Source of the DNA: Chryseobacterium indologenes
Lineage (GTDB): Bacteria; Bacteroidota; Bacteroidia; Flavobacteriales; Weeksellaceae
Reading direction: 5' to 3'
Length of the DNA stretch: 64,000 bases
NCBI GenBank assembly: GCA_016025055.1
Contig: CP065590.1
Span: forward strand, 4,526,001 to 4,590,000
Below the pieces are notes generated by a model, which saw only the letters and a list, made by a program, of their open reading frames with translations, searched no databases and had not been told where the DNA came from. A program made the position numbers and the translations under genes. The stretch's first letter is position 1; every line of letters starts with the position of its first letter. Positions 1-64,000 of the stretch are shown here, piece by piece.

Positions 1-1232
1 AAATTCGATATTTTGTCCCAACGTGGACTTGTTGTGAATTGCTTTCAAAAATTATTATCTTCGTGATTAGTCACAGCTCATCCAGACCGGAACTCATGAG
101 CTTTTAGGTTGTGAATTGCTTTCAAAAATTATTATCTTCGTGATTAGTCACAGCGTTCTTCGTTTCGCCTTCCATGCTTCGAACGTTGTGAATTGCTTTC
201 AAAAATTATTATCTTCGTGATTAGTCACAGCACGCTGTAGACAGATTTGTTTCGCCGCATGGTTGTGAATTGCTTTCAAAAATTATTATCTTCGTGATTA
301 GTCACAGCGTAGCTTTTATGAAGTAGCACCCGGCGTACGTTGTGAATTGCTTTCAAAAATTATTATCTTCGTGATTAGTCACAGCCAGGCAAAATTTCCC
401 TTAAAGCGTTGGGGTGTTGTGAATTGCTTTCAAAAATTATTATCTTCGTGATTAGTCACAGCCGAACTGTGATTGCTTACCTTCGTTGTTCAGTTGTGAA
501 TTGCTTTCAAAAATTATTATCTTCGTGATTAGTCACAGCCGTAATAAACGATACAACTCAATTCTATATGTTGTGAATTGCTTTCAAAAATTATTATCTT
601 CGTGATTAGTCACAGCCACGAACGCCGTACGTTAGGGGGCAGCGCGGTTGTGAATTGCTTTCAAAAATTATTATCTTCGTGATTAGTCACAGCACTCGCC
701 AGTACTTTTAATGCTCTCCCACTGTTGTGAATTGCTTTCAAAAATTATTATCTTCGTGATTAGTCACAGCCTGTGACTTGCTGGCCGCCTTTAGGAAATA
801 GTTGTGAATTGCTTTCAAAAATTATTATCTTCGTGATTAGTCACAGCGGGGCTTTTGATTTCAAAACATATAATGGTGTTGTGAATTGCTTTCAAAAATT
901 ATTATCTTCGTGATTAGTCACAGCGATGGGCTAGATGAATATATATATTATACGGTTGTGAATTGCTTTCAAAAATTATTATCTTCGTGATTAGTCACAG
1001 CTTGCAACTGTATATCATGAGACAGGTGCTAGTTGTGAATTGCTTTCAAAAATTATTATCTTCGTGATTAGTCACAGCTGCCCGCAGCAATGAAGCTAAG
1101 GAACTCGGGTTGTGAATTGCTTTCAAAAATTATTATCTTCGTGATTAGTCACAGCTTGTTCCGGTTCTTCAGTATTGAAAAGCCAGTTGTGAATTGCTTT
1201 CAAAAATTATTATCTTCGTGATTAGTCACAGC
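1..1232 (+). CRISPR. Type II-C CRISPR array, 16 identical 47-bp repeats, truncated at left edge
   Basis: Sixteen copies of a 47-bp repeat (begins GTTGTGAATTGCTTTC, ends GATTAGTCACAGC) start at 31 and then every 77 bases up to 1186, separated by spacers of exactly 30 bases. Bases 1-30 are a further spacer, so the array continues left of the window. I see no mismatch in any repeat, including the last one next to cas2, so no degenerate terminal repeat marks the old end. The plus strand is the crRNA strand: the first 20 bases of the repeat pair with the anti-repeat of the tracrRNA at about 6432-6454. The 3' part of the repeat holds a GTGA/TCAC inverted repeat. The spacers show no obvious match inside the window; their targets cannot be judged without a search. 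Confidence 0.99.
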
Positions 1233-1236
1233 CTCA

Positions 1237-1271
1237 AAAAACAATCCACTGAAAATCAGTAGATTGTTTTT
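1237..1271. terminator. Bidirectional terminator between CRISPR array and cas2
   Basis: AAAAACAATC (1237-1246) pairs with GATTGTTTTT (1262-1271), and an inner ACTGA/TCAGT stem closes an AAA loop. The A-tract on the left and T-tract on the right let it work on both strands. It lies between the convergent ends of the plus-strand array and the minus-strand cas operon. Confidence 0.8.
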
Positions 1272-1290
1272 GTTTTTTAGGATTTTAAAT

Positions 1291-2519
<1,229 letters not shown>

Positions 2520-2524
2520 AATTA

Positions 2525-5500
2525 TTATTCTCCTATTTTGGTAATTTCTCCTAAATGATTCAATCTTACTTTTATTGGATTAATTCCAACTAATGCACCA
2601 ACACTTTTAAATCTAAAATATCTTTTCGAATCTTTTGCTGTTGGGATATTTTTCAATTCCGTATTCTTTGTTTCCAAATGATGCCTGAAATAATAATCAT
2701 TATTAGAAATACTCCAAACCAAATACAAATGTTTACTCAATAAGGATTTATCATTATTTTTTATGGCTTCATCAAATCCCTCTTGAGATAATCCCAAAAT
2801 AAACATTTCATTTTGCTGCATACTGAATTTTAAATTAAGTTCATCAGCAGGTAATTTATCCAAAAATAAAACCGGAAGTTCTTTATCTAATAACAGACTC
2901 CAAACATCTGCTGAATTTTTAATAACAGCAGGTATATTATATTTCTTTCTTTCTACTGCATGCCAAAATGCACAACTGTGCTGAACCAGCTTACTATCTT
3001 TATCTTCATAAATGGCAATATGATGATTGTTCCCAGTTAAAACAAAACCAATATCTTTACCATTTTTATCTTTCTTAATTATCTGTAAATTATTAGCATC
3101 AGGACGGGCAAACAAACGAACTGTTATAATCGGAATTTGTTTTTCTTGATTAAACCAAAGAATGTCCTTGAAAGCTTCTTTTTCTTTACTTCCAAATTGA
3201 GTAAGTCTTTCTTTTACCAAAAATTTCACTCTTTCATCAACAATATCATCAACCTGATTTGCTTTAAGATTTTGCAATTTATATTTCAGTACTGTTGCAT
3301 CGTTGTAACAAGATGCCTTTTCCAAAATTTCATTTTTTTCTTCGTTAAAAAAAATTGGATTTTTCTTTACTGTTGATAAAGCCTTTTTAGAATTATTTTC
3401 ATTTTCAGAAAGCCTTGTTTCAACAAGATCTCTAATTCTGGAATTGACAATTTTATCTGGGTTTTCAAACAAATATTTTAAAGGCTTATCTTTTTCAATC
3501 ACTTTTATTTTCCCGTAAACAGATTGTTCGTGTAAAGCACCTCTTGGAACAATCACACCTGTTTCTTTATTTTTACCCGTTGCTTTAAACTTAGTTATTG
3601 TTGCTACTTTTTTACCTGCTTTAAAAGAAATTAAAATTTTGTCAGCCTCTTTCATTACTTCCCGTGTAGTAAAAGGCTTCTGAGTCTTTAAATATTTTTC
3701 TAAAAGTGTAGTCTTTTCATTAAATTCTATTTTAGCTTCTTCCACTTCTTTAATCATCAAATCTTTTGTCTCGCTTGAATTTAAAGTATTTATTCGTTGA
3801 ATAAAACCTTGCTTAGTACAGGCTACTACCAAAGCATCAATGGCATGATGACGATGATCATCTCTTTTAGTCCAGTTTTCTATTTCTTCCTTTTGATGTT
3901 TTCTTTTTCCATGCTCACTTGTCCATTCTTTGGTGATTGTTTGTCCTAATTCTTTGTATTTAGGCATTTGTAGATTCATCAAAATATCATCCCAACCCCA
4001 TAAATTACGAAGCTTTGCAGTAACTCCACCTTCTGTTGTGGTTACATTATTACATACTTTTTGTAAAATTTCCCTTGATTTACGAGAAATATATTGGGTA
4101 TCTCTCAATTGTCTGTCGATAAAGTTTTCCCAAAGTTTTTTATCTGTTTCTGTTTCCTTTCCAAGTTTTTTCCTTTCAAGATATTCTTTGTGTGAAACTT
4201 TCAATCTTTGCATTTTACTGTAAGAAATAATTCCTTTTTTGAACCAGTCATCCACTCTTTCTGAATATATTCTAACTTCTTCTTCGCCTTTTGCAGTAAT
4301 GTAATCATATGCAGTCTGATTTGTTTTTGTAGAGTTACATTTTCGATGAACAAGAACTTTGTTGGTCTGTGAGTCATCAAACAATAAAGCTTTCGGTACA
4401 ATATGATCCACATCATAAGCATCCCCATTCAAAGCTTCCGTTAAATTAAAGGTTTCTCCACAATAAATGCATTGATTATTAACGTGAGCATCTTTCAGAT
4501 TTTTACTAAGAGATGGAAATATGAATTTATATTTTTGAATATACCGTTTGGTTACAGGCAGTCCTAATTCAGCCAGTCTTTTGCCTATTTCTTCATTCAG
4601 TTTTTTATTCCTGGAATTTTGTAAATCGGTATCATTTCGTTCATCTTTACTTTGTTTAAGTTCCCTGGCAAGTTCAACTCTAATTTCAGATGGCTTTCCA
4701 TATTTCTCAAGAATTGTATTAACTACATTAATCATCTGATTCAGAATTTTCTCAACAATAGGCTGCCTTAAATTATTTTTAGGAAGAAGTTCTAATCTTT
4801 CCAAAGTAATTTGCGATTCTCTTTCATCTTTTGTTAAAGAATTAGAGTGATTATAGCCTGCCAAACTGCAGGATTCAGAATAATTATAGCCTTCCATCAG
4901 AAAAGGAAGAATTTTCCTCATCGATTTATTCGATTTGCTTCCAAAAGCCTGCTTATTAAAATCAATATGGGATAACTTTTCGGCAATGTCTTCATCAAGA
5001 CCGAATCTTTTAATTAAGGCATTTTTACATTCGTCTAAATCCTTCAGAGAATAAATAGTATGCCAAAATTGATACAATGGTTCTCTTTCCAATGATGCAT
5101 CAAGTTCAAGACCGGCTCTTTCTTCAAGAATTTCACCCGTCTTCTTATCCACCAATATTGCAGTATGGTCTGAAGTAATTATAGAAACATCAAAATTCAA
5201 AAGTTCGTGATCTCCTAAAACATTATGAAGAGCTGCATATGCTTCATTTCCTTTAATACCCTTAAGGATTTGCTTATTCACATATACATCTTCTTTTTTT
5301 AGTTCTAAAATTTCGAGAAGTGTACTAAAGCTTAAATTTTCATTTTTAAATAAATAATCTGCTAAAATTTCTTTCTGTTTTAAATTTGGGACTTTTTCAC
5401 CCCATTTATATTTGCTTCCTTCCGGATTTTTTATTTTTAAGCTAATTGTATTGACTACTTCCCAAATTCGGCAAAGCTGAAACAATGGAGATGTTTTAGG

Positions 5501-6334
5501 AGCAACCTTCGGCCCAACAAATACCACTTTATTTTTATTTTTTTCCTTGTCATAAACAGTTTTCTCAAAGCCTTCAAGTTCACAGATACTCACTAATCCT
5601 TTCTGAGACTTCAACTTCCTTTGAAAATAAATGATTTCATTTCTTAATTGGTGAATTACTTTATCTGTAAGAAAACCGTGCTTATCTTTTTGAGCATTAA
5701 TTATAGTATCAAACTCTTCTATATAAGCTTCCCTTGGATAAACCTCTTCTTTAACTCTAAAATACTGCTGATTATTTTTGTCTGAAAAAGCAGTAGAAAG
5801 CTCTTCATAAAAGTATTGTCCAATGGTTTGTCTTCTATCTTTCAGTTGAGCATAACGCCCTTTTACTGCTTGAACATAATCGGTATCTTTTTTATCTGAA
5901 TTAGCTTCACTTCTGGCAGACTTATAACCTCTTTTCTGATTCAGCATATATAGAATACGTCCTAATTGTTCTGCGGAAATATCCTCATTAGGATTGGCAG
6001 AGTCACTTCTTAATTTCCATAAATCAAGCATTGGAAGTTTCAACAACTCTTCTGATGGAAAAATATTGTATTTTTTCAGAATTTTCTTTAAATCACTTCT
6101 CCTTAGCTGTTTTCTATCATACCCTTTCCTTTGGGTACGACTTACTGTTCTATTTTGATTTTTAGTAATTGATAAGCCTCTTTGAAATTCTTCTTTATCA
6201 CTTGTTGACAAAGGAATTATTCTGGAACCCATTGCAATAATGCGAATAGGAATATTGTTTTCATCAACTTCAATCAAAGCCCAGCCAATAGAGTTGGTTC
6301 CTAAGTCTAATCCAAGTATATTTTTAATCATCAT
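2525..6334 (-). CDS. cas9: CRISPR-associated endonuclease Cas9 (subtype II-C)
   Basis: RNA-guided DNA endonuclease of about 1269 residues. RuvC-I is GLDLGTNSIGWALIE with the catalytic Asp near residue 10. An arginine-rich bridge helix follows (around GYDRKQLRRSDLKK). RuvC-II is IRVELARELKQ (Glu near 554), the HNH centre is DVDHIVPKA (His near 644) with CIYCG before it, and RuvC-III is DHRHHAIDALVVA (Asp near 833). All catalytic residues are present, so the enzyme should cut both strands. The frame stays open up to 6355; I prefer the Met at 6334 or 6331 because the protein then starts directly at RuvC-I, as in relatives. The tracrRNA lies just upstream on the other strand. The size and absence of csn2 and cas4 support II-C. 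Confidence 0.97.
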   Translation of the reverse strand: MMIKNILGLDLGTNSIGWALIEVDENNIPIRIIAMGSRIIPLSTSDKEEFQRGLSITKNQNRTVSRTQRKGYDRKQLRRSDLKKILKKYNIFPSEELLKLPMLDLWKLRSDSANPNEDISAEQLGRILYMLNQKRGYKSARSEANSDKKDTDYVQAVKGRYAQLKDRRQTIGQYFYEELSTAFSDKNNQQYFRVKEEVYPREAYIEEFDTIINAQKDKHGFLTDKVIHQLRNEIIYFQRKLKSQKGLVSICELEGFEKTVYDKEKNKNKVVFVGPKVAPKTSPLFQLCRIWEVVNTISLKIKNPEGSKYKWGEKVPNLKQKEILADYLFKNENLSFSTLLEILELKKEDVYVNKQILKGIKGNEAYAALHNVLGDHELLNFDVSIITSDHTAILVDKKTGEILEERAGLELDASLEREPLYQFWHTIYSLKDLDECKNALIKRFGLDEDIAEKLSHIDFNKQAFGSKSNKSMRKILPFLMEGYNYSESCSLAGYNHSNSLTKDERESQITLERLELLPKNNLRQPIVEKILNQMINVVNTILEKYGKPSEIRVELARELKQSKDERNDTDLQNSRNKKLNEEIGKRLAELGLPVTKRYIQKYKFIFPSLSKNLKDAHVNNQCIYCGETFNLTEALNGDAYDVDHIVPKALLFDDSQTNKVLVHRKCNSTKTNQTAYDYITAKGEEEVRIYSERVDDWFKKGIISYSKMQRLKVSHKEYLERKKLGKETETDKKLWENFIDRQLRDTQYISRKSREILQKVCNNVTTTEGGVTAKLRNLWGWDDILMNLQMPKYKELGQTITKEWTSEHGKRKHQKEEIENWTKRDDHRHHAIDALVVACTKQGFIQRINTLNSSETKDLMIKEVEEAKIEFNEKTTLLEKYLKTQKPFTTREVMKEADKILISFKAGKKVATITKFKATGKNKETGVIVPRGALHEQSVYGKIKVIEKDKPLKYLFENPDKIVNSRIRDLVETRLSENENNSKKALSTVKKNPIFFNEEKNEILEKASCYNDATVLKYKLQNLKANQVDDIVDERVKFLVKERLTQFGSKEKEAFKDILWFNQEKQIPIITVRLFARPDANNLQIIKKDKNGKDIGFVLTGNNHHIAIYEDKDSKLVQHSCAFWHAVERKKYNIPAVIKNSADVWSLLLDKELPVLFLDKLPADELNLKFSMQQNEMFILGLSQEGFDEAIKNNDKSLLSKHLYLVWSISNNDYYFRHHLETKNTELKNIPTAKDSKRYFRFKSVGALVGINPIKVRLNHLGEITKIGE

Positions 6335-6375
6335 TATTAATTTTTGATACCACATAAAATTAGAAATAAAAAAAT

Positions 6376-6391
6376 ATCCGAATTACGGATT
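6376..6391 (-). promoter_or_regulatory. Small hairpin followed by T-run in the cas9 leader
   Basis: ATCCG-AATTA-CGGAT (about 6377-6391) forms a 5-bp stem. On the minus strand it is followed by a T-rich run, about 45 bases before the cas9 start. It has the shape of a weak attenuator or a small operator. The stem is short and chance is possible. Confidence 0.3.
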
Positions 6392-6420
6392 CCCATAATG
6401 ACTTCCAGATTTTTTTCTTC

Positions 6421-6428
6421 TATATTTG
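6421..6428 (+). promoter_or_regulatory. tracrRNA promoter -7 box
   Basis: TATATTTG matches the Bacteroidota -7 consensus TAnnTTTG exactly. It ends a few bases before the anti-repeat, placing a start site at about 6434. No clear TTG -33 element is visible upstream. Confidence 0.65.
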
Positions 6429-6431
6429 TAA

Positions 6432-6508
6432 CAATAATTTTGAAAAGCAATTCACAATAAGGATTATTCCGTTGTGAAAACATTCAAGGCGGGGCAACTC
6501 GCCTTTTT
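6432..6508 (+). ncRNA. tracrRNA for the type II-C Cas9
   Basis: The segment TTTTGAAAAGCAATTCACAA is complementary to the first 20 bases of the CRISPR repeat apart from one bulged A, so it is the anti-repeat. It is followed by a nexus-like hairpin (AAGGATTATTCC) and a terminal hairpin AAGGCGGG-GCAA-CTCGCCTT (6486-6505) running into five Ts. The layout of anti-repeat, nexus and Rho-independent terminator is that of a tracrRNA. It pairs with pre-crRNA and is the guide scaffold for Cas9. It is transcribed divergently from cas9, and its direction defines the plus strand of the array as the crRNA strand. The 5' end is inferred from the promoter box. Confidence 0.9.
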
Positions 6509-6547
6509 CGTTTTAAAATCCTATTTTAGCCTTCCGAAAACAGAACA

Positions 6548-9355
<2,808 letters not shown>

Positions 9356-9376
9356 TTAGCTGCCATAATAGTAAAC

Positions 9377-9400
9377 GGCTGCCTCTGCGGGCAGCCTTTT
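9377..9400 (+). terminator. Rho-independent terminator after the HAD gene
   Basis: GGCTGCC (9377-9383) pairs with GGCAGCC (9390-9396), followed by TTTT. It may also serve the minus-strand peptide gene that ends at 9431. Confidence 0.85.
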
Positions 9401-9430
9401 ACTTTATCCGATTTAAAAAACTAAAAACTA

Positions 9431-9592
9431 CTAATCAATACAGAAAGAAGGCTGACATTGCGATCCGTCCATGCATACAAGAACACACTGCTCTGTATAA
9501 CATAAAAGTTCTCCTATTCTACACTGTCTTTCTCCAACACCTCCATTCACTGATTTTAAATCCTCTCTTTTAATTTTTTTTAAATGTTTCAT
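9431..9592 (-). CDS. Small double-glycine leader peptide, cysteine-rich (bacteriocin-like)
   Basis: A 53-residue protein. It begins MKHLKKIKREDLKSVNGG, a leader with basic residues, an E-D-L-K-x-V pattern and a double-glycine cleavage site at residues 17-18, the kind recognised by peptidase-containing ABC exporters (C39 type). The predicted mature part of 35 residues has six cysteines (C24, C31, C36, C40, C46, C51), which could form three disulfides or carry modifications. Similar short proteins with this leader are common in Chryseobacterium and are called bacteriocin-like; their role is unknown. No C39 exporter, modification enzyme or immunity gene lies next to it. ATG is at 9592 and stop TAG at 9431-9433. 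Confidence 0.75.
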   Translation of the reverse strand: MKHLKKIKREDLKSVNGGVGERQCRIGELLCYTEQCVLVCMDGSQCQPSFCID

Positions 9593-9716
9593 GATAGTTT
9601 TATTTTTGATTCGTTATTATTTTTTAAAAATAGTCATTTATCAAACATCAAACACTGGAAACCAATTATTTGACATTCACAAAAAATATTTCAAATCCAT
9701 CCAGGTATCAATACAA

Positions 9717-9745
9717 AAAAAGGCCACCATTGAGGCGACCTTTTT
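9717..9745 (-). terminator. Terminator after the M28 peptidase gene
   Basis: AAAAAGG and CCTTTTT flank a partly paired inner stem (CACC/GGCG region). On the minus strand it is followed by a T-run. It lies 20-50 bases after the peptidase stop. Confidence 0.65.
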
Positions 9746-9767
9746 ACTATTCTTATTAAATATTTGT

Positions 9768-11324
9768 TTATTTATATTCTTTGGAGCTTCTTCTCGGTTC
9801 TTTGGCTTCCGGCCATTTCTCATCTTTTGGCATGGTTCTTTTCTCTCTGTTTGTAAACTCAGGATCTTCGGAAGCCATATATGCAAGGGCAGCGGTTAAA
9901 ACCACATTATTTTTTACTTCATCAAAAATAATCTTATCATAGGTATCTTTCGTCGTATGCCATGTGTAACCGAAATATCCCCAATTTAAAGAGCCTAAAG
10001 AAAATCCGGGTACTCCTGCTGCTACAAATGAGGCATGGTCCGACCCTCCTCCACCAGGCATTCCCGGGAAATCTGTCTTAATGTGTCCTCTCACAGTTTT
10101 AGGTACCCCTTCCAGCCATTTTCCGATGTAATCGTATGCTTTTACAAATCCTTGTCCGCTGATATTCACAACACGGCCTGTTCCGTTATCCTGGTTGAAG
10201 GCTGCCTGTACTCCTTTGATAATTTGAGGATTATCTGCAACAAAACCTCTGGAACCGTTCAGGCCTTGCTCTTCACTTCCCCAGAGTCCTATCACAATCG
10301 TTCTTTTATTGTTCGGATAATATTTTTTCAGAAGTCTCATCGCTTCAAGCATCGTAAGCGTTCCTGTTCCGTTATCAGTGGCGCCCTGTGCTCCGTCCCA
10401 CGAATCAAGGTGAGCGGAAAGGATAACATATTCATCCGGTTTTTCTTTTCCTTTGATCATACCAATAGTATTAAAACTTTTGGCATCGGGAAGTATTTTT
10501 GATTGAGCGTCAATTTTAATCTTAGGCTGAGCTCCTTTTTCTGCCATCCTGTAAAGCATTCCGTAGTCTTCTACATCAATATCAACCATCGGGATTTTTG
10601 AGGTTTTTGCTCCAAAGATCCTGTTGGCTCCCATTATTCCGGTCCAGTTTGAAATGGCAATTCCTGCGGCTCCCGCTTTTTCCAGGGCTTCCGGAAGGCT
10701 GTTATTATCGTAGCCGATATTTTTTACATATGCTGCAAAATCTTTTGTGGCCTGCTCTTTTTCGGCTTTCAGCTTTTCGTATAATTCCGGAGTTGCAAAT
10801 TCTTTAATCTGCTCATCAGAACGTCCGACCTTCTGGTATTGTGCCATCAGTACTATTTTTCCCTTTACAGAAGGAAGCCATTTGTCAAATTCCGCCTTTG
10901 TAGATACTTTAGGCAGGATAACCACTTCTCCTTCAATGGCTTTTTTAGTAGCCGGGCTCCATGCCAGCTGTGTGGCCGTCAGGGATTTTACTCTTGGATA
11001 GACCATGTCTACATGGGTTGTTCCTCTTTGCCATCCTTTCCAGGTTCCGAATTGCTGAAGATTAGCTTCCACACCCCATGAACGAAGCTTCTCTGCACTC
11101 CATTCATTGGCAGCCAACATTTCCGGAGTTCCTACAAGACGCGGACCTACCCCATCCAACAGCTCATAAGCCATATTTTCAAGTTGGGAATTGTTATTGA
11201 TTTCATCCACAAAGCTTTTCACGACAGGATCAAGTTTTTCTGACGGATCTACCTTTACCTGAGCCCATGAAAACTGTGCAGCCAACACTACAGCCGGTAC
11301 TGCAAAAAATCTATTTATCTTCAT
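9768..11324 (-). CDS. Secreted M28-family metallopeptidase (aminopeptidase/carboxypeptidase Q-like)
   Basis: A 518-residue exported zinc peptidase. A signal peptide (residues 1-21, ending FSWAQ) is followed by an N-terminal region with a protease-associated insert (around residues 130-270) and a C-terminal M28 catalytic domain. Metal-binding and catalytic signatures are SAHLDSWDGAQGATDNGTG (bridging His and Asp), GLWGSEEQGLNGS (catalytic Glu pair) and GGGGSDHASF (third metal ligand). It probably trims peptides in the periplasm or outside the cell; these exopeptidases are numerous in proteolytic Bacteroidota. It ends with a basic tail, not a type IX secretion domain. It is monocistronic, with a TATCTTTA box upstream close to the TAnnTTTG consensus. 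Confidence 0.9.
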   Translation of the reverse strand: MKINRFFAVPAVVLAAQFSWAQVKVDPSEKLDPVVKSFVDEINNNSQLENMAYELLDGVGPRLVGTPEMLAANEWSAEKLRSWGVEANLQQFGTWKGWQRGTTHVDMVYPRVKSLTATQLAWSPATKKAIEGEVVILPKVSTKAEFDKWLPSVKGKIVLMAQYQKVGRSDEQIKEFATPELYEKLKAEKEQATKDFAAYVKNIGYDNNSLPEALEKAGAAGIAISNWTGIMGANRIFGAKTSKIPMVDIDVEDYGMLYRMAEKGAQPKIKIDAQSKILPDAKSFNTIGMIKGKEKPDEYVILSAHLDSWDGAQGATDNGTGTLTMLEAMRLLKKYYPNNKRTIVIGLWGSEEQGLNGSRGFVADNPQIIKGVQAAFNQDNGTGRVVNISGQGFVKAYDYIGKWLEGVPKTVRGHIKTDFPGMPGGGGSDHASFVAAGVPGFSLGSLNWGYFGYTWHTTKDTYDKIIFDEVKNNVVLTAALAYMASEDPEFTNREKRTMPKDEKWPEAKEPRRSSKEYK

Positions 11325-11487
11325 AGTATATATTGATTGGTTTAAAGATAACAGAAATTACCGAGATGATAAAGGAATTACATCAAAAAAGCCCTTAAAC
11401 ACTATATTTTAAAGACTTTTAGCTAAAAAAATTAAATTATTTCCTAAAAAAAGCAACACATTAATATTATTTCCTCTAAAATTGCTT

Positions 11488-12647
11488 TTATTTTGGCCTA
11501 AAATCAGGTGATGGCCTGCTGATAAAAGCCTGCTCTTCCACGGAAAGTAAAACCGTATTATTCTTATTCTCACTGACCGAAACATTATCCCAGATATCTT
11601 TTGTAAAATCTACTTTAGGGTTCAGTCCTTTTGTATCTGATCTTTTAAAAGTAGTATAGATAAGTTCTCTGCTGATCTTCCGTTCATGCTTCACTCCTTT
11701 GTAGTAAGCAACGTATTTATTCCCTTCAAGACTGCTCATGGCAGGAACATACACTCCTCCGTTTTTATAAAAATCAAAAACAAGTATGGCATTTCCCATC
11801 TGGTAATCAAATTCTTCACCTTCTCCTGTTCTTCTTTTGACCATAGGATACTGGTCCTGCAAATAATGAATCTCAAAATAGGTGATCACCTTATCAGTTG
11901 CATGATACTTCATTTCTCCTGCAAGATCGATTCCCAATCCTGACTAGATTTTAAATGTAATAAATTGTTCATCTCCCTCTTTAAAAAACATCCAGGCGGA
12001 AGATTTTGATCCCTTATTTTTTACATGGGCCAGTGTTCGGCTTAATTCAAAATTAAAAAAATAATTTCCCATATATTCGTCGGAAAACCTCTTTATTTTC
12101 TGTGTAAAAATACTGTCTGACTTTAGGTTTTTAAAGTATTTGACATTATTCAGCTGCATTTGGAGATTCTTATCAAAAGATTTATTACGATCGTAAAAAT
12201 TAGTCCTGTTCCATAATTTCGCTTCGGCAATCACTAAAAGATGGAGCTGGTTGTTATCACTTCTTTTTTCTTTATAAAGAACATCATATAGGGAAGGCTC
12301 ATTATAATACCTCTTTTTATAATTATTATGAACATCCTGAAGTAGTTTTTCGAGGTCTACTTTTACCATTTTTACTTCATCAATATTTTTATATACCCGT
12401 TTCAGCTGTACCGGGGAATGAAATTCACGAATTTTCACCTTTTGAAATCCTGAAGCTGAAATTTCGAAGTTGGCCGAACCTGGCTCCACCGCTACATAAC
12501 CGTCTTCATTGGTATAAACGAGTTGATGTTGCAGAAGAACCCTGGCATTGGAAATCGGTTTGTTATTTTCAGCGTCCACCACTAAAAGTTTTTGTGCCGA
12601 AAAGAAGTTCAAAAAAAGAGAAAGAGAAGGTAAGAATGTTTCAGCAT
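11488..12647 (-). pseudogene. Carboxypeptidase-regulatory-like domain protein, broken by a frameshift and a stop
   Basis: One decayed gene rather than two. From the ATG at 12647 the protein starts MLKHSYLLFLFF, a good signal peptide, but a run of seven T (plus-strand A at 12611-12617) shifts the frame; an eighth T gives LFFLNFFSAQKLLVVD. The next part is a carboxypeptidase D regulatory-like beta-sandwich (residues 20-90, NKPISNARVLLQ and YTNEDGYVAV) seen in many Bacteroidota surface proteins. An in-frame TAG at 11944-11946 then splits the chain; CAG there would restore FKI-Q-SGLGIDLAGEMKY. The remaining 150 residues stay open to 11488. Function is unknown. Two separate lesions make real decay more likely here than in the other frameshifted genes, although either could be a base-call error. 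Confidence 0.75.
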
Positions 12648-12794
12648 ATTCTGTGTAATTGATATTTCTAAAATACAAATTATACAGGAGCTTAGCTTTC
12701 TGCAATAGAAAATTTAATATTTGAATAAAACAAGAGGTCAGATATTGCTGAATGAAAGACCTTACAGCTATGATACCGCGTTACCCAAGGGTAT

Positions 12795-12820
12795 AAAAAA
12801 ACCGGCTTCAAAAGCCGGCT
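12795..12820 (-). terminator. Terminator after the Hc1-like gene
   Basis: CCGGCTT (12802-12808) pairs with AAGCCGG (12812-12818). On the minus strand a run of Ts follows. It lies ten bases after the stop of the small histone-like gene. Confidence 0.85.
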
Positions 12821-12829
12821 AAAGGTGAA

Positions 12830-13006
12830 TTATTTTTTAGCTTCTTCTACAGAAACTTTTCTGAATTCTTTGAACAATTTGCTTAGTTCTAAAGCTGATT
12901 TACGAGCTCTTGTACCAGCTGCCTTGTTCCCTTTTTCCGCTTGTTGGTTTGCCTCAGTTGTGAACGCTTCAAATTCTGCGTTGATTTTTTCAATTAGTTC
13001 TTTCAT
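12830..13006 (-). CDS. Hc1-like (histone H1-like) small nucleoid protein
   Basis: A 58-residue, lysine- and alanine-rich helical protein. It starts MKELIEKINAEFEAF and ends FRKVSVEEAKK, with GNKAAGTRARKSALEL in the middle. This is the short Bacteroidota form of the Hc1 (chlamydial histone H1-like) family and presumably binds DNA non-specifically. It has its own promoter box 21 bases upstream and its own terminator, so it is a single-gene unit. The open frame on the opposite strand over the same bases is a shadow of this gene. Confidence 0.85.
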   Translation of the reverse strand: MKELIEKINAEFEAFTTEANQQAEKGNKAAGTRARKSALELSKLFKEFRKVSVEEAKK

Positions 13007-13026
13007 TTATTTAAAAATTTAGGCTG

Positions 13027-13034
13027 CAAATATA
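13027..13034 (-). promoter_or_regulatory. Promoter -7 box of the Hc1-like gene
   Basis: On the minus strand the bases read TATATTTG, a perfect TAnnTTTG box, 21 bases before the ATG. Confidence 0.65.
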
Positions 13035-13252
13035 GGTTTTATGGTGATTCCAGCCTAATTGTGCTGAAAAAAAATATGATAATTGGTGAAATTTGGTTTA
13101 CCGTTCCGACATTGAATTTAACTTTTGAAATAAAATCTGAATTTCCCGGGAAATACGATGTTTCACCGGGTTTTTCTCATCAATTAAATTAATATTCTGA
13201 AAGGCAGCAGATTAACCGATTACATTTCACCCTAACCCACTGAAAGAAGTGT

Positions 13253-14671
13253 TTATTTATGAGTGAAAAATTCTTTCACCTTCTTTCCTGCATTTTCCAA
13301 AAGAAATAAGTTTTCAGGGGTAATTCTTTCTGCAAAAACAACCCTAAAATGATGACTGTATCTGCTGGTCGGCGAAAATGTATTTCCGGGAGTAAACATG
13401 ATACTGTTATTTTCACAATAATGATAAAACTTTTTCATATCGGTCTTTTCCGGAAGTTGGCCCCAGATGTTATATCCTCCCTGCGGCCGGTGAAAGTAAG
13501 CTTCTTCAGGAAAAAACTTCCTCAGACAGTCTAGAACCACAACGGCCTGATGATTCAGTTTTTTCCGAAAAGACCGCAAATGCCTTTCATAACTGTTTTT
13601 TTCTAAAAGACTAAGAATGAGTTCCTGATAAACCGGAGACACCGAACGTCCGAGAATAAATCTGGCTCTTTCAGATTTTGAATAAAAATTACCGGCATAC
13701 AGCCATCCCAATCGGATCCCCGGTGCCAAAGTTTTTGAAAATGAAGAATACATCATCACAATTCCGCTGGTATCAAAGCTTTTGATACAACTCGGCCTCT
13801 TCCCTTCAAAATAAAGATCGGAATACATATCATTTTCTATAATACATACTTCATGTGTTTCCGCTATATTTACTATTTCCTTTTTTGTTTCATCCTTCAT
13901 CAGGATTCCCGTAGGATTATGAAAATTGGGGGTTACTGCAAGCGCTTTAATATTATGCTCGCTACAAGCCTTCCGGAAATAGTCTGTATCAAAACCTGTC
14001 CTGTAATGTACAGGAATTTCAATTACTTTAAGCCCAAGATTGGCAATAACTTCCAGAACGGAAAACACACACGGACTGTCTACCGCAACTACATCCCCTG
14101 CTTTTGTCACAGATCTCAGCGCAATAGTGAGTGCCTGCAAAGCTCCGTCTGTAATGATTATTTCATCCGGATTCAGGAGGCATCCATGCATTCTCATTTG
14201 TTTTGAAATTTGTTTTCGTAATGCCCCGGATCCGTCGGAAGGATAATATCTCAGAAGTGCGGCCCCTTTCTTACGAATTACCTCCTGCATCGTCCTCAGT
14301 ATCAATTTTTGTGGAACCAAAAGGTCTCCCGGCATTGTCGTATTAAAAGAAGCCGGTTCGGAAGTTCTTCGGGATGTCAGCAGCATATTTTTCATAAATA
14401 CCTCATCTCTCACTACTACAGGAAGCATCGTCCTGGTCTCCGGAATATTTTCTTCTTTCCTTTGTGGCACAAAGTAACCTGATCGTAAACGGCTTTCAGC
14501 AAGACCTGTGATCATCAGATATTCAAAACCGCTTTGTACAGAGCTTGTACTCAATTGATACCTTTCTTTAATTTCTCTGACGGACGGCAAACGATCCCCT
14601 GGCTGTAAAAGACCATTCCTTATCTGTTCTTCAATACTCTTTGTAAAAATTTCGTATTTATATGGTTTCAT
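13253..14671 (-). CDS. MocR-type regulator (GntR helix-turn-helix plus aminotransferase fold)
   Basis: PLP-dependent regulator of about 472 residues. The first 70 residues form a GntR winged helix (GDRLPSVREIKERYQLS). After a linker comes a class I aminotransferase-like domain with the TPNFHNPTG motif and the PLP-binding lysine in YSSFSKTLAPGIRLGW. MocR proteins usually control PLP, GABA or amino-acid genes; the target here is not shown. An in-frame start exists at 14728, but the promoter box TAAATTTG (14703-14696) would then lie inside the gene, so I use the Met at 14671 (MKPYKYEIF). A divergent acetyltransferase gene starts about 120 bases away and is the natural candidate target. Confidence 0.88.
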   Translation of the reverse strand: MKPYKYEIFTKSIEEQIRNGLLQPGDRLPSVREIKERYQLSTSSVQSGFEYLMITGLAESRLRSGYFVPQRKEENIPETRTMLPVVVRDEVFMKNMLLTSRRTSEPASFNTTMPGDLLVPQKLILRTMQEVIRKKGAALLRYYPSDGSGALRKQISKQMRMHGCLLNPDEIIITDGALQALTIALRSVTKAGDVVAVDSPCVFSVLEVIANLGLKVIEIPVHYRTGFDTDYFRKACSEHNIKALAVTPNFHNPTGILMKDETKKEIVNIAETHEVCIIENDMYSDLYFEGKRPSCIKSFDTSGIVMMYSSFSKTLAPGIRLGWLYAGNFYSKSERARFILGRSVSPVYQELILSLLEKNSYERHLRSFRKKLNHQAVVVLDCLRKFFPEEAYFHRPQGGYNIWGQLPEKTDMKKFYHYCENNSIMFTPGNTFSPTSRYSHHFRVVFAERITPENLFLLENAGKKVKEFFTHK

Positions 14672-14695
14672 GATAATGCAGTCATCTGTACCGGG

Positions 14696-14703
14696 CAAAT
14701 TTA
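14696..14703 (-). promoter_or_regulatory. MocR promoter -7 box
   Basis: Minus strand TAAATTTG matches TAnnTTTG and lies 24 bases before the preferred ATG at 14671. Confidence 0.5.
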
Positions 14704-14768
14704 CAAAATAGATTTCTGTACCGATCATATTTTTACCAACTGTACCCTTTATGAATCGATTAATCTTC

Positions 14769-14776
14769 TAATTTTG
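14769..14776 (+). promoter_or_regulatory. -7 box for the divergent acetyltransferase
   Basis: TAATTTTG matches TAnnTTTG and ends 13 bases before the ATG at 14790. The short divergent region with the MocR promoter would let one regulator act on both genes. Confidence 0.5.
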
Positions 14777-14789
14777 GTAAAAAAAATTC

Positions 14790-15302
14790 ATGGATATCAT
14801 TTCAAAATTTACAGTGGGTTCTGAAGAGGGAATTTCTGATCTTATAACCATTCTTGATTCTTCGGTATATGCTTTACACAAAGACTTTGTTTCAGAAGAA
14901 GACATCAAAAAATATAAAAACGGGATAGATCCCAGAAAGATGATCAACGATTTAAATGATCTTTCCAATCAACTTATCATGACATATGCAGATCAGCAAC
15001 CTGTGGGATACAGCATTATTAAAAGTGGTTCGGTATATCCGGGAATTCAGGAAGGTAAGAGGTCTACAGAAATCAGTTTCGTGATCCTTCCCGGATTCGA
15101 TTCTCCTGAAACAAGGGATTCTCTGTGGAAAAAATGCAGGTCTGCAGTAAGTTTCACGGATGTACTGTGGATCAATATGCTGTCTCATGATCCTCTTTTG
15201 GAATTTTTAAAAGAAATGGGTTTCACTGCTGTATCAGATAGCCAGGCAGGTCCGTTTCAACTGCCGTCACACATCTTAATAATGGATTTGAATAAAGGGT
15301 AA
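14790..15302 (+). CDS. GNAT-like N-acetyltransferase
   Basis: A 170-residue protein with GNAT-like features: an N-terminal amphipathic helical part, a central strand YADQQPVGYSIIKSG, an EISFVILPGF strand in the cofactor-binding region and a C-terminal EFLKEMGFTAVSD segment. The classical Q/RxxGxG/A loop is not obvious, so acetyl-CoA binding is inferred. It is divergent from the MocR gene, which suggests shared control. The substrate is unknown. No signal peptide; cytoplasmic. About 220 bases follow before the next gene. Confidence 0.6.
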   Translation: MDIISKFTVGSEEGISDLITILDSSVYALHKDFVSEEDIKKYKNGIDPRKMINDLNDLSNQLIMTYADQQPVGYSIIKSGSVYPGIQEGKRSTEISFVILPGFDSPETRDSLWKKCRSAVSFTDVLWINMLSHDPLLEFLKEMGFTAVSDSQAGPFQLPSHILIMDLNKG

Positions 15303-15495
15303 AAAAGGGAAATCAATCAAAAGGAATTAAAATACTAAGGCTGGGAGCAGGAAAGGTAATCAGGTTAAAAAACAAACATATTGTGCTAGTCTTTGCAAAC
15401 TGTTTCATCAAAATTTTTAATCAATAGCAGAAATCTTATACCGGATAGTACTTCCGTCTTCCGCCCCATTTATTTACTATATTCTCCACATTTTG

Positions 15496-15503
15496 TATCT
15501 TTG
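15496..15503 (+). promoter_or_regulatory. Promoter -7 box of the AraC-type regulator
   Basis: TATCTTTG matches TAnnTTTG, 20 bases before the ATG at 15524. Confidence 0.6.
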
Positions 15504-15523
15504 ATTTTTACAATTTCAAAAGT

Positions 15524-16438
15524 ATGAGTGATCAGCTGGAAACCATCGAAGATTATTACAGACGTCTCAGAAAGGATAAGAGTATGGTATTTGATTCAGA
15601 GGAATTTGAAACGGGAAAGTCTCATTTCAATATTTCTATGCGCAAATACTGCAGTTTTAAAAGCCCTTACAACCGTCGTGATTATTATAAAATAAGCTTT
15701 ATCATAGGGAAAGGAACCATACACTATGGAGTTCATCAATTGTACATCGACCGTCCCGCTTTATTTTTTCCTTCTCCCAGCATACCATACTCGTGGGAGT
15801 GTGAGAGTGATTTTCAGGAAGGGTATTTTTGTCTTTTTAATCAGGAGTTTTTCAACGGGAATTCGGAATTTAACCTATTTAAGAAAACTTCATTATTTAA
15901 AGAATGGAGTAAGCCTGTAGTATTCTTAACGGAAGAACAAACACAGCTGGCCACCCTTTATTTTGACCAGATTTATAAAATGAATAATTCTGCGTATCCG
16001 TATCGCTGCAACAGTATCAAAAGCCATCTGGCTTCCGTGCTGCATCTGGCCCTGGAAAACCGGGTTGAAGATGTCAACCCAAGTGAACTGCCAGCTAATG
16101 TAAGACTGTACAGATTGTTTGATGAATTACTCAACAAACAGTTCCCGCTGGATTCACCGGCATACCCGCTGGTACTGAGAACACCTGCTGATTTTGCCCG
16201 CCATCTGAACGTTCATGTGAATCATCTGAATTCTTCTGTAAAATCGGTAACCAACCTTACTACCACGCAGATTATTAAAGAAAAAATGTTTGAGGAATCT
16301 AAAAACCTTTTGAAATATACCAACTGGGATATCGCTGAGATTGGATATACGCTGGGATTTGAGCAACCATCCCATTTTAACAACTTTTTTAAAAAACATG
16401 CCCAAACGTCTCCCCTAAAATTTAAAAACTCCTATTAA
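15524..16438 (+). CDS. AraC-family transcriptional regulator
   Basis: A 304-residue regulator. The N-terminal 190 residues form a cupin-like sensing domain (IIGKGTIHYGVHQLYIDRPALFF), and the C-terminal 100 residues hold two AraC helix-turn-helix units, the second with the family signature IAEIGYTLGFEQPSHFNNFF. It is followed 80 bases later by an MFS exporter gene on the same strand, and AraC-MFS pairs of this type commonly control efflux. The effector is unknown. The frame is intact, and the ATG lies 20 bases after a clear TAnnTTTG box. Confidence 0.88.
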   Translation: MSDQLETIEDYYRRLRKDKSMVFDSEEFETGKSHFNISMRKYCSFKSPYNRRDYYKISFIIGKGTIHYGVHQLYIDRPALFFPSPSIPYSWECESDFQEGYFCLFNQEFFNGNSEFNLFKKTSLFKEWSKPVVFLTEEQTQLATLYFDQIYKMNNSAYPYRCNSIKSHLASVLHLALENRVEDVNPSELPANVRLYRLFDELLNKQFPLDSPAYPLVLRTPADFARHLNVHVNHLNSSVKSVTNLTTTQIIKEKMFEESKNLLKYTNWDIAEIGYTLGFEQPSHFNNFFKKHAQTSPLKFKNSY

Positions 16439-16497
16439 TATTTGAATTTTGTAATTTTTACTTTGTCTTTTAAAACTGAATTCTGTAATTCTTGTGT

Positions 16498-16505
16498 TAT
16501 TTTTG
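16498..16505 (+). promoter_or_regulatory. Promoter -7 box of the MFS gene
   Basis: TATTTTTG matches TAnnTTTG and lies 21 bases before the ATG at 16527, so the exporter has its own promoter. Confidence 0.5.
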
Positions 16506-16526
16506 CATGGTAAAAAATGATTGACT

Positions 16527-17781
16527 ATGTTGAGAGCAGCGTCTGAAAATCGTATCAGGCTTATTACCATTATGGCTTTTGTGTCTATTCCTCTTTCGGG
16601 GTTTGCCACAGATATTTATTTGCCTTCATTTCCGTCGATGGCCAGGGAAATGTCGGTTTCCGAAAAAGATATCCAGATTACTTTAACCACTTACCTGTTA
16701 AGTTATGGAATTTCTCAGTTATTTGTAGGCGGAATTCTGGACAGTATCGGCCGTTATCGCCCCAAACTGATAGCATTACTGGTATTGGCAATCAGCAGTA
16801 TTTTAATTACAATGACCAATAGTATTTTCCTGATTTGTTTACTTCGTATTCTTCAGGGAGCGGCTGTTTCTGTACTTGTAGTGGCAACCCGTGCAATTTT
16901 TGTAGATATCTATGATGCTGAACGGGTGAAACATTACCTGAGTTATTTCACTATTGTCTGGTCCTGTGGTCCTATTCTGGCCCCTTTTCTCGGAGGATAT
17001 CTTGAAAAGCTTTTTAACTGGCATGCCAACTTTTATTTTCTTGCTTTTTATGCAGGATTTATATTCCTTTTTGAATGGTTCTTTAGTGGGGAAAGCCTGC
17101 CGGAGAAAAAGAAACTTAACATCGCAGAAAATATCAGCTTATATTCCATGATGCTAAAAAACAAGATTTTCATGTTGGGAATTTTGGTTTTGGGATTAAG
17201 TTATTCGATTGTTATGGTATTCAATATCACAGGGCCGTTTATTATTGAAAACACGTTCCATTTTACTCCTGTAGTAATAGGATATTGTACATTGATCTTA
17301 GGGTTTTCATGGATGATTGGCGGTTTTATCGGAAAACGGAGACTTTCATTGGATTTCAAACCCAAAATCCTTTACCCGATCCTTCTTCAGTTGATCCTTA
17401 TTGCAGCGTTGATCATTACAAGCAGTTTTGTAGAAAACCTCTTCATCATGGTTCCTTTTGCTTTTTTTTATTCATATCTGTTCAGGGATTTTATTTACCT
17501 CTTTCTTTACCTCAAGTATGTTGTATTTTCCTAAAAATGCAGGTACGGCAGGAGGTTTAATGGGTGGATTGGTGTATGTCATCACTTCTCTTACCAGTTT
17601 CATTATCTCCGTTACCGGAAATGTAATACAACAAAAAGACCTGGCGTGGCGCTATTTGATAATTGCTACTATTCTCCTTGGGATTATCCTCATAATGCAT
17701 AAGACCGTAAAAAAGAAAAAGCAGAGAATTAATCTCTGCTTTTTTATGAAAAATTATTTCCTTCTTTCTTCCATTCGTTGA
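16527..17781 (+). CDS. MFS transporter, Bcr/CflA drug-resistance type (frameshifted in this sequence)
   Basis: Inner-membrane proton-driven exporter of about 400 residues with twelve predicted transmembrane segments. Segment 1 is followed by the family pattern SGFATDIYLPSFPSMARE, and the loop GGILDSIGRYRPK carries motif A. The frame breaks at a run of eight T (17462-17469) in a late transmembrane segment: as written the first frame ends DFIYLFLYLKYVVFS, while seven T gives PFAFFIHICSGILFTSFF and continues through NAGTAGGLMGGLVYV. The 3' end is also uncertain, because an extra A near 17710 would give a natural stop inside the terminator stem. It is probably intact in the cell. Role: multidrug or metabolite efflux under the AraC regulator upstream. 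Confidence 0.85.
17721..17745 (+). terminator. Terminator after the MFS gene
   Basis: GCAGAGA (17721-17727) pairs with TCTCTGC (17733-17739), followed by six Ts. It overlaps the end of the open frame, which suggests the true stop codon is in or before the stem. Confidence 0.85.
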
Positions 17782-17874
17782 GTACTCATTTTCTGAACAA
17801 AGATCATTCTCCGGAAATGATACTTTCGGACTATATTTAACTAGGCGTCGTCACCTTTTCGATATGCTATTTTT

Positions 17875-19449
17875 TTAGAATGACGAAGGGGTTGTATTAT
17901 TCATTTTCACTTCAAACTGTACATCGGCGGTCAGGCTTGTACCATTCAGGTATACCCAATCGGTTCCGGACTTATTATACACCTGAAGATAGTAGGTATT
18001 GCCTATTGGCGTTTTATCTTTGAAAGCTACAATATCTCCGTCTTCAATATGGGAAGATGTATTGCCTGCTTTTTTCTTTACAATTTGAATTCTTAAATTC
18101 GTAAGTGATTTTCCTCTTTTAGGATAAAGATAATAGCTTCCGCTGTTCATAGATTCCCAATACCAAAAGTTGTTAATGAGTTCGCTGCTTTCTATCCTAA
18201 CCAATCCTTCTTTTAAATCAAAATAAGAATCTGCCTCTCCTGTATTTACTATATTAAACCAAGTTTTTGCATCGGGTTGCACCGCAGAAACTGTCAGCCA
18301 ATCATCAGATTTTGAAAGGTTCATATTCACATATTTTCCTGTAGCTACAGATTTCAGTGAAACGCGATCATACTTTCTGAATTTTAAACTTTGTACAGGC
18401 GTCGTCTGATCGGAATATATATTACCTTCTACAGGATAATGATCGGAATAATCGGTCCAGTAATATTTGTCCCCCATCATGTTTGTATAGGTCATTAATG
18501 TTGATGAAACAGGATCAAATGCTATATTTTGCCAACTGTACGGCACAAGATGATTATTGGAAACAAAGATATAATCGAGATATTCCCGTTGATTTTCCGG
18601 ATACGGATAATGATAAGATGCCATGGTGTTGGTCTTTGTATCCCAGGTTGAAGATAATCCTTTATAAACCGGGGCATTAACATTAAGGGTTTGTAACATT
18701 TTAGGATATTCCGGGCTGTCTTTTATAATGTTAAAATCTCCACCGTAAACAACCATTTCATCAACCGGAATCTTGAGACCGTCAATATAAGATTTTATAA
18801 TGCCTAACTGCTGTTCACGGATTGTTACCTCTTTTCCTTTACAGGAAGGTTGTGTAGACTGTGTATGTACAGATATAAAATGGATACGCTTCCCGTCTTT
18901 AAGTATTCTGGCATAGGCAAAACCTTTTAAAGAGTAGGCATCAAAATCACATCCTGCCGGAAATATATACTGATCCATTCTTTCGATGGGATATTTACTG
19001 GCTATCATAACTCCCCCATTTTCAAAACCTCCTGAAGCAGCCTCGCGCCAGTCTCCATAGGTATTGTTCCAGCCATTTTTCGTTTGTCCTACGACGGGGG
19101 TCTGATAAGGAAATACGGGAAGAAGCTTTTGCCGTAATTTACCTGCTGCCGCATTGTCAAAGCATTCCTGGAGCAAAAGGACATCATAATTCTTTAAGAA
19201 GAGAGCTTCTCCTAGTTTTTCAGCACGGGCCTGCTGAGACCATTGGGTAGTTGATGCAACATTGATATCCCTGAGTAAAAAGGTATTATATGCCAATACT
19301 TTTATATTAGGAGAGGTTTCTCTTCCCGCCATCTTTGAAGTTGATGTCGCCGTTTCATCAGTTAATTCCTGATCTGACCCGCATGACAGAAGACTCATAA
19401 GGCAAAGTACGGAAAGGAATCTTGAGACCATTTGGTACATGTAATTCAT
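17875..19449 (-). CDS. Sphingomyelinase C-type phosphodiesterase, lipoprotein
   Basis: A 524-residue exported enzyme of the DNase I-like fold. The N-terminus is a lipoprotein signal (LCLMSLLSC, lipid on Cys near 23). The catalytic domain (residues 45-350) has the sphingomyelinase pattern: VLAYNTFLL, LLLQECFDN (metal-binding Glu), ISVHTQSTQ, VVYGGDFNIIKDSPEY and the terminal DYSDHYPVEG (catalytic Asp-His). A C-terminal 150-residue beta-rich domain looks trefoil-like and may bind membrane or ligand. It likely cleaves sphingomyelin or related phosphosphingolipids; Bacteroidota also make their own sphingolipids, so the substrate may be internal or host-derived. An alternative start is the Met at 19431. 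The gene next to it encodes a TPR/AraC regulator. Confidence 0.85.
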   Translation of the reverse strand: MNYMYQMVSRFLSVLCLMSLLSCGSDQELTDETATSTSKMAGRETSPNIKVLAYNTFLLRDINVASTTQWSQQARAEKLGEALFLKNYDVLLLQECFDNAAAGKLRQKLLPVFPYQTPVVGQTKNGWNNTYGDWREAASGGFENGGVMIASKYPIERMDQYIFPAGCDFDAYSLKGFAYARILKDGKRIHFISVHTQSTQPSCKGKEVTIREQQLGIIKSYIDGLKIPVDEMVVYGGDFNIIKDSPEYPKMLQTLNVNAPVYKGLSSTWDTKTNTMASYHYPYPENQREYLDYIFVSNNHLVPYSWQNIAFDPVSSTLMTYTNMMGDKYYWTDYSDHYPVEGNIYSDQTTPVQSLKFRKYDRVSLKSVATGKYVNMNLSKSDDWLTVSAVQPDAKTWFNIVNTGEADSYFDLKEGLVRIESSELINNFWYWESMNSGSYYLYPKRGKSLTNLRIQIVKKKAGNTSSHIEDGDIVAFKDKTPIGNTYYLQVYNKSGTDWVYLNGTSLTADVQFEVKMNNTTPSSF

Positions 19450-19552
19450 AAGTGCTTTTTAATTTGAAAACTTTCACTAAACTATGGATTAAAACCACCC
19501 TAAAAATGAACAATATATTATCTGTTCTTTAAGTTTAATGTACCGTCTGTCT

Positions 19553-21304
19553 TCAGAAAAAAATCAGCTGAGACTTATGATGATGCGGTAAGACTTTCTT
19601 TTTTATATCTTCCAAACGTTTTTTAATGAAATCAGCAGGGCGCATTCCATTTATTTCCTGGAAAATATTAGAAAAATTTGTTCTTGAAGCAATGCCGCAT
19701 TCTGTGGCTAATGTTTCTATTTTAAAATGTAAGTATTTTTTATCCTCATACAATTTCTTGGTGATATAATGAATGCGGAGTTCTCCGAGGTATCTTTTAA
19801 AGTTGGTGCCTTTAGTTTCATTAATAACCTGAGATAAATAGCTCGAATTGGTGTCAAATCTTGTTGCCAGCTTGCTGAGACTAAGACCATTCTCCGTGAA
19901 TTCAATATTATCTTCAAATTTTTTCAGTTTTAAAATTATATCATTAACGATATTTCTGTCTAAGTCTAATTTATATCCTTCCCTTTCATTTGCAGCAGCA
20001 ACAGTTTCCTGTTTAGTTTCTTCCAGAAGTTTCTGCTCCAGTATTTTATATTTGTCCTTATTTTCTTTTTCTTTTATATACTTAATAACCAGAACCATTA
20101 TCAACATCAGAACTATTATTCCCAAACATATCATTACCCAGCTACTTAAAGACGAGTTTTTTTCCAGTTTAGATTTCTCTTCCAACAGGGTTTTTGTATC
20201 ATATTCTTTGTATATTTTAGATGAGAGATACGCAAAGTCCTTTGAAATGATACGGTCAGCTTTTAGAAGCTGTTTTGTAAAATAAAGCTCTCTTTCTACA
20301 TTTCCTTCCTTTTTATAATGGGTAATGAGCAACTCATAATTTTCTCTCAATTCCGGAAGTATAAAGTCTTTTTTCGTAAATATGGAATCTGCTTTCTGAA
20401 GGTATCCGATTCCCTTTTTCGTATTATTACCAGCTACATATGATTTTCCGATATAAAAATAACTGATCGCCAGCCAGGCAAAGTCATCAGATTCCAATAG
20501 CCGGGGCACAGACTTTTCGAGTGAAGAAACTGCCTGGAGGTATTTATTTTCCCGAAATTCTTTAATTCCTTTTTCTTTACAGAAATAGGCATATTCTGTC
20601 TGGAATCCCCTGTCTTTGAATGTACCTGTCATCCCTAAGGTCAGTAATGAATCTGCTGTTTTATGCTGTCCCAGGTTTCTGAAACAGACAATCATTTGAT
20701 GAAGGCTGTTATAATAGCCTTTTTTGTTATTGTAAAGAGTGTTTGGATGGAGTTTTCGTTTTTTTAACACCGATTCATAGTAAAATAGTATTTTTTTAAA
20801 ATGTACCAATGCTTCATCGTAGTACCCTATGTAGCTCTTAACAACACCGATGTGATAAATAATCTTATTCTTTTCATATTCATCATCAATGGTTTTGGAG
20901 TATTCATATGCTTTCAGATATTCGTCAAGTGCCAGCTGATATTTTTTCAGATTAAAATAATAAACAATTCCTTTGCCTGCATAGGCATTACTGATCAAGG
21001 TGGCATCTTTTGACAGATGTGCAGCCCAGATCGTGCTGTCGGCATATCTCAGCTTATCATTTGTATCAGCTGAAGAGAAAACCCCATCTTTATATCCCAA
21101 TACCAGCTTGGAATATTTTTTTTCTCTTTTTGCTTTCTTTATATACTCATTGAGATAGGGAAAAGCCCGGGCATCATTTTCCTTAAAGTCAAAATATTTT
21201 TCTCTCAGCAGATAATAGTCGTCGACAATACCCTGGGCTTGAAAATCGGTATAGAAAAAAAGAAGTACTAAAAAGAGAAAAAAGCAACGCTGTATACTTT
21301 TCAT
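19553..21304 (-). CDS. TPR-repeat, membrane-anchored AraC-type regulator
   Basis: Regulator of about 583 residues. The preferred start at 21304 gives MKSIQRCFFLFLVLLFF, a signal peptide ending FQAQ. Residues 40-370 are tetratricopeptide-like helices in the periplasm (for example AYEYSKTIDDEYEKN). One transmembrane helix near residue 405 (WVMICLGIIVLMLIMVLV) leads to a coiled-coil linker and a C-terminal AraC helix-turn-helix domain (LATECGIASRTNFSNIFQEI) in the cytoplasm. This architecture, sensor outside and DNA-binding domain inside on one chain, is common in Flavobacteriia; ligands are mostly unknown. It lies just upstream of the sphingomyelinase gene on the same strand with a 100-base gap, so that gene is a plausible target. 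Confidence 0.85.
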   Translation of the reverse strand: MKSIQRCFFLFLVLLFFYTDFQAQGIVDDYYLLREKYFDFKENDARAFPYLNEYIKKAKREKKYSKLVLGYKDGVFSSADTNDKLRYADSTIWAAHLSKDATLISNAYAGKGIVYYFNLKKYQLALDEYLKAYEYSKTIDDEYEKNKIIYHIGVVKSYIGYYDEALVHFKKILFYYESVLKKRKLHPNTLYNNKKGYYNSLHQMIVCFRNLGQHKTADSLLTLGMTGTFKDRGFQTEYAYFCKEKGIKEFRENKYLQAVSSLEKSVPRLLESDDFAWLAISYFYIGKSYVAGNNTKKGIGYLQKADSIFTKKDFILPELRENYELLITHYKKEGNVERELYFTKQLLKADRIISKDFAYLSSKIYKEYDTKTLLEEKSKLEKNSSLSSWVMICLGIIVLMLIMVLVIKYIKEKENKDKYKILEQKLLEETKQETVAAANEREGYKLDLDRNIVNDIILKLKKFEDNIEFTENGLSLSKLATRFDTNSSYLSQVINETKGTNFKRYLGELRIHYITKKLYEDKKYLHFKIETLATECGIASRTNFSNIFQEINGMRPADFIKKRLEDIKKKVLPHHHKSQLIFF

Positions 21305-21504
21305 CAAATCATTTTTTAATTTTAAAAATATAAAAATCCGACGAAATATAAACCCGGAATCCACTATCCGACCTCTTTAAAAACAACGGACCGCAAGTCA
21401 CTATAAATAAGTATATACTCTGCCATACATTGGTAGTTCTCATGTCTCACGAATTTATTTTTCCGGCTTACAGATTGGCTTAAAATAGTCAACTGTACAA
21501 AGCT

Positions 21505-22706
21505 TTATATTGTAATGTTTTCATACTCTCTGAAATTTTCAATTTGTTTAATATAATCTGAAGGAGTCATTTGAACCCGATCTTTAAATGCCTTGATGAA
21601 AGTTGTCGAACTTTTATACCCGATCTCTTCAGCGATGGTCTGAATTGTATATTTACAAAATCTAGAATTTTCGTGAAGCTGCCTGAGTACATAATCTATT
21701 CTCAGGTTGTTGGTATACTCTGAAAAAGTAACTCCTTTATGCTGATTAATGATTTGTGACAAGTAAGCCGTATTGGTATTGAGCTGCTTGGCCACATGGG
21801 AAAGTTTGAAATTATTTGATAAGAACTTTTCTGAAGATTCTAATGTGTCAAGCTTTCTGAGAATGCGGTTGACCAGTTCATTATCAATGACAATATGATC
21901 TGTTTTTTCATTCTTTTCCGGGGCTTCAAAATTATAGATAATATTGATTTTCTGCGGTAACACCAGCGTTGCTGCCTTTTTCTTTTTATAATATCGGTAA
22001 CCCAGCATAAAAGTAACTGAACCTGAACTGAATAAAATCAGGGCAATAAGCAACAAAGAGTTCTTCCGGTTTTCTTTAACCGTCTCTTCTGAAAGTTTTT
22101 TAATTCCCTGCTGCTCATAGCCACCCGTAAAATTCTTGCTATCGTCATCCCATTGCTTCTTTTTAGCTATTTCAGACAAACTCATTTTTGCAAATTCGTA
22201 CGCTTTTTGGCTGTTGTTCAAATTTTCATAATTGATACTGAGCAAATAGTATATTTTCAATTTGCCTTCATGAGTATATTCAACTCCTGTATGGGCTTTA
22301 GCCAAACGATCAATATAAAAAAAGCAGAATCCGGCTGATTAATAAATGTAAAAGCTTCTGCCTTGCGCAGCCAAACGAATTCCCTTGAAAAGCTTTTCTG
22401 CATAAATTCAGAATCCTTTTGGCACAGATCAAAAAGTGTTATCGCTTTTGAATATTCTTTCTTCTGCATTGCAATTTCAGCCATTCTGCTCAGTTGTAAG
22501 GTTTTTGAAAACGATGAAAAATATGAGGAACTCTGTAGTAAAATATTTGCATTTTCATCATTTAATTTAAGATGTACGAAATCCCATTGATCCTTTTTGG
22601 GAGGTTCATCCATTTTCCCTGATTTTTTAAGATTAAAATTATTTTGCGAATAAACAGTAATGCAATAAAAAATTAGGAAGGTCAGTGTTTTTTTTGCAGG
22701 TATCAT
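21505..22706 (-). CDS. TPR/AraC-type membrane regulator (frameshifted in this sequence)
   Basis: A shorter paralogue of the neighbouring TPR/AraC protein, about 400 residues once the frame is repaired. It starts MIPAKKTLTFLIFYCITVYS (signal peptide), then TPR-like helices, a transmembrane helix (SLLLIALILFSSGSVTFML) and a C-terminal AraC domain (IAEEIGYKSSTTFIKAF). The frame is broken at seven A (22317-22323): as written it reads SAFFILIVWLKP, and with one more base SAFFYIDRLAKAHTG, joining both halves. It is probably an assembly error. Two such regulators side by side suggest duplication and divergence. Its target is not evident. Confidence 0.82.
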
Positions 22707-22742
22707 AGTTTTTTTATCGAAATGTGGCGAACTGCCTACCAC

Positions 22743-23317
22743 AAAACTACTTATTATAATTCAAAAAAAAAAGGGAGTAATCCAATATACTAAAATCGTT
22801 TTTTACTGATAACGAAAGTTTTTAGACCTTGTACCTAAAGAATATTGAGAATAAAAAAAAAGACAACAAGCAGGCACATAAACCACACAATAACAGTATT
22901 TTAAATAGAATTATTTTACACAAAACCGGTTTTTAAATTTATAAATATGAGTATTAATTTCTTTCAAATCTGTAAAAACCCGGGTACCTTTTAATCAAGA
23001 TTAACATGTACTTATTTAAAAATTAGCACCTATCGATTTATAAAATTATAGTTTCTAAAATAATTTTGATCTCTATCATTGAAAAAGAAAAACAGATTCC
23101 ATATTAAAATCCACTGATTTAAAAAGGGAACAACATAACCTGTAATTTCCGCTTACAAAACGCAGTAGTTCAATACAGGATATCATGTAAGTGAAGGAAT
23201 AAGATATTCCAATGCCATTGAGCTGATATCTCATGGTATTGACAACCTTGTTATAACGTGCGTCCCATATTTTTTTTAAGATAAAATACTGTTCATTAAT
23301 AATATAAGCCCAATTAG
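22743..23317. other. Long AT-rich intergenic stretch
   Basis: About 570 bases between the divergent TPR/AraC and MarR genes. I see no convincing gene; an 89-codon minus-strand frame at 23076-23345 has no recognisable features and overlaps the MarR promoter. No strong hairpin or repeat was found. Confidence 0.4.
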
Positions 23318-23348
23318 TTGGAATTAAAACTAATTTTACGTACATTTG
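23318..23348 (+). promoter_or_regulatory. Promoter of the marR-usp unit
   Basis: TTG (23318-23320) and TACATTTG (23341-23348) are separated by 20 bases, matching the Bacteroidota -33/-7 consensus in sequence and spacing. It supports translation starting at 23399. Confidence 0.75.
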
Positions 23349-23398
23349 GTAGGAAGCTTCAATCTGGAAACTCAGATTTCACCTTTATTTTTAAAAAT

Positions 23399-23848
23399 AT
23401 GTCTGAAAACCTAAATAAAAGATCTGAACTGGCCTTAGAACTAGGATGGGCAATGACAGAAATGAAAAGCCGTTTACGGCAAAAAATACAGGCGTGCGTG
23501 AATGAGTATGAGCAGGATATTTCTGTTGAATTGGTTGAAATTCTCGGACTTTTAACCAGAAATAATGGGATTAATCAACAGGAAATAGCTCATAAAGTAA
23601 GCAAAGACAAATCAAGCATCACCTATCTGATCAATAGTCTTGTAAAAAAAGATTTGGTAGAACGCGTGGCGTATAAAAGCGACAGGAGAAATAAACAGAT
23701 TTTTCTGACTCCAAAAGGGAAAAAGCTCGTAGAAAAAGTCTATCCATGGGCTTTGGAACTCTATGAAAAAGCTGCCGTTGGCCTCGATGAAGACGAGATC
23801 AACACGGCTCTTCTTTTAGTAAAAAAAATGACTGCAAACCTCCAATAA
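23399..23848 (+). CDS. MarR-family transcriptional regulator
   Basis: A 149-residue winged-helix repressor. The HTH is around NGINQQEIAHKVSKDKSS, followed by the wing VERVAYKSDRRNKQIFLT and C-terminal dimerisation helices. The open frame extends upstream to 23318, but the promoter sits in that stretch, so the start is MSENLNKRSEL at 23399. It is followed 22 bases later by a universal stress protein gene on the same strand and probably co-transcribed. It likely responds to a small molecule or oxidant and may repress its own operon; no palindrome was identified with confidence. Confidence 0.88.
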   Translation: MSENLNKRSELALELGWAMTEMKSRLRQKIQACVNEYEQDISVELVEILGLLTRNNGINQQEIAHKVSKDKSSITYLINSLVKKDLVERVAYKSDRRNKQIFLTPKGKKLVEKVYPWALELYEKAAVGLDEDEINTALLLVKKMTANLQ

Positions 23849-23870
23849 CAGGGTTTTAAATATATATCCT

Positions 23871-24719
23871 ATGAGAACAATTCTTGTACCTATCGACTTT
23901 ACCTCCACTACAGAAAATGCTGTAAAAGTTGCTGCAGAATGGGCAAAACATTATGAGTACCAAAACATTATCCTTCTAAAAACTGCCGGAGAATCTGAGT
24001 TTGATTATCTGCATATTGCTGAAGGACATTCATTTGTCAATGAAGAAAATGTCAACAATCTCCTGAAAAGGACAGAATTATTATTTGACCAGTTAACGAA
24101 GATTATTACAGATATTTCAAAGGAAGTAAAGGTTTCAAGATTATTAAGTGACTGGGCACTGACCAGAAGTATCAACGAGGTTTTGAAGGACCAGCCCTCG
24201 ATCGATATGATTATTTTGGGAAGCGATGACGCTACTTCTTCCAATGAAAGTTTTGTTTCGGATAATATTATTAGCATTGCACGAACAAGCGCCGTGAAAA
24301 CGCTCATTGTTCCGGCAAGCTATCAATACAATACTATTAAAAACATCGTCATTCCATGCGATATCAATGGGATTAAAAAGCTGGAAAGACTCTTCCATCA
24401 CAAATCGGTTATACAAAAACAGGATCTTCGCCTGTCTTTCTTAAATATCAATACCAAAGAGGGAACCGATATTAATCCTGACAAAAAGAAAGAACTTGAA
24501 GATTATATCCGCAACTATTTAACCGATATTCCCGGCAATATCTATTATTCTTATGACGATAATGTGATCAAAGGAATCCTGACTTTTGCTTCCGCCAATG
24601 ATGCAGATCTTATTATTGCATTACCGGGCAGGCATAGCTTCCTGTATTATATGGCCAGCAGAAGCATTTCCGAAGGGATTTATCAAAATAGCAACCTTCC
24701 TGTTCTGATTTTAAAATAA
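23871..24719 (+). CDS. Tandem-domain universal stress protein (UspA family)
   Basis: A 282-residue cytoplasmic protein with two Usp domains. The first starts MRTILVPIDFTSTTENAVK and ends with DMIILGSDDATSS and VKTLIVPA; the second starts KNIVIPCDINGIKK and ends ADLIIALPGRHSFLYY and LPVLILK. The ATP-binding G-x2-G-x9-G pattern is not clear in either half, so it may be the non-ATP-binding type. These proteins rise under starvation or redox stress. It is in a unit with the upstream MarR gene and convergent with a Crp/Fnr gene, which suggests a small stress-response cluster. Confidence 0.85.
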   Translation: MRTILVPIDFTSTTENAVKVAAEWAKHYEYQNIILLKTAGESEFDYLHIAEGHSFVNEENVNNLLKRTELLFDQLTKIITDISKEVKVSRLLSDWALTRSINEVLKDQPSIDMIILGSDDATSSNESFVSDNIISIARTSAVKTLIVPASYQYNTIKNIVIPCDINGIKKLERLFHHKSVIQKQDLRLSFLNINTKEGTDINPDKKKELEDYIRNYLTDIPGNIYYSYDDNVIKGILTFASANDADLIIALPGRHSFLYYMASRSISEGIYQNSNLPVLILK

Positions 24720-24761
24720 ATTAGGACGGATGCAAGGCATCAAAACGGGAACAATCATATG

Positions 24762-25358
24762 CTAATAATAGATTTTGGTACTATCCAGCTTAACGAGTTT
24801 TTGCTCCTCCATTTTCTTGACATATCGGATGACTGTTTCCACCCGGAGGCCGGTTAAGGTAGCAATTTGCTGTCTTGTGTAGGGGATCAGAAAAGAATAG
24901 GTCTCTTCAAAACCGAAATAATTTTTAAGATGATCAAATAACTTCTTAAGTTTTACGGTAGGATCAGAAATAGCTAAAAAACTGGAAATCATATACCTGA
25001 AGTGCAACCTGTCTGCTGTATAATTACTCAGTTTGAGCAGCAGAGAGGGCTTTTCCAGCAGAACGGGCAAAAATTTACTTTTGGGAAGCTTAATAATTTT
25101 GCAATCTGAAACGGCAATAGCATTGACCGCATAGTTATGTTCTGTAAACAAATAGCTTTCCCCAATACAGTGGCCGTCAAAGGGAAGTCCATGAACAAAT
25201 TCTTTTCCTTCCTCCGTAAAGGTATTCAGCTTTACGGTGCCACCTTTAATCTGAAAATAAAATTTAGCAGAAGTTCCTTCCTGAAAAATATAATCTGCTG
25301 CATTATATTCTGTTATTTGAGCTCCGTGAGAAAATAACAGATCTTCACATATAACCAT
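24762..25358 (-). CDS. Crp/Fnr-family transcriptional regulator
   Basis: A 198-residue regulator with an N-terminal cyclic-nucleotide-binding-like beta barrel (YIFQEGTSAKFYFQIKGG) and a C-terminal winged helix (TRQQIATLTGLRVETVIR). It lacks the four-cysteine iron-sulfur set of FNR, so the signal is not oxygen through a cluster of that type. A close paralogue lies at 54801-55394: both share the start M-I-x-E-D-L-L, the GKEF segment and the same recognition helix, so they may bind overlapping sites. It is convergent with the universal stress protein gene. Confidence 0.87.
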   Translation of the reverse strand: MVICEDLLFSHGAQITEYNAADYIFQEGTSAKFYFQIKGGTVKLNTFTEEGKEFVHGLPFDGHCIGESYLFTEHNYAVNAIAVSDCKIIKLPKSKFLPVLLEKPSLLLKLSNYTADRLHFRYMISSFLAISDPTVKLKKLFDHLKNYFGFEETYSFLIPYTRQQIATLTGLRVETVIRYVKKMEEQKLVKLDSTKIYY

Positions 25359-25737
25359 CTTGTCATTAATTTTTAGTAAAAATACTTAAAGAATAAGCTA
25401 CAATGCAACTTATTGAATACCACATTCAAAAATATAATTAAAATATATCAATCATAAAATATTATTTTTTCATATTTTTCATTTTATACATTCAAAAACC
25501 TGTACAAAGAATTCAGATTCCTGAAAACTCTTTACATTTTGCAGAAATACAGTCTTTATCCGGACTTTTAATGAAATGCGGTTATTCTTTTTATTTTAAA
25601 CTTCCTACTTATCCCTTTTATTGCTTCTTTAAAAAAGTATATTCAAACATCCATACTATAAACTATTACAAATTACTTTCCTCAACATATGTAAACGTTT
25701 TCTTTATTTTTATATTGAATCTTTGCTTAAAAATATC
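25359..25737. other. AT-rich divergent intergenic region
   Basis: About 380 bases between the divergent Crp/Fnr and RidA genes. It must hold both promoters, but I cannot point to a clean TAnnTTTG box. A 121-codon plus-strand frame over 25571-25936 overlaps the RidA gene in another frame and is rejected. Confidence 0.35.
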
Positions 25738-26157
25738 ATGGAAAATAATACAACTCCACAGTTCATCAACCCTAAAGAATTGTTTAACCCCGGACCGTAC
25801 GGATTCTCACACAGTATTGCTGTGCAATCTCCTTTTCAAATGTGCTTTATATCCGGACAAAGTGGTGGTCTCGGAGAGCACCATCTACTGGCGACTGATT
25901 TTCAAACCCAGGTTCAGCATGCTTTGGAAAATGTAAAAATTGTATTGCAAAACCATTCTATGACATTCGATCATATTGTTAAAATTACCCTTTTGATTGT
26001 TGGTCACAACCAGGAAAAACTCCGGATATGGGCTGAAGAAGCTTCAAAAGTATGGAGTTCTGCTTCTCTGCCAACCAGCACTCTGATTCCGGTAAGTCAG
26101 CTGGCATTACCTGATATGTTATTTGAGATCGATGCGATTGCTGTGAAAGTGAAATAA
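25738..26157 (+). CDS. RidA/YjgF-family protein
   Basis: A 139-residue RidA-like protein of the chorismate-mutase-like trimer fold. Characteristic parts are FNPGPYGFSHSIAV, MCFISGQSGG, TQVQHALENVKIVL and the C-terminal LFEIDAIAVKVK. Canonical RidA deaminates reactive enamine/imine intermediates from PLP enzymes; the catalytic arginine usually found near the C-terminal third is not evident here, so it may be a non-deaminase relative. I start at the Met at 25738 (MENNTTPQF) rather than 25723. It stands alone. Confidence 0.8.
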   Translation: MENNTTPQFINPKELFNPGPYGFSHSIAVQSPFQMCFISGQSGGLGEHHLLATDFQTQVQHALENVKIVLQNHSMTFDHIVKITLLIVGHNQEKLRIWAEEASKVWSSASLPTSTLIPVSQLALPDMLFEIDAIAVKVK

Positions 26158-26269
26158 AGTAATTCTGCAGAGATGTATTTACAACCACAAGGATAACCAT
26201 ATGGTTTATATTTTTAAATAGGTTACTTGCTACAATATTTTCAGTTGAGCTATAGACGGGAAAGTGTTA

Positions 26270-26935
26270 TTATTTTTCCGTCTTGTCCTGTTCGGATATC
26301 AGGTTTTCATATGTTTGATCTATCAGAAAAGAGATCGCTTTTTTAACGTGATCCCGTCCTTCAGGGCTGTTCATGTCTATCCCGCAGAAAACACTTCCAT
26401 TTAACGAAGAATACATATTGAGATAATAAAGTCCTGCAACAATGATAGCTAAGATTGAGCGATAAACTCCCATTTTTTCTTTAAAGTGCGGGGTCATCAT
26501 AAGGTCAAAGATATATTCTCCGTTTTCTTCCTGTTCATCAATCATTTTTTTCAATGATTTTCGGGGTTCCGATACACTCCACAATAATAATTTTTGTGCT
26601 TCCTTATTATTGTACACATAATCAAATTGTGAAATTAGCATCGCTTCAATAAATGATCTTCCCCCATCCTCAAGATTCGGTTGTATTTTTTCAACTTCTT
26701 TACTTGTTACTTTCACCCAATAATCCTGAGTACGAAGATATTCATCGATCAATCCGTCCATCCCGCCAAAATAGGTATAGATCATCTTTTTGTCTACCCC
26801 GGCAATAGCAGCAATATCATTGATCTTTAGTGCTGCAAATCCCTTCGTAGTCAAAATTTTTCCAACTGCGTCCAAAAACTTCTGTTTACTTCGTTCTTTA
26901 TTTCGGATGCTACCCGCTGCTGATTTTCTTTCCAT
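26270..26935 (-). CDS. TetR-family regulator, paralogue 1 of 3
   Basis: A 221-residue TetR-type repressor. After the basic start MERKSAAGSIRNKERSKQK comes the HTH (INDIAAIAGVDKKMIYTYFG), then a helical ligand-binding domain with conserved SEPRKSLKK and EENGEYIF segments. It is one of three tandem paralogues (27715-28380 and 28645-29295) with the same start, HTH and C-terminal pattern (FCGID-N/D-x-PEGRD). Its upstream region carries an ACAC-n6-GTGT palindrome at 26983-26996 and a promoter pointing away on the plus strand, consistent with autoregulation at a divergent operator. On the minus strand the tetR promoter segment TTAAACTTGTATTTTGAA is shared by all three genes. Confidence 0.88.
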   Translation of the reverse strand: MERKSAAGSIRNKERSKQKFLDAVGKILTTKGFAALKINDIAAIAGVDKKMIYTYFGGMDGLIDEYLRTQDYWVKVTSKEVEKIQPNLEDGGRSFIEAMLISQFDYVYNNKEAQKLLLWSVSEPRKSLKKMIDEQEENGEYIFDLMMTPHFKEKMGVYRSILAIIVAGLYYLNMYSSLNGSVFCGIDMNSPEGRDHVKKAISFLIDQTYENLISEQDKTEK

Positions 26936-26982
26936 GATGAACATTCAAAATACAAGTTTAAGGAATTTTTTTCATTTTTGAA

Positions 26983-27013
26983 CACCAACAAGTGTCTTAT
27001 TTCATATATTTGC
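26983..27013 (+). promoter_or_regulatory. Operator/promoter element A (ACAC...GTGT palindrome plus TATATTTG)
   Basis: An imperfect palindrome ACAC-n6-GTGT (26983-26996), then CTTATTT and TATATTTG (27006-27013). The palindrome lies in the spacer between -33 and -7 regions, so a bound repressor would block polymerase. It is 48 bases upstream of tetR paralogue 1 and points away from it. No terminated transcript is visible after this copy. Confidence 0.65.
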
Positions 27014-27181
27014 AATAAATAAATCATTATTTCTGCAGAAAAAACATTCCAATATGCGAAATTCATAATGATTTTAAGCAATAATTTCAACCTATTTAAG
27101 CTCAAAAATCCTTTAATATGAAAATTATTGATCTGAATAACAATAACTTACAATAAATTCAAAACTTTTTTCATTTTTTTA

Positions 27182-27212
27182 GACACTTTCAAGTGTCTTA
27201 TTTGTATATTTG
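27182..27212 (+). promoter_or_regulatory. Operator/promoter element B
   Basis: A perfect 7-bp palindrome GACACTT-TC-AAGTGTC (27182-27197) followed at the same spacing by TATATTTG (27205-27212). There is no tetR gene directly to its left; a degenerate form of the tetR promoter segment is there instead, suggesting loss of a gene copy. Confidence 0.7.
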
Positions 27213-27217
27213 TCGAA

Positions 27218-27376
27218 ACTAATACCATCCATATATAACAAAAACACTATTCAGGTTGAAAATTAAAAAATTTCGATCACCTTCCTTGATTAGAATAATT
27301 AGTTTCGAAATTAGATAATTAAGGTAAAAAAAACTACTGTAAACAGCAACATTAATTTTAATGATGCTGTTTTTTA
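27218..27376 (+). ncRNA. Candidate short terminated transcript B
   Basis: From the predicted start after element B, about 130 bases similar to copies C and E (ACTAA-ACCA, TTCAGGTTG, TTCGAAA, TTAAGGTAAAAA) end in a terminator: CAGCA-n-CATTA pairs with TAATG-n-TGCTG (27344-27369), then six Ts. No reading frame with features was found. It may be a small RNA, or a leader that lost its gene. Confidence 0.45.
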
Positions 27377-27494
27377 ATGTAGGAGTCACCCAATATGCTG
27401 ACAGCGAAAGGATTACACAGTTCATATTCTTAGAAAAAAAATACACTGTAAATCAACACATTACTCAATATTAACAAAATTTTATCAATTTTAC

Positions 27495-27525
27495 ACACTA
27501 CACGGTGTCTTATTTCATATATTTG
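27495..27525 (+). promoter_or_regulatory. Operator/promoter element C
   Basis: ACACT-acac-GGTGT (27495-27508) with one mismatch in the arms, then CTTATTT and TATATTTG (27518-27525). It has the same arrangement and spacing as the other four copies. No tetR gene lies directly to its left. Confidence 0.65.
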
Positions 27526-27530
27526 CATAA

Positions 27531-27688
27531 ACTAAAACCAACTACATACATAAAAACACACTTCAGGTTGTAAAAAATTAGTGCAATTGTATTGATGTTC
27601 CCTCAACTTAAGACAATTTCGAAAAACAACTAAGGTAAAAACACGACACAAATAACCCCATTAGAAGGTAATGGGGTTGTTTTTTTTA
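27531..27688 (+). ncRNA. Candidate short terminated transcript C
   Basis: Downstream of element C, a leader with ACTAAAACCAACT, TTCAGGTTG, GATGTTCCCT and AAGGTAAAAACAC ends in the strong terminator AACCCCATTA-GAAGG-TAATGGGGTT (27654-27678) plus eight Ts. The terminator differs in sequence from those of copies B, D and E, but the leader is shared. A 12-codon frame (ATGTTCCCT...) is present, and copy E has a similar 13-codon one; copy B does not. Confidence 0.5.
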
Positions 27689-27714
27689 TCTGTGAAAAGA
27701 TAGACTCGATTCAT

Positions 27715-28380
27715 CTACTCCTTCTTCTTCTTCTCCTTATCCTCCAATTTATCATACGAATGGTCTAACATGAAAGATATTGCTTCTTTGATCTGATCAC
27801 GACCTTCAGGTTTATTAACGTCTATACCGCAAAAAAGACTGCCATTCACCGAAGAAAACATGTTCAGATAATAAAGCCCCGAAACCATTATAGCCATTAT
27901 AGAGCGAAAAACATTTTCATTTTCTTTAAAATGAGAATCAGCAAATCGCTTAAAAATGTATTCTCCGTTCTCTTCCTGCAGATCAGTTAGTTTCCTCAGT
28001 TCTTTCCGGGGTTCAGATAAACGCCATAACAAGAGTTTTTGAGCTTCTTTATTTTTGTACACGTACTCAAATTGTGACAGAAACATTTCTTTGGCAAAAG
28101 CTTTGCCCGCATCGTCTATTATTGGGTTTATCTTTTCGACTTCTTCAGCAGTCATTTTACTCCAGAAATCCTGAGAACGGATATATTCGTCCATCAGCCC
28201 ATCCATACCGCCAAAATAAGTATAGATCATTTTTTTATCTACACCGGCTGTAGCCGCAATATCATTTATTTTTAATGCCGTATAACCCTTTGTTTTCAGA
28301 ATTTTTCCAACTGCATCTAAAAACTTTTTTTTACTGCGTTCTTTGTTTCTAACACTACCTGCTGCTGATTTTCTTTCCAT
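27715..28380 (-). CDS. TetR-family regulator, paralogue 2 of 3
   Basis: A 221-residue TetR-type protein starting MERKSAAGSVRNKERSKKK, with HTH INDIAATAGVDKKMIYTYFG nearly identical to paralogue 1. The C-terminal domain keeps SEPRKELRK, EENGEYIF and FCGIDVNKPEGRD and ends in a charged EDKEKKKKE tail. The near-identical recognition helices imply that all three bind the same operator. The gene converges with candidate transcript C, whose terminator ends 27 bases from its stop, and diverges from element D upstream. Its promoter segment CTTAAACTTGTATATTGAA matches those of the other two copies. Confidence 0.88.
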   Translation of the reverse strand: MERKSAAGSVRNKERSKKKFLDAVGKILKTKGYTALKINDIAATAGVDKKMIYTYFGGMDGLMDEYIRSQDFWSKMTAEEVEKINPIIDDAGKAFAKEMFLSQFEYVYKNKEAQKLLLWRLSEPRKELRKLTDLQEENGEYIFKRFADSHFKENENVFRSIMAIMVSGLYYLNMFSSVNGSLFCGIDVNKPEGRDQIKEAISFMLDHSYDKLEDKEKKKKE

Positions 28381-28427
28381 TGTAAAAATTCAATATACAA
28401 GTTTAAGAAAATTTTTAAACATTTTGC

Positions 28428-28458
28428 ACACTACTTAGTGTCTTATTTTGTATATTTG
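28428..28458 (+). promoter_or_regulatory. Operator/promoter element D
   Basis: A perfect palindrome ACACTA-CT-TAGTGT (28428-28441) and TATATTTG (28451-28458), 47 bases upstream of tetR paralogue 2 and pointing away from it. Confidence 0.7.
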
Positions 28459-28463
28459 CATCA

Positions 28464-28533
28464 ACTAACAACCTTTTCATACATTAAACATGACACTCAA
28501 CAGCAGCATTAGACCTCTAGTGATGCTGTTTTT
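28464..28533 (+). ncRNA. Candidate short transcript D (internally deleted copy)
   Basis: Element D is followed after only about 40 bases by the hairpin CAGCA-n-CATTAG / CTAGTG-n-TGCTG (28501-28528) and a T-run. It keeps both ends of the B/C/E leader but lacks most of the middle, so it is a shortened copy. Confidence 0.4.
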
Positions 28534-28644
28534 GTTTTATGCAAACAACGTATTCATAGCACTTACATAAGATTACGCCTGTTTTATTGCTCTTTATTCA
28601 GGTTGTAAAAGGATTTCTTTTATTCCATAGAAAAATTCTATGCA

Positions 28645-29295
28645 TTAGTCTGATTTTTGTAAATTTTCATAGGTCTGATTTAATAAAAAGGATAATGCCT
28701 TTTTTATTTTATTACGTCCTTCAGGAGTATCAACATCGATTCCGCAAAAAATGCTGCCGTTCATCGCAGCGTATAAATTCAGATAGTACAATCCGGAAAC
28801 CATTATGGCCATTATCGAGCGGATGTCATCAGAATGTTTCCCGAAATCAGAGCCATTCATAATTTTAAAAACATATTCCCCGTTTTCTTCCTGGATATCA
28901 GTCATTTTCTTCAAGGATTTCCGTGGCTCGGATAAACGCCACAGCAAAAGCTTTTGGGCTTCTATATTCTGATAGAGATAATCAAACTGATTGTGCAGCA
29001 TATCATGCATAAATGATTTTCCTCCGTCATCTGTTCTCGGTTGCATTTTTCCGATTTCCTCGGCAGTCACCTTACTCCAGTAATCCTGAGAACGCACATA
29101 TTCGTCCAGCAAATCATCTAATCCGCCAAAATATTTATAGATCATTTTTTTATCTACTCCGGCGGTAGCTGCGATGTGGTTTATCTTTAATCCTGTATAT
29201 CCCTTCGTTTTTAAGATCTTTCCGACTGCATCCAAAAATTTCTTTTTGCTGCGCTCTCTGTTGCGAATACTGCCTCCTGCTGATTTTCTTTCCAT
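28645..29295 (-). CDS. TetR-family regulator, paralogue 3 of 3
   Basis: A 216-residue TetR-type protein starting MERKSAGGSIRNRERSKKK at 29295 (an in-frame Met at 29310 is possible). HTH: INHIAATAGVDKKMIYKYFG. The ligand-binding domain keeps SEPRKSLKK, EENGEYVF and FCGIDVDTPEGR. It is the most diverged of the three in the HTH (His and Lys changes), but the operator upstream (element E) keeps the same ACACT-n4-AGTGT core. It probably autoregulates, and may cross-regulate the other copies. No efflux pump or enzyme gene that usually accompanies TetR regulators is adjacent. Confidence 0.88.
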   Translation of the reverse strand: MERKSAGGSIRNRERSKKKFLDAVGKILKTKGYTGLKINHIAATAGVDKKMIYKYFGGLDDLLDEYVRSQDYWSKVTAEEIGKMQPRTDDGGKSFMHDMLHNQFDYLYQNIEAQKLLLWRLSEPRKSLKKMTDIQEENGEYVFKIMNGSDFGKHSDDIRSIMAIMVSGLYYLNLYAAMNGSIFCGIDVDTPEGRNKIKKALSFLLNQTYENLQKSD

Positions 29296-29343
29296 GGTGA
29301 AATCGTTCAAGATACAAGTTTAAGAAAAATTTCAATATTTTAC

Positions 29344-29374
29344 ACACTTCGTAGTGTCTTATTTTATATATTTG
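29344..29374 (+). promoter_or_regulatory. Operator/promoter element E
   Basis: ACACT-tcgt-AGTGT (29344-29357), then CTTATTT and TATATTTG (29367-29374). It lies about 49 bases upstream of tetR paralogue 3 and points away from it. Confidence 0.7.
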
Positions 29375-29379
29375 TACAA

Positions 29380-29538
29380 ACTAAAACCAACTCTATAGAA
29401 AAAAACACGATTTTACGTTGAAAGTAAAATTTTCGATTGCGTAATGTTCCCTTTAATACAGTTAGTTCGGACATTAAGTGATTAAGGTAAAAACACTCAT
29501 TGTGACAGCATCATTAGATTTCTAGTGATGCTGTTTTA
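29380..29538 (+). ncRNA. Candidate short terminated transcript E
   Basis: The leader after element E shares ACTAAAACCAACT, AATGTTCCCT and TTAAGGTAAAAACAC with copy C and has a long terminator stem CAGCATCATTAG / CTAGTGATGCTG (29506-29533) followed by TTTT. The stem sequence is related to those in copies B and D. A 13-codon frame starting ATGTTCCCT is present; whether it is translated is unknown. Confidence 0.5.
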
Positions 29539-29539
29539 T

Positions 29540-29920
29540 TATAATGAAAAATGAAAATAAAGGATCAGGTGCAAAAGTTTGGTTCATCTGAAGAGAAAAA
29601 ACGTCCTGTCTTTTATACCTCCAAGTTGTATCCTAAGTTTTACAAAACGTAAAGACAGGATGCGATTCTTATTGAGGAGGGAGCTAAGAAGCGACAAAGT
29701 CGCTGATGAAACTTTATGGATATGCGTACGCTTAGAAAAAATCAATGAAGTTGATTCCATCCTTTGCTTACCTAGAATAATTTGCAAGAATAGTGAAAAC
29801 TTTGCGTTACACAACCACCCCAGTTTTTGAGATTGATCCGTGAAAAGGATTATCAGAACCAAAGTTACTACCAGTTCATGTATTTACGGAAACCCGTAAT
29901 CAACTTTAGATTACAGATAC
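29540..29920. other. Intergenic stretch without a supported gene
   Basis: About 380 bases after transcript E. Two overlapping frames on opposite strands (29579-29830 plus, 29584-29862 minus) have no family features and I do not call either. Nothing else was recognised. Confidence 0.35.
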
Positions 29921-29928
29921 TATTTTTG
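29921..29928 (+). promoter_or_regulatory. Promoter -7 box of the DUF3606 gene
   Basis: TATTTTTG matches TAnnTTTG, 37 bases before the ATG at 29966. Confidence 0.5.
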
Positions 29929-29965
29929 ATTTGAAATAATTCATTAATCATTAAAAACAATTAGT

Positions 29966-30142
29966 ATGAGTGACGATTTAAACAAAAAAAGACCACAGGA
30001 TGCCTCTAAAATAAATATTCATGAGGTGTGGGAAGTCCAATACTGGACCAGAACATTAGGAGTTACCGAAGAGCAATTGAAAAGGGCTGTTCAAGCTGTT
30101 GGAACATCAGTCGCAGATGTTAGAAGATATCTCGGTAAATAG
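29966..30142 (+). CDS. DUF3606-type small protein
   Basis: A 58-residue soluble protein starting MSDDLNKKRPQDASKINIHE, with the pattern VQYWTRTLGVTEEQLKRAV and ending VADVRRYLGK. The E-V-x-YW-x3-LGV-x2-EQL core followed by a short helix identifies the DUF3606 family of small stress-associated proteins in Bacteroidota and Proteobacteria. The molecular function is unknown. It is a single-gene unit with its own promoter box and terminator. Confidence 0.82.
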   Translation: MSDDLNKKRPQDASKINIHEVWEVQYWTRTLGVTEEQLKRAVQAVGTSVADVRRYLGK

Positions 30143-30165
30143 TCAGAAAAAATGGCCTACAAAAA

Positions 30166-30196
30166 AAAGCTGCCTCATTATTGAAGCAGCCTTTTC
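30166..30196. terminator. Bidirectional terminator between the DUF3606 gene and pgl
   Basis: AAAGCTGC-n-TCA pairs with TGA-n-GCAGC-CTTTT around a TTAT loop. It has an A-run on the left and Ts on the right and lies between convergent genes. Confidence 0.75.
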
Positions 30197-30244
30197 TGTT
30201 TTGTGATAAACAGGCATTTTTTAATTAATGCATCGTATCAGATT

Positions 30245-30964
30245 TTATTTTGATTCGCCTCTCGCTTTTTCATCAGTAAAAAACTGAAATTTATCTTTTT
30301 TCTCAATAAGTTGCATCGGATATACTGCAGGATTATATTCCCCGTTCAAGATTTCATTCAAGGCATGTTTCTTAGATTCACCAAATGCCACTGCCAGAAT
30401 ATTTTCTGCTTTATTGATCAATGGTGCGGTTAAAGTAATTCTGAACATTTCCTGGGGCTTCAGATAATAAGCTGCTACCCATTTTTCTTTCTCCTGTAAA
30501 ACTTCTTCACCGGGAAATAAGGATGCTGTATGGCCGTCATCCCCCATTCCTAAAAGGATAAAATCAAATATTCCTTCCTCACCAAGAACTTTTCTTATCT
30601 GTTTTTCATATACTTTAGCATAATCTTCGGGAAGAATACCATCCTGATACATGGGGAAAATATGATCTTTATCTGCAGGAACGTGCTTAAGCAGCGCTTC
30701 ATCCGTCATACGGAAATTGCTTTTATCATCATGTAAAGGCACCCATCGCTCATCAACCCAAAAAAAGTAAACCTTATTCCATTCAATTTGCTTTGCGTAT
30801 TCTTCTGTAGCCAGCAATTTAAAAATAGCCTTGGGAGAAGAACCTCCGCTTAAAGCTACAGCAAATCGGTTATGTTTCTGAATAGATTGTTTTGAAAGAT
30901 TTACAAAGGTATCAGCTGCTTTTTTATACAGTGTATCCAAATCATCAAATACTGTAATATTCAT
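30245..30964 (-). CDS. pgl: 6-phosphogluconolactonase
   Basis: A 239-residue DevB-type lactonase that hydrolyses 6-phosphogluconolactone to 6-phosphogluconate, the second step of the oxidative pentose phosphate pathway. Signatures are ALSGGSSPKAIFKLL (residues 37-51, phosphate binding), VYFFWVDERWVP and LLGMGDDGHTASLFPG with the catalytic His. It is the last gene of a gnd-zwf-pgl operon, starting 26 bases after the stop of zwf. Length and motifs are normal. Confidence 0.95.
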   Translation of the reverse strand: MNITVFDDLDTLYKKAADTFVNLSKQSIQKHNRFAVALSGGSSPKAIFKLLATEEYAKQIEWNKVYFFWVDERWVPLHDDKSNFRMTDEALLKHVPADKDHIFPMYQDGILPEDYAKVYEKQIRKVLGEEGIFDFILLGMGDDGHTASLFPGEEVLQEKEKWVAAYYLKPQEMFRITLTAPLINKAENILAVAFGESKKHALNEILNGEYNPAVYPMQLIEKKDKFQFFTDEKARGESK

Positions 30965-30990
30965 TTTCTGTCTGTTTAGTTTTTATTGTT

Positions 30991-32472
30991 TTACACCCAG
31001 TTATGCCCTTGTCTTTCAACCAGTGTATTGCTGTCTTCCGGGCCCCAGCTTCCAGCTTTATAATTGGGAAATGATGAGTCTTTATTATTTTCCCAGGCTT
31101 CCTGGATAGTGGTGACAACGTCCCATGCCTCTTCCACCTGGTCAGAACGCATAAATAAGGTAAGGTCACCAAGTAATGCATCCTGTAATAAAGTTTCATA
31201 AGCTTCAGGAGTATCTTCCTGACAGGCAAAATTATCAAAAATCATTTCCACAGGTTTCAGATCCATGGCAAGTCCTGGCTTCTTGGCCATAAACAGAAGC
31301 CTGATATCCATCATGGGCTGGATGTTAATGATTAACCTGTTGGCGGATAAATGATGTGGAGTATCTGAAAATGTTGAATGAGGCAGCGGTTTAAACTGAA
31401 TGGTAATATAGGAATGTTTTTCTTTCATTTTCTTTCCGGTACGAACGTAAAAAGGCACATCCTGCCATCTGTCGTTGTCCAGATAAAATTTTATAGCAGC
31501 AAATGTTTCTGTGTTTGAATCAGAAGCAATTCCATTTTCCTGGCGATATCCTTTTACTTCGGTTCCGTCGATAATACTTCTCCCATATTGGCCTCTTACA
31601 GCGTAATGATCAACCTGATCGGAAGAAATTCTGCGAATTGCTTTTAAGACATCCACTTTACGATCTCTGATTTCACCGGATTTTAAAGAAGCCGGAGGTT
31701 CCATAGCCACCATGCACAGAATCTGCAACAGGTGATTTTGAATCATATCTTTCAGGGCTCCGGTTTGTTCGTAGAAAGCGCCTCTTGTTTCAACACCTAC
31801 TTCTTCTGCCACCGTAATCTGCACCGATTCTATATATTTATGATCCCAAAGCGGCTCAAAAATAGAATTTCCAAATCTGAAAGCGAGTATATTCTGTACG
31901 GTTTCTTTCCCCAGATAATGATCGATACGGTAGATTTGTTCTTCTTCAAATGTTTCTGCCAGAAGACTGTTCAGCTCAACGGCAGATTGCTTGTTGTGCC
32001 CGAAAGGTTTTTCGATAATGATTCTGTCTTTTTTTGAATCTGAGGCTAATGAAGTATTTTTGATGTGATTGGAAATCGTGGAAATAAAGTTGGGCCCGAT
32101 TGACAAATAGAACAATCGATTGGCTCTCATTCCATAAACGGTATCGAAATCCTTTAATTTCTGATATAAATCTTTATAAGACTGTTCTTCATCCAGCTGG
32201 TGCTGAAAGTAGGTAATATGAGCCTGAAAACCTGCCCAGTCTTCGGAGGTTACCTTCTTTCTTGAAAAATCTTCCAGATTTTCTTTAACGTAATTTCTGA
32301 AATTTTCGTCTGTATTTTCGGCTCTTCCCAGGGCAATAATATTAAAGCCTTTGGGCATCCTTCCATCTATATATAAATTATAAAATGCCGGAAAAAGTTT
32401 TCTTTTGGCCAAATCTCCTGTAGCACCAAAAATAATGATTGTAGTGGGCTGCAAAATTCTATTCTCGTTCAT
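30991..32472 (-). CDS. zwf: Glucose-6-phosphate dehydrogenase
   Basis: A 493-residue NADP-dependent dehydrogenase that oxidises glucose-6-phosphate to the lactone and makes NADPH. The Rossmann motif IIFGATGDLAKRKLFPA is near the N-terminus and the active-site motif RIDHYLGKETVQN near residue 185. I use the start MNENRILQPT at 32472 rather than 32505, because this follows the gnd stop by 11 bases while the longer form would overlap it. It lies between gnd and pgl, so the whole oxidative branch is made from one transcript. Confidence 0.95.
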   Translation of the reverse strand: MNENRILQPTTIIIFGATGDLAKRKLFPAFYNLYIDGRMPKGFNIIALGRAENTDENFRNYVKENLEDFSRKKVTSEDWAGFQAHITYFQHQLDEEQSYKDLYQKLKDFDTVYGMRANRLFYLSIGPNFISTISNHIKNTSLASDSKKDRIIIEKPFGHNKQSAVELNSLLAETFEEEQIYRIDHYLGKETVQNILAFRFGNSIFEPLWDHKYIESVQITVAEEVGVETRGAFYEQTGALKDMIQNHLLQILCMVAMEPPASLKSGEIRDRKVDVLKAIRRISSDQVDHYAVRGQYGRSIIDGTEVKGYRQENGIASDSNTETFAAIKFYLDNDRWQDVPFYVRTGKKMKEKHSYITIQFKPLPHSTFSDTPHHLSANRLIINIQPMMDIRLLFMAKKPGLAMDLKPVEMIFDNFACQEDTPEAYETLLQDALLGDLTLFMRSDQVEEAWDVVTTIQEAWENNKDSSFPNYKAGSWGPEDSNTLVERQGHNWV

Positions 32473-32483
32473 TTTTACCCGGT

Positions 32484-33902
32484 TTATTGATTTACACTCT
32501 GCCATGATGTATGGAAAACGCCCTCTCTGTCAAGGCGCTGATAGGTATGTGCCCCGAAATAATCACGCTGAGCCTGGATTAAATTGATAGGAAGATATTC
32601 TGTGGTATACGCATCAAAATACCCTAAAGCTGTCTGAAGTCCTAAACCTGAAACTCCGCTTGAAACCGCAAAGGCAGCTGTTTTTCTTAAGGAACCTATT
32701 TTTTCTTTCACTATCGCGGCAATATCAGCATCCAATAAAATATTAGACAGATTCGGATCTTTGGTATAAGCTGTATAAAACTTTTCTAACAGGACGGAAC
32801 GAATAATACAACCTCCTCTCCAGATTTTTACTACATCTTTTAAGGGAATCTCAAAGTTATATTCTTCAGAAGCCTTCACGAGTAAGGCCAATCCCTGAGC
32901 ATAGCTTATCAGCGTAGCCAGATATAAGGCATCTCCTACTTCTTTAATGAATTGGTCTGTATTTTCAGGGGTTGCAATTTCTGCTTTAGGATACAATTGA
33001 GAAGCCTGAACCCTCTCCTCTTTATATGCTGATAAAATTCTTGAAGTCACGGCAATATCAATGGTCGGAATGGAAACTCCGATTTCCATGGCTTGCTCGG
33101 AAGTCCACTTTCCGGTTCCCTTTGCCCCTGCCTTATCCAAAATCTGATCGATAAGATATTGATCTGTGAATGTATCTTTTTGCTGGAAAATATCTCTGGT
33201 GATTTCAATCAGGAACGAGTTCATTTCTCCATTGTTCCATTCTCTGAAAACCTCATACAATTGATCATTATTGAGTTTCGCCCCTCTTTTCAGCAAATCG
33301 TAGGCTTCACTGATCAGTTGCATGATTGCATACTCGATTCCGTTGTGTACCATTTTCACATAGTTTCCGGCAGAACCTTTCCCCATATAAGCTGTACAGG
33401 CTTCATTATCTACTTTTGCAGCAATTGCTTCAAGCATTGGTTGTAGAAGGTTGAAAGCTTCTAAATCACCTCCGGGCATTATACTTGGGCCTGTTCTCGC
33501 TCCTTTTTCACCTCCCGAAACGCCCATTCCCATAAAGTGCAGGTTTTTTGAACCCAGATCAGCAATACGTCTGTTTGTATCTTCAAAGTAGGAATTACCG
33601 GCATCAATTACGATATCTCCTTTGCTTAAAAGCGGGGTAATATTTTCGAGTACTGCATCTACAGGCTTTCCGGCGGGAACCATCAGAATAATTTTCCTTG
33701 GGCTTTCCAGTGCAGCTACAAAATCTTCTAAAGATCCTATACCTTTTACTTTCATTGTTGAAGTGGCGCCTTCTTCTAATTCGTTTACTTTTTCTTCGTC
33801 GAGGTCAAATCCTGCGATTGAAAAACCATTATCGGCAATATTATAAAGAAGATTTCGCCCCATTACTCCAAGGCCAACCATTCCGTAATTATATCTCTCC
33901 AT
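32484..33902 (-). CDS. gnd: 6-phosphogluconate dehydrogenase (decarboxylating)
   Basis: A 472-residue NADP-dependent enzyme that converts 6-phosphogluconate to ribulose-5-phosphate, CO2 and NADPH. The N-terminal Rossmann motif is GLGVMGRNLLYNIAD, the substrate-binding loop GVSGGEKGARTGPSIMPGG, and the catalytic segment is KMVHNGIEYAIMQ. The C-terminal tail ends RLDREGVFHTSW, as in the 470-residue dimeric enzymes. It is the first gene of the gnd-zwf-pgl operon. The promoter region upstream shows no clean TAnnTTTG box. Confidence 0.95.
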   Translation of the reverse strand: MERYNYGMVGLGVMGRNLLYNIADNGFSIAGFDLDEEKVNELEEGATSTMKVKGIGSLEDFVAALESPRKIILMVPAGKPVDAVLENITPLLSKGDIVIDAGNSYFEDTNRRIADLGSKNLHFMGMGVSGGEKGARTGPSIMPGGDLEAFNLLQPMLEAIAAKVDNEACTAYMGKGSAGNYVKMVHNGIEYAIMQLISEAYDLLKRGAKLNNDQLYEVFREWNNGEMNSFLIEITRDIFQQKDTFTDQYLIDQILDKAGAKGTGKWTSEQAMEIGVSIPTIDIAVTSRILSAYKEERVQASQLYPKAEIATPENTDQFIKEVGDALYLATLISYAQGLALLVKASEEYNFEIPLKDVVKIWRGGCIIRSVLLEKFYTAYTKDPNLSNILLDADIAAIVKEKIGSLRKTAAFAVSSGVSGLGLQTALGYFDAYTTEYLPINLIQAQRDYFGAHTYQRLDREGVFHTSWQSVNQ

Positions 33903-34273
33903 TGTATTGATATTAATATGAATTCTATTATACAGAGAATAAAATTACGCAAATGCTTAGGAGGAAAAAAATAAAGCAGGTAAAAATTTTCAACTGCTTC
34001 TACTTATCGTTCATTTATAAGTTGATACAATGGTATTATTTTTTTCGTGTTTAAATTTTTATAAAAAAATAAAAATATAGTTTTTTCTGTACAATAGTTT
34101 CCTTTATTTGATCGGAGCCCCTAAATATCAATGTTTTACCACAAAAAACTTTATTCCATAATACCGTATTTTCAATAAACGGAATAAAATTCAATCATTA
34201 TAATGGGAATGATCTATTAAAATGGTACTAGTATTTGAAATAATTAAACTTATCTTTACAAAAATTTAAATTA
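33903..34273. other. Divergent intergenic region before gnd and a hypothetical gene
   Basis: About 370 AT-rich bases that must hold the gnd operon promoter and that of the plus-strand gene at 34274. I see no clear -33/-7 pair, structured RNA or small gene. TATCTTTA near 34252 is one base off the consensus. Confidence 0.35.
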
Positions 34274-34633
34274 ATGAACTACAAGCTTGAGCTCAATACT
34301 CAGGAGCCTAATTCTAAAATTGTTTTTAATACCATCATATTTGATTCTTTTAAAATTAATATCGTTGAAAGATACATTGGGTCTGCAAAATCCCGTCCTA
34401 CATTGTGTGAGGCTCTGTTTAAAGTGAGAACTTTAGATGACCAGCTCGTTCAGAGAAGAGATGGAAATACGAGAGTAAAGATCAAAGGAGATGATTTTGA
34501 AACGTATCAGGGATTATCAAAAACCCTGAATTCTTATGAGTACAAAAACAAACTCCTTAGCAGAAAAGATGCTGATCAGGATTATGTTCACTTTATTTTG
34601 AGATTAGTTATTACCAATTACGATCTTAACTAG
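34274..34633 (+). CDS. Hypothetical protein, 119 residues
   Basis: I do not recognise this protein. It is soluble, without a signal peptide or membrane segment, about balanced in charge, and looks beta-rich in the first 60 residues (KIVFNTIIFDSFKINIVERY) and mixed after that (RVKIKGDDFETYQGLSKTL). A single cysteine lies near residue 45. Coding bias resembles the surrounding genes and a very strong terminator follows 125 bases downstream, which supports a real gene. It stands alone between the pentose phosphate operon and the DUF1573 gene. Confidence 0.65.
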   Translation: MNYKLELNTQEPNSKIVFNTIIFDSFKINIVERYIGSAKSRPTLCEALFKVRTLDDQLVQRRDGNTRVKIKGDDFETYQGLSKTLNSYEYKNKLLSRKDADQDYVHFILRLVITNYDLN

Positions 34634-34759
34634 TACTTATTGCAATCTTTCTTTACACTTCAGAAAAATGAATGCCTATATTCATTTTTCATGTGTTATT
34701 CTCCGGATTGAAATCATAGAGCGGGGCTGGCTCCGTTTTTAATATAAGAACAAATAAAA

Positions 34760-34804
34760 GCATAAAACCCGGAATTTCTTTTCTAGAAATTCCGGGTTTT
34801 ATGC
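34760..34804. terminator. Long perfect hairpin, bidirectional terminator
   Basis: A 19-bp perfect inverted repeat: GCATAAAACCCGGAATTTC (34760-34778) and its complement at 34786-34804 around a 7-base loop. The GC core is flanked by A and T tracts on both sides. It lies between convergent genes. Confidence 0.8.
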
Positions 34805-34942
34805 TGTAATATATCCGTAAGAATCAGTACTGTCCGTGATCTTTAGAAACCGGAGTATTTATACTTATTTCTATTTTTACACCTTTTCAGAAGTCTTAAA
34901 AAACGCATGAAAAACATGCCCTTGCTTATAGAAATAAAAAAA

Positions 34943-34963
34943 GACGGAAAAAGATTTTCCGTC
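34943..34963 (-). terminator. Terminator after the DUF1573 gene
   Basis: GACGGAAAA (34943-34951) pairs with TTTTCCGTC (34955-34963); a T-run follows on the minus strand. It lies 62 bases after the stop of the DUF1573 gene. Confidence 0.8.
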
Positions 34964-35024
34964 CGGTTAATGATATTATCTCATTGCAGACCTTCTTTGA
35001 AAGAAAGTCCGGGGCTTTTAGTCC

Positions 35025-35432
35025 TTATTTTACCACTCCTTTGAATGAAAGTGTTTTAGGTGTTTTGCTTTCGCTTGTCGTAACATTTACAGTTTTCATA
35101 AATGGTCCTGCCGCGGCTGCATTAAAACTTGCTTCTACAAATCCTTTTTTCCCCGGCTGGATCGGAGTTTTTGTGTAGTCTGCTGTGGTACATCCGCAAG
35201 AAGGTGCTACATTTTGAATAACAATGGGTTTTGAACCGGTATTGGTAAATTCAAATCTGATTAATTTCGGTTTTCCCTGAGGAATTGTTCCTACATCGAT
35301 AGATTCTTTATTCCATTTGATGGCATCAGCCAATAGGTTAACAACAGAAACTCCTCCGTCAGCGATAACATTTGCATAAAAAGGAGAAAAGGCCAAGACA
35401 GCAAGAAGTGCAGTGATTTTTAAATTTTTCAT
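35025..35432 (-). CDS. DUF1573 domain-containing exported protein
   Basis: A 135-residue exported protein. A signal peptide (MKNLKITALLAVLAF...) is followed by one DUF1573 immunoglobulin-like domain with the family core FEFTNTGSKPIVIQNVAPSC, then GCTTADYTKTPIQPGKKG. The CGC pair is typical. The function is unknown; the family is widespread in Bacteroidota and resembles ASH/MSP-type adhesion or assembly domains. It has its own promoter box (minus-strand TACATTTG) and terminator and is divergent from the two-component system genes. Confidence 0.88.
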   Translation of the reverse strand: MKNLKITALLAVLAFSPFYANVIADGGVSVVNLLADAIKWNKESIDVGTIPQGKPKLIRFEFTNTGSKPIVIQNVAPSCGCTTADYTKTPIQPGKKGFVEASFNAAAAGPFMKTVNVTTSESKTPKTLSFKGVVK

Positions 35433-35485
35433 GAGTATATATTTTAATTATTAAACTTACATGACAGGTTTTACGTTTGTTTCAG

Positions 35486-35493
35486 CAAATGTA
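35486..35493 (-). promoter_or_regulatory. Promoter -7 box of the DUF1573 gene
   Basis: Minus-strand TACATTTG, a perfect TAnnTTTG match, 54 bases before the ATG. Confidence 0.55.
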
Positions 35494-35545
35494 AAACCCA
35501 ATGTTGAGAGAAGTTGTTAACCACTTTCAAACATTTGTTAATGAG

Positions 35546-35578
35546 TTGTTAATAGCTGGCAATAAATAGATATTTTTG
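35546..35578 (+). promoter_or_regulatory. Promoter of the two-component system
   Basis: TTG (35546-35548) and TATTTTTG (35571-35578) with a 22-base spacer fit the Bacteroidota promoter consensus. The kinase ATG is 20 bases downstream. Confidence 0.65.
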
Positions 35579-35597
35579 GATAATATTGCTTCGGCTA

Positions 35598-36845
35598 ATG
35601 GAAATAAAGAAACTTAATATCATCATCACCCTGGGTTTTGTGGCTATTATCGGTATTTTAATAGCTCAACTTCTCTGGGCCCGGCAAGCCTATACGCTTG
35701 AAGATCAGAAGTTCAACCAGAAAGTAAATATTGCGTTGATGGAGGTGGTAGAAAAATTGTCAGGTAAAGAAAATTCCTTTACCGAAAATCCGGTACAGAA
35801 TATTGCCAACGATTATTACCTTGTCAGCATCAATAAAGAAATTCATCCTACCGTCCTGGAATATTATTTGAAAACATCATTCAACCGTTTTCAGATCCAT
35901 ACCGATTACGTGTATGCTTTATATAACTGCCATAATGATAAGATGATCTACGGAAAATACATCTCTTCTGCCCAGGAAAGTTCTAAAACCAAAGTAATCC
36001 GCTTTCCGAAACATAAAAATCTGGTGTACTATTTTTCGATCCGTTTTCCTGATAAAAACACTTATCTGATCAGCTCTCTCCGGTTCTGGTATGTTCTTAC
36101 GTTTGCCCTTATCATTATTTTGCTGGTCTATGTATATTCTATTTATACAATTATCCAGCAAAAGAAATTTTCTGAGCTTCAGCGCGATTTTATCAATAAT
36201 ATGACGCATGAGTTTAAAACGCCGTTGTCATCCATCCTGCTGGCCTCGGAATCTCTTAACAAACAATCTGCCGTGCAGGAAAATACGAAACTGCAAACCT
36301 ATACTTCGATCATCATCAATCAGAGCCTGAAATTGAACAGCCATATCGAAAAAATACTCAATATTGCTAAAAATGATGCTTCAGGACTTTCTTTAAAACT
36401 ACAAAAAATCACGTTACTTCCTTTTTTGCAGCATATTGCGGAATCTGTAAAGCAGAAAAATGAAAATGTGAGTATTGAAATAGCTATTGACCCCGGTATT
36501 TTCATTACTGCTGATGAATTTCATTTCAGCAATATCATCTACAATCTTCTGGATAATTCCGTTAAATACTGCGAGATTCAACCTGAAATCATGATTTCGT
36601 CACATAAAACGACCAAAGGCATTTATCTATCCTTTAAAGATAACGGAATGGGGATTCCTGCTAAAAATATTCCTCATATCTTTGATAAATTTTACCGAGT
36701 AAATACAGTGAAAAGTGACGAGATTAACGGTTTTGGATTGGGCCTTTTTTATGTAAAAAAGATTGTTCAGCAGCACAACTGGAAAATTTCCGTTGAAAAT
36801 AATCCGGATGGAGGAATTACGACCACGCTTTTCATTCCTTTTTAA
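35598..36845 (+). CDS. Membrane sensor histidine kinase
   Basis: A 415-residue two-component kinase. The first transmembrane helix is at residues 8-28 and the second at about 160-183, enclosing a periplasmic sensing domain of about 130 residues without a named fold. The HisKA domain has the phospho-accepting His in NNMTHEFKTPLSS (near 208), and the HATPase domain has IIYNLLDNSVKY (N box), DNGMGIP and GFGLGLFYV (G boxes). I start at the ATG at 35598 just after the promoter, not the upstream TTG. It is followed 10 bases later by its OmpR-type response regulator. Confidence 0.92.
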   Translation: MEIKKLNIIITLGFVAIIGILIAQLLWARQAYTLEDQKFNQKVNIALMEVVEKLSGKENSFTENPVQNIANDYYLVSINKEIHPTVLEYYLKTSFNRFQIHTDYVYALYNCHNDKMIYGKYISSAQESSKTKVIRFPKHKNLVYYFSIRFPDKNTYLISSLRFWYVLTFALIIILLVYVYSIYTIIQQKKFSELQRDFINNMTHEFKTPLSSILLASESLNKQSAVQENTKLQTYTSIIINQSLKLNSHIEKILNIAKNDASGLSLKLQKITLLPFLQHIAESVKQKNENVSIEIAIDPGIFITADEFHFSNIIYNLLDNSVKYCEIQPEIMISSHKTTKGIYLSFKDNGMGIPAKNIPHIFDKFYRVNTVKSDEINGFGLGLFYVKKIVQQHNWKISVENNPDGGITTTLFIPF

Positions 36846-36855
36846 AATATCTGAC

Positions 36856-37540
36856 ATGGAGAAATCAAAAATTTTATATGCTGAAGATGATGAGACAATC
36901 GCTTTCCTGATCCAGGACAGCCTGGAAAATTATTATCAGATCAATCATTATCCGGATGGAAAATCGGCCCTCAACGCCTTCAACAGCCAGAATTTTGATA
37001 TTTGCTTGCTCGATATTATGATGCCTGAAATCAACGGTTTTGATCTGGCTAAAAAAATCCGTGAAGAGAATTCTGAGATCCCGATCATTTTTATTTCTGC
37101 CAAAGCGCTAAAAGAAGACAGAATCAAAGGATTAAAAATTGGTGCTGATGATTATCTGGTGAAGCCCTTCAGCATCGAGGAATTAATCCTTAAGATCGAA
37201 GTTTTTCTGAAACGTTCCAAAAAAACACAGACTGTCCCTTTGCAATACAAGGTCGGAAAATTTGATTTTGATCCTAAAAATTACACGCTGCAATGTGATG
37301 AATGCTCTGTCACCCTTACCCAAAGAGAATCTGAGCTTCTCCTGTATTTCATCCGAAGCAAGAATATTGTATTAAAAAGACAGGATATTTTGCAGGCCAT
37401 CTGGGGTGATGACGATTATTTTTATGGGGCGAAGCCTTGATGTATTTATTTCCCGGTTGCGAAAAATATTAGTCAATGAACAGAATATACTCATTGAAAA
37501 TATACATGGAATAGGTTTTAGGTTTTCGGAGAAGTCTTAA
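36856..37540 (+). CDS. OmpR-family response regulator (frameshifted in this sequence)
   Basis: A regulator of about 227 residues paired with the kinase upstream. The receiver domain has acidic residues YAEDDE, phospho-acceptor Asp in CLLDIMMPEING and the lysine in DDYLVKPFS. The C-terminal winged helix (LTQRESELLLYFI) is cut by a one-base insertion in a T-run at 37419-37423: as written the chain ends DDYFYGAKP, while four Ts give DDYFMGRSLDVFISRLRKIL and an end GIGFRFSEKS at 37540. The repaired part is the recognition helix and wing, so as written the protein could not bind DNA. The open frame extends upstream into the kinase; the real start is MEKSKILYAEDD. Confidence 0.9.
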
Positions 37541-37545
37541 AAAGC

Positions 37546-38978
37546 CTATGAAAAAACCTTTGCCAATACTACTCCCACTACCAGAGCCACTACAGCAGCG
37601 ATAACAATTCTGGTATAATCGGTTTTGCTGTTCTTTATTTCCGTATTCAACCGGGAATTCTCCTGTTGAAGAGATTCCATTCCGGCTTTTAAAGAGGCGG
37701 TTTTTTCATTGATCGCTGATTGTATATTTTTTCGTGAAGGAGGGCAATTTCTTTTTTATAGCTTTCCATTTCTTCCTGACGCTGTTTCTGCTGTTCTGCA
37801 AAGTTCTTTTGCGTCTCCTGAAGTTGTCTGGCTGATGATTCCTGAAATTTCTGGAATTCTTCGGTTCTCTTTGAAAGCTGTTCCGTCAGCGTTTTTATTT
37901 GTTCGCCATGTTTTTCTGAAAGATCTTTTTTCAGCTTCTCTACTTCTTCATTCCGGACTTTAAGCTGTTCTGTAAATGTTTTAACCTGATTTTCGGCCTG
38001 CTCTTTGAAGGTTTTCTGGGCTTCTGTAAATTCGTCGTTCTTTTTTTTAAGCTGCTTTTCCAGTGTTAAAACCTGTTCCGCAAATTGCTTGGTGACATCT
38101 TTTTTAACCTCATCAATCAGCAACGCCCTGGAATTAGATTTTTCATGTGAGAGTTTCTCTACTATTGCATGAAGGCCTGCACCATAATCATGAGGCAGAT
38201 GGAATCTTTTATCGGCCAGCTTATCCAGCAGGGTTTCATCCACTGTATGTCCGATAGCCGTTACCGTTACTGCCTGTAAGTCAATAAATAGCTCAGACAG
38301 AACAATATCATTAAAAGTTTCCATACTCTGGCGGTCTCCTCCTCCCCTTACCAATGCAATGATATCATAATCCAATACAGAAACCTCCTCCAGTTTTGAG
38401 ACTATCGAGGTAGATGAAGTAATACTGCAGGTATATTCCGAAATCTGAAAATACTTCTGTGAAACATCCAGACCTTCGGCAAAATCACGCTGAACAATCG
38501 CATTATTTCCATAAATATTGGCAATTCTGATCGGTTCATCTTTTAAAATTTTGTCCCTGATCATAGATTCAAGATCTTTAGAGCCTTTTTCAAGTTTTTT
38601 CTGGATCAGCTCATATCGCTGCAGCTCTTCTTCTGAAATGGCTCTCTCTTCCTGCTGAATAATCTCGTCCACTACAAAACGCAGTTCTACTGATGAGTTC
38701 TTGATACTTTTTTCAATATATCCTCTCAGGGTATAGACTTCATTATTTTCAATCTTACTTCTTAATAGGGCCGAAACACGTACCCCGATTGAAATATTAT
38801 CAGATTCTGAAAACAAATTGTCATAGTAATAGTTTCCATAGGCTTTCCCACCTCCAAAAGCATACCTTCCTTTGAGATAAATGAGATTAATTGTTGCATT
38901 CAGTTTTAAAGCATTGCTGAATAAGCCCAGGACAGATCCGGGTGAATATATCTGATAAGCAAGTTCGTTTCCCTGCAT
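37546..38978 (-). CDS. Exonuclease VII large subunit-like protein with C-terminal coiled coil and membrane anchor (frameshifted in this sequence)
   Basis: Repaired length is about 476 residues. An N-terminal OB-like part (residues 1-110) is followed by an XseA-like nuclease core with IYGNNAIVQRDF, DIIALVRGGGDRQSMETFND and AIGHTVDETLLDKLADKRFH. Residues 290-410 are a long coiled coil with repeats such as KTFTEQL and EQIKTLTEQL. The frame breaks at six T (37727-37732): as written it ends QRSMKKPPL, and with one more base it continues to KTDYTRIVIAAVVALVVGVV, a transmembrane anchor, stopping at 37546. Classical XseA has a proline-rich APTPSAAAE segment after the GHETD motif; here it is LPHDYGAGLHA, so activity may differ. 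No xseB is adjacent. Confidence 0.78.
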
Positions 38979-39275
38979 GGTATGAATAGAGAATTAAATG
39001 ATGTCTTCAAAGGTATTGCTATTTTATGATATTAGGGAGTTTGTGGTTTATAAAATAAGTCATATGAAAACATTTACTTCAATTTTTTCAATCATATCCT
39101 ATGGAAAATATTATTATTTCATCTTATCCTTTTATGTTATAAAAGATAATCTGTCTTTCCTCATTTTCTTAGTTCCGGAATTCTTTGTAATTTGCATTGA
39201 GCTTGTTTGTTGCAGATCTGGAAACAAAGAAAGGCTCTCTGATGATCCGGACACCATATAAAACCGTAAAACCAA

Positions 39276-39854
39276 ATGCTTTTAGAAAAACTCCTGAAGG
39301 AATTTAATGTACATGAAAACCTGTTCAGTACGGAAGAATCCAGAGTATTTGATCAATATTTTGAGCAGATACAGGTTCCGAGGAATACGTTTTTGGTTCA
39401 GGAAGGGGAAATAGAAAAATACAGCTATTTCATATTTAAAGGTATCGCCCGTTGCTGGACATTAAATCATAAGGGGGAAGAGCAGGTCTTCTGGTTTTGT
39501 AAAGAAGGGACCTTTTCCATGTCTAATATCTCATTTACCCTGCAGCAAAAATCAACCTTTACTGTACAAACTGTTGTAGACAGCAGTATCTACAGAATTG
39601 ACAAAGAGAAAACAGAACAGTTATATACAGCCCTACCGAATGTAAAAAATGTATTTGGTGATTTAACTGCGCAGCTCCTGAACAGATTGCTACAAAGAAA
39701 TATTGACCTGATTAAATATTCACCCGAACAGTATTACCTGCAGATGATACATGAGTATGGAATCACTTTAAATTATATTCCTTTAAAAGATATTGCATCC
39801 TATCTCGGGATTACACCACAGGCTTTAAGCAGAATCAGGAAACGTATTTTTTAA
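39276..39854 (+). CDS. Crp/Fnr-family transcriptional regulator
   Basis: A 192-residue regulator of the Bacteroidota Crp/Fnr type. The N-terminal cyclic-nucleotide-binding-like domain (FLVQEGEIEKYSYFIFKG) and dimer helix are followed by a short winged helix (IPLKDIASYLGITPQALSR). It lacks an FNR cysteine set. The acetyltransferase gene starts 59 bases later on the same strand and may be co-transcribed. A 297-base region upstream shows no other gene. Confidence 0.87.
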   Translation: MLLEKLLKEFNVHENLFSTEESRVFDQYFEQIQVPRNTFLVQEGEIEKYSYFIFKGIARCWTLNHKGEEQVFWFCKEGTFSMSNISFTLQQKSTFTVQTVVDSSIYRIDKEKTEQLYTALPNVKNVFGDLTAQLLNRLLQRNIDLIKYSPEQYYLQMIHEYGITLNYIPLKDIASYLGITPQALSRIRKRIF

Positions 39855-39913
39855 CCTGGGTTCAGCAGAGAATATTGATAAAGACCGACCTTTGCTTTTC
39901 AAAAATTACCATT

Positions 39914-40345
39914 ATGATTAGAGAGATTACAACATCAGACTACCCCCGTTTGATGGAAATATGGGAAAGTGCGGTTGTACATACCCATGATTTTCTGAAA
40001 GAAGAAGATTTTACGTATTACAAACAGGCCATTCCCGGTTATTTTGAACATGTTATCCTTTTCGGGATTGAAGAAAACAATCAGTTAGCCGGATTCATCG
40101 GTGTCAGTGAGGGAAATATTGAGATGTTATTTATTCACAATGACTTCCGGGGCAAAGGATTGGGTAAAAAACTGATTATCTATGGGGTGGAATATCTTGG
40201 AATCACTCAGGTGGATGTGAATGAACAAAATATTCAGGCTGTTGGATTTTATAAGCATATGAAATTTAAGGTTTTGAAAAGATCTGAACTGGATGGACAA
40301 GGAAAAAGCTATCCGATTTTGCATATGACGCTTAGCAAAGACTAA
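39914..40345 (+). CDS. GNAT-family N-acetyltransferase
   Basis: A 143-residue acetyltransferase. The acetyl-CoA-binding motif is FRGKGLGKKLIIYGVEY (Q/RxxGxG/A core RGKGLG), followed by the C-terminal EQNIQAVGFYKHMKFKV. The upstream frame starts at 39875, but the ATG at 39914 (MIREITTSDYP) is the usual GNAT start. The substrate is unknown; the family includes amino-acid, antibiotic and protein acetyltransferases. It lies after a Crp/Fnr gene and before a terminator. Confidence 0.9.
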   Translation: MIREITTSDYPRLMEIWESAVVHTHDFLKEEDFTYYKQAIPGYFEHVILFGIEENNQLAGFIGVSEGNIEMLFIHNDFRGKGLGKKLIIYGVEYLGITQVDVNEQNIQAVGFYKHMKFKVLKRSELDGQGKSYPILHMTLSKD

Positions 40346-40366
40346 ATAAGGGTTTTCCGAAAATAA

Positions 40367-40393
40367 CAAAAGAGACTTCAGAAGTCTCTTTTG
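40367..40393 (+). terminator. Terminator after the acetyltransferase
   Basis: CAAAAGAGACTTC (40367-40379) and GAAGTCTCTTTTG (40381-40393) form a long stem with a T-tract at its end. Confidence 0.75.
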
Positions 40394-40411
40394 CCTTAAG
40401 GAGATAGTAAG

Positions 40412-40436
40412 ATTTTCCCGGCTCTGCCGGGAAAAT
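40412..40436 (-). terminator. Terminator after the C1q-like gene cluster
   Basis: A perfect 10-bp stem ATTTTCCCGG / CCGGGAAAAT with loop CTCTG, 60 bases after the last gene of the minus-strand cluster. Confidence 0.65.
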
Positions 40437-40496
40437 ATCCCCAGCATCTTATATAAAAATTCGAGCAAAAATTAAGATGATATAAGATGAATTTCT

Positions 40497-41404
40497 TTAT
40501 TGCTCCACAATGGTAAGTGAATTATAAGCGCCACCTCCTGAAATATCGAATTGACTTATGGTACCGTCAAAGGCTACGGTAATCCAGGTAAACGGTCTCA
40601 ATTTGTCTCCTTTATTTAAGTACACACTTACGGTACAGGCTGACCCCACCGGAACGGCATTAGGACTTCCTCCCGTATCAGAAGCATAGCCATTATTTGT
40701 TTTTACCCTTTGTGTAATGGTACCGGCAGGATTCCTGACTTCCCATATCGCTTCTGTCTGATTGTTTCCGCCTGTATTCACCTGGCTCGATTGAAGAGCA
40801 AAGGTAAAGGTAGCAAAGTAAACGCCCGTTCTCGGTGCAATAAACTCTCCTGTAGCAGGATCAAAATTATTTGTGGGAACTCCGGAATCGGAATCCAGTT
40901 TTTCCGACCAATTGGTCAAATAGGAGGATCTTCTTTGTACAATACCTGATTTGGCACCAATTTCTGAAGGTGTTGCACTTTCAAATACATACGTATCCTG
41001 ACTGTTCTTATTGGCCATGACCACGATACGAGGCTTTCCTTTCGGAAAAAAACTCACCCAATTGGTGCCGTCAGAAAATTCCAGATACCCTTTTACTCCG
41101 ATCGCAGGGCTGGCCACATAGCGTAAGGCTCCGGCTCCGGCCTGTACAGCCGTTTTATTTGTATTTCCTATGGCTATTGCGCCATTTGTTCCGCTTCGTA
41201 AATCTACGGCAACTTTCGGGTTGGAAACCAGTACTCCCAATCTCCCGTTTTTATCTACAATAACTTTACCTGCGTCAGTTTTAATTTCAACCGGATTGAT
41301 TGGATCCGGGATCCCCAAGCCTATTTGTGCCTGTGTATATCCGCCCCAAAAAGGAACGGCACAATGATTCTGATTACCTTATTAAGCTCATTATATTTCA
41401 TCAT
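40497..41404 (-). CDS. Secreted C1q-like-fold protein 3 (frameshifted in this sequence)
   Basis: Third and last of three tandem paralogues, about 302 residues after repair. From the ATG near 41404 it reads MMKYNELNKVIRIIVPFLF, but a run of five A (41348-41352, T on the coding strand) breaks the signal peptide; a sixth gives LFWGGYTQAQIGLGIPDP and joins the long frame. The order is signal peptide, a region with LGVLVSNPKVAVDLRSG, a motif AGAGALRY...YLEFSDGTNW shared by all three, and a C-terminal beta-sandwich with FIAPRTGVYFATFTFAL typical of the C1q/TNF-like fold. The function is unknown; probably surface or secreted. Confidence 0.75.
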
Positions 41405-41413
41405 TATCTGTTT

Positions 41414-42262
41414 TTAAAGTTCACTAATACTCAGGTTATTAAATTTCCCGTCATTCAAGGTATTTCTCGCAGAACCTATATTGTGTTTAACACTAAATTT
41501 AATTGTGTTTCCTGCTTTAAGGTTAAAAATTGCATTACAGTTTCCGCTGATATAATTGCTTACGGTACCGGCCTGAAATGCAGGATAAGAATTGACTGTT
41601 TTAAATATTGGAATATTTTCTGTGCTACGGTCACTTTCGATTGCTGTTTCTATAAAAGTATTCTTGGGAATATTTCCGTTGGCGAGCGTAATGTTGAAGG
41701 ACACCAGATAAAATCCGTCCCTTGGAGCAGTAAAAGTACCGGTTGCAGGATCAAAATCACCACTTGTCCCACTTCCTGAATCTACGGTTTCAGTCCAGCC
41801 TGTCACATAAATGGTGGAATTGCTTCCAATTCTTTGTGCAGAAGCTTTACTAGCATTAACAAGTGCTTTTACCGGTGGGGCAAGGGGCAATGCTATCCAC
41901 TGTTCTCCATCCGAATATTCTAAAAAACCGTTGCTGTTATACCGTATCGCCCCCGCTCCCGCTTCTACTGGTGTCTGAGTGCCTGTTCCAAGACCTACAA
42001 GCCCTTTATTATCTGTTGAGCGAAGATCCATTTTGGTAACAGGATTTAAAACACCGATTCCCACATTTCCGGCAGCATTTACCACTATGTCATTTGAAAG
42101 TTTCTGGCTATCAGGTGCAGTACCGTTATCTTTTGCAGCATCTATCTGCAAAGGATGAATGGAATTGGCAGTAAAAAAACCTACCTGAGCAGCTGTGTAC
42201 ACGGAAGAAAAAAACAGAATCCCGGCAAGCAGCTGATGCGCCTTATTGATTTTATGTTTCAT
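41414..42262 (-). CDS. Secreted C1q-like-fold protein 2
   Basis: A 282-residue exported protein. A signal peptide (ending VYTAAQ) is followed by VGFFTANSIHPLQID, NVGIGVLNPVTKMDLRS, AGAGAIRYNSNGFLEYSDG and a C-terminal domain with FTAPRDGFYLVSFNITL. The last part is the aromatic-rich core seen in C1q/TNF-like beta sandwiches, which often trimerise. It is paralogous to the genes on both sides and spaced 12 bases from the one before it, so the three form an operon. No catalytic motif was seen; an adhesin or fibre-like role is possible but not shown. Confidence 0.75.
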   Translation of the reverse strand: MKHKINKAHQLLAGILFFSSVYTAAQVGFFTANSIHPLQIDAAKDNGTAPDSQKLSNDIVVNAAGNVGIGVLNPVTKMDLRSTDNKGLVGLGTGTQTPVEAGAGAIRYNSNGFLEYSDGEQWIALPLAPPVKALVNASKASAQRIGSNSTIYVTGWTETVDSGSGTSGDFDPATGTFTAPRDGFYLVSFNITLANGNIPKNTFIETAIESDRSTENIPIFKTVNSYPAFQAGTVSNYISGNCNAIFNLKAGNTIKFSVKHNIGSARNTLNDGKFNNLSISEL

Positions 42263-42274
42263 ACTGATCTATTT

Positions 42275-43180
42275 CTAATGTTCTATGATGGTTAAATTAT
42301 TAAATCCGTCATCCGGATTGGTAGGATCCGCGGGATTGGTGGTTACTCTCAATGCCACGGAGCCAGTTGATACAAGGTTATGCCAAAGCCTTGTTGCTAC
42401 CTTGGTACCCGCAAGTAACGTCAGGGTGACTGTACTTGATCCTCCGGCCTGTGTAGCACGGGTCGCATTGGCATCATCTGCAGTTCCTGTCATAGACTGC
42501 CCGAAAGTCTTGTAAACACTTGCCAGGACAGTATTCGTTGTGGTATTATAAAATTGAGATTCTACCCTGGAGCTGTCATTAATAACTTCACCGTTAAAAT
42601 TAAAGGTCAGTAAAAAAGTATACGTACCGTCGCGGGGTGCTGTAAATATTCCGGTTGTACCATCAAAACTATTACTCATATCCCGTACCACATTCCAATT
42701 GATGATATTGGTAGCCAGATTCTGAGTGATCGACTGGCTCGATACTTTACGGGCAACAATAACCACTTTTTGAGGGGCTACATATGCTTTATGCCATACC
42801 GATCCATCCGATACTTCGATCTTAGCACCTACCGGTGTATTCACTACATCATACCGTACAGCTCCTGCTCCGGCATCAGAGGCGCTCATTGTTGTTGTAC
42901 TGAGACCCAGCGCATTTTCCGGTGCTGCAGATCTCATATCCAGTTTTACCTGCGGATTAAGAACGCCAACTCCAATAAAACCTGTTGTCTTGTTAATAAT
43001 AAAGTCATTGGATATCTGCGCGGCGCTTGGTGTCCCATTCGCAGGGTTATCTTTCGTACCATCTACATGTAAAGCTCCTTGAGGATTTGAAGTTCCTATC
43101 CCAATTTGGGCACTAACATGATCGACACAAACATACAGACCTCCTAAAAAAAGCAGTGCAATATGTATTCTTTTTTTCAT
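42275..43180 (-). CDS. Secreted C1q-like-fold protein 1
   Basis: A 301-residue exported protein, first of the cluster. The signal peptide is MKKRIHIALLFLGGLYVC to about VSAQ, the next segment IGIGTSNPQGALHVDGTKD, then FIGVGVLNPQVKLDMRS, AGAGAVRYDVVNTPVGAKIE and the C-terminal FTAPRDGTYTFLLTFNF sandwich ending GFNNLTIIEH. The IGIGT-x-NP-QGALHVDG segment also occurs at the start of many flavobacterial surface proteins. The function is unknown. No clear promoter box was found in the 630 bases upstream. Confidence 0.75.
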   Translation of the reverse strand: MKKRIHIALLFLGGLYVCVDHVSAQIGIGTSNPQGALHVDGTKDNPANGTPSAAQISNDFIINKTTGFIGVGVLNPQVKLDMRSAAPENALGLSTTTMSASDAGAGAVRYDVVNTPVGAKIEVSDGSVWHKAYVAPQKVVIVARKVSSQSITQNLATNIINWNVVRDMSNSFDGTTGIFTAPRDGTYTFLLTFNFNGEVINDSSRVESQFYNTTTNTVLASVYKTFGQSMTGTADDANATRATQAGGSSTVTLTLLAGTKVATRLWHNLVSTGSVALRVTTNPADPTNPDDGFNNLTIIEH

Positions 43181-43810
43181 TTGTTTTGATTTTTATGGAA
43201 ATTATGTTTTGAAATTTTGGATATTCCTTTATCATTAATTGATAACTGAGAAATAAAAAAAGGTATGAAAGTAATTAAACAAGAAACCGTTGAAATGTTT
43301 TGCTGACAAGTATCCTATCGAATGGTGAAGTATGATTTTGAGATGACCGATTACGGCATATCATTCTTTTTATATTGATGCCACTATTATATAACTCTTT
43401 ACAGTCACATGTGTTTTTCATAGTTTTTTCTCATTTTGGTTTCGCACCAAAAGTACTATATTTGAAGGAGATACCATTCATTAATCTTATAGATATAATT
43501 CGATAAAAGGATAATATTTATGTTTTAAAAACACATCTTCTTTTTAAGTGGTTCCTGGCTGTTTTACTAAAATTATAAGCATGCTTGGCATTTTAATTTT
43601 TGTACAGGATAGGAATAACGGAGACTGTTACCCTGAATGTATAAGGACAATATTTGCATATTTTTCACTCCCGGAGATTTCTGTGATGAAATTCAGGCAG
43701 CTGATACAATTCTACAGTATCTCACTCACCGAACAATGAGCTTAAAAAAACGATAAACGGAATCTTCCTTATCTAACCTGTAGTATGACTTTATTTTTTG
43801 GTTTTACTCC
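43181..43810. other. Long intergenic stretch between two outer-surface gene groups
   Basis: About 630 AT-rich bases. A 63-codon plus-strand frame at 43548-43739 has no features, lies in unremarkable sequence and is not called. I saw no repeat, clear promoter box or strong terminator. Confidence 0.35.
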
Positions 43811-45611
43811 TTAATTTCCAAAATTCACAAAATGAGGGATATCTGCTGCAAGATTATTGATTGGTAAAAGATTGTTGCGGTTGCTGTTGAAATCAAAAAC
43901 AGAATTATTATCAAAAGGAACACGGGGATAATACATGAAGGAAATCTGAATTCTGTTGAAAACCAGAAACGGATTATTGATCAAAACCCCGATGCCGATT
44001 TTGGTGTTTGCTTTTGTTTTCAGAAGGGTATCATTAGGCATCCCCAACCAACCCACTGCTGCCGTTAAATAAGGACTGAAGTGAAAATTCTTCCATGTTT
44101 TATTGATAAACATCTGAAGCTGATATCTTAGCACAAGTTTTTTGGTTCCAATATAATCTGAGCTGTAAACGGGAAACTCATTCTGGGAAGTAAGCGTAAT
44201 CCTGTCTTTATAAGAATAGTTGTGCTGCGGATTTCCCAATGCCAGAGTGGGAGAAAAGAAATGTCTTACTTTAGCAAATTTCCAATCGGTAAGATGGGTA
44301 AAATAGGTCCCGTCAAGACGGAAAGACTCACGGTTTTGATTGTCTTCGTTAAAGAAGCGCCCAAACTGGGCTCTTACGTTAAAATAGCCCAGGCCTGTAA
44401 ACGTACCGTAGGAAGCAGAAATTCCTACATAGGGCTTCACCTCATTACTTCTTGATAATCCTCCGGCAGTAATAGTAAGCGATTTCCCGTAAGCGATATC
44501 TTCCGGTAAATCATATTGAAAAATATTTCTCTGAACCGAAAAGCTCCTGTTAATGAATCCAACAGACATCAGAAAACTGCTGTACGATTTGAAATATTCA
44601 TACCTGTCAATTCCCGGGCTGTCCTTATATTGATAATTCTGAAATCTACCGATCACCGCAATATTACTGGAGACCTTCTGGCTGGCATCAGAGGAAACAG
44701 GAATCTGATAACCACCCCACAGGTCCTGGTTGTATACCTTGATTTGAACCTCCGGATAAGCCGTATCTGCTCCAATAGGCAGCAAAACATTCCGCATAAA
44801 ATACTCAAAGGTAAAACCTCCTGCCCATTTTGTTAAAGGGGAGAAAAAGTCTCTTCTGACATTGAAATTAATTCTTTCATTTCTAAAAAAATCCCTTTCT
44901 CCTAAAAGCTGCGCATTGATATAGGTACCGAAAAGGTTATACGCCGTGTAACTCCCCAAAAGATAGTTTTGTTTCTCTTTGGAGTCATTTCTGTACAGGA
45001 AATCTAATGTATGGCCTAATCCCAATACATTTTCTTCAGTTAATCCCAATCCAATCTTGCTTCCTGAATAGCTTAGTCTTGGTTTTAAACTCCAGGAATC
45101 AAGTACTCTTACAACAACATCAATAGAATCTTTAGCCGATGGATCCTCTGAAACACTGATATTCACTCTGTTTACAAAAGGCATTGCTCTGAGCAAACGC
45201 TCGGACTCGTACAGCTTCTGGGCATTGTATTCTTCACCTTCCTTAAAAAGTAAATAATTATTAGCCGTCGAAATTCTGGTGGTGGAATGAAGGTGATCTT
45301 TCAGCCAGTCATACCACTTGAGCCTTTCTTTACTGTCTTGTGAACCATATCCAAAAGGATCAATAGGCTCAATGCGTATCTTTCTGATGTATTTTTTATT
45401 GTATGTATCCTGAGACAGCTTCTCCGTTATTGACTTTACGGAAGTGGAATCTGCCTCTCTACGGAATATCAGACGATGAATGAATTTAGTCACTTTCCTT
45501 TGATCCGAAAATTCTTCTATTTTGTAATACAACGAGTCTTTTTTTTTCCTGTGCCTGTAAAAAGAAAAAACCGCATAAAAAGAACAGTAAAATTGTAATT
45601 GATTTAGTCAT
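43811..45611 (-). CDS. Outer-membrane surface-antigen (D15/BamA-like) protein (frameshifted in this sequence)
   Basis: About 600 residues. From the ATG at 45611 the protein starts MTKSITILLFFLCGFFFLQA, a signal peptide, but nine T (45539-45547) break the frame; eight give QEKKDSLYYKIEEFSDQRK and join the long frame. The N-terminal part has POTRA-like strands (KYIRKIRIEPIDPFGYG, PFVNRVNISVSED), and the remaining 400 residues are amphipathic beta strands of a barrel ending PHFVNFGN. It is probably an outer-membrane BamA/TamA-type homologue or other surface antigen; the substrate is unknown. It is divergent from xth. Confidence 0.82.
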
Positions 45612-45823
45612 TAGCCATCGAAATTCAAGAACTTTATGATATCAATTTATAAGCCAATTGAGATGAAAAATATACTAATGTTCAGAAATATTCTGAGGAA
45701 AGATGGATTTCTTTCTTATTGTTTAAAGTAAATTTATATTTCTATGATAAGTAACGGCATACGATATGATGTAAACTCTATATTCTCTCACTGATTCTTA
45801 CAATGACTTAAATAATTGATCTT

Positions 45824-46600
45824 ATGAAAATTGCTACTTATAATGTGAACGGAATAAACGGCCGGCTGCCGGTCCTGCTTCGATGGTTAGAGGAAGCTCA
45901 ACCCGATATTGTCTGTTTACAGGAATTAAAAGCTCCTCAGGAACGTTTCCCGATTACAGCCATAAATCAGGCCGGTTATCAGGCCATCTGGAAGGGACAG
46001 AAAAGTTGGAACGGTGTTGCCATACTGGCAAAAGATCGTGAAATCATTGAAGTGCAGCGTTCTTTACCCGGTGACGATGATGACGTGCAAAGCCGCTATA
46101 TTGAAGCGATTATCGACCAGATTGTCATCTGTTGTTTTTATGTTCCCAATGGCAACCCGTATCCCGGTGAGAAGTTTGACTATAAACTGGCATGGATCAA
46201 GCGGCTGCAAAAACGCAGTCAGCAATTCATAGATATGGAACTTCCCGCCATTCTCATTGGTGATTTCAATATCATTCCAAATGCGGAAGATGTCTACAAA
46301 CCGGAACGCTGGGAAAATGATGCCTTGTACCGGAAAGAAGTAAGAAAAGCCTATCGGGAGCTCATCAGGAAAGGCTGGACTGATTCCATCAGAAACCTGT
46401 TTCCCGAAGAAAAAATTTATACATTCTGGGACTACCTTTATAAAGCATACGAACGCAATGCGGGAATACGGCTGGATCATATCCTGTTGAGTCCCTTACT
46501 GAAATCAAGGCTAAAATCAGGAGGTGTCGACAAATATGTACGGGGATGGGAGAAAAGCAGTGACCATGCGCCGGTATGGATCGAATTAAATAAAAAATAG
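45824..46600 (+). CDS. xth: Exodeoxyribonuclease III
   Basis: A 258-residue DNA repair enzyme of the EEP fold that cuts 5' of abasic sites and degrades 3' ends. Motifs are KIATYNVNGINGRLPVLL, DIVCLQELKAP (metal-binding Glu), VPNGNPYPGEKFDYKL, LIGDFNIIP (Asp-Asn) and the terminal SSDHAPVWIEL (catalytic Asp-His). Length and motifs are standard, and it starts MKIATYNVNG. It is a single gene between an outer-membrane protein gene and a secreted protein gene. Confidence 0.93.
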   Translation: MKIATYNVNGINGRLPVLLRWLEEAQPDIVCLQELKAPQERFPITAINQAGYQAIWKGQKSWNGVAILAKDREIIEVQRSLPGDDDDVQSRYIEAIIDQIVICCFYVPNGNPYPGEKFDYKLAWIKRLQKRSQQFIDMELPAILIGDFNIIPNAEDVYKPERWENDALYRKEVRKAYRELIRKGWTDSIRNLFPEEKIYTFWDYLYKAYERNAGIRLDHILLSPLLKSRLKSGGVDKYVRGWEKSSDHAPVWIELNKK

Positions 46601-46736
46601 AAGCAGACCTCACCTTTTCGTTTACCTTTTCTCCATGACATATTTAATATCATTTAAAAAACATAATATATTCCGGAAACGGGCTTTTACACACATTCTT
46701 TTTTACTTATTTTTACTTCAAAATATATAATAATAA

Positions 46737-47222
46737 ATGAGAAAAATTGTATTCACGGGAATAGCTGTATTGGGAGGGCTGGCAGCATCACATGCACAAT
46801 GTAAAACGGTATCCGCAATTACGGAAAATTTTGATACCTGGAAGGATATTAATAAATGCTGGACTGCTCAGTCCGGAAAAGGAATGCTGTATGCCAGTGA
46901 TAAAAGAATTATCTTTTATTCTATGAACAGTCCGGGAGAAAATATGTACCTGGTGACGCCGAAAATTAAAGCAGGAACTTATACGCTTTCTCTAGATCTT
47001 TCTGACAACGGAGGAGAAACAACATGGGAATTCTTCTCTATCAACAGCACGACTGATCCTAAATCATATGTCTCAATTGCAAAACCTTCAAAAATAACAG
47101 GAGACAAAAAAACACTCCATATTTCTTTAAAAAAGGACTCCTTCCTTGGTCTGAAAGTTATGTTGAATGGTGTACATCAGGCCGTTTATGTGGATAATTT
47201 TTCTTTAAAACCCAAACAGTAA
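46737..47222 (+). CDS. Hypothetical secreted protein, jelly-roll-like
   Basis: A 161-residue exported protein. A signal peptide (residues 1-20, ending SHAQ) is followed by a beta-rich domain with CKTVSAITENFDTWKDINKC (two cysteines likely bonded) and ending AVYVDNFSLKPKQ. The pattern of alternating strands and the terminal YVDNFSL resembles carbohydrate-binding jelly-roll modules such as the MAM/CBM type. No catalytic motif. It lacks a type IX sorting domain. The function is unknown. Confidence 0.65.
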   Translation: MRKIVFTGIAVLGGLAASHAQCKTVSAITENFDTWKDINKCWTAQSGKGMLYASDKRIIFYSMNSPGENMYLVTPKIKAGTYTLSLDLSDNGGETTWEFFSINSTTDPKSYVSIAKPSKITGDKKTLHISLKKDSFLGLKVMLNGVHQAVYVDNFSLKPKQ

Positions 47223-47465
47223 ATTGCAAAAAGATATTCAGTAAAGAAAAATCCTTAGTATGTCAAAAAAGTAGAAAAGTTCGATTCAGCGCGTCTTTTC
47301 TTATATGTAGATCATCGAACTGTATTTTACTCCTTCTGATGGTTCTTCATTAATTCAAAAACTAAAAACCTACCGCGGCAAACATTCTGTTATGCTCCCT
47401 GATTCCTTTTTTCGGTCACAACTTTACTTTTTTCTGATATTTAGCTTATTTTTAAAATTAAATTG

Positions 47466-47473
47466 TACTTTTG
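47466..47473 (+). promoter_or_regulatory. Promoter -7 box of the TonB-receptor operon
   Basis: TACTTTTG matches TAnnTTTG and lies just before the ATG at 47484, so the mRNA would have a very short leader. It argues against a TTG start at 47471. Confidence 0.45.
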
Positions 47474-47483
47474 TTTCTCAATT

Positions 47484-47836
47484 ATGCAAAAATTTCTCAG
47501 AGTCTTTTTGTCTTCTCTTTATTCCTGATATTTATTTCTAATGTCAGTGCTGTCAGTACATGTTTCAATCATGCACAGCACTCGAAGAGTAAGTTGATCT
47601 ATAAAAAAGGTTCTAAAGAAGAAAAAATCCCCACTATTTCTCAGGACGACGAATGCCAGTGTGCCCTTCATATGCACATGAACAATATTCTTCTCCCTGA
47701 ACCTTTGGATATGGATTTTGCGATCAGTACCACTAATGACAGCGAAATGCCACAGCCCAAAGCTGTTTCTTACCGTTGTCTCCTGGATTTCTTCAGTTCC
47801 AGGGCTCCCCCATCTGCATTTTTCACGGTAGCTTAA
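47484..47836 (+). CDS. Small secreted Cys/His protein ahead of the TonB receptor (frameshifted in this sequence)
   Basis: About 117 residues after repair. From ATG at 47484 it reads MQKFLRVF, then a run of five T (47505-47509) breaks the frame; a sixth gives MQKFLRVFFVFSLFLIFISN, a good signal peptide ending SNVSA. The mature part has CFNHAQHSK, DDECQCALHMHMNN and a terminal SYRCLLDFFSSRAPPSAF. The cysteine and histidine residues in a C-x-C-x-L-H-M-H arrangement could bind a metal such as copper. The ending in RAPP resembles small exported proteins found ahead of metal-transport genes, but I cannot name the family. It probably forms an operon with the receptor and ABC transporter genes. Confidence 0.55.
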
Positions 47837-47968
47837 ATTAATCCTGCCGGAATTCTATCCATACAGATTTTTTAGTCTGTATCACTACTTTTTGGATACA
47901 TACGGTTTTATGGCTGTATAGGTCCTTATTATTAATGGGGTGTATTCAATGCCCGTTCAATACGATTC

Positions 47969-50287
47969 ATGATTACCAATAATTTTTATTATCAGGGGAT
48001 AATTCACTTTATTCCCCAAAGTCCTGTGAGGCTCTTCAGTGTAGCATTCGTCACAGTATCCACAGTATTTCATTCTCAATCCCGCCATCCGGATACTTTA
48101 TCAACAGCGGTACAAACTGTCGAAATCATTGGAAGAAAGTCTAAAGACTATACTTCAGATTATTCTTTTGCGGCGACTAAGATTGCTATGAAAAACAAGG
48201 ATCTTCCTTTAAGTCTTAACACCGTTACAAAGGAACTGATCACAGATCGCCAGGCCTTCCAGCTTGGAGATGTTATGAAAAATGTAAATGGAGTATCTCC
48301 TTCCAGTTATTATAATCAATACAATATCAGAGGCATCAGCCAAAATGAAGAAGGACAGATTATCAACGGAATGCGAACAAGGCAGTATTACTTTTTACAG
48401 CCTATGACTTCCAATATTGAACGCGTGGAGGTTTTCAAAGGGCCTGCAAGTATTACCATGTCCAGTGCCGATCCCGGAGGAACCATCAATATGGTAACAA
48501 AAAAACCGCTGTCAGTTTCCAGGCATGAGATCAGCTTATCAGGGGGCAGCTATGACACCTTTCGTATAGCAGCAGACCTTACCGGGCCCTTAAACAAAAG
48601 CAAAACCCTTCTCTACCGTTTTAACGGAGCCTATCAGAATGCGCAGTCATTCAGGGAGCACGTCAAAAACAGTGGTATTCTCTTCTCTCCTTCCGTGACA
48701 TTTGTTCCCAATGAAAAAACATCTGTCAATGTGGAGATGATTTTTAATGATCTGTATGGAAATCTGGACCGTGGGCAACCTATTTTTGGGGCGGTAGCCG
48801 GTAAAACTGACCTCAACAGTACGCCCAGAACATTGAATCTCGGTGCTCCGGACGACTTTTTTAAAACCAGAGATCTTATGATCATGGGAAGTGTAGCTCA
48901 TCATTTTAACCGATCAGTCAGCTTCAATGCCTCTTATATGAAACAGTACTGGCGGGAAAACCTCCAGGAACACAGAACAACCAATTCTTTTGTTCCGGAT
49001 ATGAATAATAAACCTATATCGAATCTGGCTATGATGCAGTTTGTTCAAAGGAAGCAAAAATGGGCCGTAGATAATATCAATGCTTATTTTAATTTCACTT
49101 TCAAAACCGGACCTGTACACCATCAGGCATTAATAGGATATGACAACCAGATCTGGGAAAAACGGAAGGGAGGCCAGCAAAATGCCGCAAGAGGTTTTCT
49201 TTTAAAAGACGGGTCTGTAGTTTCATCTTACAATCCTGCAAAGGCTGCTGATTATCAAACCGTCAATTACAACGGGATCCTTTTGCCTAAACCCAATGTC
49301 GATCCGTTTGATCTGACGCCGGGAGCGGAGAATCATCAGGGAGCGGATTTTAACACAATTAATATCACTACAGCGCTCCCTTCAGCACTTACCACTACCC
49401 ACGCTGCTTATATACAGCATCTTCTCACCTGGAAAAAGTTTAAAATATTATCCGGCATACGTGAGGAATGGTTTCAGGATACTACGAATTTCAGAGAGAA
49501 CAATGAATCTTCTTTTAAAAATAACAAATTGCTGTACCGCTTCGGAATCACTTACAGTTTGACGGATCATCTTAATCTGTACGGGACATACCTTACCGGC
49601 TATCAACCGCAATCCAATACGGTCACCTTAATGCCGAATACCTCTTCTCTTTCCGGTTCTGAATCTGCAGCAAGATTTAAACCTTTAACCTCAGACCTTA
49701 AAGAACTGGGTATCAAAGCTCAGCTTTCCGGAAAGATATCATTGAATATTGCAGTATATGAAATTAACCAGAGAAATATTCTGATTAATGCCAATAATCC
49801 GTCAGAACCTGATGAACTTGTACAGCGTGGTGCGGACCGCAGCCGTGGATTTGAAGCCGAGCTGACAGGATATATTCTTCCTCAGTGGCATATTTACGGA
49901 GGATACAGTTGTATTGATGCTAAAATACTGGATGATACCAATCCCGATCTTGTTGGAAAAAGAAAGGAAAACACATCTAAACATTCTGTCAATGTGTGGA
50001 CACGCTATAATTTTTCCGCAATCAATGCTGTAAAAGATTTTGGAGTTGGTATAGGTGTACTTTACCAGAGCTCCAAGGTACCATGGTTTACGAGAAGCTT
50101 TGAAATTCCTGCTTATACAACAATAGATGCGGCCATCTATTACAGTCCTCCGTCATCTCATATTCAACTGTCTTTCAATCTGAATAATATAACCAACAGG
50201 GTATACTGGATCGGAGCGCAGAACTACCTGAGATTATTTCCGGGAGCCCCAAGAAATTACTTACTAACTGCTACTTATAAATTTTAA
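47969..50287 (+). CDS. TonB-dependent receptor, siderophore type
   Basis: A 772-residue outer-membrane transporter. After a long N-terminal stretch (residues 1-40) the plug domain has TVEIIGRKSKDY, PLSLNTVTKELITDRQ, NIRGISQNEEGQIINGM and VEVFKGPASITMSSADPGG, the last being the siderophore-receptor plug signature. The barrel ends RNYLLTATYKF with a terminal aromatic. It probably imports a ferric siderophore or another metallophore with TonB-ExbB-ExbD energy from elsewhere. It lies 3 bases before two ABC permeases and an ATPase, so receptor and transporter are likely co-expressed. The start could be later, because the first 20 residues are not a typical signal peptide. Confidence 0.9.
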   Translation: MITNNFYYQGIIHFIPQSPVRLFSVAFVTVSTVFHSQSRHPDTLSTAVQTVEIIGRKSKDYTSDYSFAATKIAMKNKDLPLSLNTVTKELITDRQAFQLGDVMKNVNGVSPSSYYNQYNIRGISQNEEGQIINGMRTRQYYFLQPMTSNIERVEVFKGPASITMSSADPGGTINMVTKKPLSVSRHEISLSGGSYDTFRIAADLTGPLNKSKTLLYRFNGAYQNAQSFREHVKNSGILFSPSVTFVPNEKTSVNVEMIFNDLYGNLDRGQPIFGAVAGKTDLNSTPRTLNLGAPDDFFKTRDLMIMGSVAHHFNRSVSFNASYMKQYWRENLQEHRTTNSFVPDMNNKPISNLAMMQFVQRKQKWAVDNINAYFNFTFKTGPVHHQALIGYDNQIWEKRKGGQQNAARGFLLKDGSVVSSYNPAKAADYQTVNYNGILLPKPNVDPFDLTPGAENHQGADFNTINITTALPSALTTTHAAYIQHLLTWKKFKILSGIREEWFQDTTNFRENNESSFKNNKLLYRFGITYSLTDHLNLYGTYLTGYQPQSNTVTLMPNTSSLSGSESAARFKPLTSDLKELGIKAQLSGKISLNIAVYEINQRNILINANNPSEPDELVQRGADRSRGFEAELTGYILPQWHIYGGYSCIDAKILDDTNPDLVGKRKENTSKHSVNVWTRYNFSAINAVKDFGVGIGVLYQSSKVPWFTRSFEIPAYTTIDAAIYYSPPSSHIQLSFNLNNITNRVYWIGAQNYLRLFPGAPRNYLLTATYKF

Positions 50288-50290
50288 ATT

Positions 50291-51736
50291 ATGGCGATTT
50301 CAAATGTAAAACTGATCGTAAAAAAGACCTGGCAGGACCTGTTTAACGGGAAGCAAAACCTGCTTATCACGATCACTGTACTCCTATTCTGTATGCTGAG
50401 CATTGGCATAGGATATACAAAGTACACTGATAATTTTTCAAAAATAAAAGAATACCGGAAAGAGGTCCGGGAAAACTGGGAACACAGGCCCGATAAGCAT
50501 CCTCACCGTATGGCACATTATGGTTATCTGGTTTTCCGTATGGGTCATCCTCTGAGTATTTTTGATAACGGACTGGATGATTATCTTGGAAACGTCATAT
50601 TTCTGGAGGCTCATAAACAGAACACCGCCAATCTTTCGGAAGCCGCAAGCTCAGGCACTCTGGTCAGATTCGGAGCATTCAGCAGCGCATTTATCCTGCA
50701 GAGTATAGTTCCTCTGATTATTATTTTTTCCGGATTTGGCTTAGTTGTACAGGAACGGGAGAATGCAACTTTAAAAATCATCAGTGTCCAGGGGGCTTCA
50801 GGAAGAGATCTTATCTGGGGAAAAATACTGGGACTCTGGTTCTTTTCTCTATGTTTCCTGATTCCGGTGATTCCCGTTGTTTTTTTAGCTGCATCCATGT
50901 CAGGGACTACAGGCCTGGCTGATATTTTACAAAGATTGTCTTTTTTGTTACCGGGTTATATGATCTATTATTTTTTCATCAGTACGTTGACCGTTGTTGT
51001 TTCTGCCAACAGTAAAACTACTTCTTCAGCACTGATCAGCCTTATCGGTTTCTGGCTTCTTTTCATCATTATTTTACCGAAAGGAATTCAGTTTGCCGCA
51101 CACAACCTCTATCCGGCTCCTTCCCGAATTGCTTTTGAGACCCATCTCGAAAAGGATATTTTAAAAGCAGGAGACAGTCATAATCCCGATGACCCTCATT
51201 TTAAAAAAATCAAAGATTCTTTACTGGCTTATTATAAGGTAAGCACGACCAACGAGCTCCCTTTTAACTATGGAGGATTTGTAATGAAAGAAGGGGAAAA
51301 AATAAGTTCATCCATCTATATCAGGCACCAGAAAAAACTGCAGGACCTGTATCAGCAACAACAGGATCTTACAGATATTTCAGGGTTTATCAACCCGGCA
51401 ATTGCCATCAAAAATTTTTCCATGATGGTTACAGGAACAGACTTTTTCTCTTATACCCAATTTCAAAAACAGGCTGAAAAATACCGTTATCAAATGGCTC
51501 AACATCTAAATGATCTGCAGATTGAGCACATCAGCAATATAAAACCGGAAAAAGGCGGTCCGCCTGCGATCATTGATCATGATAACTGGAAGAAATTCCC
51601 GGATTTTGATTATCAGTATACTTCTTTGTCTGATAGTATAAAAAAACAGTCAATACCTGTAATTGCATTGCTTGTATGGTTGATTATATGCATCACCGTA
51701 ATTGAAATAAGTGGAAGAAAATTAAAATTAATCTAA
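50291..51736 (+). CDS. ABC-2 type permease with DUF3526, subunit 1
   Basis: A 481-residue inner-membrane protein. The first transmembrane helix is at residues 23-43 (LLITITVLLFCMLSIGIGY), then a large external loop, a helix cluster at residues 130-265 (FILQSIVPLIIIFSGFGLVV, FFSLCFLIPVIPVVFLAA) and a C-terminal helix. QERENATLKIISVQGASG marks the coupling region. It matches the DUF3526 family of ABC-2 permeases, often paired and with an ATPase. It starts 3 bases after the receptor gene and 0 bases before the next permease. Transport direction is not shown; ABC-2 families are usually exporters. Confidence 0.82.
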   Translation: MAISNVKLIVKKTWQDLFNGKQNLLITITVLLFCMLSIGIGYTKYTDNFSKIKEYRKEVRENWEHRPDKHPHRMAHYGYLVFRMGHPLSIFDNGLDDYLGNVIFLEAHKQNTANLSEAASSGTLVRFGAFSSAFILQSIVPLIIIFSGFGLVVQERENATLKIISVQGASGRDLIWGKILGLWFFSLCFLIPVIPVVFLAASMSGTTGLADILQRLSFLLPGYMIYYFFISTLTVVVSANSKTTSSALISLIGFWLLFIIILPKGIQFAAHNLYPAPSRIAFETHLEKDILKAGDSHNPDDPHFKKIKDSLLAYYKVSTTNELPFNYGGFVMKEGEKISSSIYIRHQKKLQDLYQQQQDLTDISGFINPAIAIKNFSMMVTGTDFFSYTQFQKQAEKYRYQMAQHLNDLQIEHISNIKPEKGGPPAIIDHDNWKKFPDFDYQYTSLSDSIKKQSIPVIALLVWLIICITVIEISGRKLKLI

Positions 51737-53082
51737 ATGAATCATTATTTATATACCCAATTTTATCGCAATAAAGCGTACACCATTGCTTTGTTATTTT
51801 TATTTCTGGCAGGCCTTATGGCAATTTTCACCGGGAAAAAATTTCTGGATCGAAATGAGGATGTCATTTCAAAAAGCGGAACATTTCAAAGGGAAAGTAT
51901 CGAAAGGAATACCAGATTTCATAAGGATGATCTGGGTCTGGTTCTTTATTACATCAAATTTAACCTGGTTAATGAAACTCCCAGACTGGCTGCTCTAAAT
52001 ATCGGCATGAGAGACCTGAATCCTTCCATACAGGGAGTAACCATCCGAAATCTGGAGGAACAGCGATACAATTCAGATTTTTATAATCCGGCTAATGCTG
52101 CGGCAGGAAATTTCGACTTTAGTTTCGTTGTGGTTTTCCTTTTTCCATTGGTTATTGTGGCGTTTTGCTATAACCTGATTTCTGAGGAAGAAGAAAGGGG
52201 AACGTGGAAGCTTCTGGCCGTACAAAGCGGAAATTTAAAAAAAATAATGGACCATAAGATGTTGATACGGTTTCTGGCAATCTCTTCAGTTTACGTGGCT
52301 TTGCTCATTATTGCTTTAGTTTGGATAGAAATACCTTTAAACAAATATTGTATCGCTTTTATGGTCAGTGGATGGCTTTATATTGTATTTTGGTTTACCT
52401 TGTGCCGCTGGGTTATTTCCTTTAGAAAATCATCTGCCCAAAATGCATTGATACTGCTTATTGTATGGGTAAGCATGAATTTTATTATTCCCATGAGCAG
52501 CAATATTCTGATTCAGAAGATGTATCCTGTGCATGAATCGCTGAAAGCGGTAATACAGCAAAGAGACGGCTATCATAATAAATGGGATGAGGCCAAACGT
52601 CCTACTATGGAAAAGTTTTACAAAGTGTATCCCCAATACAGAAATTTTATCGTTGAAGAAAATGACTCTTTCAGCTGGACCTGGTATTACGCTATGCAGC
52701 ATATGGGTGATCTTGAATCTTCAGAATCTTCAAAAGAGTATACGGAGAAAATGCAAAAAAGAAATGATGCCGCTGTTTATCTTGGCTATCTGCTCCCGAA
52801 TCTTCATACTCAGCTTGTGGAGAGTCACCTGGCAAAAACTGATATGAACAATCATTTACAATATTCTTCTGCAATGAGAAAATTTCATGAAGAAAAAGAT
52901 TATTCTTTTATCCGCTTATTTTTTCAGGAAAAAATGCCGATTCTATAGACTGGAGCCGGCAGATTATACAAGTATTCAGTGCTTCTGAGCGCTTAAAGCT
53001 TATACCACTTTTCCTGCCTTATCTGATTTTCATTACCTTATTTATCATCCTTTCACAAAACAAATACAGAAAACTATGTTAA
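51737..53082 (+). CDS. ABC-2 type permease with DUF3526, subunit 2 (frameshifted in this sequence)
   Basis: About 448 residues after repair, paralogous to the upstream permease. The N-terminal helix (IALLFLFLAGLMAIF), the external loop, SEEEERGTWKLLAVQSGN at the coupling region and the middle helices match. The frame breaks at six A (52929-52934): as written it ends FFQEKMPIL, and with seven A FFQEKNADSIDWSRQ, continuing through SERLKLIPLFLPYLIFITLF, the last transmembrane helix, to KYRKLC at 53082. The repaired end overlaps the ATPase start by seven bases, which fits operon organisation and supports the repair. Confidence 0.85.
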
Positions 53083-53771
53083 AAACGACCTACTTACATA
53101 AAAAATACAACGACTTTACAGCCCTTCATTCCCTTAATCTGGAAGTAAAGAAAGGGGAAATATTTGCGCTTCTGGGACAAAACGGAGCGGGCAAAAGTAC
53201 TACAATCAATATTATTCTGGGACTGATTAATGCCACATCCGGTGATGCATTTATCAATGGTATTTCGGTAAAAGATCATCCTCAAAAGATCAAGCAGCAT
53301 TTAGCCTATATTCCGGAAACAGTACTTTTATACCCAAATTTGACAGGAATAGAGAACCTTGACTTTTTCTCTAAAATTGCTGGATTTACTTATCACAAAG
53401 AAGAATTATCAGCATTACTGCTGCGTACCGGCCTTCAGGAAACAGCGCATCATAAAGCATTGGGAGGATATTCAAAAGGAATGCGCCAAAAAGTAGGAAT
53501 TGCCATTGCTCTTGCCAAAGATGCAAAAGTACTTCTCCTGGATGAGCCTACGAGCGGACTCGATCCGATCGCTACTGCAGAATTTACAGAAATTGTGCGT
53601 CAGCTGGGCAGAGAAGGCAGAACGGTTCTGATGGCAACTCATGATATTTTTAATGCAGCAAGTGTAGCCACGCATATTGGGATCATGAAGCAGGGTGAAC
53701 TGGTGCAAAATGTACCTTCCAAAGCATTTACAGCACAGGAATTACAGGAGCTATATCTTAAAACAATGTAA
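53076..53771 (+). CDS. ABC transporter ATP-binding protein
   Basis: A 231-residue ATPase. Walker A is LLGQNGAGKSTTINI (residues 31-45), the signature LGGYSKGMRQKVGIA, Walker B VLLLDEPTSGLDP and the switch His in LMATHDI. It is the NBD of the two DUF3526 permeases upstream. The unit of TonB receptor, two permeases and ATPase could move a siderophore or bioactive compound across the inner membrane, most likely outwards or for self-protection; the sequence does not decide. A terminator follows. Confidence 0.92.
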   Translation: MLKTTYLHKKYNDFTALHSLNLEVKKGEIFALLGQNGAGKSTTINIILGLINATSGDAFINGISVKDHPQKIKQHLAYIPETVLLYPNLTGIENLDFFSKIAGFTYHKEELSALLLRTGLQETAHHKALGGYSKGMRQKVGIAIALAKDAKVLLLDEPTSGLDPIATAEFTEIVRQLGREGRTVLMATHDIFNAASVATHIGIMKQGELVQNVPSKAFTAQELQELYLKTM

Positions 53772-53818
53772 TCCCTGTTTCTTTTCACAGCCTATTCATC
53801 TATCAGATGTTACCATTA

Positions 53819-53853
53819 AAAATGCCAAACGGGAAAACCATTTGGCATTTTTT
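53819..53853 (+). terminator. Terminator after the ABC transporter operon
   Basis: AAAATGCCAAA (53819-53829) pairs with TTTGGCATTTT (53841-53851), then more Ts. Confidence 0.85.
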
Positions 53854-53905
53854 ACGGCTCATAAGTTTTAACAATTAACCGTATTAATTTTCATACGGGT
53901 CAGTT

Positions 53906-54580
53906 TTATCCCATAGAGTACTCTTCATATACTTTTGCTATAAGCTCATTAGGTTGTATATTTCTGGAGAAAATCGGGTAATGAAAACGATCCAGTTTAT
54001 TCAGAATACGGATGAGATCCATCTTTTCATGGTGGGAAAGGTTTCCCGCAACAATATTGGTCGCTTTACGAATTTTTTCCATCTGCCTTTCTAAGGCAAC
54101 CAGCCCAGCTTCTGAAATATGAATAAGTTTACTGCGTTTATCGATATCAGATTCAATCTGTTCTACCCAGCCCTGGCGGAGCAGTCGGGCAATGATCAAC
54201 ATTCCTACAGGTTTATCGTGAATATTCTTTTTAATGAGTTCCATTTTGGTCATCTGTCCGAAAGCCTTCAGATTGATCAGATAAATAAAGTCTTCCTGGG
54301 TTGAAAATTCAGAATTTGCAATGGCCGATTTTGAATAGGTCTTTGCGTATCGGTTGAGATGAACAAGTAACGTATTAATGGCACTTTCAGGGGTACGCCC
54401 ATTTTCTTTGCCTTCCCAGTAGGGTTCATCCGGATTGTCCTGTAGTACGGGATTTTCTTTATCAAACATCCATGTCTTAAATCCCTGAAGAGTCCCGGGA
54501 TAGGAGTCTGGCCGGGCCTGAACTTCTGTTTCAAACTCTTCCAGCAATACCATAAAGTCTTTGATAAGTGTATAATTCAT
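53906..54580 (-). CDS. MarR-like winged-helix regulator
   Basis: A 224-residue regulator. An N-terminal helical extension of about 80 residues (with RPDSYPGTLQGFKTWMF) precedes a MarR-type winged helix: FSTQEDFIYLINLKAFGQMT, KPVGMLIIARLLRQGWVEQI and the wing DKRSKLIHISEAG. It is longer than normal MarR proteins, and the N-terminal part may sense a ligand. Its promoter has a perfect TATATTTG box and adjoining direct repeats, a possible autoregulatory site. A neighbouring Crp/Fnr gene is divergent. Confidence 0.82.
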   Translation of the reverse strand: MNYTLIKDFMVLLEEFETEVQARPDSYPGTLQGFKTWMFDKENPVLQDNPDEPYWEGKENGRTPESAINTLLVHLNRYAKTYSKSAIANSEFSTQEDFIYLINLKAFGQMTKMELIKKNIHDKPVGMLIIARLLRQGWVEQIESDIDKRSKLIHISEAGLVALERQMEKIRKATNIVAGNLSHHEKMDLIRILNKLDRFHYPIFSRNIQPNELIAKVYEEYSMG

Positions 54581-54597
54581 TTTAATTAAATAGTTTA

Positions 54598-54630
54598 CAA
54601 ATATACTTCTTTTATAGTTTATAGTTTATT
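54598..54630 (-). promoter_or_regulatory. Promoter and direct-repeat operator of the MarR-like gene
   Basis: Minus-strand TATATTTG (54605-54598) is a perfect -7 box. Just upstream on the minus strand are direct repeats of AAACTATA (plus strand TATAGTTTATAGTTTAT, about 54612-54629), where a regulator could cover the -33 region. Confidence 0.5.
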
Positions 54631-54800
54631 TTGTATTTAATATTATTCAAAATCTTCAATATCGATTTATATTTTTATGTAAAACTAACAAAATATGGTA
54701 TATTTTTTACAAATTCTTACCGGCTATGGTTTATTATTTGTAATGTCTTGTCTATAATTTTTAACGTAACAATCATTATTAACCTCTAAAAATTTCAGAC

Positions 54801-55394
54801 ATGATAATAAGTGAAGATTTATTATTGGCCTATGGTGCAAATTATGAAACCTTTGAAGCAAATGAAACTATTTTTCACGAAGGTAATCTGCCCAAGTTTT
54901 ATTTTCAGATTAGTCATGGTATTGTTGAACTTAATAATTATCATGAAGACGGCAAGGAGTTTACCCAAAATATTTTGTCTGACGGTCAAAGTTTTGGAGA
55001 ATCGTTTCTATTTGATGATAAGGTCTATCCTACCAACGCCACAGCTAAGACGGCTTGTACCGTCATTAAGCTCTGCAAAACAGATTTTTTCAACTTACTG
55101 AATCAGAACCAGGATGTGTCTTCCAGAATGTTTAAATGTATTGCAGACAGGTTATATTACAAATATGTGATGCTGTTTAATGTATCCTCACCGGATCCGG
55201 TACTAAAGATCAAAACAGTAATGGACTGTCTCAAAGGTGATCATGATCATCATAAACATTCTTTTCAGATTCCGCTTACCCGCCAGCAATTAGCCAACCT
55301 CACCGGCTTGCGTGTCGAAACTGTGATCAGGACCATTAAGAAAATGCATAACATCAATCTGGTAAAAGTTCACAACAGAAAAATATTTTACTGA
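54801..55394 (+). CDS. Crp/Fnr-family transcriptional regulator
   Basis: A 197-residue regulator, paralogue of the gene at 24762-25358. The cyclic-nucleotide-binding-like domain has ETIFHEGNLPKFYFQISHG and the winged helix TRQQLANLTGLRVETVIR, almost identical to its paralogue. No iron-sulfur cysteine set. The shared recognition helix suggests both bind similar sites, while the sensing domains differ. It is convergent with hemH and divergent from the MarR-like gene, so a link to haem or light/oxidative stress is possible but only inferred from location. Confidence 0.87.
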   Translation: MIISEDLLLAYGANYETFEANETIFHEGNLPKFYFQISHGIVELNNYHEDGKEFTQNILSDGQSFGESFLFDDKVYPTNATAKTACTVIKLCKTDFFNLLNQNQDVSSRMFKCIADRLYYKYVMLFNVSSPDPVLKIKTVMDCLKGDHDHHKHSFQIPLTRQQLANLTGLRVETVIRTIKKMHNINLVKVHNRKIFY

Positions 55395-55424
55395 AATGTA
55401 CAATTGCCTAAGATTGATCCGGCG

Positions 55425-55460
55425 AAAAGAGCTATATCCAATAGAGATATAGCTCTTTTT
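55425..55460. terminator. Bidirectional terminator between Crp/Fnr gene and hemH
   Basis: AAAAGAGCTATATC (55425-55438) pairs with GATATAGCTCTTTT (55446-55459), A-tract left and T-tract right, between convergent genes. Confidence 0.88.
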
Positions 55461-55490
55461 GTACTTTCATATACAATAAGCAAACGCTGT

Positions 55491-56519
55491 TTACACCAGA
55501 TAAAACTGATCGAGTTTTTCTTCGCATAAGGTTTGAATAACCTTGATCCAGCGGTCTTCATCATTTAAACACGGGATATACGTAAAGGTTTCGCCTCCCG
55601 CTTCAATAAACTGTTCTTTTCCTTCTACAGATATTTCTTCCAAAGTTTCCAGGCAGTCGGAAACAAAAGCCGGGCAGACTATTGCCAGGTTCCTGATGCC
55701 TTTGGCAGGAATGGTTTCCAACGTATGATCTGTATAAGGTTCGATCCATTTATCTTTTCCCAATCTCGATTGAAAGGAGACAATAACTTTATCTTTTGGA
55801 AGACCTAATTTTTTAATAACAGTTTCGGTGGTATTAAAGCACTGGTGACGATAGCAAAAAGGGTGGCTGGGATTAGTTTCTTTGGAACAGCAATCATTCA
55901 GATTACAGGTTCTGGTAGGGTCTGTCTTGTAAATATGACGTTCGGGAACGCCATGATAAGAAAATAATAAGGCATCAAAATTTAAGGGAAGTTTCTCACG
56001 AATGCTTTCTGCCAGACAATCGGTATACAACTCGCGATGGTAAAAAGGCTGAATATAATTAATCTTCACATCAGGAAAATGTTTCTCCCTTACTTCTTCC
56101 GCTTTTTCAATCACCGTTTCAGTGGTACTCATCGCATATTGCGGATACAATGGGAAAAGAACAATCTCTGATACCCCTTTTTCAACCAGGTTTCTGATTC
56201 CTGTTTCAATACTCGGTTCCGCATATCGCATGCCAATTTCTACCGGTACATCCACTCTTTTTTGAAGTTTTTGCTGAACTTTTTTGGTGATCACAATCAG
56301 AGGAGAGCCTTCGTCTGTCCATACCGTTTTATATGCTTCAGCGGATTTTGCGGGCCGGGTTTTCAAAATGATTCCCTGTACCAGAAGTGCTCTGAAAATC
56401 CAGCGATAATCAATTACCTTTTCATCCATCAGGAATTCGTCAAGATATTCCTTTACATCTTCTACAGCCGTAGATCTTGGGGACCCAAGATTAATCAGTA
56501 AAATTCCTTTTTTAGCCAA
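55491..56519 (-). CDS. hemH: Ferrochelatase
   Basis: A 342-residue enzyme inserting Fe(II) into protoporphyrin IX (or coproporphyrin in some bacteria). It starts KKGILLINLGSPRSTAVEDV, has the catalytic His in LLFSYHGVPERH, and GPAFVSDCLETLEEI near the C-terminus. A cysteine-rich insert (RTCNLNDCC, HPFCYRHQC) near residues 195-220 could hold an iron-sulfur cluster, as reported for some bacterial ferrochelatases. It follows the photolyase gene by 30 bases on the same strand. No other haem genes are in the window. Confidence 0.93.
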   Translation of the reverse strand: MAKKGILLINLGSPRSTAVEDVKEYLDEFLMDEKVIDYRWIFRALLVQGIILKTRPAKSAEAYKTVWTDEGSPLIVITKKVQQKLQKRVDVPVEIGMRYAEPSIETGIRNLVEKGVSEIVLFPLYPQYAMSTTETVIEKAEEVREKHFPDVKINYIQPFYHRELYTDCLAESIREKLPLNFDALLFSYHGVPERHIYKTDPTRTCNLNDCCSKETNPSHPFCYRHQCFNTTETVIKKLGLPKDKVIVSFQSRLGKDKWIEPYTDHTLETIPAKGIRNLAIVCPAFVSDCLETLEEISVEGKEQFIEAGGETFTYIPCLNDEDRWIKVIQTLCEEKLDQFYLV

Positions 56520-56549
56520 TGTTTGTATTTTTTAATAGTCAATTTATAT

Positions 56550-57833
56550 TTAGTCTGCCAAAGCGTCTTTGTAGGTTTTCAATGCCCGTTCTCTTGCAAG
56601 TGTATGTTCTATAACCGGTTCTTCTTTATAATTTTCGGGAAGCCATTTTTTCACATATTCGGCGTTTTTATCAAACTTTTTTGCCTGTTCATACGGATTG
56701 AATATTCTGAAATAAGGAGCGGCATCACAGCCACAACCGGCTGCCCACTGCCAGTTTCCATTGTTAGCTGACAGGTCATAATCCAATAATTTTTCAGCAA
56801 AATAGGCTTCACCCCAACGCCAATCGATAAGCAAATGTTTGGTAAGGAAACTTGCTGTAATCATTCGTACCCTGTTGTGCATAAATCCTGTTTCATTAAG
56901 TTCCCGCATTCCGGCATCTACGATGGGATATCCGGTTTTACCTTCGCACCAGGCCTTAAAATCTTCTTCATTATTTCTCCAGGCTATATTTTCATATTTC
57001 TTTTTAAAACAATGATGTACAACTTTTGGAAAATGATAGAGAATCTGCATAAAAAATTCTCTCCAGATCAGTTCATTAAGCCACACTTCACTATGCTCAG
57101 AGGCATATTGTACACATTTTCTGATCGAAACAGTCCCGAAGCGAAGGGCGATCCCCAGATGTGTAGTATGGTCCAGGGCTGGAAAATCACGATATTTTCC
57201 GTAATAATCTATTATGTTTTTATTCAAAACAGGCAAAGTATATTCAATATCTGTTTTTTCAAATCCGATTTTTTTCAACGAAAGAATTTCTGAAGAGCCT
57301 TTATACGATGCAAAATTTGTCCATGTATTGGTAACAGATTCAATCTTTTTTAACTTCTCTTTCCATCTTTTTGAATAAGGAGTAAAAACGGTATAGGGAG
57401 AGCCATCATTTTTTACAATATCATTTTTCTCGAATATAACCTGGTCTTTGAAATCTTTGAAATGGATCTGATGTTGAGAAAGCTGTTCCGCAACATGCTG
57501 ATCACGCAGAATAGCCTGCGGCTCATAATCCCGGTTACAAAAGACAGTATCAATGGGAAATTCATCCTTTATTTTTTCAAAAACTTCGGCGGGAGTTCCG
57601 TGATATACATACAATCCGGACTGATGCTGTAGCAATTCTTCATGAATATTCTGCAATGCCTGATGAATGTAATCTACCCTTTTGTCGCTTTTATCACGGA
57701 GCTGATCGAGAATCACCGTATCAAAAATAAAAACCGGAATTACCTTCAGCCCCGAATTAAGCGCATGGTGAAGTCCTATATTATCTCTGAGCCTCAAATC
57801 TCTCCTGAACCAAAAAACATTTACTTTATTCAT
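56550..57833 (-). CDS. phr: Deoxyribodipyrimidine photolyase (class I CPD type)
   Basis: A 427-residue flavoenzyme that uses blue light to split pyrimidine dimers. The N-terminal antenna-binding domain starts VNVFWFRRDLRLRDNIGLHH. The C-terminal FAD-binding domain has the ELIWREFFMQI and MHNRVRMITASFLTKHLLID motifs and DYDLSANNGNWQWAAGCGCD. Length and motifs fit the CPD photolyase/cryptochrome family; a cryptochrome role cannot be excluded. It is the first gene of a phr-hemH unit with a perfect TAnnTTTG box 64 bases upstream. Confidence 0.92.
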   Translation of the reverse strand: MNKVNVFWFRRDLRLRDNIGLHHALNSGLKVIPVFIFDTVILDQLRDKSDKRVDYIHQALQNIHEELLQHQSGLYVYHGTPAEVFEKIKDEFPIDTVFCNRDYEPQAILRDQHVAEQLSQHQIHFKDFKDQVIFEKNDIVKNDGSPYTVFTPYSKRWKEKLKKIESVTNTWTNFASYKGSSEILSLKKIGFEKTDIEYTLPVLNKNIIDYYGKYRDFPALDHTTHLGIALRFGTVSIRKCVQYASEHSEVWLNELIWREFFMQILYHFPKVVHHCFKKKYENIAWRNNEEDFKAWCEGKTGYPIVDAGMRELNETGFMHNRVRMITASFLTKHLLIDWRWGEAYFAEKLLDYDLSANNGNWQWAAGCGCDAAPYFRIFNPYEQAKKFDKNAEYVKKWLPENYKEEPVIEHTLARERALKTYKDALAD

Positions 57834-57896
57834 AATTTATTCAATAAAAAATCTGAGTTTACCGTTCTGTATTCAAAGGTTTTGTAAATTGAGATA

Positions 57897-57940
57897 CAAA
57901 TATACTATTAAAACTAATTAAAAGTTTAGTAATACACTAA
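57897..57940 (-). promoter_or_regulatory. phr-hemH promoter with palindromic candidate operator
   Basis: Minus-strand TATATTTG (57904-57897) is a perfect -7 box. Upstream in the -33 area is a palindrome TTAGT-AATAC-ACTAA (57926-57940) and a nearby extra ACTAA, a possible regulator site. Confidence 0.5.
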
Positions 57941-57995
57941 TTATTTTATACGGTATAAAATTTGATGAATAATTAATCAGACTAATAATTATAAT

Positions 57996-58295
57996 ATGGA
58001 TAATATAGAAACTGATCTCGTAGATCCGGTGAGAGACAAAAATATTATTGATGAATATTTCCGTTTAACAGTCAAAAAGGAATTGAATCTTGATATTAAC
58101 CTCAGCGATGAATACGTCATTGCACAAAATATTGTCTCAAAAAAATTAATTCTCGTCAAAACATTTTCTGAGGTTATCATTATGAATCCGGACCTTTATT
58201 TTTTAATGCAGTCCCTGATTCATAAAATAAATACCGGACTTCTCAGCAAAAACCAAGTAACAAAAACGTTAGAACTTCTGAAAGACGGGGAATAA
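57996..58295 (+). CDS. Hypothetical protein, 99 residues
   Basis: Not recognised. A soluble, mixed alpha/beta protein without a signal peptide, starting MDNIETDLVDPVRDKNIIDE and ending VTKTLELLKDGE. It has hydrophobic strands VIAQNIVSKKLILVKTFSEV and a helical C-terminal half. It is divergent from the photolyase gene and ends close to a strong hairpin, and its coding look matches its neighbours, so it is probably real. Confidence 0.6.
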   Translation: MDNIETDLVDPVRDKNIIDEYFRLTVKKELNLDINLSDEYVIAQNIVSKKLILVKTFSEVIIMNPDLYFLMQSLIHKINTGLLSKNQVTKTLELLKDGE

Positions 58296-58304
58296 ATTCA
58301 TAAA

Positions 58305-58332
58305 GAAATCCCTCAAAAATTTGAGAGATTTC
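58305..58332. terminator. Hairpin between convergent genes
   Basis: GAAATC-n-CTCAAA pairs with TTTGAG-n-GATTTC. It lies between the stops of the hypothetical gene and the response regulator. There is no long T-run, so termination efficiency is uncertain. Confidence 0.55.
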
Positions 58333-58356
58333 ATATGGTCAGCCTGTATAGATTTT

Positions 58357-58728
58357 TTATGCCTGTTCTTTCATATGCTTGGCAACAATTTCTTCCAGAT
58401 CATCCAGATTAAAAGGTTTTGAAACATAATCATCCGCCTGAGCTTCAGCTGCTAAAGCAACGATGTCGTTATTTGCCGTTACGTAAATCACGGGAATATG
58501 CCTGAACTCCTCATTGCTCTTAAGAAGTTTCGTCGCTTCCACTCCTCCGATTTTCGGAATCCAGTTATCCATAAGAATAACGTCCGGCTTGTACTCTGCA
58601 ACTTTCTCAATAATATCATGAGACGTCTCTGAAATCTTGACATCATACCCGTTCTCCTCAAATATGATAGTCACGACTTCTAAAATAGCAGTGTCATCGT
58701 CAAAAATTAAAATTCTCTTTTTACTCAT
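58357..58728 (-). CDS. Single-domain response regulator
   Basis: A 123-residue CheY-like receiver: IFDDDTAILEVV (acidic pocket), phospho-acceptor Asp in DVILMDNWIPKIGG, Thr in VIYVTAN and lysine in DYVSKPFNLDDLE. No output domain. It is the last gene of a five-gene minus-strand signalling cluster with CheB, CheR, another receiver and a hybrid kinase, and presumably relays phosphate in that system. A 20-base gap separates it from the CheB gene. Confidence 0.92.
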   Translation of the reverse strand: MSKKRILIFDDDTAILEVVTIIFEENGYDVKISETSHDIIEKVAEYKPDVILMDNWIPKIGGVEATKLLKSNEEFRHIPVIYVTANNDIVALAAEAQADDYVSKPFNLDDLEEIVAKHMKEQA

Positions 58729-58748
58729 TTTATTTATATTGTCTTTAT

Positions 58749-59327
58749 TCAGTTGTATGATAATCGATTGATGTAATCTGCCAAGTCAGCGGGTTTTATA
58801 ATGAGATCATAATCAATTTCTTCTTTGGCATGTCTGGGCATGTAGTCCACTTCTGCGGTTTCCGGATCCTGTATCCAGACCTTTCCGTTGTTTCTCTTAA
58901 TATGACTTAAACCTTCCACGCCGTCAGCATTAGCTCCCGATAAGAGGACAGCAATCATATTCTCGCCGTAAATCTCTGCTGCCGACCTGAAGGAAACATC
59001 TATAGACGGACGGGAATAATTCATCTTTTCCGAACTGTCGAGTGACATATTTTTCCTATTCTCAAACAATACGTGATAATCAGCAGGAACAATATATATG
59101 GTATTCTCCCTGACCTCTGTTTTATCTTCAATTTCTACAACCGGTATCCTGGTAAACTGCTGCAGTAAAGTCTGCAGAATATTACCTGACTGGGCTTTGC
59201 GGTGAAGTACCAGTACCATCGGAACTGTAAGGGTGTCATTCAATTTCTTGATCATCTCAATAATGACCTGCAAACTGCCTGCGGATCCACCGATGATGAT
59301 CAGTTCTATGTTTGTTTGTGGCTTCAT
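58749..59327 (-). CDS. CheB-type methylesterase domain protein (no receiver)
   Basis: A 192-residue stand-alone CheB catalytic domain. The triad is Ser in IIGGSAGSLQVI (near 16), His in LVLHRKAQSG (near 42) and Asp in LLSGANADGVEGL (near 135). The receiver of classical CheB is absent. It is encoded next to a CheR methyltransferase and receivers but without chemoreceptor, CheW or CheA genes in the window, so it probably modifies a protein of this signalling system rather than flagellar chemoreceptors. Confidence 0.9.
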   Translation of the reverse strand: MKPQTNIELIIIGGSAGSLQVIIEMIKKLNDTLTVPMVLVLHRKAQSGNILQTLLQQFTRIPVVEIEDKTEVRENTIYIVPADYHVLFENRKNMSLDSSEKMNYSRPSIDVSFRSAAEIYGENMIAVLLSGANADGVEGLSHIKRNNGKVWIQDPETAEVDYMPRHAKEEIDYDLIIKPADLADYINRLSYN

Positions 59328-59337
59328 GGCAAAGGTA

Positions 59338-60168
59338 TTAATGATGATCCAGCTTTTTCCAGATTTTCTGTTCTTCTACTTGATGATAATTTTCATCGAT
59401 CGTGGAAAATCTAAGTGTTTCCTTAGCACCCAAAGCCAGAAAACCCAGATTTTCAAGGCTGTTGTCAAAGAGTTTAAAAACCCTTTCCTGCAGTTCTCTG
59501 TCAAAATAGATCAAAACATTCCGGCAGATAATCAGCTGAAAACTGTTAAAAGAACTATCTGATACGAGATTATGAGTGGAAAGAATGAGTTTTTCCTGCA
59601 AACTCTTATCAAATTTCACACTGTCATAATTGGCGGTATAATAATCAGAAAAGTCTTTTATTCCACCTGACAGGATGTAGTTCTCAGAATACAATTTCAT
59701 TTGCTGCAGAGGAAAAACGCCTGCTCTCGCAGTTTCCAGTACCGAAGGGTTCAAATCGGTACCATAGATCAATGATTTATGGTACAAGCCTGCTTCTTTG
59801 AGCAGAATAGCCATAGAATACGCTTCTTCCCCTGTAGAGCAACCGGCGATCCAGACTCTGATCAGCGGATAGGTACCCAGCTGGGGTAAAATTTTCTCTC
59901 TTAAAGCTTTAAAAAAGGCAGGGTCACGGAACATTTCGGTAACATTCACTGTAACTTCCTCCACAAAACGTTTCAGATATTCCGGATCGTTCATGATCGT
60001 GTATCGAAGTTCAGCGAAACTTGTAAAGCGGTCCAGCAGGCAGATCCTGTTAACTCTTCGTTTAAAGGAAGCTCTGCTATAACCCGAAAAGTCATAGCCG
60101 TACATCTCATAGACATCGTTGATCAGGTGTTCTACTTCTTCATCTTTTACAATACTCGGTTCCAGCAT
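59338..60168 (-). CDS. CheR-type methyltransferase
   Basis: A 276-residue protein methyltransferase using S-adenosylmethionine. The N-terminal helical domain (FKRRVNRICLLDRFTSFAEL) is followed by the SAM-binding domain with VNVTEMFRDPAFFKALRE, RVWIAGCSTGEEAYSMAI and the terminal QLIICRNVLIYFDRELQ. All motifs look intact. Gene order receiver-CheR-CheB-receiver with tiny gaps (1, 10 and 21 bases) suggests one operon. The methylated substrate is not evident; the hybrid kinase upstream may be it. Confidence 0.9.
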   Translation of the reverse strand: MLEPSIVKDEEVEHLINDVYEMYGYDFSGYSRASFKRRVNRICLLDRFTSFAELRYTIMNDPEYLKRFVEEVTVNVTEMFRDPAFFKALREKILPQLGTYPLIRVWIAGCSTGEEAYSMAILLKEAGLYHKSLIYGTDLNPSVLETARAGVFPLQQMKLYSENYILSGGIKDFSDYYTANYDSVKFDKSLQEKLILSTHNLVSDSSFNSFQLIICRNVLIYFDRELQERVFKLFDNSLENLGFLALGAKETLRFSTIDENYHQVEEQKIWKKLDHH

Positions 60169-60534
60169 TTATGTCAGTTTTTCTATTGCTGTTATTAAAA
60201 GATCCACATCAATTGGTTTAGACACATAATCGTTGGCCCCAACATCAATGCATTTCTGACGGTCTTCAGGCATAGCCTGTGCAGTAACGGCAATAACAGG
60301 AATATCTTTTATTTCTGGTGTACTTCTTATGATCCTGGTGGCTTCATAGCCATCAATTCCGGGCATCATCATATCCATCAGGACCACAGAAAACTGTGAG
60401 TCCGACTTCAGGATATCGAAAGCTTCCTGAGCCATTATACAGCTTTCAATAGCATATCCGCGAGCCTTTAAGGTAAGCTTTAATGCAAATATATTGCGTG
60501 GATCATCATCCACAATTAAAATTTTCTTTTTCAT
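60169..60534 (-). CDS. Single-domain response regulator
   Basis: A 121-residue receiver: LIVDDDPRNIFALKL, phospho-acceptor Asp in VVLMDMMMPGIDGYE, VIAVTAQ and lysine in NDYVSKPIDVDLL. No output domain. It resembles the third receiver of the hybrid kinase upstream. It starts 16 bases after the kinase stop and may be its phosphate partner. The gene directly after it encodes CheR. Confidence 0.92.
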   Translation of the reverse strand: MKKKILIVDDDPRNIFALKLTLKARGYAIESCIMAQEAFDILKSDSQFSVVLMDMMMPGIDGYEATRIIRSTPEIKDIPVIAVTAQAMPEDRQKCIDVGANDYVSKPIDVDLLITAIEKLT

Positions 60535-60549
60535 CAGAATTTTATCTGT

Positions 60550-63500
60550 TTAACTTTCATATAACCAAACGCGAAGTAATGACAATAACTGATCAATATC
60601 CACCGGCTTGGAGATATAATCTGAAGCCCCTGCAGTGATACATTTTTCACGTTCGCCGATCATCGATTTCGCCGTCACTGCTATAATTGGCAAGCGCTTA
60701 TAGGCTGGCATCTTCCGGATTTCTTTTATGGTATCGTAGCCGTCCATTTCCGGCATCATCATATCCATTAAAATCACATCAATATCAGGGTTTTGCTGAA
60801 TCTGCTTAAGAGCATCTTTACCATCCATGGCAACAATGACATCAACTTTGTACTTTTCGAGTGCTTTGGTTAACGAAAAAATATTGCGGACATCATCATC
60901 GGTAATCAGGACTTTTTTCCCGCTCAACACTTCGGTTAAAGATCCTAATACTCTTCCAGAATTATTTTCAGGGGAATTATTTTTTTCTTCCACCAAATGT
61001 AAGAATAAACCTACTTCATCCAGGATTCTCTGGTATGAATGTGCTGTTTTTACGACGATAGAATCTGCGTATTGTTTTATCTTCAGTTCTTCTTCCCTGG
61101 ATAGGTTTTGTCCTGTGAAAATAATAATCGGAAGGTTTTCAAGTCCTTCATTACTTTTTATGGATTCAATAACCTGATATTCGTTTCCTTTTGAATTTCC
61201 GATATCCAGAATGACACAGTCCACCGCATCGGAGGTTAAGGCTTTTACGCTGTCTTCGACATTGTGTTCCACGGACAAAGAAATATTAAAGTTGCTGAGG
61301 AAATATGACAGAGCACTGGCATGTTTAGCGTTTTCTTCAACGATTAATACTTTTTCAGGCCCTTTCTTAAGGGCATCTTCAATTTTTCTGAATACATCCG
61401 TCATTTTATCGAGAGCAACCGGCTTATTGATAAAATCGACAGCGCCTTTCATCAGACTTTCTTTTTTGAGATGCAGTACAGACATCATATGAACGGGAAT
61501 GTGTTTGGTAGCAGCATGAGATTTTAGCTCATCCATTACCTCCCATCCGTCTTTTACAGGAAGCTGAACGTCAAGCAAAATTGCATTCGGCTTATACTTC
61601 TGTGCAGCAGACAGTCCATGGTCTCCGCGTACAACGACAATTCCTTTATAATTTTGCAGATGGGCATATTTTAACAGCGCTTTTGCAAAATTGATATCAT
61701 CTTCAATAATCAGAATAACTCTGTCGCCATCCTGGATATGGTCTCTGTCATCGGCTACATCTTCAGGAATTTCCGGAGAATTCAGGTGAAAATGCTCTGT
61801 ATCTTCATCTCCGAGAATATGCTGAATTTCTTCTACATCTTCGCGGATGATCTCTACCAGATCCTGATCTGTCTCGTTGTGAACAATTTCGGTAACGGCA
61901 TGTACCGGAATGATAAAACTGAACTCACTGCCTTTGTTAAGTTCACTTTTCAAAACCAATTCTCCTCCAAGAAGTCTTGCAATTTCTCTGCTGATAGACA
62001 GTCCTAAACCGGTACCTCCAAATTTTCTTTTTGTGGATCCGTCTGCCTGCTGAAAGGCTTCAAAAATGATTTTTTGTTTATCTTCAGCAATTCCTACTCC
62101 CGTATCTTTCACGGAAAACATAATAAAATTGGCTTTTTCAGCATGCTTTCTGATATGTAAACCAATGCTTCCCTGCGTGGTAAATTTCAAAGCATTGGAC
62201 AATAAATTCCTCAATACCTGATCGATTCTCAGACGGTCGCTTTCAATTACCTTCTGAACATCCGAATCGATCTGAATATTAAACTGAAGTGCTTTTTCCT
62301 GAAATACGGGGTTGAAAAGACTTTTTAAATCTTTTACCACTTCCTCAATCACTACATCCTGATATTCAAGGGTCATTTTACCGGATTCTATTTTTGCCAG
62401 ATCAAGGATTTCATCAATAAGAGTTAATAAGCTTGTCCCTGAGCTTTGAATCACATTGGCAGATTCAATCTGGTCTTCATTAAGATTCTTATCGGGATTT
62501 TCGGCCATCAGTCGGGATAAAAGCAGAATCGAATTGAGCGGAGTACGCAATTCATGGGACATATTAGCCAGGAATTCGGATTTGTATTTGGTACTCAGGG
62601 CCAGCTCCTCCACTTTTTTCTGAATTTCATTATTACGTTCGGCAATCAGGTGATTTTTCTCTTCCAGTAATCTTGAGCGCTCTTCTAATTCTGCATTGGC
62701 CTGCATCAGTTCTTCCTGCTGCACCTTTAATTCTTCCTCTGAAGCCTGAAGTTTCTGTGTCTGTGCTTCCAGTTCGGTGTTCAGGTTTTCAAGCTCGGAA
62801 TGCTGAACCTGTAATTCTTCGGATTGTGCCTGGGTTTCTTCCAGTAACTGTTGTTCTTTTTCCCTGCCTTTTGCAGCGTTTAGAGCAATTCCTATGTTGA
62901 TGCAACATTCTTCAAAATAACTGATTCTGTCTTCGTCAAAGTTGGATGTGGATCCTAATTCCATTACGCCAATGGCATGGCCGTCTGCAAAAACAGGAAT
63001 TAAGAGTATGCCGTAGATCTTGATAGAGCTGCTGGCAAAGGTTACGACAAAATCTTCCTGATGAAGATTGTTATAGACCTGTGTTTTAGCATTCATAAAA
63101 GCCTGGCCCACCATTCCTTCTCCCGGCTCAAATACCTTTTTCATATTCGCTTCCAGTCCAAATGCTTTATTAAGCTTCAGAAGACCTTCGTCATAAAGGT
63201 ATAATGATCCGTTAATACACTTTCCGTAGTCGATAAGCTGGCTTAGCGCTCTGTCTGAGACTTCTTTCACCGATTTGTTGCCCACAAGGGATTCATTCAG
63301 TAAAGCAAGGCCTTTCTGGCGCCAGTCGCTTTTATTTATTTTTTCAAAAGAAGCTTTCAGGGATTCAGTCATATGATTTAAAGACTCTACCAGGTCTCCC
63401 AGATCATCTTCGGCATTATCAACTACTTTTTCACTATAATCGCCATTGGATACCCTGTTGGCAATTTTTTGGATAGCGCTTACACGCCTTGTCATTTCCT

Positions 63501-64000
63501 GATCTTTATCTCTCAGTATTTTTTCAAGCTCATCCCTTCTGATAAGGTCTGCCCGCATTTTAAAGTAGAAAAATGCCGTCACTACCACCGCTGCTACGGC
63601 CGAAAAAATGATAAAAAGAACAGTTGTATTGGAAGATCTGCTTAAGTCTTTATTCTTGAATTCAACCTGATTTTCTTCGTATTGTATAAAATCACGAACC
63701 AGCTTACGGCATTCATCCATATTTACTTTACTGGTGATGATCTGCTGTTGGGTCATTATAATACCTCTTCGTCTGTTTTCAACGAGATTTTTCAGATTAT
63801 TCATTACCTGCCTAACAGCTGTTTTTAAAGCGGTAAGTCTTTCCTGCTGATTTTTATCCTGTACGCCTAAAGATTCAGCAAGCACCAACGCTTTTGAATA
63901 TTCTCTTACTCCCCGTTTATAAGGTTCCAGGAAGTCTTCACGACCGGTAAGCTGATATCCTCTGTTTCCGGTTTCGGCATCCAACAGAGCAACCAAAACA
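60550..64000 (-). CDS. Hybrid sensor histidine kinase with three receivers (5' end beyond the window)
   Basis: At least 1148 residues, truncated at the right edge. Domains: CHASE3-like periplasmic part (first ~115 residues), transmembrane helix (LFIIFSAVAAVVVTAFFYF near 140), HAMP (~150-215), GAF (~235-375), coiled coil (~380-470), HisKA with His in NMSHELRTPLNS, HATPase (NLLSNALKFTTQ, GTGLGLSIS), receivers 1-3 (LLDVQLPVKDGW; VILDIGNSKGNEY; VILMDMMMPEMDGY). Receiver 2 has a less usual loop after the Asp. It heads the cluster with receivers, CheR and CheB. The sensed signal is unknown; CHASE3 and GAF imply external and internal inputs. Confidence 0.9.
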   Translation of the reverse strand, partial: VLVALLDAETGNRGYQLTGREDFLEPYKRGVREYSKALVLAESLGVQDKNQQERLTALKTAVRQVMNNLKNLVENRRRGIIMTQQQIITSKVNMDECRKLVRDFIQYEENQVEFKNKDLSRSSNTTVLFIIFSAVAAVVVTAFFYFKMRADLIRRDELEKILRDKDQEMTRRVSAIQKIANRVSNGDYSEKVVDNAEDDLGDLVESLNHMTESLKASFEKINKSDWRQKGLALLNESLVGNKSVKEVSDRALSQLIDYGKCINGSLYLYDEGLLKLNKAFGLEANMKKVFEPGEGMVGQAFMNAKTQVYNNLHQEDFVVTFASSSIKIYGILLIPVFADGHAIGVMELGSTSNFDEDRISYFEECCINIGIALNAAKGREKEQQLLEETQAQSEELQVQHSELENLNTELEAQTQKLQASEEELKVQQEELMQANAELEERSRLLEEKNHLIAERNNEIQKKVEELALSTKYKSEFLANMSHELRTPLNSILLLSRLMAENPDKNLNEDQIESANVIQSSGTSLLTLIDEILDLAKIESGKMTLEYQDVVIEEVVKDLKSLFNPVFQEKALQFNIQIDSDVQKVIESDRLRIDQVLRNLLSNALKFTTQGSIGLHIRKHAEKANFIMFSVKDTGVGIAEDKQKIIFEAFQQADGSTKRKFGGTGLGLSISREIARLLGGELVLKSELNKGSEFSFIIPVHAVTEIVHNETDQDLVEIIREDVEEIQHILGDEDTEHFHLNSPEIPEDVADDRDHIQDGDRVILIIEDDINFAKALLKYAHLQNYKGIVVVRGDHGLSAAQKYKPNAILLDVQLPVKDGWEVMDELKSHAATKHIPVHMMSVLHLKKESLMKGAVDFINKPVALDKMTDVFRKIEDALKKGPEKVLIVEENAKHASALSYFLSNFNISLSVEHNVEDSVKALTSDAVDCVILDIGNSKGNEYQVIESIKSNEGLENLPIIIFTGQNLSREEELKIKQYADSIVVKTAHSYQRILDEVGLFLHLVEEKNNSPENNSGRVLGSLTEVLSGKKVLITDDDVRNIFSLTKALEKYKVDVIVAMDGKDALKQIQQNPDIDVILMDMMMPEMDGYDTIKEIRKMPAYKRLPIIAVTAKSMIGEREKCITAGASDYISKPVDIDQLLSLLRVWLYES

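Follow-up and report, generated by a model that had tools for sequence, protein, structure and literature searches.

Paralogous TetR regulators and a candidate noncoding RNA family in a multi-operator cluster of Chryseobacterium indologenes

Pumps or enzymes are the usual targets of TetR repressors, and the gene under control thus gives a clue to the ligand; in tetR-tetA and acrR-acrAB a palindromic operator lies between the divergent genes and overlaps the target promoter. What, then, could be controlled by three neighbouring TetRs that have no such gene at their side? The question is raised by a locus of Chryseobacterium indologenes, studied here in a window of 64,000 nucleotides (the whole stretch of DNA analysed), where the initial annotation proposed five operator-promoter-short transcript modules interleaved with three tetR genes, and neither efflux pump nor enzyme gene. 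The latter point holds: the plus strand of 26945-29540 carries no pump or enzyme gene, hence no divergent one under an operator as in a TetR-efflux pair. The palindromic operators do overlap the target promoters as in tetR-tetA and acrR-acrAB; unlike in these systems, they appear to serve a noncoding RNA, and additional operator-RNA copies exist without tetR alongside.

The five predicted elements were all retrieved on the plus strand: A (26982..27012), B (27183..27212), C (27495..27525), D (28428..28458) and E (29344..29374). B, D and E carry the exact palindrome ACACT-n4-AGTGT, which is one base off in A (ACACC-AACA-AGTGT) and in C (ACACT..GGTGT); it is followed by CTTATTT and, 1-2 bases further, by the TATATTTG box which closes every element. 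A fuzzy pattern of the whole element matches five times in the window, always within 26982-29374, and never in 200 shuffles of the region (segment swapping, dinucleotides preserved). The distance to the start codon of the adjoining gene is 47 bases for A (tetR1), 48 for D (tetR2) and 49 for E (tetR3), in agreement with the value of about 48 bases first proposed, while B and C, as also proposed, have no adjoining tetR. Genome-wide, the 18-base operator ACACTnnnnAGTGTCTTA has three exact matches, all in the cluster, and 11 matches at up to one mismatch, six of them in the cluster; allowing up to two mismatches gives 34, while the reversed pattern gives 59, and the matches beyond the cluster are therefore not above chance. 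The full operator-promoter spacing was found in none of the seven other host-genome stretches examined around operator-like matches. Lying inside the promoter spacer, the palindrome would be well placed for repression, as had been supposed.

The regulators are encoded on the minus strand by tetR1 (26270..26935, 221 aa from MERKS), tetR2 (27715..28380, 221 aa) and tetR3 (28645..29295, 216 aa from MERKS), and each protein matches the TetR_N helix-turn-helix (Pfam PF00440) above the gathering score. The AlphaFold2 model of TetR2 (mean pLDDT 83.3) is almost entirely helical; a search of the PDB with this model gave many named TetR regulators among the best 50 of 831 matches, with TM-scores of 0.39-0.70 among the matches listed and E<=0.001 for two of the 831. 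The predicted structure fits an all-helical TetR-like fold with a C-terminal ligand domain. The three proteins had been called near-identical, which is too strong: pairwise identity is 66.7-68.3% overall, and 79-88% across the first 68 alignment columns. In multi-copy loci, 53 of 54 TetRs have their best match in a different genome, which indicates that the paralogues are old. The sequences favour, as was initially suggested, operators common to the paralogous TetRs.

A short unit lies downstream of the promoters, but the five copies are not equal: D is truncated, and nothing recognisable as an RNA follows A. RNA B (27213..27375; E=1.6e-9 with the RNA model R1; hairpin of -12.8 kcal/mol), whose transcript would start about 5-6 nt inside this interval, RNA C (27526..27687; E=7.0e-10) and RNA E (29375..29537; E=3.0e-11), all on the plus strand, each have a leader AAACUAA..ACCA, the 3' element AAGGUAAAA and a terminator hairpin. 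These three are themselves among the 43 sequences of R1, hand-thinned from 64 distinct 3' elements. RNA D (28459..28531, plus strand), outside this model and weakly matched by it (E=4.8e-4), is a minimal remnant with a degenerate leader and a terminator-like hairpin, without the AAGGUAAAAACAC element; following A, no recognisable RNA or terminator appears ahead of module B. A simple terminator scan listed the hairpins of C and E, and not those of B and D. Between promoter and terminator, the window has no plus-strand ORF of at least 50 aa. Judging from these signals, the RNA units appear to have their own promoter and intrinsic terminator.

Is this arrangement conserved? Among 173 Chryseobacterium genomes, the same 60 contain the TetR (E<=3.0e-89) and the RNA (E<=6.5e-8), as matched by eye between both lists, although these genomes share ancestry and do not represent 60 independent events. 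Seven genomes that lack this TetR clade have weak RNA matches (E of 7.2e-6 to 2.0e-4, uninspected). TetR homologues that are stray or more distant, without a recognised RNA copy, were also met in L037, L050, L051, L053, G219 and G165. A module scan, loosened following the inspection of locus L012, gave 107 modules in 48 sequences (the window, two other host stretches and 45 loci of other records) and none in the same DNA read backwards; this count may be low because loci such as L020 and L022 stop at contig ends. The palindromes, whose absence from related genomes had been named beforehand as an argument against the proposal, are thus conserved across species, with the restriction that the scans tolerate few mismatches in the half-sites and in CTTATTT, which partly builds in the conservation of these parts. 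A tetR start lies within 75 nt of 60 of the 107 modules; the other 47 have none, and operators without adjoining tetR, such as B and C, are therefore common. In a stricter set, the distance between the start of the module and a tetR start codon is 47-50 nt for 35 of 81 modules. The cluster transcripts appear to be homologous members of a single noncoding RNA family linked to the locus and to the TetR clade; this family occurs in one branch of Chryseobacterium, where neighbouring TetRs probably switch the RNAs on and off together.

Across the family the RNAs range from 117 to 565 nt. Their ends were compared in 65 RNAs, i.e. the 68 modules with a 3' element minus those whose 3' element has more than two mismatches and minus a false long match in L019: AACTAA is present in 64 and ACCA in all 65, and the mean probability of being unpaired is 0.73 in the leader versus 0.49 in the middle. 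The terminator shows covariation, with 29 double-change cells, a value reached by none of 500 shuffles, and the terminator is the sole structure predicted by RNAalifold on 49 short RNAs and on 19 long ones (an alignment excluding L045 and L046); on nine long RNAs the program predicted 49 pairs, six of them changed on both sides. A core hairpin common to the long RNAs receives moderate support: 90% of its cells are paired versus 21-41% when it is slid, and the 12 segments folded, taken from an alignment of 14 (16 references without L030 and one duplicate; L048 was hand-shortened), are all better than the shuffle mean, six with z < -3; its covariation is modest, the observed values being reached in between 20 and 114 of 500 column shuffles. 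A conserved long-range helix between the 5' and 3' ends of all RNAs was discarded: 407 of 10,000 permutations do at least as well and several long forms keep little trace of it, so support for such a helix is weak.

We consider it probable, taking the explanation as a whole, that the cluster contains noncoding RNA genes repressed by TetR and released by a ligand, their products most likely acting in trans by mRNA pairing. A TetR dimer bound to ACACT-n4-AGTGT, which separates the -33 region from the TAnnTTTG -7 box, would block RNA polymerase; a small ligand would free the repressor, several promoters would fire at once, and the related RNAs would each be ended by an intrinsic terminator. By analogy with FopS of Bacteroides, these RNAs, with their mostly unpaired 5' leader and conserved 3' element, most likely would pair with mRNAs. 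Additional copies might raise the dose or diversify the target range, and the paralogous TetRs, whose DNA-binding half seems more conserved and ligand half more divergent, could route different signals into the same operators. A bolder version, which we put forward tentatively and do not hold to be the likelier outcome, is that of a signal-to-RNA switch: the only recognisable full operator-promoters of this TetR clade would serve noncoding RNAs, of a new class that was first structured and up to about 560 nt long, then duplicated and stripped to two conserved ends, with a single RNA pool responding to different ligands by way of the paralogous TetRs. The direct TetR output in the cluster appears to be RNA alone, and the locus could serve as a compact natural model whose promoters, operators and terminators are defined and whose natural variants form a graded series, from one long RNA up to five modules. 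If the explanation is true, two questions could be put to the test with it: what makes sRNA genes multiply, and in what way operators are shared among paralogous repressors.

Where could such RNAs pair? Feedback through the starts of the tetR mRNAs was rejected (mean z -0.05, n=100), and five neighbouring gene groups, confronted with RNAs of up to 200 nt, gave no convincing target: a ferritin-like neighbour gene, from related species, is weak (mean z -1.34, n=22), and pgl or zwf show a few single pairs at z -3 to -4 while the mean has no clear shift. The complement of the 3' element has two hits genome-wide, both being RNA genes of the cluster itself, read on the other strand, against six for the control. 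The RNAs might instead work through a protein, their conserved ends and core hairpin binding or titrating TetR itself or an RNA-binding protein such as the single RRM protein. The lack of target among the neighbouring genes, the long forms up to 565 nt with their common hairpin and the linkage of the RNA to TetR are in line with this, as is the single RRM match found in the host genome, where the search found no match for Hfq; on the other hand the short forms lack the core hairpin and have the leader, and we know of no TetR that binds such an RNA, which makes this reading unlikely.

If TetR formerly controlled a divergent operon, the RNAs might be leaders or leftovers of lost protein genes, and in Paenimyroides (L053) a similar operator-promoter does face protein ORFs; decay would however not be expected to keep both RNA ends, the terminator pairing and multiple modules across the clade, and we find this origin improbable. 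Ordinary divergent autoregulation, in which the palindromes would serve tetR expression alone and the plus-strand transcripts would be by-products, accounts for the modules directly upstream of a tetR, but neither for the 47 of 107 that are not beside one nor for the conservation of the RNA sequence itself, and thus appears quite improbable. That the RNAs encode short peptides is hardly credible: read by eye, RNA D can be taken as a 26-codon ORF running through the terminator-like hairpin, but the matching reading in L009 stops after 8 codons, and although in 2 of 65 RNAs an ATG ORF exceeds those of shuffles at p<0.05, the longest ATG ORF has a median of 5 codons versus about 11 in shuffles keeping base composition only. 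In the alignment of the 19 long RNAs, just 54 of 371 gaps are divisible by three, which breaks the frame. The RNAs therefore have no conserved ORF.

The preferred explanation, TetR-repressed RNA genes acting by pairing, can be set beside known systems. In Vibrio, the several related Qrr sRNAs are switched jointly by one signalling circuit; they are controlled by a sigma-54 response regulator, whereas the cluster RNAs would be controlled by adjacent TetR operators. Rfam covariance models, run on positions 22000-34000 of the window and on 12 loci, gave five rows in total, all below the gathering scores and none on the cluster RNAs. In the literature searched we recognised no paper describing a TetR-controlled RNA cluster in Chryseobacterium; PMC2864571, with seven counts of 'TetR', was discarded, those in the passages available being tetraloop, tetrahydrofolate and similar words. 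Rfp18 of Flavobacterium psychrophilum resembles the cluster RNAs, by its description, as a genus-conserved structured sRNA of a flavobacterium; unlike for them, TetR is unmentioned in the main text (PMC9723704). A further parallel is FopS, a paralogous sRNA family of Bacteroides thetaiotaomicron, 14 of which are classed as intergenic (nine), antisense (four) or 3'-UTR-derived (one), reported as deposited in Rfam and of unknown regulator (PMC11697453). Like FopS, the cluster RNAs appear to form a multicopy sRNA family of Bacteroidota with a canonical promoter of this phylum, in which a conserved single-stranded 5' stretch precedes an intrinsic terminator; they have no Rfam match and differ by their grouping in one cluster, their TetR-type operators, an extra 3' element and long relatives. 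FopS is bound by RbpB, an RRM protein, to which the one RRM match of the host genome may be compared.

The minus strand of the region carries three TetR-family genes, tetR1, tetR2 and tetR3, and its plus strand five operator-promoters (modules A to E, 26982-29374), all built alike: ACACY-n4-RGTGT-CTTATTT, one or two bases, and a closing box, TATATTTG, which is the Bacteroidota -7 element. Modules A, D and E stand 47-49 bases from the start codon of a tetR gene; B and C have no tetR alongside. This clustering exceeds chance: the five element matches fall within 2.6 kb, the 64-kb window has no others, and 200 shufflings of the region produced none. Genome-wide (4.92 Mb), the exact operator occurs three times, always inside the cluster, and looser operator matches outside it remain at chance level. 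A looser module pattern, applied to 48 sequences (the window stretch, two other host stretches and 45 loci from other records), gave 107 modules in the forward direction vs 0 in the same DNA reversed. The half-sites and CTTATTT hardly vary across the 81 modules of the window and related loci, which is partly built in because the module scan requires both; the central four operator bases are unconstrained, and TTTTA directly upstream of the operator, absent from the scan criteria, is strongly conserved. Elsewhere in the host genome an isolated palindrome, TAACACACTAAATAGTGTCATA, adjoins a TACATTTG box and precedes an ORF with a lipoprotein-like start (L127:1505-1518).

The putative RNAs are named after the module upstream. 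RNAs B, C and E are homologous, of 162-163 nt each, and read in the same order: a leader AAACUAA-A-ACCA...AACAC, a middle, a 3' element UAAGGUAAAA..., a hairpin and a run of T's. RNA D has a degenerate leader and retains the terminator-like hairpin. Neither feature lies downstream of module A, from which transcription may continue into B; since operator B itself (27181-27198) was scored as a terminator-like hairpin in a simple terminator scan, a transcript from promoter A could also pause or end there. That scan listed the hairpins of C and E, those of B and D being absent from it. Within one clade of the genus the operator modules are followed by this RNA: 68 of the 81 modules from the stricter scan lead into the 3' element and a terminator-like hairpin, and 65 of these RNAs were kept as a working set, with lengths of 117-565 nt (22 up to 135 nt, 25 at 136-180 nt, 18 longer). 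The roughly 420 bases (29540-29960) separating the RNA E terminator from the gene of a DUF3606 protein (29966-30142) contain no clear gene.

In the working set the longest ATG ORF has a median of 5 codons vs about 11 in base-composition shuffles, exceeds the shuffles at p<0.05 in 2 of the 65 RNAs, and alignment gaps do not respect a codon frame. The terminator covaries: 29 cells show double changes, a value equalled in 0 of 500 shuffles, and 95% of its cells are paired vs 27-79% after sliding. A core hairpin, GGAUCA...UGAUCC with an inner CAGU...ACUG, is common to the long RNAs: its cells are paired at 90% vs 21-41% when slid, and in three pairs both partners have changed; for this hairpin the control by column shuffling is by itself not decisive. 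Stability was above the own shuffle mean in all 12 long-RNA segments folded, and RNAalifold on 19 long RNAs predicted the terminator and nothing else. The leader is the most open part measured (P unpaired 0.73), with AACTAA in 64 of the 65 RNAs and ACCA in all. Short ORFs, gaps ignoring codons, terminator covariation, the core hairpin and an open, conserved leader thus argue that the transcript family is noncoding RNA.

A TetR bound in the promoter spacer would block the polymerase, and a ligand on TetR would release several RNA promoters together. The three TetRs share 79-88% identity within the first 68 columns against an overall 67-68%, and this greater likeness of the first columns fits common operators read by repressors that answer different signals. 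Features often seen in mRNA-pairing sRNAs are a conserved, mostly unpaired leader, an intrinsic terminator and the lack of an ORF. In the host genome no match to Hfq was detectable and one RRM match was found; RNAs up to 200 nt, when tested for pairing with tetR mRNAs or with genes nearby, yielded nothing convincing. Judging from sequence, we consider a TetR-controlled noncoding RNA cluster, acting most likely in trans, to be reasonably probable, a view tempered very slightly by the two RNAalifold runs that predict the terminator alone. No Rfam family matched the cluster RNAs in the window stretch and 12 loci, and no description of a TetR-controlled RNA cluster in Chryseobacterium was recognised in the literature searched. 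Repressor-controlled and multicopy sRNAs are kinds already known; what appears new here is that a dedicated TetR has clustered RNAs as its output, that some operators are orphans and that the RNAs form a series from long to short.

The genus was represented by 173 genomes, and a TetR at E<=3.0e-89 is present in 60; in the remaining 113 only relatives at E>=1.5e-76 occur. Strong RNA matches (E<=6.5e-8) occur in the same 60 genomes, none of the 173 having one strong partner alone, and weak RNA matches in 7 further ones; common ancestry accounts for part of this co-occurrence. A host paralogue of the TetR at 3741120 is 50% identical, and the 6 kb around it lack the cluster-type palindrome. Outside the genus, a Paenimyroides operator-promoter (L053:2629-4951) lies 50 nt from tetR and faces, instead of a cluster RNA, ORFs named by eye from their translations as retropepsin-like (308 aa) and serine-hydrolase-like (439 aa). 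The palindrome is retained in Chishuiella. In a Flavobacterium MAG (L051:4400-4785) the operator lies upstream of the tetR homologue, at a distance of more than 200 nt, and after the operator come about 185 nt of unrelated noncoding sequence, closed by a strong terminator-like hairpin. The operator therefore probably predates the RNA. In a Pedobacter record (L037:1-740), whose TetR is about 70% identical and lies at a contig end, the 725 upstream bases contain no operator. The more distant TetR G219 (56%; L170:190-220) carries another palindrome, ATCACCAAATGGTGAT, which overlaps a TATATTTG box and precedes an unrelated ORF.

Single-tetR loci with at least one module carry one module in 18 of 19 cases and five in the other; two-tetR loci carry 2-4 and three-tetR loci 3-5. 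As 53 of the 54 TetRs from multi-copy loci find their best match in another genome, the copies are old and retained. RNAs above 180 nt come mostly from single-tetR loci (12/18, counting as such L022, at a contig end) and those up to 180 nt mostly from multi-tetR loci (44/47), a pattern suggestive of duplication in which the core was lost and both RNA ends were retained. In many species the cluster is flanked by a gene group (e.g. L012:7058-10634), named by eye and absent at the window cluster, of a 508-aa protein (25/46 loci), a ferritin-like (19/46) and an oxidoreductase-like protein (17/46), with pgl-zwf-gnd on the opposite side in many such loci. Among the tetR paralogues, some are broken over two reading frames (L049:4014-6448 and L016:3630-4264), which suggests decay or sequencing error.
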